Shown here: positions 1 to 33,718 of the stretch, piece after piece
Layout of the letters: the number at the start of each line of letters is the position of its first letter
Numbering within the stretch: position 1 is the stretch's first letter
Made by a program: the position numbers and the translations under genes
The notes under the pieces: generated by a model
Databases searched by the model: none
The model's input: the letters and a program-made list of their open reading frames with translations, nothing else
What the model was told of the DNA's origin: nothing
NCBI GenBank assembly: GCA_002712945.1
Contig: PAVA01000039.1
Location: forward strand, 1 to 33,718
Length of the DNA: 33,718 nucleotides
Source: Citromicrobium sp.
Lineage (GTDB): Bacteria; Pseudomonadota; Alphaproteobacteria; Sphingomonadales; Sphingomonadaceae
Direction: 5' to 3'

Positions 1-2
1 CC

Positions 3-587
3 CGGGGGGGGGGGGAGCCGGTGCAGATCGCGGCGGTCAATCTCGGCCAGCCCGAATCGCGCGAGAGCGGGGGAAGGGGCGAGGCCGCGGCCTTCGATCT
101 TGCCAGCGCCCCGCAGGACGAGGGGACTGCTGGAGCCGTCCCGGCTACCGCGGCTGCCTCCGGCACCGGCTCGACGGCTGCGCTCGGCACCAGAGATCTG
201 GCCGATGCCTTCGCAGACTTCGCCGAGCCGACCACGGTCGAGGTGACGGGCGAGGATGTGGTCGATATCAGCGCGATCGAACCCGTGCGCGAGGAAGAGG
301 CTGCGCCCGAGCCGCCCCCCGCTCCGCGTCGCATCTGGCTGCAGATCGGCATTGGCCAGAACCGCAGCCTGCTGCGCAGCGACTGGCGGCTGAAATATCG
401 CAAGATCGATGCGATCAAGGACAAGGGGCCTTTCGTCACGCCCTGGGGCCAGACCAATCGCCTTCTCGCCGGGCCGTTCGACAGCCAGGCCGAGGCGCGC
501 GAAGCCCTCAACGCGCTGGCCGCGGCGGATATCGATTCCTTCATCTGGACTAGTGCCGAAGGCCAGGCGATCGACGCGCTGCGGTGA
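3..587 (+). CDS. SPOR-domain protein, C-terminal part (5' partial)
   Basis: The reading frame is open to the left edge of the window, so the true start lies outside; the GTG at 21 is only the first internal start codon. The visible part begins with an Ala/Glu/Pro-rich low-complexity linker (roughly the first 100 residues). It ends in an ~80-residue globular domain starting near RRIWLQIGIGQNRS and closing with the pattern LLAGPFDSQAEAREALNAL, which is typical of SPOR (sporulation-related repeat) domains. SPOR domains bind denuded glycan strands of septal peptidoglycan, so an envelope or cell-division role is likely. The protein is probably a tetratricopeptide- or lipoprotein-SPOR fusion, but the N-terminal part cannot be seen. 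The first 15 bases include a run of 12 G, so the extreme 5' sequence is unreliable. Confidence 0.7.
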   Translation, partial: RGGGEPVQIAAVNLGQPESRESGGRGEAAAFDLASAPQDEGTAGAVPATAAASGTGSTAALGTRDLADAFADFAEPTTVEVTGEDVVDISAIEPVREEEAAPEPPPAPRRIWLQIGIGQNRSLLRSDWRLKYRKIDAIKDKGPFVTPWGQTNRLLAGPFDSQAEAREALNALAAADIDSFIWTSAEGQAIDALR

Positions 588-640
588 CGCGGCCCCTGTC
601 GTTTTCCCCCGAAAAAGGGTTTTCCCACAAGACGTAAACA

Positions 641-687
641 ACACGAGCGGCTTTTGCACCGCTCGTGTCCTCCGCGTGTTTGCGGAG
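641..687 (+). other. tandem hairpins between SPOR gene and ybjN-like gene
   Basis: A perfect 10-bp stem is visible: ACACGAGCGG (641-650), 8-nt loop, CCGCTCGTGT (659-668). It is followed at once by a second stem, CTCCGC (670-675), 6-nt loop, GCGGAG (682-687). No U-tract follows, so it is not a classic intrinsic terminator. It may be a Rho-dependent 3' end or RNA-stability element for the SPOR gene, or a structured leader of the downstream gene that starts at 748. Confidence 0.45.
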
Positions 688-747
688 CGCGGGGTGCATG
701 AGTCACAAGGCGACCGACATGGTGAACGACGGGTTAGGGATCGGCAG

Positions 748-1254
748 ATGGAAACCGCTTTGAACGATAATACGGGAGGCGATTACGGTGCGCCGATGGA
801 CGTGCTGGCCGCCTTGTTCGACGCGCGCGGCTGGCCGCTCGACACCTATGCCGAGGAGGAATTGGGCGGCGAAATCCAGGGGGCATGGATCAAGTACCAG
901 CTGCGCGCGGTGCTGCGCCCGCAGGATGGCGTCCTGCAGCTGATCTGCCTGCCCGATATTCGCATCGGCAAGGAAAGCCTTGCCACCGCCTACGAACTGG
1001 TCAGCCTGGTCAACGAACAGGTGTGGCTCGGCCATTTCGACATCTGGAGCCAGGGCAGCGTGCTGATCTATCGCCACGGCGCGCTGCTGGGGGACGACGG
1101 CATGCTCAGCATCGCACAGGCGCAGGCACTGATCGAGAACGCGGTGGACGAATGCGACCGCTTCTATCCCGCCTTCCAGTTCGCGTTCTGGGGCGGGAAG
1201 AGCCCCGCAGATGCGCTCGACGCGGCGATGATCGACGCGGCGGGCGAAGCCTGA
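748..1254 (+). CDS. YbjN domain-containing protein
   Basis: A 168-residue acidic soluble protein. The fold-typical features are an N-terminal helix with a GWPLDTY segment, a strand-rich centre, and a C-terminal segment (ENAVDECDRFYPAFQFAFWGG) matching the YbjN / type III secretion chaperone-like family. In many alphaproteobacteria a YbjN-like gene lies near proC, but no proC is seen here. The start chosen is ATG 748, preceded by AGGGA about 9 nt upstream. The frame is open further upstream, but that region runs across the SPOR gene end and the hairpins and looks non-coding. No signal peptide or membrane segment is visible. YbjN proteins have been linked to stress tolerance and motility in E. 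coli; the role here is unknown. Confidence 0.75.
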   Translation: METALNDNTGGDYGAPMDVLAALFDARGWPLDTYAEEELGGEIQGAWIKYQLRAVLRPQDGVLQLICLPDIRIGKESLATAYELVSLVNEQVWLGHFDIWSQGSVLIYRHGALLGDDGMLSIAQAQALIENAVDECDRFYPAFQFAFWGGKSPADALDAAMIDAAGEA

Positions 1255-1323
1255 GGGCCGAAACCCGCAGAATTCCGTGCCCGAAACTGAACGACGGTTA
1301 AGGCTAAATTCGACCGGCAGACC

Positions 1324-1352
1324 TTGAATTTCCGCCGCTTTGTCGCGATATT
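1324..1352 (+). promoter_or_regulatory. sigma70-type promoter for the BI-1 family gene
   Basis: TTGAAT (1324-1329) and GATATT (1347-1352) are separated by exactly 17 nt, about 50 nt upstream of the start codon at 1403. This is called from motif and spacing only. Confidence 0.45.
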
Positions 1353-1402
1353 CATGTCCGAACCGGCGCAGACACGCGGCCGGCAAATGGAGTGGCTTTG
1401 AA

Positions 1403-2185
1403 ATGGCTGATTGGGACGACCGCACGCGGCAGAACTACGGCTCCGTGCCGCGCGCCGGGGGTGATGTCGCCTCGCGCACGACCTTCGACGCGGGTCTGCG
1501 CAAGTACATGCTCTCGATTTACAACTACATGGCTTCGGGCGTGCTGCTAACCGGCATCGTCTCGCTGCTGTTCTACAACTCGCCGTTCTTCTCGGCGCTG
1601 TACGAGGTCGTGCAGACCCCGCAGGGCACGCAGCTGCAGCCGACAATTCTCGGCATCATCATCACGCTGTCTCCGCTCGGCATGTTGCTGGTCGCGCGTT
1701 TCAGCGGCGGGCTCGAGAAATGGTCGGTGGGCACGCTCCAGATCGGCTTCTGGCTGTTTGCCACGCTGTTCGGACTCTCGCTGTCGTACATCTTCGCGTA
1801 CTTCAGCGGTGAAAGCATCGCGGCGACCTTCTTCGCGACGTCGGCGGCGTTCGCCGGGCTGAGCCTGTTCGGCTACACCACCAAGAAGGATCTGTCCGGT
1901 TTCGGGCGGTTCCTGATCATGGGTCTGGTCGGCATCATCGTTGCGATGATCATCAACATGTTCATCGGCTCCTCGGCGCTGGCGCTGGCGGTGAACATTC
2001 TCGGCGTGCTGATCTTCGCCGGGCTGACCGCTTACGACACGCAGCGTCTGAAGAACATCTACCAGTATGTGCGGGGAACGAGCGAGCAAGGCCGCGCGGT
2101 CATCATGGGCGCGCTCAGCCTCTATCTCGACTTCATCAACATGTTCCTGTTCCTGCTGCAGTTCATGGGTGCGGGGCGCGAATAG
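1403..2185 (+). CDS. Bax inhibitor-1/YccA family membrane protein
   Basis: A 260-residue integral membrane protein with about seven hydrophobic segments, starting with the helix after GLRKYMLSIYNYMASG. The family signature shows in the N-terminal LRxYMLxVYNYM-like stretch, the GLSLFGYTTKKDLS loop and the C-terminal LTAYDTQRLKNIY segment before the final helix. Members of the BI-1 (UPF0005/TMBIM) family act as pH-sensitive calcium leak channels or interact with FtsH (YccA in E. coli); the activity here is not established. Start ATG 1403 has GGAG about 10 nt upstream. The gene is flanked by its own promoter (1324-1352) and a strong intrinsic terminator (2219-2253), so it is probably monocistronic. 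Confidence 0.88.
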   Translation: MADWDDRTRQNYGSVPRAGGDVASRTTFDAGLRKYMLSIYNYMASGVLLTGIVSLLFYNSPFFSALYEVVQTPQGTQLQPTILGIIITLSPLGMLLVARFSGGLEKWSVGTLQIGFWLFATLFGLSLSYIFAYFSGESIAATFFATSAAFAGLSLFGYTTKKDLSGFGRFLIMGLVGIIVAMIINMFIGSSALALAVNILGVLIFAGLTAYDTQRLKNIYQYVRGTSEQGRAVIMGALSLYLDFINMFLFLLQFMGAGRE

Positions 2186-2218
2186 CGTCGCATCGGGACA
2201 GGGCGAACCTGACATGCG

Positions 2219-2253
2219 ATGCCCGGGACGGGACATCCCGTCTCGGGCATTTT
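2219..2253 (+). terminator. rho-independent terminator after BI-1 gene
   Basis: ATGCCCGGGACGGGA (2219-2233) pairs with TCCCGTCTCGGGCAT (2236-2250) over 15 positions with a single G-U wobble, and is followed by TTTT (2250-2253) then CTATTC. It is the clearest intrinsic terminator in the window. Confidence 0.85.
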
Positions 2254-2350
2254 CTATTCATATCTCATGCGTTATGAGTCGTCTGAGCGATTATTGGCCG
2301 TGGCGCTGTTTCGAGGCGTGTCAACGGCCCGCGATGGGAGCCTCTCGTTT

Positions 2351-3343
2351 ATGTCCGCCGACTTGAAGTCGCCGCTGCGTATTACCTTTCTTGCCGGTGC
2401 GCTGAGCCTGCTTGCCGCCTGTGCGACGCCCGCGCCGCCGCCTCCGCCTCCGCCGCCACCCCCGCCGCCTCCGCCGCCGCTCCCCGCGCGGCCGATCCCG
2501 CCGATGGGGGCGAGTGCGCTGATGGTGGTCCCGCAGGTCGCGCCCGACGGCGTGCGGCAGACGATCAACGCCTATATCACTCCCGCGCAGACGACCTGGA
2601 ACGTGCGCTCGGCGCTCAACGTGGCCGCGCTCAACTGCCTGTCGGCGGAGCACACCAATATTCTGCCGAACTACCAGCTGTTTCTCGACAATTTCAAAAA
2701 GCCGCTGGCCAAGGCGAATGACACCGTGGAGGCCCAGTTCCGCGAGAGATACGGCGATCGCAAGACCGGCCGTGCGGAAATGGATTCCTACATGACCAAG
2801 GTCTACAACTACTTCACTCTGCCGCCCGCCAAGGCCGAATTCTGCGACGCCGCGCTGGAGATGAGCAACGAGGCCGTGCTGGTCGCCCCGGCGGACCTCG
2901 AGAGCTTCTCCGCCCGCGCGCTCGCGCGTTTCGAGGGCGTGTTCGAGGATTTCTTCCGCGCGTTCGAGCGTTACGAGACCAACCTCGCCACCTGGGACCG
3001 GCTCTACGGGACGCCCGCCGGGCTCTATCCCAGCACCGTGCCCAGCTACGGCCCGGCCACGCAGGTCGCGGGGGCCGAGCCCGCCCAGGGCGACAACGGC
3101 GTCCGGCTGCTCGATGCGCCGATCGCGGAAGGAACCGGCGAGACTTCGGGCCGGGTCGAGCTTGGCGCGCAGACCGATTCGATGATGTCCGTGCCCCAGG
3201 AATCGCAGACCGTCGACGTGGGAGCGAGCACCGCAGCGGCCACGGAGGACAGCGCCGCACCGACGATCGTACTGCCCGAAACGCTTGCCACCGGCTCGCC
3301 CGAAGAGATCCAGGGGCCACCCGCTCCCGATCCTTCGCGCTGA
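2351..3343 (+). CDS. polyproline lipoprotein of unknown function
   Basis: A 330-residue protein starting at ATG 2351, with GGGAG about 11 nt upstream. The N-terminus is a lipoprotein signal: a basic n-region, a hydrophobic core (ITFLAGALSLLAAC) and lipobox LAAC with the lipidated Cys at residue 24. It is followed immediately by a run of 15 consecutive prolines (residues 29-43), encoded by mixed CCG/CCT/CCA/CCC codons. The middle (about 65-230) looks helical and globular and contains NCLSAEHTNILPNYQ and FERYETNLATWDRLYG; the last ~90 residues are low-complexity and acidic. I recognise no catalytic motif. The proline run should need elongation factor P for efficient translation and may act as a stiff spacer lifting the domain off the outer membrane. 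An upstream extension to 2219 is open but runs through the terminator hairpin and is rejected. Confidence 0.7.
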   Translation: MSADLKSPLRITFLAGALSLLAACATPAPPPPPPPPPPPPPPPLPARPIPPMGASALMVVPQVAPDGVRQTINAYITPAQTTWNVRSALNVAALNCLSAEHTNILPNYQLFLDNFKKPLAKANDTVEAQFRERYGDRKTGRAEMDSYMTKVYNYFTLPPAKAEFCDAALEMSNEAVLVAPADLESFSARALARFEGVFEDFFRAFERYETNLATWDRLYGTPAGLYPSTVPSYGPATQVAGAEPAQGDNGVRLLDAPIAEGTGETSGRVELGAQTDSMMSVPQESQTVDVGASTAAATEDSAAPTIVLPETLATGSPEEIQGPPAPDPSR

Positions 3344-3370
3344 GGTTCCGGAGGATTTCGCCGAAAGGTC

Positions 3371-3398
3371 TTGCGTCTGGCCGCGGGTTCGGTATTAG
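3371..3398 (+). promoter_or_regulatory. possible promoter for tRNA-Ala
   Basis: TTGCGT (3371-3376) and TATTAG (3393-3398) are spaced 16 nt apart and lie about 55 nt upstream of the tRNA 5' end. Motif-based call only. Confidence 0.35.
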
Positions 3399-3452
3399 CC
3401 CGCGCTCCTGCGCAGCGACGCGTCGCGTTTTGCTGCGCCACCACACCTGAAC

Positions 3453-3528
<76 letters not shown>

Positions 3529-3559
3529 GGTCTGGTCCTCCCCCGGTTAGAAGCGCGCA

Positions 3560-4685
<1,126 letters not shown>

Positions 4686-4710
4686 TTTCGCTGACAATGG
4701 GCCAATCCTC

Positions 4711-5619
4711 ATGACCCTTGCGCTGACCGGCGGCACGGGATTTGTCGGGCAGGCGGTGCTCGACCTGCTCGAAGGCAGCGGAGAGCGGGTGCGCGTGCTG
4801 GCGCGCAATGTGCCCGAGGACCGGCGGGGGTTCCGCTGGGTCGAGGGGAGTTTGAACGAACCCTTCGCGCTCGCGCATCTGGTGGCCGATGCCGAATGCG
4901 TGATCCATATCGCCGGGCTAACGCGGGCGACCAACACCGACCATTTCGAGATCGTCAACGTCACCGGCACGCTCAACGTGGTCGAGGCGGCGGTGCGCGC
5001 GGGCGCGAAACGCATGGTGTTCGTCTCCTCGCTCGCTGCGCGCGAGCCGGAGCTCTCCGCCTACGGCCTGTCCAAACGGCGCGCGGAAACCGTGGTCGCG
5101 GCGAGCGGGCTCGACTGGACCATTGTGCGGCCACCCGGCGTCTACGGCCCGCGCGATACCGATTTCCTCGAGATGTTTCGCGCGGCGACCAAGGGCGTGC
5201 TGCCGGTGCCCGCCGGGGGACGCGGTTCGCTGATCCATGTGCGCGATCTCGCAAGGTTGCTGCTGGCGCTGCGCGAGGGTGGGGAGGGGATCACGCACGA
5301 GATTTTCGAGCCCGATGACGGGCGCGCAAATGGCTGGAGTCACCCCGATTTGGCGCGCGCGATCGGCACGGCTGTCGGCAAGAAGGTCCAGCCGGTCCCG
5401 ATGCCCGGCTTTGCGTTGCAGGCTGCAGCCTATGCCGACGAGAAGGTGCGCGGCCGCAATGCGCGGCTGACGAAGGACCGGGCAAGCTATCTCGCGCACA
5501 AGGACTGGGTCGTTGCACCGGAGCGCGTGGTGCCCGCAGCGATCTGGAAGCCCGAAATCCTCACCCGCGAAGGTCTGCGCGAAACCGCCCAATGGTATCG
5601 CGAAGCGGGGATGCTTTAG
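4711..5619 (+). CDS. NAD(P)-dependent epimerase/dehydratase (atypical SDR)
   Basis: A 302-residue extended/atypical short-chain dehydrogenase. The Rossmann dinucleotide motif GGTGFVG is at residues 7-13, a downstream NVTGTLNVVEAA segment at 83-94, and the catalytic pair Tyr118-x3-Lys122 in SAYGLSK is preceded by the VSSLAAREP strand. Substrate-side features (RPPGVYGPRDTDFLEMF) resemble NDUFA9-like and sugar-epimerase-like SDRs. The substrate cannot be told from the sequence; a ubiquinone/complex I-related or nucleotide-sugar role is possible. ATG 4711 lies 25 nt after obgE, suggesting co-transcription, and it converges on cysH with a 25-nt gap. Confidence is high for family, low for function. 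Confidence 0.85.
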   Translation: MTLALTGGTGFVGQAVLDLLEGSGERVRVLARNVPEDRRGFRWVEGSLNEPFALAHLVADAECVIHIAGLTRATNTDHFEIVNVTGTLNVVEAAVRAGAKRMVFVSSLAAREPELSAYGLSKRRAETVVAASGLDWTIVRPPGVYGPRDTDFLEMFRAATKGVLPVPAGGRGSLIHVRDLARLLLALREGGEGITHEIFEPDDGRANGWSHPDLARAIGTAVGKKVQPVPMPGFALQAAAYADEKVRGRNARLTKDRASYLAHKDWVVAPERVVPAAIWKPEILTREGLRETAQWYREAGML

Positions 5620-5644
5620 CGAATTCCGATCGAACCGGGATCGA

Positions 5645-6394
5645 TCACAAGAATGGCTCCTCGCCCGGCTTGTGGATGCCGCATTCGACCTTGTCCCAGC
5701 CCTTCCACCGGCCCGAACGCGGGTCTTCGCCCGGCGCGACCTTGTGGGTGCACGGTTCGCAGCCGATCGAGGGGAAGCCGCGTTCGACCAGCGGATGGCG
5801 CGGCAGATCGTGCTGCTCGAAATAGGCCTGAATCCGTGCCGCATCCCAGTCGATCAGCGGATTGATCTTGAGCCGGCCCGCTGCGTCCGAACTGTCGATC
5901 TCGAAGCGTGGCAGATTGGCGCGGGTCGCGCTCTGGAAGGCCTTGCGGCCCGTCAGTGTGGCATCGAAACCGGCCAGCGCGCGGGCCAGCGGGCGGACCT
6001 TGCGCAGCTCGCAGCAGCCATCGGGATCGTAGGACCAGCGCAGGCCGGTCTCGTCGCGCGCGGCGATCTCTTCCGGGTCGGGATGCAGGTTGACCAGGTT
6101 GGTGAGGCCCAGCCGCTCTTCCAGCAGATCGCGGTAGGCGAGCGTTTCGGGGAAGTGCTTGCCCGTTTCGAGGAACAGCACCGGAAATCCCGGATCGACC
6201 CGCGCGACCAAGTGCAGCAGCACCGCGCTCTCCGCCCCGAAGCTGGAGACAAGCGCGATGCGCCCGGCCTTGCCGTCTTCCAGCAAGGCCTGCAGCATTT
6301 CCTCGGTCTCCATCGCGCGGTACTGGCGATTGAGATCGATCGCGTCGCTTTCGGTGAAGCGGGGCCTCGGGTCGAGCCGGTCTATGGCGCGCAT
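5645..6394 (-). CDS. cysH: adenylylsulfate (APS/PAPS) reductase, Fe-S type
   Basis: A 249-residue reductase that converts adenosine 5'-phosphosulfate (or PAPS) to sulfite with thioredoxin. The PP-loop SSFGAESAVLL is at 50-60. The cysteine pattern CC (127-128) plus CxxC (Cys212, Cys215) is the signature of the 4Fe-4S-containing reductases, which normally prefer APS; the cluster-free PAPS reductases lack these. The catalytic Cys238 lies in the C-terminal KxECGIH motif. The TGRKAFQSATR segment at 148-158 is the expected phosphate-binding loop. It is the last gene of the sulfur operon and begins one base after the DUF934 stop. Fe-S chemistry is inferred from the cysteines. Confidence 0.93.
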   Translation of the reverse strand: MRAIDRLDPRPRFTESDAIDLNRQYRAMETEEMLQALLEDGKAGRIALVSSFGAESAVLLHLVARVDPGFPVLFLETGKHFPETLAYRDLLEERLGLTNLVNLHPDPEEIAARDETGLRWSYDPDGCCELRKVRPLARALAGFDATLTGRKAFQSATRANLPRFEIDSSDAAGRLKINPLIDWDAARIQAYFEQHDLPRHPLVERGFPSIGCEPCTHKVAPGEDPRSGRWKGWDKVECGIHKPGEEPFL

Positions 6395-6395
6395 G

Positions 6396-6827
6396 TCATT
6401 GATGGCGCAGGCTCCAGATCGGGGTGCGGGCGTCGGCGGCGGACTGGTACACCTGCGGGAAGCGGTTCAGCGCCGCCTCGACATCTTTCGGGTCGAGCGG
6501 TGCATCGGGATCGAACGCATCGAAGCCGCAGCGGCGCATGTAGGCGATCTGGTCGACGAGCACGTCACCGACCGCCCGCAGCTCACCTGTAAAGCCTGCT
6601 TCGCGCAGGATGCGGGCCGCGGAATAGCCGCGCCCGTCGGTAAAGGCGGGGAAGGCGATGTCGATCCGGCGCAGCCGCTCGAGATGCGGCAGAAGCTCGC
6701 GCGTGTCCTCGCCCGGCTCGATCCGCACGGCGACTGCATTGGTCTGCCCTGCGAAGGCTTCGAGCGTCACCGCAGGTTCCATGCAGGCTTCGTCTTCGCG
6801 CAGGCGCAGGGGGACTTGCTCAGCCAT
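6396..6827 (-). CDS. DUF934 family protein, sulfite reduction accessory
   Basis: A 143-residue protein of the DUF934 family, found next to sulfite reductase in many proteobacteria and usually described as an oxidoreductase-like partner of sulfite reduction. The family block is visible: FTDGRGYSAARILRE, then GELRAVGDVLVDQ and RRCGFDAFD. Start ATG 6827 lies within the end of cysI (8-nt overlap), so translation is coupled; an in-frame extension upstream into cysI is rejected. It ends one base before the cysH start codon. Its biochemical role is not established; the context argues for electron transfer to or maturation of CysI. Confidence 0.85.
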   Translation of the reverse strand: MAEQVPLRLREDEACMEPAVTLEAFAGQTNAVAVRIEPGEDTRELLPHLERLRRIDIAFPAFTDGRGYSAARILREAGFTGELRAVGDVLVDQIAYMRRCGFDAFDPDAPLDPKDVEAALNRFPQVYQSAADARTPIWSLRHQ

Positions 6828-8496
6828 AGAGCGCCTCCTTGAAGGGGGCCATGCCGATCCGGCGATAGGTGTCGAGGAAGCGCTCGCCCTCGGTGCGTTC
6901 GCGCAGGTAGACATCGGCGGCGGTCTCGACCGCGTCGACGATACCGTGCTCGTCGAAGCCGGGGCCGGTGATCTTGGCGAGGCTGGTGTCTTCCGCCTCC
7001 GATCCGCCGAGCAGCAGTTGGTAATTCTCGGTGCCTTTCCGGTCCACGCCGAGAATGCCGATGTGGCCCGCATGGTGGTGCCCGCAGGCATTGATGCAGC
7101 CGGAAATCTTGAGCTTCAGCTCGCCCAGCGCGGCTTCCTTGCCATTGGCCGCAAAACGCTCCGAAATGCGCTGCGCGATGGGGATCGAGCGGGCGTTGGC
7201 GAGGCTGCAATAGTCGAGGCCGGGGCACGCGATCATGTCGCCCATCAGGTCCGCATTTGGCGTGCCCATGCCCGCCTCGTTCAGCGCTTGCCACAGCGCG
7301 TAGAGATCCGCCTTGCGCACATGCGGCAGGACGACGTTCTGCGTGTGCATGATACGCAGCTCGTCGAAGGAATAGCGCTCCGCCAGATCGGCCAGCACGC
7401 GCATCTGCGCATCGGTCGCATCGCCGGGAATCCCGCCGACGGGCTTCAGGCTGACGATGGCGGAGACGTAATGGGGGTGCTGGTGTGCATGCGTGTTGTG
7501 CTTGATCCAAAGATCAAACCCGTCACCCCGGACTTGATCAGGGGTCCCGCTTTCTTCTTGCCCCGCGGCCTCAGCGGGATTCCCGCCTTCGCGGGAATGA
7601 CGAAGGGGGGCGGGCAGCTCGAAATAGCCCTTGATCCGCGCCAGCTCGGCCAGCGGCGGCTCGACACCCTGATCGAGCAGGTGGGCGAACTCTTCCTCCA
7701 CCTGGCGCGTGTATTCCTCCGCGCCGAGTTCGTGGACGAGGATCTTGATCCGCGCCTTGTACTTGTTGTCGCGCCGTCCGTAGCGGTTGTAGACGCGCAG
7801 ACACGCCTCCGAATAGGTCACCAGCTGGTCCAGCGGTACGAAATCGCGGATCAGCGGCGCGATCATCGGGGTGCGCCCCATGCCGCCGCCGACATAGAAC
7901 TGTGCACCCAGCTCCCCGTCCCGCTCGACGATCCGGATGCCGATATCGTGCAGGCGCATCGCCGCGCGATCCTGCTCGCTCGCGATCACGCAGATCTTGA
8001 ACTTGCGCGGGAGGTAGCTGAATTCGGGGTGGAAGCTGGACCATTGGCGCAGCAATTCCGCATAGGGGCGCGGGTCGGCCACTTCGTCGGCGGCAGCACC
8101 CGCGAAATGGTCCGAACTGATGTTGCGGATGCAGTTGCCGCTGGTCTGGATCGCGTGCATCTCGACCTTGGCGAGATCGGCGAGGATGTCGCCCGCGTCC
8201 TCCAGCTTGATCCAGTTGTACTGGATGTTCTGGCGAGTGGTGAAGTGGCCGTAACCACGATCGTACTTCTCGGCGATGTCGGCCAGCGTGCGCATCTGGC
8301 CGCCGTTGAGCGTGCCGTAGGGGATGGCGACGCGCAGCATGTAGGCGTGCAGCTGCAGGTAGAGCCCGTTCATCAGCCGCAGCGGCTTGAACTGGTCCTC
8401 GGTCAGCTTGCCCGCCAGTCGCCGCTCGCACTGGTCGCGAAATTCGGCGACGCGCGCATCGACCATCGCCTGGTCGTATTGGTCGTAGGCGTACAT
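6820..8496 (-). CDS. cysI: nitrite/sulfite reductase, hemoprotein subunit, with in-frame repeat insertion
   Basis: A 558-residue siroheme/4Fe-4S enzyme reducing sulfite to sulfide (ferredoxin- or DUF934-linked type). The two tandem reductase halves are recognisable. The cofactor cysteines are Cys424-x5-Cys430 (CPGLDYC) and Cys467-x3-Cys471 (CINAC), followed by the GHHHAGHIGILGVDRKG segment. The N-terminal half carries GYGHFTTRQNIQYNW (81-95) and the TSGNCIRNI segment (118-126). Unusually, residues 299-326 (RHSREGGNPAEA through TPDQVRGDG) are encoded by an 82-bp palindromic repeat (7521-7602) in the linker between the halves. The frame resumes directly into IKHNTHAHQHPHYVSAIVSLKP, which looks like normal family sequence. 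All cofactor ligands are intact, so the enzyme is probably active. Start and stop overlap neighbours (TGATG with DUF2849; 8 nt with DUF934). Confidence 0.93.
   Translation of the reverse strand: MYAYDQYDQAMVDARVAEFRDQCERRLAGKLTEDQFKPLRLMNGLYLQLHAYMLRVAIPYGTLNGGQMRTLADIAEKYDRGYGHFTTRQNIQYNWIKLEDAGDILADLAKVEMHAIQTSGNCIRNISSDHFAGAAADEVADPRPYAELLRQWSSFHPEFSYLPRKFKICVIASEQDRAAMRLHDIGIRIVERDGELGAQFYVGGGMGRTPMIAPLIRDFVPLDQLVTYSEACLRVYNRYGRRDNKYKARIKILVHELGAEEYTRQVEEEFAHLLDQGVEPPLAELARIKGYFELPAPLRHSREGGNPAEAAGQEESGTPDQVRGDGFDLWIKHNTHAHQHPHYVSAIVSLKPVGGIPGDATDAQMRVLADLAERYSFDELRIMHTQNVVLPHVRKADLYALWQALNEAGMGTPNADLMGDMIACPGLDYCSLANARSIPIAQRISERFAANGKEAALGELKLKISGCINACGHHHAGHIGILGVDRKGTENYQLLLGGSEAEDTSLAKITGPGFDEHGIVDAVETAADVYLRERTEGERFLDTYRRIGMAPFKEALYG
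7521..7602. repeat. 82-bp palindromic repeat element inside cysI
   Basis: The outer ends are inverted: CGTCACCCC at 7521 and GGGAATGACG ending at 7602 (its complement reads CGTCATTCCC). An inner perfect hairpin ATTCCCGC-CTTC-GCGGGAAT spans 7579-7598, and a smaller CCCGC-GGCCTCA-GCGGG stem precedes it. The left part contains GGACTTGATCAGGGGTCC. From memory, elements of this form (CGTCATTCCCGCGAAGGCGGGAAT...CCCCGGACTTGATC) are scattered intergenically in many Sphingomonadales and other proteobacteria. No other copy of this type was seen in the window. Confidence 0.85.
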
Positions 8497-8795
8497 CAGA
8501 TTACCTTCTGTGCGGCGGTTGGATCGTCGGGCTTGAGCGTCAGGTCCACGCGGACCGTGGGGCCCAGCGCGCGGACGCGTTCCTTGATGTGGTCGGGGCG
8601 GGGGGCACCGTCGGGGCCCGCTTCGGCTTCTATCACGTAGGGCACGTTCACGCGGCGCGCGGCTTCTTCGCGCGTGGCGATGGCTTCCGCTTCGTCACCC
8701 GCGTCGGCTGCGTCCTCGATGTGGACCGACCATCCATCGCCGGTCCACCAGGTAACCGCGCCGGTCTTCAGATCGTTGCCGGTGACGAGGTTCAT
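8496..8795 (-). CDS. DUF2849 domain protein
   Basis: A 99-residue soluble protein of the DUF2849 family, which in alphaproteobacteria is found almost always between cobA/cysG-type and cysI genes. The family look is clear: an N-terminal VTGNDLKTGAVTWWTGDGWS block, a central Ala/Glu-rich helix (AEAIATREEAARRVNVPYVIEAE), then a C-terminal HIKERVRALGPTVRVDL strand. Start ATG 8795 overlaps the cobA stop (ATGA), and its stop overlaps the cysI start (TGATG), so it is translationally coupled on both sides. No catalytic residues are obvious; a small regulatory or assembly role in sulfite reduction is inferred from position only. A longer open frame upstream runs through the repeat and antisense-like sequence and is rejected. 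Confidence 0.85.
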   Translation of the reverse strand: MNLVTGNDLKTGAVTWWTGDGWSVHIEDAADAGDEAEAIATREEAARRVNVPYVIEAEAGPDGAPRPDHIKERVRALGPTVRVDLTLKPDDPTAAQKVI

Positions 8796-9601
8796 CGTTG
8801 CGAGTCCCAGCGCAAGCTGGGACCTCCTCCTATGGAAGCGCCAGCCTGCACGAGATCCCAGCTTTCGCTGGGACTCGGGAAGGTTTCGCGCGCTGTGACC
8901 TCGCCGATCACGATCAGCGCCGGGGAAGTGACGCTTTCGTGTTCGACGAGGTCGGGCAGGCCGGCAAGCAGCCCGCGAAGGACGCGCATGCTGGGGCGCG
9001 CGCCATTCTCTATCACCGCGACGGGCATGTCCGGGGAAAGGCCGTCCGCCATCAGCTTGTCGGCTATATCTCCGGCGGTCTTCACGCCCATGTAGATCAC
9101 CAGCGTACGGCCCTTGCCGGCGAGGCCGGACCAGTCCTGGTCGCTGAGCCCCTTGCACTGGCCTGCCACGAAGCTGACGATGCTGGAGGCATCGCGGTGA
9201 GTAAGTGCGATCTGCGCCGCCGCCGCTGCGCCATTGGCGGCGCTTATGCCGGGCACGATCTCGACCGGCACACCCGCAGCGCGAGCAGCTTCGGCTTCCT
9301 CGCCGCCGCGTCCGAAGATCAGCGGATCGCCGCCCTTGAGGCGGATCACATCACGGCCCGCCAGCGCCTCGCGCACCAGCAGCGCGCAGATATCTTCCTG
9401 CGGCAGCGTGTGCTTGGAACGGCGCTTGGCGACGGAGATCAGCGTCGCGTCGGTGCGTGCCAGATCGAGGATTGCGGGATCGACCAGACCGTCGTGGACG
9501 ATCAGTTGCGCCCCCTCGATCAGCCGCGCGGCGCGCAGCGTCAGCAGGTCTGGATCGCCGGGGCCCGCGCCCACAAGGTAGATGGTGCCAGTATGTGCCA
9601 T
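8792..9601 (-). CDS. cobA: uroporphyrinogen-III C-methyltransferase with repeat-encoded tail
   Basis: SUMT adds two methyl groups from SAM to uroporphyrinogen III to give precorrin-2, the siroheme precursor needed by CysI in the same operon. Family motifs are VGAGPGDPDLLT near the N-terminus, RLKGGDPLIFGRGGEE, VPVEIVPGISAANGAAA, and the late THRDASSIVSFVAG, YMGVKTAG and PALIVIGEV strands. No CysG-type dehydrogenase/chelatase domain is fused. ATG 9601 is preferred because the conserved GTIYLVGAGPGDP follows it closely; GTG 9628 or ATG 9613 are possible. After GEVTARETF the last ~25 residues (PSESWDLVQAGASIGGG... to the stop) are encoded by a palindromic repeat and do not resemble the family. 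The stop overlaps the DUF2849 start as ATGA. Confidence 0.92.
   Translation of the reverse strand: MAHTGTIYLVGAGPGDPDLLTLRAARLIEGAQLIVHDGLVDPAILDLARTDATLISVAKRRSKHTLPQEDICALLVREALAGRDVIRLKGGDPLIFGRGGEEAEAARAAGVPVEIVPGISAANGAAAAAQIALTHRDASSIVSFVAGQCKGLSDQDWSGLAGKGRTLVIYMGVKTAGDIADKLMADGLSPDMPVAVIENGARPSMRVLRGLLAGLPDLVEHESVTSPALIVIGEVTARETFPSPSESWDLVQAGASIGGGPSLRWDSQR
8801..8877. repeat. ~77-bp palindromic repeat forming the 3' end of cobA
   Basis: Outer perfect 11-bp inverted repeat: CGAGTCCCAGC at 8801-8811 and its complement at 8867-8877. Two inner hairpins face each other: GTCCCAGC-GCAA-GCTGGGAC (8804-8823) and TCCCAGC-TTTC-GCTGGGA (8856-8873), joined by a ~32-nt spacer. The hairpin-spacer-hairpin layout is like a REP doublet (BIME/REPIN). 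It differs in sequence from the element in cysI but has the same general architecture and size. Confidence 0.8.
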
Positions 9602-9696
9602 GCACGAACACATGCGGGGGCCTGCCACGCGCCGCCAGCGAGAATGGGTTTGGAACGCCCTAGGTTAGCTTTAGCGGCCTGCGCGCTCGCCCGACA

Positions 9697-10571
9697 TCAG
9701 TTGGTGAAATCGAATTCCATCACCTTCGCGCCCGGATCGTCGCACGGCTGCATCACGACCTGGTAGGGGGCGGAGCCGGTGTCCTCCTCTGTGCCGGGTA
9801 TGGTCGAGCACAGGCCCCCCGGTGCCTTGATCGCACCCGAGCTGTCCTTTCCGCCCGCGAGAACGAACCTGGCGGATTTCGCATCGCAGGTGTTGAGGAT
9901 GAGGATGGGCGGTTTCATCATCCCCGGACCTTCCAGATCGAGGCACAGATCGGGGCGATCGGCGATGGTCAGAGTGCTATCCGCGCCGCGTTCGAATATG
10001 CGGTCCCGCGTGTTCTCACAGGGATGCAGCACAATCGGCGCACCCGGCTCCAGCGGCCCGTCCGCTCCTAGGCATTGCTGCCAGTAGAACGGTGCATCGG
10101 GTCGCAGCCATCCGGCAGTCGGCCATGCGGCGCGGGCACGCTTCTCGGCTTCGGGCGAAAGGGCGCGCGCGCAGACCCGCGCCTTCTCGCCAACCCAGCA
10201 GGCGCCGTCGCGGGTCAGATCGCCGAGCGGTGTCTGGGCGTGGGTCGCATTGGCCTCGCCATTCCAGGTGCCCCAGGCGGTTCCGTCGCCGGGTATGTCG
10301 ACCTGAGCGAAGTACTCGACGCCGCTGATCTGGACGCTGCCGCTCTCATCGTATGCAGAGAATTCGCAGATCTCGTCGATATAGTCGCCCCGTCGACGGT
10401 CAGCTCGCAATCGACGAGCTGCTTCTCGTCGCTGACCTCGCTGTCGGTTTCGGCAGCGCTGGGTTCGGCGGCCATGGCAGAGGATTCGGCATCGAGGAGG
10501 GCCGAATCGCTGTCGGTGGCTCCCGAACATCCGGCAAGCAGCGCTGCCAGTGCCGCCCCCATTGCAACCAT
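9697..10571 (-). pseudogene. lipoprotein with ricin-B-like C-terminal region, frameshifted
   Basis: Two reading frames together make one protein. Frame one starts at ATG 10571 with a lipoprotein signal (ALAALLAGC, Cys15), then an Asp/Ser/Glu-rich linker and QLVDCELTVDGA. The sense continues in another frame as GDYIDEICEFSAYDESGSVQISG and so on to the stop at 9697. The break is at a GGGG tract (CCCC at 10388-10391 on the + strand). One extra G restores CELTVDGGDYIDEICEF and a 291-residue protein whose length fits exactly. The C-terminal ~120 residues carry spaced Cys/Pro-Cys blocks (QQCLGADG, VLHPCENT, LCLDLEG, LNTCDAK) resembling ricin-B-type carbohydrate-binding repeats; I see no clear QxW motif. 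It may be a true pseudogene or a one-base error in a homopolymer. No strong Shine-Dalgarno precedes ATG 10571. Confidence 0.65.
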
Positions 10572-10672
10572 CGCCGGGAAGTATCTGTTTCTGATCGCCT
10601 TACCCCCACTGGTATCGGCTCGCACGGACCCGTTGCGATCCCGCGCGCCTTTGCGAAAGCTCGGCGCGTGGA

Positions 10673-11827
10673 TCAACTTGCCTTGGTATCCCCGTTTTGC
10701 CCGAGTGCCGCAAGAAGTGCCTCGAATTCCGGGTTGGCGCGCAGGTTTATGTCGCGCTGGGGGAAGGGAATTTCGATGTCGTGTTCCTGGAACAGGTGCC
10801 ACAGCTTCTTCAGCACCTCGCTCTTCACATTGCCGATCCCCGCTTCTGGGTCGGTGATCCAGACGTGAATGATGAAATCCACCGAGCTTTCGCCATACTG
10901 GTCCAGCCACACGGTCGGCGGGGGCGATTTGAGGACCCGGTCGCACGAGAGCGCGGCCTCCAGCATCAGCTCTTCGGCGCGGTCGATATCGGCATGATAG
11001 CTGACCCCCACCGGAACCTGCATCCGCACGTTGCGGCTGGAGTAGGACCAGTTCTCCACCTGATTGATCATCAGGTTCTCGTTCGGGATCAGGTATTCCT
11101 TCTGGTCGCGCGTGGTGATCGACACCGCGCGGATGCCGATCTTGCGGATCTGCCCGAAGGTGGAAACGCCCGCCTGATCGGCAATCGCGATCACGTCGCC
11201 CGGCTTGATCGACTTGTCCATCAGCAGGATGATCCCGGCGATCAGGTTGCCGAAGGTCTTTTGCAGGCCGAAACCGATGGCGAGGCCGAACGCGCCGGAG
11301 AACACCGCCAGCGCGGTGAGGTCGATCCCCAGCAGGTCGATCCCGATGAAGATCGCCATGCCCCAGACGACGATGGTGAGGATCTTTTCCGCCAGCAGGC
11401 GGCGCGTCTGGTCGAGCCGGGTGACGCGGGCCAGCCCCGCATGGGCGAGCTTGCTGCCGAATGCCGCGAAGAGGAAGACGCAGATAATGACCGCGAGGAA
11501 GACGAGCCCGTCCCACACGGACACGTTCATCGAGCCGACCTCGATCGCCATCGCGTCCATCGATTCGATCACCCCGCCGACGGTGCGGCTCTGTTCGCCG
11601 ACCGCCTGGGCAAGCTCGTCGGCGGCCTTCACGCTCTCGGTCGGCGATGCCTCGGGGGTTGGGATGCTGGCTGCGGGAGTCGGTCCGTCGGACGGCACGG
11701 GCTGGAGCACCACCGGCTCGCCCGGCTGGATCGGGTCCGCGCTCGCTTCGGGCGCGGGGCTCTGCTCGCCCGAAGGGTTGAGGACCGCGTCGGTCGCGGC
11801 ATTGGGGCCGAGTGATCCGCTAGCCAT
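10673..11827 (-). CDS. MscS-family small-conductance mechanosensitive channel
   Basis: A 384-residue protein. An N-terminal ~95-residue Pro/Ala/Ser-rich stretch without a clear signal peptide precedes three transmembrane segments (about 104-125, 147-167, 170-203). The last is the pore helix, with the glycine/alanine-rich pattern ALAVFSGAFGLAIGFGLQKTFGNLIAG, a hallmark of MscS. The beta domain (IKPGDVIAIADQAGVSTFGQIRKIGIRAVSI, then IPNENLMINQVENWS) and the C-terminal alpha/beta vestibule follow. It should act as an inner-membrane tension-gated channel relieving hypo-osmotic shock. It begins at the metC stop (TAATG, one-base overlap), so it is translationally coupled to a sulfur-amino-acid gene pair; the functional reason is not obvious. 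Confidence 0.9.
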   Translation of the reverse strand: MASGSLGPNAATDAVLNPSGEQSPAPEASADPIQPGEPVVLQPVPSDGPTPAASIPTPEASPTESVKAADELAQAVGEQSRTVGGVIESMDAMAIEVGSMNVSVWDGLVFLAVIICVFLFAAFGSKLAHAGLARVTRLDQTRRLLAEKILTIVVWGMAIFIGIDLLGIDLTALAVFSGAFGLAIGFGLQKTFGNLIAGIILLMDKSIKPGDVIAIADQAGVSTFGQIRKIGIRAVSITTRDQKEYLIPNENLMINQVENWSYSSRNVRMQVPVGVSYHADIDRAEELMLEAALSCDRVLKSPPPTVWLDQYGESSVDFIIHVWITDPEAGIGNVKSEVLKKLWHLFQEHDIEIPFPQRDINLRANPEFEALLAALGQNGDTKAS

Positions 11828-13080
11828 TACACATGCTTGATCTTGGAGAACGCGCGGTCAAGGTCGGCGATCAGGTCTTCCGCATCTTCGAGCCCGATGG
11901 CGAGCCGGATGCCGAGCCGGTCTTCCTCGCGCCAGCCCGCCTTAGGCCAGGCGCTCGCGCTGCGGATGCGCGCGGCATCGAAGGGCAGGGCAAGGCTTTC
12001 GAACCCGCCCCAGCTATAGCCGATCCCGAACAGCTCGAGGCTGTCGACGAAGGCCGCACGCTGTTCCTCGGTATGGCCCGCGAGCACGAAGCTGAACAGG
12101 CCGCACCCGCCCGAGAAATCGCGCTGCCAGAGGTCGTGGCCGGGCGATCCTTCGAGCATCGGGCACAGCACATGCGCGACTTCGGGCCGTTCGCGCAGCC
12201 ATGTGGCAATGCTCAGCGCGCTCGCCGTGGTGCGCTTGAGCCGTAGCGGCATCGTGCGCAGGCCCCGCGAGACGAGCGCGGCATCGTCGGGCGAGACATA
12301 TTGGCCGAGCAACTGCGCGGTGTGCCTGAGCTTCGCGTAGTGCTTCTTTCCCGCGCTTGCCGAGCCCATCAGCACGTCCGAGTGGCCGCCCGCATGCTTG
12401 GTGAGGCTGGTAATGGCGATATCGCAGCCACGTTCGAGCGCGGGAAAGCCGAGCCCGGTGGCCCAGGTATTGTCGACCAGCACGCTCGCGCCATGCTCGT
12501 GCGCAATGGCGGCGAGGGCCGGCACGTCGCACACCTCCATCGTCAGGCTGCCCGGATTTTCGAGCATCACCCCTCTCGTGCGGTCGTCGAACGCGGCTGC
12601 GAAACCATCGTGATCGGCGGGATCGAAAAACCGCGCCTCCACGCCCCAGCGCTTGAGCAGGCCCGAGGCGATGGCGCGGGTCGGTTCGTAAACATTGTCC
12701 TGCACCAGCAGCACGTCGCCGGGTTCGAGCACGCTCATCAGCGCGCCCGCCAGCGCCGCCGTTCCGCTGGGATAGAGCATCGTGCCGTCCGCGCCCGGCT
12801 CCAGCTCGGTCAGCGCTTCGGCCAGCGCCCACTGGGTCGGCGACCCGCGGCGGCCATAGTGAAAGCGCCCGTCCTCGTTGTATTTGAGGCATTCGATCCG
12901 GTCTGCCTCGCTCTCGTAAAGATGCGTGCTGCCGCGCCAGATCGGCGGATTGACCACCGGGCGGGTCCATTCCTCGCGGCGTCCGGCCAGCACGGCGCGG
13001 GTGCCGGTGCCGATAGGCTTGTCGGTCTTGCTCAGCGGGGGTCTCCGGTTTCTTTCGGGGTTTCGGGATCGGCGCCCCAT
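11827..13080 (-). CDS. metC: cystathionine beta-lyase-type PLP enzyme
   Basis: A Cys/Met-metabolism PLP-dependent (gamma-family) enzyme; as drawn, 417 residues. Features are the phosphate-binding YGRRGSPT (75-82), SGTAAL (105-110), the cofactor-ring Asp-Asn-Thr in VDNTWATGLGF (202-212) and the Schiff-base lysine Lys228 in SLTKHAGGHSDVLMG. The reaction is most likely cleavage of cystathionine to homocysteine, pyruvate and ammonia; gamma-lyase activity cannot be excluded. Start choice: ATG 13080 overlaps sseA by 49 nt and lacks a good ribosome site. A CTG at 13035, read as CTGA with the sseA stop and preceded by GGAG at 7 nt, would give a protein starting at SKTDKPIGTGTRAVLAGRR, which looks like the natural N-terminus. 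The first 15 residues are therefore doubtful. Confidence 0.88.
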   Translation of the reverse strand: MGRRSRNPERNRRPPLSKTDKPIGTGTRAVLAGRREEWTRPVVNPPIWRGSTHLYESEADRIECLKYNEDGRFHYGRRGSPTQWALAEALTELEPGADGTMLYPSGTAALAGALMSVLEPGDVLLVQDNVYEPTRAIASGLLKRWGVEARFFDPADHDGFAAAFDDRTRGVMLENPGSLTMEVCDVPALAAIAHEHGASVLVDNTWATGLGFPALERGCDIAITSLTKHAGGHSDVLMGSASAGKKHYAKLRHTAQLLGQYVSPDDAALVSRGLRTMPLRLKRTTASALSIATWLRERPEVAHVLCPMLEGSPGHDLWQRDFSGGCGLFSFVLAGHTEEQRAAFVDSLELFGIGYSWGGFESLALPFDAARIRSASAWPKAGWREEDRLGIRLAIGLEDAEDLIADLDRAFSKIKHV

Positions 13081-13880
13081 TCGGCCCAGCTGCCGTCGTA
13101 GAGCGCGGTCTCTGGCGCGCCGACCAGCCGCAAGGCGTACAGCAGGACTGACGCGGTGACGCCGCTGCCGCAGGTGGCGATGACGGGCTTTTCGATATCG
13201 ATACCTGCGTCGGCGAAGCGGGTGCGCAGGGTCTCGCGATCCTCGAAGGTGCCGTCCTCGCGCAGCAGATCGCGGTAGAACAGGTGGCGCGCGCCGGGAA
13301 TATGGCCGCCGGGCAGATCGTGGACGGAGTCCTCATCCATGCCGGTGAAGCGGCCTGCATCGCGCGCGTCGACCACCTGCTCGGCGCAAATCTCGCAATT
13401 GGCGAGCATGGCCGCCTTGTCGCGAATGGCGGTCATACGCACGGCGCTGGGCGGACGCTGGACTTGCCTCGTGGCGGGGGCGCCGCTTTCGAGCGGGCGA
13501 CCCTCCGCCTTCCACTTCGCCAGCCCGCCATCGAGCACCGGGATATTTTCGAGCCCTGCCAGGTCGAGCAGAACCCATGCGCGCGCCGCGCTGCGGAGCA
13601 TGGAATCGTCGTAGAGAACAATGCGCGTCTGCGGGCCGATGCCACGCTCGCCCAGCCACTGCGCGATCCGGTCCCCATCGGGGACCTTGCCCGGCAAGGC
13701 CGAGGCGGGATCGTGCAGCCCCGCCAGGTCGAGAAACCGTGCGCCGGGTATATGACCAGCCTCGTATTCGGCGCGCGCGTCCCGCTCGGCCGAGGGAAGA
13801 TGCAGCGAGGCGTCGAGCACCGCGAGGTCGGGCGCGTCCAGCTCTCCGGCGAGCCACTCGGTCGAAACGAGCATGTCCAT
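13032..13880 (-). CDS. sseA: 3-mercaptopyruvate sulfurtransferase
   Basis: A 282-residue protein with two rhodanese domains. The N-terminal inactive domain (about 4-135) includes AEYEAGHIPGARFLDL and the DDSMLRSAARAWVLL helix. The C-terminal catalytic domain (about 160-275) has GGHIPGARHLFYRDLL and active-site Cys237 in CGSGVTAS. The loop CGSGVTA is typical of mercaptopyruvate sulfurtransferases, whereas thiosulfate sulfurtransferases carry CRxGx[RT]. The enzyme transfers sulfur from 3-mercaptopyruvate to a thiophilic acceptor, linking cysteine breakdown to sulfur trafficking. It precedes metC and mscS in a coupled three-gene unit on the - strand. Start is ATG 13880 or the second Met two codons later. 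Confidence 0.92.
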   Translation of the reverse strand: MDMLVSTEWLAGELDAPDLAVLDASLHLPSAERDARAEYEAGHIPGARFLDLAGLHDPASALPGKVPDGDRIAQWLGERGIGPQTRIVLYDDSMLRSAARAWVLLDLAGLENIPVLDGGLAKWKAEGRPLESGAPATRQVQRPPSAVRMTAIRDKAAMLANCEICAEQVVDARDAGRFTGMDEDSVHDLPGGHIPGARHLFYRDLLREDGTFEDRETLRTRFADAGIDIEKPVIATCGSGVTASVLLYALRLVGAPETALYDGSWAEWGADPETPKETGDPR

Positions 13881-13907
13881 GCCTGATCGCCTAGCCGCGA
13901 TGGCAGC

Positions 13908-13935
13908 GCCTTGTCGAGCAAGGCGAAGTTTCGCC
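13908..13935 (-). terminator. tandem hairpins after the proline-rich membrane gene
   Basis: GGCGAA (13922-13927) pairs with TTCGCC (13930-13935), and next to it GCCTTG (13908-13913) pairs with CAAGGC (13919-13924); the two stems overlap by three bases and so compete. They lie directly after the stop of the upstream - strand gene and before sseA. There is no clear U-tract, so termination efficiency is doubtful. Confidence 0.3.
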
Positions 13936-15143
13936 TATGCCAGCGCGCGGGTGCTGAGCTTGGCGTAGCTGCGCGGCGGCTCATCGAGGCGGAAGGGGTT
14001 GGGCCGTGCGCCCTTGTCCGCCGGCCTCGTGCCGATGACATAGGTGTAGGCGCGCGGCTCCATGTTGGCGGCACGGACGGTCATCCGCAGCAGCGGCACG
14101 AACACGGGCACGCTGCCCTGACGCAGCGCGCGGACTTCGCGCAAGGGAAGCCGCAGCTCTCCCTGCATCGTCGATCGCTGGCCCGGGTCGAGCCGGTCGA
14201 GCCGGTGCAGTTCGGGGAAGGCCTGCTCGGTATCGGCCAGCTGCTGCGCCGCCGGAATGCTCCCATGCGCGGTCGTGAGATCGCCGTGGACCTGGATCAG
14301 CTCGATCGGCTTGCTGCCCCGGTTGACCATGGTCACGCGGTAGGAAATCGAGGCGTTCATCACACTGCGGCTGAGCGTGACGGCAAAGGCCTCCACCTCC
14401 AGCGAACCGGCATCGGCGCTGGCGGGATAGCTCTGACTGGAGATTTCGCGCATCGGCGGGCCGGACATGTCGACCACCCCGACGGGCTCTGCTGCCTCTG
14501 CCGTGTCCCGCGCCTCTGCCGCTTCGCGCCTCCGGGTCAGCCTATGGCGGATCATCGCAAGGAGTATCGCGGCCAGCGCCAGCAGGATGGCTATGATGCT
14601 GGCAGGCCAGATCCACTCGGGCAGGCTCGTCTCAGCGGCGACGCTCGCGGTGTTCTCAGCCTCGTTCGCCGGGCCACTCGCGCTGCCCGGCGAGGGGAGA
14701 CCCTCGGGCTGCGTTGCGCCACTCGCGATGTCGGTATCCCCCACGGCGCTGTCGGACGAAAGGCCCCCGTCGGGTTCGGATGCCGCCGGGCGCGGCGCAG
14801 GTTTGGCGAGTACCTCCCTCGTCGAGACCGGGCCGTCGCTCGCGGGCAGGGCGGGGCCGGAAGAGGCGGTTGCCGCCGGGCGAGGGCTGGCGGTTGCGCT
14901 GGGGGTCGGGCTCGGCGCAGACGTGGGCTGCGCGCTCGCCGTCGGTCGCGGGGTGGGCGTCTGCGTCTCGATCACGCGCGGCGCGCTGCGGGTCTCGCCT
15001 TCGAGGTCGGTCGGCCCCTGTGCCTGCGGGCGCGAGGACGGCGTCGAATCCGGATCGGGCGGCAGCCGGTAATCGCTGACCGGCTGGGCCGAGGCAGCGG
15101 TGGCGCCCAACAGCAGCACTGCAATGGAGAGGAACAATCGCAT
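13935..15143 (-). CDS. secreted/membrane protein with Pro/Ser/Thr-rich linker, unknown function
   Basis: A 402-residue protein starting at ATG 15143: signal peptide (RLFLSIAVLLLGATAASAQ, predicted cleavage near 19/20). Residues 22-175 are extremely Pro/Ala/Ser/Thr-rich and probably disordered. A single transmembrane helix follows at about 179-199 with a basic stop-transfer (RHRLTRRRE). The C-terminal ~190 residues form a soluble beta-rich domain with VTMVNRGSKPIELIQVHGDL and RMTVRAANMEPRAYTYVIGT, resembling an Ig-like or DUF11-like fold. With cleaved signal plus one helix, the linker would be periplasmic and the folded domain cytoplasmic. I do not recognise the family. The frame is open upstream to 15539, but that part runs antisense through queF and is rejected. 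No ribosome site is evident. Confidence 0.72.
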   Translation of the reverse strand: MRLFLSIAVLLLGATAASAQPVSDYRLPPDPDSTPSSRPQAQGPTDLEGETRSAPRVIETQTPTPRPTASAQPTSAPSPTPSATASPRPAATASSGPALPASDGPVSTREVLAKPAPRPAASEPDGGLSSDSAVGDTDIASGATQPEGLPSPGSASGPANEAENTASVAAETSLPEWIWPASIIAILLALAAILLAMIRHRLTRRREAAEARDTAEAAEPVGVVDMSGPPMREISSQSYPASADAGSLEVEAFAVTLSRSVMNASISYRVTMVNRGSKPIELIQVHGDLTTAHGSIPAAQQLADTEQAFPELHRLDRLDPGQRSTMQGELRLPLREVRALRQGSVPVFVPLLRMTVRAANMEPRAYTYVIGTRPADKGARPNPFRLDEPPRSYAKLSTRALA

Positions 15144-15174
15144 GGAGGTGACTTGGATCAGAGGGGGCTGCCCG

Positions 15175-15186
15175 CTGTCCGGACAG
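15175..15186. promoter_or_regulatory. 12-bp perfect palindrome between divergent genes
   Basis: CTGTCCGGACAG is a perfect palindrome lying 32 nt upstream of the proline-rich gene and 80 nt upstream of queF. It is of possible operator size, but no known regulator consensus is recognised. Confidence 0.25.
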
Positions 15187-15266
15187 AACGGCGCTGAATA
15201 GTGCGTGAATCGCCCTTGCGCAAAGGCTTGCTTGTGCCTGGCGTGCGATAAGGGCAATGACGCGGC

Positions 15267-15725
15267 ATGAGCGACACACCCAGCCCGAAATTCCTCGGCC
15301 AGACGAGTGCCTTGCCTGCCTCGCCCGAAGAGGCGGTGCTCGACTACGTGCCCAATCCGCGCGACGGCGCGCTTTACATGGTGCGCTTTTCCGCGCCCGA
15401 GTTCACCTCGCTGTGCCCGGTGACGGGGCAGCCCGATTTCGCGCATCTGGTGCTCGACTACGCGCCCGGCGAAAGCATCGTCGAATCGAAGAGCCTCAAG
15501 CTGTTCCTCGGCTCGTTCCGCAATCATTGCGGCTTTCATGAGGATGTGACCGTCGGCATCGGCCAGCGCCTGTTCGACGAGATGGCGCCGCGCTGGCTGC
15601 GCATCGGCGGTTACTGGTACCCGCGCGGCGGTATCCCGATCGACGTGTTCTGGCAGAGCGGACCCGTCCCCGAAGGCCTGTGGGTACCCGAGCAGGGCGT
15701 GCAGAACTATCGCGGGCGGGGCTAG
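15267..15725 (+). CDS. queF: NADPH-dependent 7-cyano-7-deazaguanine reductase QueF (type I)
   Basis: A 152-residue unimodular QueF that reduces preQ0 to preQ1 in queuosine biosynthesis. Catalytic Cys50 in [13 protein letters not shown] forms the thioimide with preQ0, with the partner Asp57. The QueF signature [21 protein letters not shown] (residues 73-93) contributes the NADPH site and substrate glutamate. Length and N-terminus ([12 protein letters not shown]) match type I QueF of alphaproteobacteria. No other queuosine genes are in the window, and I could not identify a preQ1 riboswitch in the 123-nt region before it. It is 41 nt upstream of fnrL on the same strand. Confidence 0.96.
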
Positions 15726-15766
15726 CGACCTTTTCCATCGCAGGCGGCTCGTCTAAGGCGATCCCC

Positions 15767-16483
15767 ATGAACCAGCCTTTTCTCGATCGCGGTGGGAATT
15801 TCTGCGCCTCCTGCAGCGTGCGCAACCGGGCCATCTGCGCCGATCTCGACAATGACGAGATCAGCGCTCTCAACGCGATCGGCCATCGCAGGCGGCTGAC
15901 CGCGGGAGAGCAGCTTCTGTGGGAAGGCGACGAGGCGGTGCTCGTGGCCAATGTGATCGAGGGCCTGATGAAGCTCTCCACCAGCACGGCCGAGGGCAAG
16001 GAACAGATTCTGGGCCTCGCCTTCCCTGCCGATTTCATCGGTCGCCCCTTTGGGCAGGCGACGCCCTACACGGTGGAAGCGCTGACCGATGTGATGGTGT
16101 GCGTCTTCCGCCGCGCCGATTTCGATCGCTTTGCGCGTGAGCATCCCCGGCTCGAACACAAGCTGCTCGAACGCACGCTTGCCGAGCTCGACCGGACGCG
16201 CAAATGGATGCTGCTGCTGGGGCGCATGACGGCCGAGCAGCGGCTGGCCTCGTTTCTTCTCGACCTGTCCCAGCGGGTTCCGCCGACACTGGATGCGGAG
16301 GGGCAGGGCACGGCCTTCGCCCTCGGCCTGACCCGCAGCCAGATCGCGGACGTGCTGGGCCTTACGATCGAGACCGTCAGCCGCGAGTTCACCAAGCTGA
16401 AACGGGCCGGAGTGATCTCGCTCCCCAACCGCAAGGAGGTCGCGATCGAGGATCGCGACGCCCTGGAAGATCTGGCGGGGTAG
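15767..16483 (+). CDS. fnrL: oxygen-sensing Crp/Fnr family regulator, FnrL type
   Basis: A 238-residue transcription factor. The N-terminal cluster Cys13-x2-Cys16-x7-Cys24 together with Cys112 supplies four ligands for an oxygen-labile 4Fe-4S cluster; the x7 spacing fits alphaproteobacterial FnrL rather than E. coli FNR. The effector domain spans about 30-130, the dimer helix about 131-165, and the helix-turn-helix about 188-212 (LTRSQIADVLGLTIETVSREFTKLK). Glu202, Ser205 and Arg206 of the recognition helix are the residues that read TTGAT half-sites in the family. Matching boxes occur upstream of hemN/ompW, ccoN and the second Crp/Fnr gene in this window. Start ATG 15767; no box is seen in its own upstream region. 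A GC-rich hairpin lies at its stop. Confidence 0.92.
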   Translation: MNQPFLDRGGNFCASCSVRNRAICADLDNDEISALNAIGHRRRLTAGEQLLWEGDEAVLVANVIEGLMKLSTSTAEGKEQILGLAFPADFIGRPFGQATPYTVEALTDVMVCVFRRADFDRFAREHPRLEHKLLERTLAELDRTRKWMLLLGRMTAEQRLASFLLDLSQRVPPTLDAEGQGTAFALGLTRSQIADVLGLTIETVSREFTKLKRAGVISLPNRKEVAIEDRDALEDLAG

Positions 16484-16505
16484 GCGGGGCCACCAGGGCC
16501 CCGCC
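16483..16505. terminator. GC-rich hairpin between convergent fnrL and ompW-like gene
   Basis: GGCGGGGCC (16483-16491), 5-nt loop, GGCCCCGCC (16497-16505) form a perfect 9-bp stem beginning in the fnrL stop codon. There is no strong U-tract on either strand, so it is a possible weak bidirectional terminator. Confidence 0.4.
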
Positions 16506-16528
16506 ATCCGTCAGACCAGTAGGCCCGT

Positions 16529-17197
16529 TCAGAAGCGGTAGCTGACGCCCGCGCTCAGCACCCACGGGTCGAGCTTGTGCTCGGTTTCGATGGCGAGCGT
16601 ATTGCCCGCGTACCAGCGAGCGGTCGTGTCGACGAAATACTTCTTCGCATCCAGCGTGATGCCGAAGCCGCTGTCGTCCACCGGGATATCGACGCCCGCC
16701 TGGAGCACGAAGCCGAATTCGTCCGACAGGTCGGTTTCGGTCACGCCGAGGGGAATGGTCGCCGCGCCGGGATCGACATCGACCCACAGGAAGTACGTCA
16801 CGCCCGCGCCGACATAGGGCTTGATCCCGCCCAGATCGACATGCGCCTTGCCGGTGATGGTGGCCGGGATCAGCTTGGCATCGGCGACCAGTTCCGCGCC
16901 CGGCAGGCCGGTCACTGCGTCGACATCGTGCTCGGTCATGCAGCAGATCGTCTCGATCGAGAAATTCTCGCTGACGAAATACTCGATCGCCAGCGTCGGG
17001 ACGTAGTTCTCGTTCGCTTCGGTCTGCGTGCCGGCGGGCAGGCCCACGATGTCGGTATTGACCGAGGTGATCTCGCCATCGGGCAGCACCGCCGTGCCCA
17101 GAACCTTGATCTGCACCTTGCCGGGATCGTCCTGCGCCATCGCAGGGGTCGCCAGCACGGCACTTCCGACGAGCAGGGCGGCAATCAAACGCTTCAT
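16529..17197 (-). CDS. OmpW family outer-membrane protein
   Basis: A 222-residue protein starting at ATG 17197 with AAGGA 8 nt upstream. It has a signal peptide (KRLIAALLVGSAVLATPAMA, cleavage before QDD) and then an eight-stranded-barrel pattern ending in the outer-membrane C-terminal signature SAGVSYRF with terminal Phe. OmpW family markers are NYVPTLAIEYFVSENFSIE, IPATITGKAHVDLGGIKPYVGAGVTYFLW and DAKKYFVDTTARW. A Cys-Cys pair at the end of the second strand region (ETICCMTEHDV) may form a disulfide. OmpW forms a narrow hydrophobic channel for small hydrophobic molecules, and in enterobacteria it is FNR-controlled. Here a perfect FNR box lies 94 nt upstream, shared with hemN. Confidence 0.88.
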   Translation of the reverse strand: MKRLIAALLVGSAVLATPAMAQDDPGKVQIKVLGTAVLPDGEITSVNTDIVGLPAGTQTEANENYVPTLAIEYFVSENFSIETICCMTEHDVDAVTGLPGAELVADAKLIPATITGKAHVDLGGIKPYVGAGVTYFLWVDVDPGAATIPLGVTETDLSDEFGFVLQAGVDIPVDDSGFGITLDAKKYFVDTTARWYAGNTLAIETEHKLDPWVLSAGVSYRF

Positions 17198-17290
17198 CTC
17201 TTCGTTCCTTCTTGACGCAGGGGCCGATTTCCCGACCCCTTTTCTTGTGAGAGATGCCAGCGTGAATGGTCGCTCGCGTGCCCACCCGCA

Positions 17291-17304
17291 TTGATGCAGA
17301 TCAA
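17291..17304. promoter_or_regulatory. FNR/FixK box between ompW-like gene and hemN
   Basis: TTGATGCAGATCAA is a perfect TTGAT-N4-ATCAA palindrome in the divergent intergenic region. It is 80 nt upstream of the hemN start and 94 nt upstream of the ompW-like start. It matches the FNR/FixK consensus exactly. Confidence 0.88.
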
Positions 17305-17383
17305 GTAAAAGAGGGGTTTCGGGCCTTTTGCGCGAATTGATCCAGCGCAAGGACGGCTACGCGCGAGCCGCTATTCAGGGCCC

Positions 17384-18697
17384 ATGTGGCCTTATCATCC
17401 CGACCTGCTGGAAACGCCCGTGCCGCGTTATACCAGCTATCCGACCGCGGCGGATTTCGACATCCTGCCCGCCTGCCATTACCGCGCCGAACTGGAGCGG
17501 ACGCAGGGCGATGTCTCGCTCTACGTCCATATCCCGTTCTGCGAGGAGATCTGCTTCTATTGCGGGTGCAACACCGGCAAGGCGAACCGCCGCCAGCGGC
17601 TCGACAGCTATCTGCGCGCGCTCCACCGCGAGATCGAGACGGTCGGCGGGCTGGTCCGCTCGAACACCCGCGTACGCCGGATCTCTTTCGGCGGAGGGAG
17701 CCCCAATGCCCTGACTCCGGTCGATTTCCTGCGTCTGGTCGATACGCTGCTGGTCCAGTTCGGAGCGGACGAGCCCGATTTCTCGATCGAACTCGACCCG
17801 CGGACGATGACGCAGGACTGGGCGCGGGTGATCGGTGCGGTCGGGATCGAGCGCGCCAGCCTCGGCGTGCAGACCTTCGCGGAGCATTGCCAGCAGGCGA
17901 TCGGGCGGGTGCAGTCCGAAGCGCAGATCGTCCAGGCGGTCGACTGGTTGCGCGACGCGGGCGTCACCTCGCTCAATTTCGATCTGATGTACGGGTTGCC
18001 GGGGCAGAGCCTCGACGACCTCGAAGACTCGATGCACCGGACCCGTGTGCTCGGCGCGGATCGGGTGGCGCTTTTCGGCTATGCCCATGTGCCGCATGTC
18101 GTGCCCCGCCAGCGGGTGATCGACGCGAGCGCCTTGCCCGACCGCAAGGCCCGCTTCGAGATGGCGGCGAGCGGCTTCGGCTATTTCCTCACCCATGGCT
18201 ATCTTCCCATCGGGTTCGATCACTTCGCCAAGGCGGGCAGCGATCCGCTGGCGGCGGCGGCCATGAACGGCCAGCTACGGCGCAACTTCCAGGGCTTCAC
18301 CGACGATACGAGCGAAGTGCTGATCGGCCTCGGTGCGTCGGCGATCAGCAGCTTTCCCGGCCTGATCGCGCAGAACGAGAAGAACTCCGGCCGTTACCGG
18401 ATGAAGGCGAGCGAGGGGCAGCTGGCGGTCAATCGCGGCATAAGGCGCGATGCGGACGACCGTTATCGCGGGGCGACGATCGAACGCCTGCTGTGCGACG
18501 GGCGTGCGCGGGTCGGTTCGCGGCTGCTGGCCGAGGCGGCGCCGCGCCTGCAACCCTTCCTCGACCGGGAGCTGGCGAGCATCGAACAGGGATGGCTGAC
18601 GATCGAACCCGACGGGCTGCCCTATGCACGGACGATTGCCGCGCTGTTCGATTCCTACCGCGCGGTGTCGCCGCGCCAGTTCAGCTCGGCGGTCTGA
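17384..18697 (+). CDS. hemN: oxygen-independent coproporphyrinogen III dehydrogenase
   Basis: A 437-residue radical-SAM enzyme oxidatively decarboxylating coproporphyrinogen III to protoporphyrinogen IX without oxygen. The 4Fe-4S cluster motif is Cys53-x3-Cys57-x2-Cys60, with the HemN-specific extra Cys62 (CEEICFYCGC). The N-terminal RYTSYPTA (15-22), FGGGSPNALTP, ELDPRTMTQDW, SLGVQTF and LNFDLMYGLPGQ blocks, plus the C-terminal HemN domain, follow in normal order. Length is normal, so this is true HemN rather than the HemW chaperone, which lacks RYTSYPTA and the fourth cysteine. It is divergent from ompW with a shared FNR box, consistent with low-oxygen induction alongside the heme-rich cbb3 oxidase nearby. 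Start ATG 17384; only a weak ribosome site is visible. Confidence 0.96.
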   Translation: MWPYHPDLLETPVPRYTSYPTAADFDILPACHYRAELERTQGDVSLYVHIPFCEEICFYCGCNTGKANRRQRLDSYLRALHREIETVGGLVRSNTRVRRISFGGGSPNALTPVDFLRLVDTLLVQFGADEPDFSIELDPRTMTQDWARVIGAVGIERASLGVQTFAEHCQQAIGRVQSEAQIVQAVDWLRDAGVTSLNFDLMYGLPGQSLDDLEDSMHRTRVLGADRVALFGYAHVPHVVPRQRVIDASALPDRKARFEMAASGFGYFLTHGYLPIGFDHFAKAGSDPLAAAAMNGQLRRNFQGFTDDTSEVLIGLGASAISSFPGLIAQNEKNSGRYRMKASEGQLAVNRGIRRDADDRYRGATIERLLCDGRARVGSRLLAEAAPRLQPFLDRELASIEQGWLTIEPDGLPYARTIAALFDSYRAVSPRQFSSAV

Positions 18698-18712
18698 CGG
18701 CGGGCGAGGGCG

Positions 18713-18988
18713 TCAGGCCCCGCTCTGCACCACCTCGTTCGCCTCGCCGCCGATCGCGAAGATCCAGATCAGCGCCCCCGCGACCCAGCCGCCGTTGAAC
18801 AGGATCAGCGCAAGCCAGACTGCTCCGCGCGAAGCCGCTTTGCGGCCGGAACCGCGCACGATCTCGCCCGGTCGGTTGCCCGAAAACAGGCGGGCGATAT
18901 CGGGCAGGTGCAGCAGCAGCCAGGTGCCTGCAATCAGGCTAAGGGTGGCGAGGGCGCCCATCAGCGCGGGAAAGAACCAGAGTGGCAT
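18713..18988 (-). CDS. small two-helix membrane protein at the end of the cco operon
   Basis: A 91-residue protein with two strongly hydrophobic helices (about 4-27 and 56-80) joined by a basic loop (FSGNRPGEIVRGSGRKAASRG), so both ends are probably periplasmic. Start ATG 18988 has AAGGAGC 8 nt upstream, and it lies only 12 nt after the preceding Cys-rich gene, continuing the ccoNOQPGHIS transcript. It has no recognised domain. Position suggests an accessory role in cbb3 oxidase assembly or stability, but that is only inference. It converges on hemN with a 15-nt gap. Confidence 0.68.
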   Translation of the reverse strand: MPLWFFPALMGALATLSLIAGTWLLLHLPDIARLFSGNRPGEIVRGSGRKAASRGAVWLALILFNGGWVAGALIWIFAIGGEANEVVQSGA

Positions 18989-19000
18989 TGGCTTGCTCCT

Positions 19001-19231
19001 TCAGAGTTCGTCGTGACTATTGCTGTCGAGAGACCGTTTGCGGCAGGCCCCGGCATGGCAGCCCTTGAAGCAGGTGTCCGCCGGCATTTGCTCGCGGTCC
19101 TGCCCGACCGGGATCGAGATCGTGCCTCCGCCGCACAGGCGGGCGGTGATCGTCTCGCCCGGGCTCGCGAGCGGACCTACCAGGACAGGCCCGAGGGCGA
19201 ACAGGGCCAAAACCTCAAGCTTCATCGCCAT
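19001..19231 (-). CDS. small exported Cys-rich protein downstream of ccoS
   Basis: A 76-residue protein. The N-terminus (KLEVLALFALGPVLVGPLAS) is a signal peptide or anchor. The exported part has an RLCGGGTISIPVG segment (Cys33) and a C-terminal cluster CFKGCHAGACRKR containing Cys54, Cys58, His59 and Cys63. It overlaps the end of ccoS by 17 nt (from ATG 19231) or 11 nt (ATG 19225), so it is translationally coupled to the oxidase assembly genes. Four cysteines and a histidine in an exported peptide beside a copper-transporting ATPase gene suggest metal binding or thiol chemistry, but no family is recognised and this is inference. Confidence 0.68.
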   Translation of the reverse strand: MAMKLEVLALFALGPVLVGPLASPGETITARLCGGGTISIPVGQDREQMPADTCFKGCHAGACRKRSLDSNSHDEL

Positions 19232-19379
19232 CCGTCTCGTCCTCTTCGTCGATCAGGATGCGGTTGGCCGCGCCCTCCATGTCGTCGTACTGCCCGTCGC
19301 GCATCGACCAGAAAAAGGCCGCGAGCCCCATCAGGCCCAGCCCCAGCGCGATGGGAATGAGGAAGGCGAGCGCGTTCAT
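19215..19379 (-). CDS. ccoS: cbb3-type cytochrome oxidase assembly protein CcoS
   Basis: A 54-residue protein too short for most gene finders. One N-terminal transmembrane helix (about 4-25, LAFLIPIALGLGLMGLAAFFW) is followed by the CcoS/FixS signature FFWSMRDGQYDDMEGAANRILIDEE. Its start ATG 19379 overlaps the ccoI stop as ATGA. CcoS is needed for insertion of cofactors (heme b and copper) into CcoN. The acidic tail after LIDEE is normal for the family. Confidence 0.93.
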   Translation of the reverse strand: MNALAFLIPIALGLGLMGLAAFFWSMRDGQYDDMEGAANRILIDEEDETDGDEA

Positions 19380-21496
19380 CGCGCGGCCCTTACCAGCCGG
19401 AGCGAATTGCCGACCACCACCACCGAGCTGAGCGACATCGCGATGGCCGCGACCAGCGGCGTGACCATGCCCGCCAGCGCGAGCGGGATGGCGAGCAGGT
19501 TGTAAAGAATCGCGAAGCCGAAGTTCTGCCGGACAATGCGCATGGTCCGGCGCGCCGCGACCACGGCGAGGGCCACGGGCATCAGCCGATCGCCGATGAA
19601 GACCGCGTCGGCCGCCTGCTGGCTCGCATCGCTCGCGCTTCCCGGTGCGATAGAGACATGCGCCGCGGCGAGCGCGGGCCCGTCGTTCAGGCCATCGCCG
19701 ACCATCAGCGGGCGGTGCCCCGCCGCCTTCAGACGCGCCAGTTCGGCGAGCTTGTCCCGCGGGGAGAGGCTGCCGCGTCCTTCGATCCCGAGCCGATCCG
19801 CCACCGCCCCGACGGTAGGGTCGCGGTCGCCCGAGAGGATGCGCGCGTCGAGGCCTTGCGTGCGCAGCAGGGCGAGCGTTTCGGCGGTGTCGGATCGCAG
19901 CGCATCGTCGAACAGAATCGGCCAATGCTCCTCGCCGATCCGCAGCTCGCTGCGCATCCTCGCCTCATCGCTCTGCGAGCGTTCGAGCGCCACCTCGTTC
20001 CCCTCGAACCGGCCGAACACGCCCTCGCCAGATACTTCGTGCAGGCTCTCGACGGGGGCGGGTTGCACGCCCTCCTTCGAGAGAGCCTTGGCAATGCTGC
20101 GGCTGAGCGGGTGGCGGCTCGATTGCGCGAGCGCGAGCGCGACCGGAAGCGCATTCGGGGGCAGGCGGGAAAGGTCCGCCACGGGCTCGCCGAGCGTCAG
20201 CGTGCCCGTCTTGTCGAACAGGGCAATATCGGCCTCGGCGAGGCGTTCGAGCGCGCTGCCGTCCTTCACAAGGAGGCCGCGCTTGAGCAGCGCACCCGAA
20301 GCGACGACCTGCGCCGCCGGGACGGCCAGCCCCATCGCGCAGGGGCAGGTGATGATGAGCACCGCGATGGCGATGACCAGCGATTGATGAACACCCGCGC
20401 CAGCGATCATCCAGCCGACGAAGGCGAGAAGGGCGAGCGAGTGGACGAGCGGCGCGTAGAGGCGCGCCGCGCGGTCCGCGATCCGTACGTAGCGACTGCG
20501 CGACTGGCCGGCCTCGTCCATCAGCCGCGCGATCTCGGCAATCGCGGTATCTTCGGCGGCAGCGGTGATCCGCACCCGGATCGGGGCGAGGAGATTGACC
20601 GTGCCCGCATGCACCTGCTGGCCGGGTGCAACATTTTCGGGCGCGCTTTCGCCGGTCAGCATGGCATTGTCGATCGCGCTTGTCCCCGCCTCGATCACGC
20701 CGTCCGCCGCCAGTGCATCGCCCGCCGCCACCAGCATCAGCATGCCGGGTTCGAGCTTTTGCGCCTCGACCCGCTGGCTCGACCCGTCCGGGGACAGCAC
20801 CGTTGCGTGGCGGCCCATCCGGCTGAGCAGCGCGGCGATGCCCGAACGCGTGCGGTTGCGCATCGCGGCATCGAGCGCGCGGCCTGCCAGCAGGAAGAAC
20901 AGCAGCATCGTTGCGCCGTCGAAAAAGGCGTGTCCGCCGCCGATGACGGTTTCGTACAGGCTGAGGCCGGTGGCGAGGATCACGCCGATGGAGATCGGCA
21001 CGTCCATGTTGGTCCGGCCCTTGCGCAGCGCAGTCAACGCGGAGGAGAAGAAGGGCCGCCCGGCATAGGCGATCACCGGCAGCGCGATCAGCGCCGAAAG
21101 CCAGTGGAACAGGTCGCGCGTCGCACCTTCCGCGCCCGACCACACGCTGACCGAGAGCAGCATGATGTTCATCATGCCGAAGCCCGCCACCGCGAGCGCC
21201 TTCATCAGCGCGCGATCCTCGCTCTGCGGCGGGGAGGCGGTATCGCCGAGAGCTTGCGCCTCGAACCCCAGCCCCTCCAGCGCATCGACCAGCGCCCGGT
21301 CGTCGAGAGCTGGCGCGTGATCGACCGTCACCCGCTTGGCCGACAGGTTGACGCGTGCCGCGTCCACACCCTCGACCGCCAGCAGTCCGCGCTCGATCTT
21401 CGCGATGCAGCCCGCGCAGCGCATGCCGGGGACTGTCAGCCTCGTCTGGGAGAGCGTCCCGCCTTGCGCAGCGCCAATGGCGGCGTGGGCATTCAT
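19376..21496 (-). CDS. ccoI: copper-transporting P1B-type ATPase CcoI/FixI
   Basis: A 706-residue P-type ATPase that exports copper toward cbb3 oxidase assembly. The N-terminal heavy-metal-associated domain has the Cu(I) motif MRCAGC (Cys27, Cys30). Eight membrane segments are expected: several at about 98-205, a pair around 347-395 including the ion-channel CPC (384-386), and a last pair near the C-terminus. Actuator TGES is at 281-284, the phosphorylation site DKTGT at 428-432, and the hinge GDGLNDGPAL near 610-620. The SRHPLS nucleotide-binding motif is also present. No extra N-terminal cysteine-rich extension is seen. Start ATG 21496 overlaps the ccoH stop as ATGA; the stop overlaps ccoS the same way. 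Confidence 0.95.
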   Translation of the reverse strand: MNAHAAIGAAQGGTLSQTRLTVPGMRCAGCIAKIERGLLAVEGVDAARVNLSAKRVTVDHAPALDDRALVDALEGLGFEAQALGDTASPPQSEDRALMKALAVAGFGMMNIMLLSVSVWSGAEGATRDLFHWLSALIALPVIAYAGRPFFSSALTALRKGRTNMDVPISIGVILATGLSLYETVIGGGHAFFDGATMLLFFLLAGRALDAAMRNRTRSGIAALLSRMGRHATVLSPDGSSQRVEAQKLEPGMLMLVAAGDALAADGVIEAGTSAIDNAMLTGESAPENVAPGQQVHAGTVNLLAPIRVRITAAAEDTAIAEIARLMDEAGQSRSRYVRIADRAARLYAPLVHSLALLAFVGWMIAGAGVHQSLVIAIAVLIITCPCAMGLAVPAAQVVASGALLKRGLLVKDGSALERLAEADIALFDKTGTLTLGEPVADLSRLPPNALPVALALAQSSRHPLSRSIAKALSKEGVQPAPVESLHEVSGEGVFGRFEGNEVALERSQSDEARMRSELRIGEEHWPILFDDALRSDTAETLALLRTQGLDARILSGDRDPTVGAVADRLGIEGRGSLSPRDKLAELARLKAAGHRPLMVGDGLNDGPALAAAHVSIAPGSASDASQQAADAVFIGDRLMPVALAVVAARRTMRIVRQNFGFAILYNLLAIPLALAGMVTPLVAAIAMSLSSVVVVGNSLRLVRAAR

Positions 21497-21936
21497 TCGA
21501 CGGCCGTTTCAACCACGCGTTTGCGCTCGCCCGATTGCAGCGAGAGGCGCAACGTCCAGCGCCCCGGGGCAAGGCTTTCGCTCGATACGAAGCGATCGTC
21601 ACCCACGCGCTCGAACGTCATGTCGCGCACTTCGCGCTCGCCCAGGGGGCGGCGGGCAATGCCTGCGAGCGTGGCGGAGGGCGGGGCGCCTGTCGTGCGG
21701 ACCGTCACCAGCCCCGTGGCATCGCGCGACACGGCCATCTCCCACCCGGTTGCCTCCTGCCGCTCGGCCTCGTCGAGCCATTCGTTGTATTTCTGGCTGG
21801 CGACGTAGGAGTTCTTGACCACGACCCCGCCGAACCCGCTCGTGGCGAGCGAGGCCATGTAGAAATTGACCGCGATGACGATGCCGAAGCCGCCGACCAT
21901 CACGGCGGCCATGTGCTTGCCGGTGAACCTGGCCAT
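21493..21936 (-). CDS. ccoH: cbb3 oxidase accessory protein CcoH/FixH
   Basis: A 147-residue single-pass membrane protein of the FixH family. A short basic N-terminus (MARFTGKHMA) precedes a helix at about 9-30, then the conserved NFYMASLATSGFGGVVVKNSYVASQKYNEWLDEAERQ region. A periplasmic domain follows, ending in WTLRLSLQSGERKRVVETAVE. CcoH interacts with CcoN during oxidase assembly and stability. Start ATG 21936 overlaps the ccoG stop by one base (TGATG), and the stop overlaps ccoI (ATGA). A much longer reading frame across the same bases in another frame is a GC-rich shadow. Confidence 0.92.
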   Translation of the reverse strand: MARFTGKHMAAVMVGGFGIVIAVNFYMASLATSGFGGVVVKNSYVASQKYNEWLDEAERQEATGWEMAVSRDATGLVTVRTTGAPPSATLAGIARRPLGEREVRDMTFERVGDDRFVSSESLAPGRWTLRLSLQSGERKRVVETAVE

Positions 21937-23522
21937 CACAATCCCCCTGCGGGCGCATCGAAGCGCGTTTCGACCGTGTCGGTCTCGCGTTGTTCGTCGA
22001 GCGAGGTCAGCCGGAAGGAGAACTCGCGCGAAGTCGTATCGCTGGGCGCGACGACATAGGCGCGCACGGTGCGGATCTGGTCCGCCGGCACGTTGAAGGT
22101 CAGGCTGGGCGCCGCCTCGCGCGCGTTGATCGTATTGGTCCACATCCGCGCGCCGGGGAGGCCTTCGATCGAAACCTCCATCTCGCGCGGGCGGCTTTCC
22201 ATGTTGCGCAGTTTGAGCGTGTAGGAATTGCGGATCGACCCGTCGCTCATCAGCATGAAGGGCGGATTGCGATCGGGCGACACGGTGAGGTCGGTATGCG
22301 TGCGGGTGCCGAGCGCGAACAGCAGCGCGGCACCGATCGCACCCCAGACGCCGAAGTAGACGAAGGTGCGCGGGCGCAGCAGGGCCTTCCACGCAGGGGT
22401 CGCCGGGTGGCCCTGTGCTTCCTCGCGGCAGGCTTCCAGCGTGGCATAGTCGATCAGCCCGCGCGGGCGGCCGATGTCCTTCATTACCCGGTCGCACGCA
22501 TCGATGCACAGCGCGCAGGTGATGCAGCCGATCTGCGGCCCTTCGCGGATGTCGATCCCCGTGGGGCATACCGCGACGCACTGGTTGCAATCGATGCAGT
22601 CGCCGTAATGTTCGGGGTCTTTCTGCGATTTCTTGAGGCTGCCGCGCGGTTCGCCGCGCCAGTCCTTGTAGGTGACGATCAGCGATTTCTCGTCCAGCAT
22701 CGCAGTCTGGATGCGCGGCCAGGGGCACATGTAGATGCACACCTGTTCGCGCATGAAGCCGCCGAGGACGAAGGTCGTGGCGGTGAGGATGCCAACCGTG
22801 ATGTAGGCGACCGGCGGGGCCTGGCCGGTGAAGAAGTCCGCGAACAGCGTGGGCGCGTCGGCGAAGTAGAGAATCCACGCGCCGCCGGTGGCGAGGCTGA
22901 TCGCAAGGTAGATCGACCATTTGAAGCCGCGCCGGGCGATCTTCTTGGGGCCCCATGGTGCCTTGTCGAGCCGCATGCGGGCGTTGCGATCCCCGTCGAC
23001 GAAGCGGTCGACATGCTGGAACAGGTCGGTCCACACCGTTTGCGGGCAGGCATAGCCGCACCATGCGCGGCCGACAGCGCTGGTGACGAGGAACAGGCCG
23101 ATGCCTGCCATGATGAGCAGCCCGGCGACGAAGTAGAATTCGTGGGGCCAGATCTCGATCCCGAACATGTAGAAACGGCGGTTGGCGAGATCGACCAGCA
23201 CCGCCTGGTCGGGCGCGAAAGGCCCGCGATCCCACCTGATCCAAGGCGTGATATAGTAGATCGTCAGGGTGACGAGCATCACGAACCACTTGAAGCGGCG
23301 GAAGGGGCCGTCGATCCGCTTGTTATGGACCGCCTTGCGCTTCTCGTAGAGCTTTTCCGGTACCGGTGTGCGCGGCGACTCGTGCGGTTCGTGCCTGCGC
23401 GTGGTCGCGCCTGGCTCCGCCACCGCGCTGGAGACGGGCTCGTTCGTTTTGGCGAGCCCGTCGTCCACCATCACGGTCCAGTCGCGGGTCGTGCCCGGCT
23501 TGGTGTCGTCAGGGTTGTTCAT
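21936..23522 (-). CDS. ccoG: cbb3 oxidase-associated ferredoxin-like protein CcoG/FixG
   Basis: A 528-residue polytopic membrane protein with five or so helices and two 4Fe-4S clusters. The first cluster set is CIDCNQCVAVCP (Cys309, 312, 315, 319); the second is CITCALCIDACD (Cys333, 336, 339, 343). Membrane-side Cys pairs WCGYACP (155, 159) and CIYMCP (262, 266) match the conserved FixG cysteines linked to Cu(II) reduction. The C-terminal ~170 residues form a periplasmic Ig-like domain (YTLKLRNMESRPREMEV). CcoG is thought to reduce copper for delivery to CcoN. The N-terminal ~65 residues are hydrophilic and unusual only in being Pro/Glu-rich. It overlaps the 3' end of ccoP by 14 nt. Confidence 0.95.
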   Translation of the reverse strand: MNNPDDTKPGTTRDWTVMVDDGLAKTNEPVSSAVAEPGATTRRHEPHESPRTPVPEKLYEKRKAVHNKRIDGPFRRFKWFVMLVTLTIYYITPWIRWDRGPFAPDQAVLVDLANRRFYMFGIEIWPHEFYFVAGLLIMAGIGLFLVTSAVGRAWCGYACPQTVWTDLFQHVDRFVDGDRNARMRLDKAPWGPKKIARRGFKWSIYLAISLATGGAWILYFADAPTLFADFFTGQAPPVAYITVGILTATTFVLGGFMREQVCIYMCPWPRIQTAMLDEKSLIVTYKDWRGEPRGSLKKSQKDPEHYGDCIDCNQCVAVCPTGIDIREGPQIGCITCALCIDACDRVMKDIGRPRGLIDYATLEACREEAQGHPATPAWKALLRPRTFVYFGVWGAIGAALLFALGTRTHTDLTVSPDRNPPFMLMSDGSIRNSYTLKLRNMESRPREMEVSIEGLPGARMWTNTINAREAAPSLTFNVPADQIRTVRAYVVAPSDTTSREFSFRLTSLDEQRETDTVETRFDAPAGGL

Positions 23523-24420
23523 CGACCTCTACCTCGGGATCTTCGGCGACCTCTACGAAGTCTTCGCCTCCCCCGAGCGAATGGACATAAGCGGCAAGCA
23601 TCTTGATCGTCACCGGATCGAGCCGCTGGCCCCAGGCGGGCATCACACCCATCCGGGGGTTAAGAATCTGCCGCCGCAGGTCGGCCCGTTCGCCCCCGCG
23701 CAGCCAGATCGCGTCGTTCAGGGTGGGGGCGCCGAATTCGCGCCCGCCTTCGCCGTTGGCCCCGTGGCACGCTGCGCAGTTGTCCGCAAAGATCTGCGCG
23801 CCCGCAGCGTTCGGCTGCGCCTTGCCGCCGAGCGAGAGGACATGGTCGACCACCGCGCTCAGCTGGGCCTCGTCGAAAGCGCCTTCGAAAGGCGGCATCA
23901 CGCTCTGGCGAGTCTCGTCGTCGTCCGCCCAGCGAACCCCGTGGACGATCGTGTATTCGATGGCCCTCAGGTCGCCCCCCCACAGCCAGGCATCGTCGTT
24001 GAGGTTCGGGTAGCCGAGCTTCTGGTCGCCCGCACCGCCCGAGCCGTGGCACTGGCTGCAATTGACCTGAAACGCGGCCCGGCCCCCGGCGACGGCCTGC
24101 GCCATCAACTCGCTATCGTCGGGCAACCGCTCGATCGGGGTGCGGGCCAGCTGTTCGCGGAAGCTCGCCTGTGCCTGCTCGGCCAGTGCCATCTCCTCAG
24201 CCAACTCGCCGCGGCTGGACCAGCCCAGCACGCCGTCGGTCGCCTTTTCCACCATCGGCCAGGCCGGATAGAGGATCACGTAGACGATCGAGAAGATGAT
24301 CGTCAGGTAAAAGGTCCACAGCCACCAGCGGGGCATAGGCGTATCGAGTTCCTCGATCCCGTCCCATTCATGCCCGACGAATTCGGTGCCGGTCGGTTCA
24401 TCAACGCGCTTATCGGCCAT
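23509..24420 (-). CDS. ccoP: cbb3 cytochrome c oxidase subunit III (diheme) CcoP
   Basis: A 303-residue membrane-anchored diheme cytochrome c. The N-terminal family block (GIEELDTPMPRWWLWTFYLTIIFSIVY) includes one transmembrane helix at about 32-52, followed by PAWPMVEKATDGVLGW. Heme motifs are CSQCH (121-125) and CAACH (215-219), with candidate axial methionines Met175 (SVMPPF) and Met260 (GVMPAWG). Each heme domain is a compact c-type fold. It passes electrons from soluble cytochrome c or the bc1 complex to CcoO/CcoN. Start ATG 24420 overlaps ccoQ by 11 nt. Confidence 0.96.
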   Translation of the reverse strand: MADKRVDEPTGTEFVGHEWDGIEELDTPMPRWWLWTFYLTIIFSIVYVILYPAWPMVEKATDGVLGWSSRGELAEEMALAEQAQASFREQLARTPIERLPDDSELMAQAVAGGRAAFQVNCSQCHGSGGAGDQKLGYPNLNDDAWLWGGDLRAIEYTIVHGVRWADDDETRQSVMPPFEGAFDEAQLSAVVDHVLSLGGKAQPNAAGAQIFADNCAACHGANGEGGREFGAPTLNDAIWLRGGERADLRRQILNPRMGVMPAWGQRLDPVTIKMLAAYVHSLGGGEDFVEVAEDPEVEVDEQP

Positions 24421-24574
24421 CGGCCTCGTCCTCGAAAATGGAGTGGGCTGCTTCTTTCATGCGGTGCTTGCCGCCCGGCCTGAACGGCCACAGGCAAAGC
24501 CCGAGATAGATCAGCAGGATGACCAGCAGGCCGTAGCTGTCGGCGAAATGGCGCAGCTCTTCGTAAAGGCTCAT
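24410..24574 (-). CDS. ccoQ: cbb3 oxidase subunit CcoQ
   Basis: A 54-residue protein with a single transmembrane helix (about 14-30, [18 protein letters not shown]) and a cytoplasmic tail [20 protein letters not shown]. This tail pattern (WPFRPG...A..IPF/IFEDE) is the CcoQ/FixQ hallmark. ATG 24574 overlaps the ccoO stop as ATGA, and the TAA at 24410-24412 overlaps the ccoP start. CcoQ stabilises the interaction of CcoP with the CcoNO core. Confidence 0.93.
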
Positions 24575-25317
24575 CGACCCGTCTCCTCGGCCAGTTCCTC
24601 GAGCGGGGCGCCGCTTTCGAAATCGACCAGCGTGCCGAGCATCTGGAGATAGGCGATCAGCGCATCCATCTCGGTCACGCGGTCGGGGTCGCCATCGAAA
24701 TCGCGGATCTGCGCCTTGGGATAGCGTTCCGCGAGATCGCCTGCGTCCATGTTCGGATCGGCCTGCGCGAACAGATCGGCTTCCGCCATCTCCAGATCGC
24801 GGTCGCTATAGGGCACGCCGACGGTTTGCAGCGCGCGCAGCATGGCCCGCGCATCGGCGATCTTCAGGTTGCGCTCCGCCAGGAAGCCGTATTGCGGCAT
24901 GATGCTTTCGGGCACCACGCTCTGCGGGTCTTCGAGATGCTGGACGTGCCATTCGTCCGAATAGCGGCCGCCGACGCGGGCGAGATCGGGCCCGGTCCGC
25001 TTGGAACCCCACTGGAACGGATGGTCGTACATGCTCTCGGCCGCCAGCGAGTAGTGGCCGTAGCGCTCCACCTCGTCGCGGAACGGGCGGATCATCTGGC
25101 TGTGGCACGAATAGCAGCCTTCGCGGATGTAGATGTCGCGCCCCGCCTGTTCGAGCGGGCTGTAGGGGCGCACGCCCTCCACCTCCTCGATCGTGTTGTC
25201 GATCCAGAACAGCGGCGCGATTTCCACCGCGCCCCCGATGGCGACCGTGACGAAGGTGGCCACGGCGAGGAGCGTGATGTTTCGCTCCAGCTTTTTGTGT
25301 TGCTGCGTAAGGCTCAT
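24571..25317 (-). CDS. ccoO: cbb3 cytochrome c oxidase subunit II (monoheme) CcoO
   Basis: A 248-residue membrane-anchored c-type cytochrome. One N-terminal helix (about 13-38) is followed by the conserved Y(S/T)[29 protein letters not shown] block with heme motif Cys68-x2-Cys71-His72. Later conserved pieces are [39 protein letters not shown] and SIMPQY, whose methionine is the likely axial ligand. The C-terminal [13 protein letters not shown] is the family-typical ending. It starts 9 nt after ccoN with AGGA about 8 nt upstream of ATG 25317. Confidence 0.97.
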
Positions 25318-25326
25318 CTCGGGATC

Positions 25327-27015
25327 CTATTCGGCGGGCACGGCATCGGGTTCGGCAGAAGGCCGTGCGCCGACAATCGGCTTGTCTTTCTCGGCGTCGT
25401 AGGGCGTCTCGGTCATCGGCGCTTCCTCGCGCACCTTGCCCGCCAGCGTCATCCAGATGTTGTAGGTCATCACCAGCGCGCCCGAGAGGTACAGCAACCC
25501 GCCGGTCATCCGCATGATGAACATGGGGTGCAGGGCCGCCACCGTGTCGGCGAAGCTGTGTACCAGGTAGCCGTCGGGCCCGTATTCACGCCACATCAGA
25601 CCCTGCATGATCCCCGCGACCCACATGCTCGCGGCGTAGAAGACGATGCCCACGGTCGCGAGCCAGAAGTGCCAGTTGATCATCCGCAGCGAATACATCC
25701 GCTCGCGCTGCCACAGGCGCGGAACGAGGTAGTAGACGCAGGCGAAGGTGATCATGCCGTTCCAGCCGAGCGCGCCCGAATGGACGTGGCCGATGGTCCA
25801 GTCGGTGTAGTGCGACAGGCTGTTGACCGCCTTGATCGACAGCATCGGCCCCTCGAAGGTGCTCATGCCGTAGAAGGCCAGCGCCATCACCATCATGCGG
25901 ATGATCGGGTCGGTGCGGATCTTGTCCCATGCGCCGTTGAGCGTCATCAGGCCGTTGATCATGCCGCCCCAGCTCGGCATCCACAGCATCACCGAGAACA
26001 CCATGCCCAGCGTCTGCGCCCAGTCGGGCAGCGCGGTATAGTGCAGGTGGTGCGGGCCCGCCCAGATGTAGAGGAAGATCAGCGACCAGAAGTGGATGAT
26101 CGACAGGCGGTAGCTGTAGATGGGCCGTTCCGCCTGCTTGGGCACGAAGTAGTACATCATCGCCAGGAAGCCGGCGGTCAGGAAGAACCCGACCGCGTTG
26201 TGGCCGTACCACCACTGGGTCAGCGCATCCTGCACGCCGGCAAAGGCGCTGTAGCTGCGCGAGCCCAGGAAGCTGACGGGCACCGCCAGGTTGTTGACCA
26301 CGTGCAGCATCGCGATGGTCACGATGAAGGCGAGGTAGAACCAGTTGGCGACGTAGATGTGCGGTTCGTTACGCTTGAGCAGCGTGGCGACGAACACCGC
26401 GAGGTATGCCACCCACACGATCGTCAGCCACAGGTCGACGTACCATTCGGGCTCCGCATATTCGCGGCTCTGCGTGACACCCAGGACATAGCCCGTCGCA
26501 GCGAGAACGATGAACAGCTGGTAGCCCCAGAAGACGAAGCGGGCGAGGCTGGGCAGCGCCAGCTGCGTGCGGCAGGTGCGCTGCACGACGTAGAAGCTGG
26601 TCGCCAGCAGGGCGTTGCCGCCGAAGGCGAAGATCACCGCTGAGGTGTGGAGGGGGCGCAGCCGACCGAAATTGAGGTAGGGCTCCACGTTGAGCCAGGG
26701 AAAGGCCATCTGCGAGGCGATGAACACGCCCGCGAGCAGGCCGACGATACCCCAGCCCATCGTCGCGATCACGCCCCAGCGCACGATCTCGTCGTCGTAC
26801 TTCGTGGGCGAGTCGGGCATCTTGAAAAAGGTTCGCCCGGTGCCGAGCGGGTCGAACCGCCCGGCGGTAATCCAGATCATCGCGAACGCGATCACCCCGA
26901 TGATCACCGCGTGCGCGGCAAAGCCGGCGTCCTTGGCGGTTGCCGCCGCACCCACTGCCAGGAGAAGCAGGACGAACCACAATCCGACCCTTCCCAGCGC
27001 TGCTTCGATTTGCAT
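25327..27015 (-). CDS. ccoN: cbb3 cytochrome c oxidase catalytic subunit I CcoN
   Basis: A 562-residue, about 12-14-helix heme-copper oxidase core that reduces oxygen at low concentration. Metal ligands are visible: His123 ([11 protein letters not shown], heme b), CuB ligand His272 ([11 protein letters not shown]), CuB ligands His322-His323 (AGPHHLHY), and His410/His412 ([13 protein letters not shown], heme b3/b). The catalytic Tyr316 sits six residues before His322, as in CcoN proteins with the His-Tyr crosslink. It is first in a compact ccoNOQPGHIS operon. A ribosome site AAGGGG lies about 7-8 nt before ATG 27015. A perfect FNR box is centred about 60 nt upstream of the start. Two extra N-terminal helices before TFFKMPDSP are a variation seen in some alphaproteobacteria. 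Confidence 0.97.
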
Positions 27016-27067
27016 GAACTGCCCCTTCCGTTTGCGGCATCCCTAGGGCCGCACGGATATCAACGCA

Positions 27068-27081
27068 TTGATTGAGATCAA
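27068..27081. promoter_or_regulatory. FNR/FixK box upstream of ccoN
   Basis: TTGATTGAGATCAA, a perfect TTGAT-N4-ATCAA palindrome, ends 53 nt before the ccoN start codon and lies just after the end of the second Crp/Fnr gene. If it activates from -41.5, transcription would start near 27033. Confidence 0.9.
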
Positions 27082-27093
27082 ATTACAAATATT

Positions 27094-27792
27094 TTATGCT
27101 GCGACCGCGAGTTGCCCCGTACAGCGCTTGAGACCCTCGGGATCGAGCACCCGCAGAACAGAGCGACCGCGTGTTTCGATCAGCCCCAACTCCTTGAGTT
27201 CGCTGAACTGACGGCTGACGGTTTCGATCGTCAGGCCCAGGCTTTCCGCGATCTCTCCGCGCGACATCGGCAGCTCGATCGGCGCATCGTGCCGGTTCGC
27301 AGGGGCCAGGCGTTCCCACAGGTCGAGGACGAAGCATGCCACCCGCTCGCGGGCCGATCTTCGGCCGAGCATGATCGCGTTCTCCCTGCTCAGGGCGAGC
27401 GCGCGCATGGTCTCTTCCGATGCGATCCGCAGCAGCCCGCAACTCTCCGGCGCGGCACCGAGGAAGCTGTCCGCCGGCATCACGAGAATCTCGCTTTCCA
27501 CCAGGGCGGTCAGTGCGAAATTGTACCGCCCGCGCTCCGGCACATGCACGATGTCGCCCGCGAAGTTGAACGCGACAATCTGTTCGCGTTCGGTCGAGAC
27601 ATAGGCGGCGAGCTTCGTCGCGCCGCTGCCCACGAAGACGAAATGCGCGCGGTTCTCGTCGAGGTCGAGCCGCCCGCCGGGCGGCAGATCCTCGGCAAAG
27701 GCTTCGTGCCGCAGGCGCAGGATCGCGGCATCGGTAAGGGTCGCAGGGAGCACGCGCGCGGCGAATTCGTCGAACAAATCGGGGAAATTCAT
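27094..27792 (-). CDS. Crp/Fnr family regulator without Fe-S cysteines (FixK-like)
   Basis: A 232-residue Crp/Fnr regulator. The N-terminal ~25 residues lack any cysteine, and the three cysteines present (118, 153, 224) are not in FNR cluster positions, so it is not an oxygen sensor of the FnrL type. The effector domain spans about 25-115, followed by the dimer helix (about 120-160). The HTH at about 176-202 (MSRGEIAESLGLTIETVSRQFSELK) carries Glu190/Ser193/Arg194 identical to those of FnrL, so it should read the same TTGAT boxes. It lies directly upstream of ccoN in the same orientation, with its own FNR-like box at 27847-27860. Its role is probably a FixK-like second tier of low-oxygen control; ligand unknown. 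Ribosome site AGAGGA precedes ATG 27792 by 9 nt and is inside a hairpin. Confidence 0.88.
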   Translation of the reverse strand: MNFPDLFDEFAARVLPATLTDAAILRLRHEAFAEDLPPGGRLDLDENRAHFVFVGSGATKLAAYVSTEREQIVAFNFAGDIVHVPERGRYNFALTALVESEILVMPADSFLGAAPESCGLLRIASEETMRALALSRENAIMLGRRSARERVACFVLDLWERLAPANRHDAPIELPMSRGEIAESLGLTIETVSRQFSELKELGLIETRGRSVLRVLDPEGLKRCTGQLAVAA

Positions 27793-27800
27793 GGCTCTGA

Positions 27801-27837
27801 TCCTCTGTTGGCGGCCGGGGCGTACCGCGACAGAGGA
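27801..27837 (-). other. hairpin covering the ribosome site of the second crp/fnr gene
   Basis: On the - strand TCCTCTGT (27837-27830) can pair perfectly with ACAGAGGA (27808-27801), which contains the Shine-Dalgarno AGAGGA. Inner GCGG/CCGC pairing could extend the stem. Such a fold would hide the ribosome site if the transcript starts upstream of 27837. Confidence 0.4.
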
Positions 27838-27846
27838 GGCCTTTCC

Positions 27847-27860
27847 TTGATCTGGGTCAA
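27847..27860. promoter_or_regulatory. FNR/FixK-like box upstream of second crp/fnr gene
   Basis: TTGATCTGGGTCAA fits TTGAT-N4-(A/G)TCAA with one departure from the perfect palindrome. It lies 54 nt before ATG 27792, close to the spacing of the ccoN box from its gene. Confidence 0.78.
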
Positions 27861-27882
27861 GTCCAGCGGGAAAGGGGGCCTG

Positions 27883-27958
27883 TGGTGCCGGTTGAGGGAC
27901 TCGAACCCCCGACCTTCGGTTTACAAAACCGCTGCTCTACCAGCTGAGCTAAACCGGC
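27883..27958 (-). tRNA. tRNA-Thr (anticodon TGT)
   Basis: A 76-nt cloverleaf with encoded CCA. Acceptor GCCGGTT pairs with AACCGGC. The D arm is GCTCAGCTGGTAGAGC. The anticodon loop TTTGTAA gives anticodon TGT (27925-27923), which reads ACA. The T arm GGGGGTTCGAGTCCCTC is canonical. The outermost anticodon-stem pair is a G-A mismatch, which I recall from other alphaproteobacterial tRNA-Thr(TGT). Confidence 0.95.
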
Positions 27959-28059
27959 CCTTCCTGGCGACGCGCATTGCGGCAAAACTGCGCCTGCGTC
28001 CAGCCCGCTTGCACAGGTCGAGCGTGGTTCGACACCGGTCGAATGCAAACCGCCGATCT

Positions 28060-28088
28060 TTGGCAAATCCGCCCCGATCTGTTATGGT
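28060..28088 (+). promoter_or_regulatory. sigma70-type promoter for TM2 gene
   Basis: TTGGCA (28060-28065) and TATGGT (28083-28088) have exactly 17-nt spacing, 27 nt upstream of the GTG start. A perfect inverted repeat TTCGAC-ACCG-GTCGAA (28028-28043) lies 16 nt before the -35 and could be an operator. Confidence 0.5.
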
Positions 28089-28114
28089 TAACGCACCCAA
28101 GCAAGGAAAACGAA

Positions 28115-28417
28115 GTGGACCAGAATCTCCGCACGCAACTGCAATACGACGCGCAGAAGAAATCGATCGCCGCGGCCTATATCCTGTGGCTTTTCCTGGG
28201 CACTTTCGGGGCGCACCGTTTCTATCTGGGCCACATCGGCAGCGGGGCCATCCAGCTTACCTTGCTGTTGCTCGGCTGGGTTCCGTTCTTCCTCGGCTGG
28301 ATCGTGCTGGGCGTGTGGTGGCTGGTGGATGCGTTCCTCATTCCTGCCCAGGCCGAACGGCGCAATCTCGAAATGCTCGAACGCCTCGGCGGGGACCTGT
28401 CTGCCATCCCGGCCTGA
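28115..28417 (+). CDS. TM2 domain-containing protein
   Basis: A 100-residue membrane protein with the TM2 domain: first helix with AAYILWLFLGTFGAHRFYLG (residues 20-39), the hallmark GxFGxHRFYLG turn, then GSGAIQLTLLLLGWVPFFLGWIVLGVWWLVDAFLIP. The C-terminal 20 residues are charged. A GTG start at 28115 is chosen because AAGGA lies 8 nt upstream and the promoter at 28060-28088 would place transcription start just before it; the frame upstream of this overlaps the promoter and is rejected. TM2 proteins in bacteria have no settled function. It converges on the DUF429 gene with a 3-nt gap. Confidence 0.85.
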   Translation: MDQNLRTQLQYDAQKKSIAAAYILWLFLGTFGAHRFYLGHIGSGAIQLTLLLLGWVPFFLGWIVLGVWWLVDAFLIPAQAERRNLEMLERLGGDLSAIPA

Positions 28418-28420
28418 TCG

Positions 28421-29302
28421 CTAGCGCGCGCCGAACGTCCAGCCCTCCGTTCGGGCCACTGCCCTGGTGAGCCCGCGCGGCGTCCATAGCGCCGCATCCT
28501 CGCCATTCTTCCTCAGCCATGCGGCGGTGAGCAGGGCATCCGCGCTGTGATCGTCGAGAGGGCCGGTGCCCGCCACGGGGGCCGAACCGAGCGCGGCCAG
28601 TCCTTCGTCCAGCAGCGCGTGGTCCCTGATTTTGCGCCCGCGGCGGGCGGGCAGTGCCTCGAGCGAGGCGAGCGCGGTGTAGATTTCGACGAGAACCGAT
28701 CCTTCGCGTGGCAGCGGGTCGACCGGCCACACGGGCAGCACATGGTTCAGCCGGTGGAGCAGGCGCATGCCGGTGAGGCTCGACTTGCCGACCTGCGCCG
28801 CGCCGACGAGGTTGAAGTTGGAGACCGGGCGGCAGCCCATGGCGCGCTGGGTTTCTTCCGCGACGCGAAAGCGGCCCTCGCGGCTGGCCGCATCGGGCGC
28901 GTGGAAGCGGTCGCCCTCGTTTGCGCCGCCGTGGCGGAAATAGCGTGCCAGCTCGTCGTGCCGAAGAACTCCGCCAGCCTCCAGATGCGGATCGTCGGCG
29001 GAAAGACTGTCGACCAGCGCCCACAGCGCCTTCGCATCGGGTGGCGAGCCTTCCCAGCCCGGGAAGAAGGCGCCACAATCGGCGAAGGGTAGGGCGATGC
29101 CGAGATCCATGCCGACCAGCGTATCGGGTGGCAGGTCGTCGCGAAGGAAAGCGAGGACTTCGGCCCGGCTCCACTTGCGCTCCGCTTCGACCAACTGCGG
29201 CGGGCCGCCGCGCGCATCGGCCAGCGCGAGCGCGATTCCCGCATGCCGCTCGCCGCGCGCGCCCGACCAGTCGATCGCGAGGAAATGGGAAAAGCGGTTC
29301 AA
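28421..29302 (-). CDS. DUF429-like RNase H-fold protein coupled to rarA
   Basis: A 293-residue soluble protein. It starts with the RNase H-fold first-strand motif FLAIDWSGARG, followed by DTLVGMDLGIALPFAD (second acidic strand), an inserted Trp/Asp/His-rich segment, and a late DDHSADALLTAAWLRKNG motif. Asp residues in IDWSG, GMDLG and DxHSADAL form the acidic triad pattern of the DUF429/predicted-nuclease group. The start is taken as TTG 29302, forming TTGA with the rarA stop, with AAGG about 6 nt upstream. The upstream extension of the frame runs through rarA and is rejected. Coupling to rarA suggests a DNA-metabolism partner, but enzymatic activity is unproven. Confidence 0.72.
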   Translation of the reverse strand: MNRFSHFLAIDWSGARGERHAGIALALADARGGPPQLVEAERKWSRAEVLAFLRDDLPPDTLVGMDLGIALPFADCGAFFPGWEGSPPDAKALWALVDSLSADDPHLEAGGVLRHDELARYFRHGGANEGDRFHAPDAASREGRFRVAEETQRAMGCRPVSNFNLVGAAQVGKSSLTGMRLLHRLNHVLPVWPVDPLPREGSVLVEIYTALASLEALPARRGRKIRDHALLDEGLAALGSAPVAGTGPLDDHSADALLTAAWLRKNGEDAALWTPRGLTRAVARTEGWTFGAR

Positions 29303-30618
29303 TCCCGGCCTTTGCGTCGCGCGTTCCAGAACTCCATTCGCTCCGCCACGCGCTTCTCGAACCCACGCCCGGTCGGCTGGTAGAAGCTCTGGGGCTCCAT
29401 CTCGTCGGGCCAGTAATTGTCGCCCGAAAACGCGTCCTCGGCGGCGTGATCGTACGCATAGCCCTCGCCATAGCCGATGTCCTTCATCAGCTTCGTGGGC
29501 GCGTTGAGGATGTTCTTGGGCGGGGTGAGGCTGCCGGTTTCCTTCGCCACGCGCCAGGCGGTGTTGGCCGCCTTGTAGGATGCGTTCGATTTGGGCGCCG
29601 TCGCGAGATAGATGCACGCCTGCACCAGCGCCAGCTCGCCCTCGGGGCTGCCGAGAAATTCGTACGCGTCGCGCGCGGCGATGCACTGGGTGAGCGCTGC
29701 CGGGTCGGCCATGCCGATATCCTCCACTGCCATGCGCACCAGCCGCCGCGCGAGATAGCGCGGCTCTTCGCCAGCGGTCAGCATCCGCGCGAGGTAATAG
29801 AGCGCGGCGTCGGGGTCGCTCCCGCGCACCGCCTTGTGCAGCGCGGAAATCAAGTTGTAGTGCCCGTCGCGGTCCTTGTCGTACACCGCCACGCGGCGCT
29901 GCAGGAAGCTGCCGAGCCCTGCGGGATCGAGTGGCTCCGTCAGCCCCGCATTATACAGCGTTTCCGCCTGGTTGAGCAGGAAGCGGCCGTCACCATCGGC
30001 CGAAGCGATCAGCGCGGCGCGCGCGTCATCGGTGAGGGGGAGGGGGCGCTCCAGCTCCTCGGCGCGGGTCAGCAATTCGCCCAGCGCCTCGTGCCCCAAT
30101 CGCTCGAGGATCAGCACCTGTGCGCGGCTGAGCAGCGCGGCGTTGAGGGCGAAGCTGGGGTTCTCGGTCGTCGCGCCGACCAGCGTCACCGTGCCGCGCT
30201 CAACGAAAGGGAGGAAGCCGTCCTGCTGCGCGCGGTTGAAGCGGTGAATCTCGTCCACGAAGAGCAGCGTCTTCTGCCCTGCCTGCGCGGCCTTGTCCGC
30301 CTCGGCAAAGGCCTTCTTCAGGTCTGCCACGCCGCTGAACACCGCGCTGACGGCGGCGAAGCGCATCCCCACGGCATCGGCAAGCAGACGCGCAATGGTC
30401 GTCTTGCCCGTGCCCGGCGGGCCCCACAGGATCATGCTGGAGAGGCGCCCCGCCGCCACCATCCGCCCGATCGAGCCTTCCGGCCCGGTCAGATGCTCCT
30501 GCCCGACGACCTCATCGAGGGTGCGCGGGCGCAGGCGGTCCGCCAGCGGCGCATCTTCGCGCGGCTGGTCGGGAGCGGAGGCAGGGGGTGGGGGATCGTC
30601 CCCGAAAAGATCGGCCAT
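29299..30618 (-). CDS. rarA: replication-associated recombination protein RarA/MgsA
   Basis: A 439-residue AAA+ ATPase of the clamp-loader clade acting at stalled replication forks. Walker A is GPPGTGKT (66-73), Walker B is LLFVDEIHRFN (118-128), and sensor 1 is ATTENPSF (149-156). Sensor 2 and the RarA tetramerisation region follow, with ALHKAVRGSDPDAALYYLARML, RRLVRMAVEDIGMADP and the C-terminal NAPTKLMKDIGYGEGYAYDHA block. An N-terminal MADLFGDDPPPP segment resembles the beta-clamp/SSB-interacting tails seen in the family. Start ATG 30618; the stop overlaps the DUF429 start as TTGA. Confidence 0.96.
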   Translation of the reverse strand: MADLFGDDPPPPASAPDQPREDAPLADRLRPRTLDEVVGQEHLTGPEGSIGRMVAAGRLSSMILWGPPGTGKTTIARLLADAVGMRFAAVSAVFSGVADLKKAFAEADKAAQAGQKTLLFVDEIHRFNRAQQDGFLPFVERGTVTLVGATTENPSFALNAALLSRAQVLILERLGHEALGELLTRAEELERPLPLTDDARAALIASADGDGRFLLNQAETLYNAGLTEPLDPAGLGSFLQRRVAVYDKDRDGHYNLISALHKAVRGSDPDAALYYLARMLTAGEEPRYLARRLVRMAVEDIGMADPAALTQCIAARDAYEFLGSPEGELALVQACIYLATAPKSNASYKAANTAWRVAKETGSLTPPKNILNAPTKLMKDIGYGEGYAYDHAAEDAFSGDNYWPDEMEPQSFYQPTGRGFEKRVAERMEFWNARRKGRD

Positions 30619-30715
30619 GGGCAGCGAGATAGGGGCGCTTGGCGCGACTTGCCAATCCCATGGGGCGGGCTAAGCTCCGCGCAGGGGTCGCACCTTGTGG
30701 GAGAGGGACGAACCA

Positions 30716-31174
30716 ATGGACGACGAACTCGAAACGAAGACGCCGTGGCACCTGTGGGTGGTCGGCGTGGTCTCGCTGCTGTGGCACGCCTTCGGTGCGA
30801 ACGATTATATCCAGACGCAGACGGGCAATCTGGAATATCTGGGCCGGATGGCGGACATGATGGGGGTGAGTGCTCAGGCTGTCGCCGAATACTACCAAGG
30901 CCAGTCGATCCTGTTTCACACCGCCTGGGCCGTCGGCATCTGGGGAGCCGTGCTCGGCTCGATCCTGCTGCTGCTGCGGACCCGCCTTGCGTATTACGCC
31001 TTCATCCTGAGCTTTATCGGCACCGTGATCTCCTTCGCGATGCAATACGTGGACCCGATGCCGGGGATCGAGATGACCGGCTTCCAGATCGGCATGACCA
31101 TCGCGATCTTCGCGATCGAACTGCTGCTGATCCTCTACGCGCGGGCGATGAAGAATCGCGGCGTGCTGCGCTGA
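30716..31174 (+). CDS. small multi-pass membrane protein of unknown function
   Basis: A 152-residue protein with four hydrophobic segments: about 19-35 (HLWVVGVVSLLWHAFGANDY), 70-90 (FHTAWAVGIWGAVLGSILLLL), 96-113 and 125-143. The first helix contains a Trp-His-Ala-Phe-Gly-Ala-Asn-Asp-Tyr stretch, and the N-terminus is acidic. ATG 30716 is chosen with a GAGAGGGA ribosome site about 7 nt upstream; a GTG at 30695 in frame is less likely. No domain is recognised. The stop codon directly abuts the stop of the convergent glycosyltransferase (31174/31175). It is divergent from rarA. Confidence 0.75.
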   Translation: MDDELETKTPWHLWVVGVVSLLWHAFGANDYIQTQTGNLEYLGRMADMMGVSAQAVAEYYQGQSILFHTAWAVGIWGAVLGSILLLLRTRLAYYAFILSFIGTVISFAMQYVDPMPGIEMTGFQIGMTIAIFAIELLLILYARAMKNRGVLR

Positions 31175-32344
31175 CTATCCTGCCTGCGGCCCATCCTGCT
31201 TTTTTCGGGCATTGGCGAGCCGCAGGTAGGTATCGACCATCGAGGCGTTGATCGCCTCCCAGGTGTAGGGCTGGCTGCGTGCCAGCCCTGCCGCGCCGTG
31301 GCGCGCGCGCAATTCCGGATCGATGCAATAGGGGGCGAGCGCGTTTGCAAAGCCCTCGACATCGCCCGGCGTCACCAGAACGCCTGTCTCCCCGTCGGCG
31401 ACGAGGCTGGAACTGCCGGTGGCGTTCGCCGCGACCACCGGAATGGCGCAGGCCATGTGTTCCAGCGTGACGTTGCCGAAGGTCTCGGTGATCGAGGGGT
31501 TGAAGAAAATGTCGCTGCTGGCGACCGCGCGGCCCAGATCCTTGCCACCCTGGTGGCCGACGAAGATGCCGCCGGGCAAAGCCTTCTCGAACCAGCCGCG
31601 CGCGGGCCCTTCGCCGATGACCATCACCCGGTGCGGTACCTGGCGCTTGCGGAGCGCGATGATCGAGTCGGTGAAGACGTCGAGCCCCTTTTCCATCACC
31701 AGGCGGCCGAGGAAGGAGATCACCACCTCCTCGTCCCCGATGCCGAGCGACCGCCGCCATTCCATGTCGCGCGCGCCCGGATGGAACACCTCCCGGTCGA
31801 TCCCGCGGGTCCAGATGCCGATATCGTCGTTCATCTTCTGCGCGCGCAGCACGTCGACCATGCCTTCGGACGGGGCGACAAGCGCGTCGCACTTGCGGTA
31901 CATGGCGCGCAGCCACGCCTCGACCGCGGGCTCCAGAAAGCCGAGCTTGTAATAGCGCGGATAGGTCTCGAACCGGGTGTGGACCGAACCGAGCACCGGG
32001 ACATTATTCTTGCGCGCCCAGTCGACCGCCTGGCGACAGGTGCGGTCGGGGCTGGCGACATGGACGAGGTTGGGGCGGAAGGCCTCGAACTTCTCCTTGC
32101 TCTTGCCCGTCAGCCCCAGCGGCACACGGTATTCGGAGCGGCCGGGAATTGCGATCGAGGGTACGGAGACGATCTCGCCGACCGCAGCGACCTGCGGATT
32201 CTTCACGGTCGGCGCGAAGATGCGCACCGCGCCGCCCAGCTCCAGCACATGACCCACCAGACGGTTGAGCGCCTGGGTCGGCCCGTCGCGGACCATGTTG
32301 TAGTTGCCGCTGACAAGGGCGATGCGCAGGTCGGTGACGTCCAT
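31175..32344 (-). CDS. GT4-family glycosyltransferase (mannosyltransferase-like)
   Basis: A 389-residue GT-B glycosyltransferase. The N-terminal acceptor domain begins RIALVSGNYNMVRDGPTQALNRLV, with HVASPDRTCRQAVDWARKNNVPVLGSVHTRFETYPRYY. The C-terminal donor domain has FLGRLVMEKGLDVF (211-224), VIGEGPARG and the GT4 E-x7-E motif in SITETFGNVTLEHMAC (Glu287 and Glu295). The TRFETYPRYY and ETFGNVTLEHMA patterns resemble GDP-mannose-dependent alpha-mannosyltransferases and SqdX-like sulfoquinovosyltransferases involved in glycolipid synthesis; the donor cannot be fixed from sequence. It is cytoplasmic or peripheral to the membrane. Start ATG 32344 is divergent from serC. Confidence 0.88.
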   Translation of the reverse strand: MDVTDLRIALVSGNYNMVRDGPTQALNRLVGHVLELGGAVRIFAPTVKNPQVAAVGEIVSVPSIAIPGRSEYRVPLGLTGKSKEKFEAFRPNLVHVASPDRTCRQAVDWARKNNVPVLGSVHTRFETYPRYYKLGFLEPAVEAWLRAMYRKCDALVAPSEGMVDVLRAQKMNDDIGIWTRGIDREVFHPGARDMEWRRSLGIGDEEVVISFLGRLVMEKGLDVFTDSIIALRKRQVPHRVMVIGEGPARGWFEKALPGGIFVGHQGGKDLGRAVASSDIFFNPSITETFGNVTLEHMACAIPVVAANATGSSSLVADGETGVLVTPGDVEGFANALAPYCIDPELRARHGAAGLARSQPYTWEAINASMVDTYLRLANARKKQDGPQAG

Positions 32345-32458
32345 GGCGGCTCGCCTTAGGCGCGCGCGAGCCGCTTGGCGAGGGGTGCTCGTGGGGAGGG
32401 ATGCCCGTTCGATCCGTCGAACAGACGCTCCGCCCTGTCGATAGAGATGCGTTTCGCA

Positions 32459-32486
32459 TTGACTTGCTCCAGCGCAACTTTATTGC
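32459..32486 (+). promoter_or_regulatory. possible serC promoter
   Basis: TTGACT (32459-32464) and TATTGC (32481-32486) are spaced 16 nt apart, about 60 nt upstream of the serC start. The -10 match is only moderate. Confidence 0.35.
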
Positions 32487-32488
32487 CG

Positions 32489-32517
32489 CGCGTGGGCCAC
32501 GCGGTCCCAACGCCGCG
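32489..32517 (+). other. alternative hairpins in serC leader
   Basis: CGCGT/ACGCG (32489-32493 with 32499-32503, within the near-palindrome CGCGTGGGCCACGCG) competes with CGCGG/CCGCG (32500-32504 with 32513-32517). A short UCUC...GAGA pairing further on could also touch the ribosome site AAGGAG. A conserved serC leader RNA is known from alphaproteobacteria, but I cannot confirm a match. Confidence 0.35.
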
Positions 32518-32544
32518 CGCGCTCTCTGCAAGGAGAAGCATGAC

Positions 32545-33699
32545 ATGACTGATACCAAGCCGACGCTCCGTCCGGAGCGCCCTTTCTTTTCGTCCGGTCC
32601 GACCGCCAAGTTTCCCGGCTGGTCGCTCGACAAGCTCCAAACCGAATCGCTGGGCCGTTCGCACCGTTCTTCGGTTGGCAAGGCGCGCCTGAAATACGCG
32701 ATCGACCTGTCGAAAGAGCTGCTCGGAATTCCCGAGGATTACCTCGTCGGGATCATGCCCGCCTCGGATACCGGCGCGCTCGAATGCGCGATGTGGACGA
32801 TGCTGGGCGCCGGCCCCGCCACGGTCGCCGCGTGGGAAAGCTTCGGCAATGTCTGGATCCAGGACGCGGTCAAGCAGCTGAAGCTGCCGAACCTGCAGGT
32901 GCTCGACGCGCCTTATGGCGAAATCCCCGATCTCAATTCGATCCCGCAGGACAACGACGTCGTCTTCACCTGGAACGGGACGACATCCGGCGCGCGCATT
33001 CCCAACACCGACTGGCTTGAGCCAGGCCGCAAGGGGATCACTATCAACGACGCGACCAGCGCTATCTTCGCGCAGGAGATGGACTGGCCCAAGCTCGATG
33101 CGACGACCTATTCCTGGCAGAAGGTGATGGGCTCCGAAGCGCAGCACGGCATGCTGATCCTCAGCCCCAAGGCGGTCGAGCGGATCGAAAGCTACGATCC
33201 CGAATGGCCGCTGCCCAAGCTGTTCCGCCTGAAGAAGGGCGGCAAGCTCAACACCGCGATCTTCGAGGGCGCGACGATCAACACGCCCTCGATGCTGGCG
33301 ACCGAGGATTACATCGCCGCGCTCGAATGGGCGAAGTCGATCGGCGGGCTGCCCGCGATGATCGAACGCGCCAACGCCAATGCCAAGGTGCTGACCGACT
33401 GGATCGAGGCGACGCCTTACGTGCGCAACATGGTCGACGATCCGGCCAAGCGGACCAACACCGGCGTGTGCTTCGTCTTCCAGGGAGAGTGGTTCGATAG
33501 TCTCTCGGAAGACGAGCAGGCCGCGGTGCCCGGCAAGATTTACAAGATGCTGGAAGCCGAAGGCGTCGGCTACGACTTCAACGGCTATCGCGACGCCCCG
33601 CCGAGCTTGCGCATCTGGTGCGGCGGTACGGTGGAGAGCGAAGACATCGCGCGCCTGCTGCCGTGGATCGAGTGGGCCTTCGCCGAGCTGCAGAAGTAG
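32545..33699 (+). CDS. serC: phosphoserine aminotransferase SerC
   Basis: A 384-residue class V PLP aminotransferase converting 3-phosphohydroxypyruvate and glutamate to phosphoserine, the second step of serine synthesis. The start ATG 32545 is preceded by AAGGAG about 9 nt upstream; the frame is open to 32401 but the added part looks non-coding. Markers are FFSSGPTAKFPGW (14-26), GRSHRSSVGKARL, IMPASDTGALECAMW (phosphate loop), VVFTWNGTTSGAR, NDATSAIFA, and the Schiff-base Lys193 in TTYSWQKVMGSEAQHG. The C-terminal YRDAPPSLRIWCGGTVESEDI block is normal. It is the longer alphaproteobacterial type (about 380-390 residues). Usually serA follows; the window ends 19 bases later, so this cannot be seen. 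Confidence 0.96.
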   Translation: MTDTKPTLRPERPFFSSGPTAKFPGWSLDKLQTESLGRSHRSSVGKARLKYAIDLSKELLGIPEDYLVGIMPASDTGALECAMWTMLGAGPATVAAWESFGNVWIQDAVKQLKLPNLQVLDAPYGEIPDLNSIPQDNDVVFTWNGTTSGARIPNTDWLEPGRKGITINDATSAIFAQEMDWPKLDATTYSWQKVMGSEAQHGMLILSPKAVERIESYDPEWPLPKLFRLKKGGKLNTAIFEGATINTPSMLATEDYIAALEWAKSIGGLPAMIERANANAKVLTDWIEATPYVRNMVDDPAKRTNTGVCFVFQGEWFDSLSEDEQAAVPGKIYKMLEAEGVGYDFNGYRDAPPSLRIWCGGTVESEDIARLLPWIEWAFAELQK

Positions 33700-33718
33700 G
33701 CTCGCGCCACCCGTGTGA

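Follow-up and report, generated by a model that had tools for sequence, protein, structure and literature searches.

The window analysed here, the whole 33,718-nucleotide stretch from Citromicrobium sp., carries a cysI gene whose product contains NIR_SIR and NIR_SIR_ferr domains, with DUF2849 and tetrapyrrole methylase genes upstream and a DUF934 gene and a PAPS-reductase gene downstream (Table 1). By CysI, the host is near Alteriqipengyuania/Citromicrobium. A palindromic element lies in frame within this gene, as a sequence-only reading had proposed, and would be translated as CysI residues 299-326 (7519-7602), which read RHSREGGNPAEAAGQEESGTPDQVRGDG. That reading was also right that the frame is kept and that cysteines 424, 430, 467 and 471 are intact; all four are invariant in both of our alignments (43 and 63 rows). 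Apart from the loop that holds the element, cysI is under strong constraint, with dN/dS of 0.06-0.14 in correctly aligned pairs.

Table 1 Features of the cysI region in the window.
Feature	Position	Strand	Description
cysI	6820..8496	-	nitrite/sulfite reductase (sulfite reductase hemoprotein), 558 aa
palindromic element, 82 bp	7521..7602	-	two opposed CGTC-REP-like units, CGTC tags outermost
first unit hairpin	7579..7598	-	perfect 8-bp stem ATTCCCGC/GCGGGAAT, 4-nt loop
second unit hairpin	7525..7545	-	8-bp stem, one mismatch, 5-nt loop
spacer joining units	7546..7578	-	6-bp stem CCCGCT (7546-7551) / AGCGGG (7573-7578)
second palindromic repeat pair	8801..8877	-	C-terminal codons of upstream TP_methylase (cobA-like) gene

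The element begins with CGTC at 7521 and ends with GACG at 7602. Of its two hairpins, only one is the perfect inner hairpin that the earlier reading described, the other containing a mismatch. Excerpts of Di Nocera et al. 2013 (PMC3733652) describe CGTC REPs as repeats with a CGTC tag, stems of 8-9 bp, loops of 4-5 nt and mostly a CCA tail, which occur predominantly as HH dimers, lack an associated transposase gene and include Rickettsia RPE-4 and RPE-6. The window element resembles them in its terminal CGTC tags, 8-bp stems, 4- and 5-nt loops and paired units; its unpaired tail is CCC in both units, whereas most CGTC REPs in those excerpts fit CCA. Its type is likewise a dispersed multicopy family, with matches in 29 of 31 related genomes. 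These features make the window element a pair of CGTC REPs. RNA folding of the element was unexceptional (z = -1.28, with 22 of 200 shuffles equally good), so it is repetition that shows the element to be real: used as a query, it matched 10 of 12 related genomes, and parts of it matched six of 72,556 plasmid records, all six from sphingomonads.

The loop segment in the window is 48 nt longer than that of a native relative and the element measures 82 nt, so about 34 native nucleotides are missing from the window gene. The element therefore took the place of native loop and is not a simple addition; the earlier description of it as inserted holds for its presence in frame and fails insofar as it implied mere addition. 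Clean insertion was rejected more generally, since all 17 element-native pairs compared lacked 23-40 nt of native loop, the element lengths and native partners in this comparison having been picked by us. At the second repeat pair, in the cobA-like gene, the arms (8801-8826 and 8852-8877) are 92% complementary. This pair is missing from all nine aligned relatives, and its site spans 92 nt in the window and 41 nt in seven of eight measured relatives, the eighth being clipped by the search pattern. The stop codon of the cobA-like gene still overlaps the next start codon despite the repeat.

The cysI element falls in the linker between the two reductase halves, as had been proposed: among solved nitrite reductases, the top match ends at residue 271 and restarts at 351. 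The predicted CysI structure resembles nitrite/sulfite reductases, with 1zj8 the best match, and has a mean pLDDT of 78.2 when built from the wider alignment; residues 303-323 form its longest run below 50. This low model confidence fits a flexible linker and tolerance of the repeat as a flexible loop, which is presumably exposed at the surface.

Among the best 120 of 8000 scored homologues, proteins named Citromicrobium with 90-92% identity have a short, different loop of native type in place of residues 299-326, and the same repeat-derived loop is present in Alteriqipengyuania sp. NZ-12B and four other proteins. Where examined, neither outcome that would have told against the sequence-only reading was seen: the relatives named Citromicrobium lack residues 299-326, and close relatives carry dispersed copies of the repeat. 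Within the genus of genome G018, cysI is found in 10 of 10 genomes, with the element in G018 and G321, a native loop in seven and an outlier in G384, whose CysI is 60% identical.

Across related Erythrobacteraceae, this one CysI loop is occupied by five repeat types, of which T1-T4 are CGTC-related and T5 belongs to an unrelated family. The element is in frame in every cysI case read, and palindromic ends are visible in the DNA of the cysI elements. Sorting 235 distinct sequences by loop motif (the window plus 120 homologues and 140 loci, after identical sequences were collapsed) gave 8 T1, 12 T2, 12 T3, 18 T4, 4 T5, 119 native and 62 other loops; in a later revision six rows became native and locus L119 became T5, and many of the 62 'other' loops come from distant species and were left unparsed by the pattern. 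Similarity rose above that of shuffled sequences for T1-T2, T1-T3, T1-T4, T2-T3 and T2-T4. T3-T4 was the only CGTC pair for which it did not, and T5 was no more similar than shuffled sequence to any of T1-T4. A single ancestral insert therefore cannot account for all types. Sister lineages lack the element. In the genus of G001, where cysI is present in 111 of 114 genomes, 18 of the 111 are carriers (one T2, four T3, five T4 and eight T5), and the remaining 93 were called native by length, three of these being incomplete genes; of six slightly long 'native' loops that were read, five were native and one was odd (L137).

In cysI the elements are read in a polar frame, with GRAVY values of -0.5 to -1.7 across nine elements; for T1-T3, the alternative VIPAKAG frame would give a less polar peptide (-0.2 to 0.2). 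The cysI frame was open in 25 of 37 delimited CGTC copies, compared with seven for each of the other two frames; for T5, all three frames were mostly open (27-34 of 35 copies). The loop is probably translated. In L107 (positions 2197-2268, genome G258), the peptide of the CysI loop looks like that of a T5 element in decay, although T5 gave no match in this genome; the loop may be an old insert that has been retained as protein.

To survey dispersal, one set of 31 genomes was searched with the DNA of each cysI element (matches at E 0.01), with the element of relative L081 standing for T1 and carriers' own cysI copies counted in. Matches were found in 29 genomes for T1, 23 for T2, 25 for T3, 24 for T4 and 16 for T5. 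Match numbers are not copy numbers, as palindromes match both strands, and they are lower bounds where only part of the candidates was scored; counting the copy in cysI itself, G018 had 22 T1-type matches and G321 had 21. After two matches were subtracted from carriers for that copy, carriers were richer in their own family for T3 (P = 0.0016), T4 (P = 0.0004) and T5 (P = 0.0004, one-sided Mann-Whitney, 31 genomes), and also within 17 genomes of one genus (P = 0.039, 0.0025 and 0.008, respectively). The enrichment was weak for T1 (P = 0.03, two carriers), and T2 carriers showed no link to the abundance of their own family (P = 0.83, Mann-Whitney, 31 genomes). In 13 of 20 carriers the resident family was the most abundant of the five, a number reached in none of 20,000 label shuffles among carriers; this test and the abundance tests, except for the one-genus subset, ignore kinship, and some carriers are near kin. 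The outward flanks of repeat copies (L241-L340) are pyrimidine-rich and G-poor in both T5 and the CGTC families (73 and 88 ends), with an information content of at most 0.58 bits at any position.

Trees built without the loop show how often its content has changed. The protein tree implied 31 label changes (196 rows, 'other' left out) and the DNA tree 21 (78 rows); on the latter, element and native loops interleave, with 12 native/element changes when 'other' is counted as native. The changes forced on well-supported branches alone were 10 for native, six for T5, five for T3, three for T4 and two each for T1 and T2. The body of the window gene clusters with two native rows, its nearest neighbours being L083 and L084 (98, starred); its loop is like that of L081/L082, and other T1 genes lie elsewhere in the tree; hence T1 was lost, gained twice or transferred. 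These trees cannot separate insertion from loop recombination. The two T5 lineages share frame and orientation, which may point to a single origin of T5.

In all 11 usable same-type pairs, which are few and overlapping, the element had less synonymous change than the remainder of the gene: 0.089 versus 0.460 in the T1 pair, 0.074-0.247 versus 0.260-0.459 in six T4 pairs, 0.131-0.321 versus 0.410-0.681 in three T3 pairs and 0.307 versus 0.455 in the T5 pair. The values for the rest of the gene leave out pairs mixing L035, L106, L009 or L023 with other loci, which were apparently misaligned. Native loops showed no consistent lowering (0.252-0.974 versus 0.379-0.581). Youth of the elements, gene conversion or constraint at the DNA level would each explain the low values. 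Taken with the flanks ELPxxLR ... HxHPDY common to T1, T2 and T4, they suggest loop transfer, conversion or DNA-level constraint.

We then turned to repeats outside cysI, using 100 copies, chosen by us among the matches listed, from seven genomes. By a codon model, eight of the 100 are in frame within genes: three in the glycyl-tRNA synthetase beta gene, two in a DnaE2-type polymerase gene and one each in genes for a class I tRNA synthetase, a B12-dependent methionine synthase and a pyridine-nucleotide oxidoreductase. The model's true- and false-frame scores overlap (5% quantile -0.07 and 95% quantile 0.19, respectively), and the 17 of 17 cysI controls that it called correctly were its own training genes. 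Two of the glyS copies come from unrelated families (T5 in G437 and CGTC in G167) and occupy one site, as do both dnaE2 copies.

The best 120 homologues of each protein were surveyed at its shared site with element-bearing queries, which biases the counts towards such loops. For GlyS beta, where classes were set by loose motifs, we found 80 CGTC-type, 17 CTCTCCC-type, two with both, five LPGTGRGT-type, three PEPVEG-type, two T5-like, three short, four other and four unparsed loops; the repeats are mostly read in the VIPAKAG-type frame. The DnaE2 loops comprised 67 CGTC-like, 16 CTCTCCC-type, one with both, 14 VSRRDAE-type, eight RHAELVSAS-type, 10 other and four unparsed. The LPGTGRGT, VSRRDAE and RHAELVSAS types are peptide classes, known from peptide alone. 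At the DNA level, among the best 30 of 105 glyS-bearing genomes in the genus of G001 (again with an element-bearing query), 26 loops were parsed, of which three were short and 23 had palindromic repeats of, by our reading, six kinds. Two of these glyS repeat families were checked and are dispersed, one in seven of 16 genomes and the other in 15, counts that take in the query genome. Use of one site by unrelated families is seen in DNA sequence for CysI and GlyS and in peptide sequence for DnaE2. Two GlyS beta loops (P0149 and P0155) seem to stack two or three repeat-derived peptides of different types, and L291 (G504) has an extra CGTC element in glyS away from the common site.

We favor, with a probability of about 0.65, a reading in which insertion of repeats is widespread, few of the intragenic copies last, and a few permissive loops are recolonised or have their repeats exchanged. 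A non-autonomous palindromic repeat, the CGTC-REP pair, would have landed in cysI and now be translated, as one of several repeat families copied around Erythrobacteraceae genomes. Intragenic copies would survive where they encode an uninterrupted peptide within a flexible linker, and others would mostly not persist; the loop would stay permissive and be colonised again, or have its repeat swapped, lineage after lineage, each such event losing 20-40 nt of the previous loop. We infer that insertion was the primary event, that other intragenic copies were selected against and that the retained ones are neutral, and loop recombination between species probably contributes. A stronger version, in which the CysI, GlyS beta and DnaE2 loops would be true exchange cassettes whose resident repeat is replaced by the genome's active family, through a mechanism that would remove the old insert and keep the frame, strikes us as unlikely.

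The loops might instead stem from a few old insertions, spread and swapped afterwards by short-tract recombination in cysI and by conversion between like repeats. The window gene, with its body among native rows nearest L083 and L084 and its loop like that of L081/L082, is what such shuffling would give, and flank residues that track loop haplotypes, the relatedness of the T1-T4 sequences and the low synonymous change of the element in 11 of 11 usable pairs all agree with it. Shuffling creates no types, however, and T5 together with the CGTC types requires at least two insertions. Loop type also tracks the abundance of the resident repeat for T3, T4 and T5, even inside one genus, and the T5 loop of Aurantiacibacter xanthus (L023) has flanks like those of its native sister L028. 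We hold this account possible, at clearly worse than even odds. A preference of the insertion machinery for the DNA of the loop, which would explain recurrence without appeal to protein tolerance, would fit the pyrimidine-rich, G-poor outward flanks and the junction CCCCCCTTC of several cysI elements, but flank information is weak, families with different ends share the site, and a CGTC tag occurs at the site in only three of 59 native loops. On that last count we rejected the tag as a target requirement, and we consider target preference in general improbable.

Selection for a useful inserted peptide, for example a partner-binding or regulatory loop, seems more doubtful still. The T5-like loop of L107 in a genome without a T5 match speaks for it; against it, close relatives have very different peptides, 93 of the 111 genomes of one genus have a native-length loop, and dN/dS in the element ranged from 0.07 to 1.05 at very few sites in usable pairs. 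A chance palindrome or an assembly or annotation artefact, to which the unexceptional folding energy might point, can be practically dismissed, since the same loop was recovered from several sources and the repeats are dispersed in relatives.

In-frame palindromic repeats in genes are already known, and several described systems resemble this one. The excerpts of PMC3733652 report that CGTC REPs are common in alpha-proteobacteria, with intragenic copies in DnaE2 and Erythrobacter tRNA synthetases among others, and that recB of two Xanthomonas carries different REPs at about the same site. Those excerpts describe no case in which unrelated repeat families share a single site across a bacterial family, and the terms 'sulfite' and 'cysI' do not occur in the main text. 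The parallel with Rickettsia palindromic elements drawn by the sequence-only reading is apt: PMC3733652, in the same excerpts, equates intragenic CGTC repeats of R. conorii with RPE-4/RPE-6, and the window element shares with Rickettsia palindromic elements its in-frame presence within a conserved gene. Such elements occur in Rickettsia and Wolbachia and have an RPE consensus. In passages of PMC3767692, RPE-4, RPE-6 and RPE-7 are in-frame repeats in core genes, different RPE groups lie near one locus in orthologues, and the RPE motif ATGAC lies within the CGTCAT tag when this is read on the opposite strand; those passages leave open whether such a locus is a hotspot of different origins or one diverged insertion. 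Unlike that case, the CysI site has sequences without detectable common origin. REPIN/RAYT repeats, as portrayed in part of PMC3116915, are also short, often paired, dispersed palindromes, but they have a RAYT transposase and a GTAG tag (the latter from the PMC3733652 excerpts), which is absent from the window element with its CGTC ends. The MITE-type in-frame fusions covered in part of the Delihas review (PMC2229807) are likewise small repeats translated as protein parts, and differ in being about 100-200 bp long and of other sequence. Our literature search recognised no work on repeats in a sulfite reductase and none on one protein site used by unrelated repeats. Within the literature searched, then, what is new is that repeat families of unrelated origin use a single protein site across a bacterial family; replacement of native loop, and occupation of this loop in other family members by different and even unrelated repeats, went beyond the sequence-only reading.

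The Rickettsia passages of PMC3767692 left open whether such a locus is a hotspot or a single insertion that diverged; the loops described here tell the two apart, since the same site also holds an unrelated repeat. The loops occur in free-living, partly cultured bacteria and offer a natural replicated experiment on selfish DNA becoming protein, with one site, many peptides and native sister genes. If they were true exchange cassettes, they would be a standing source of new protein segments.
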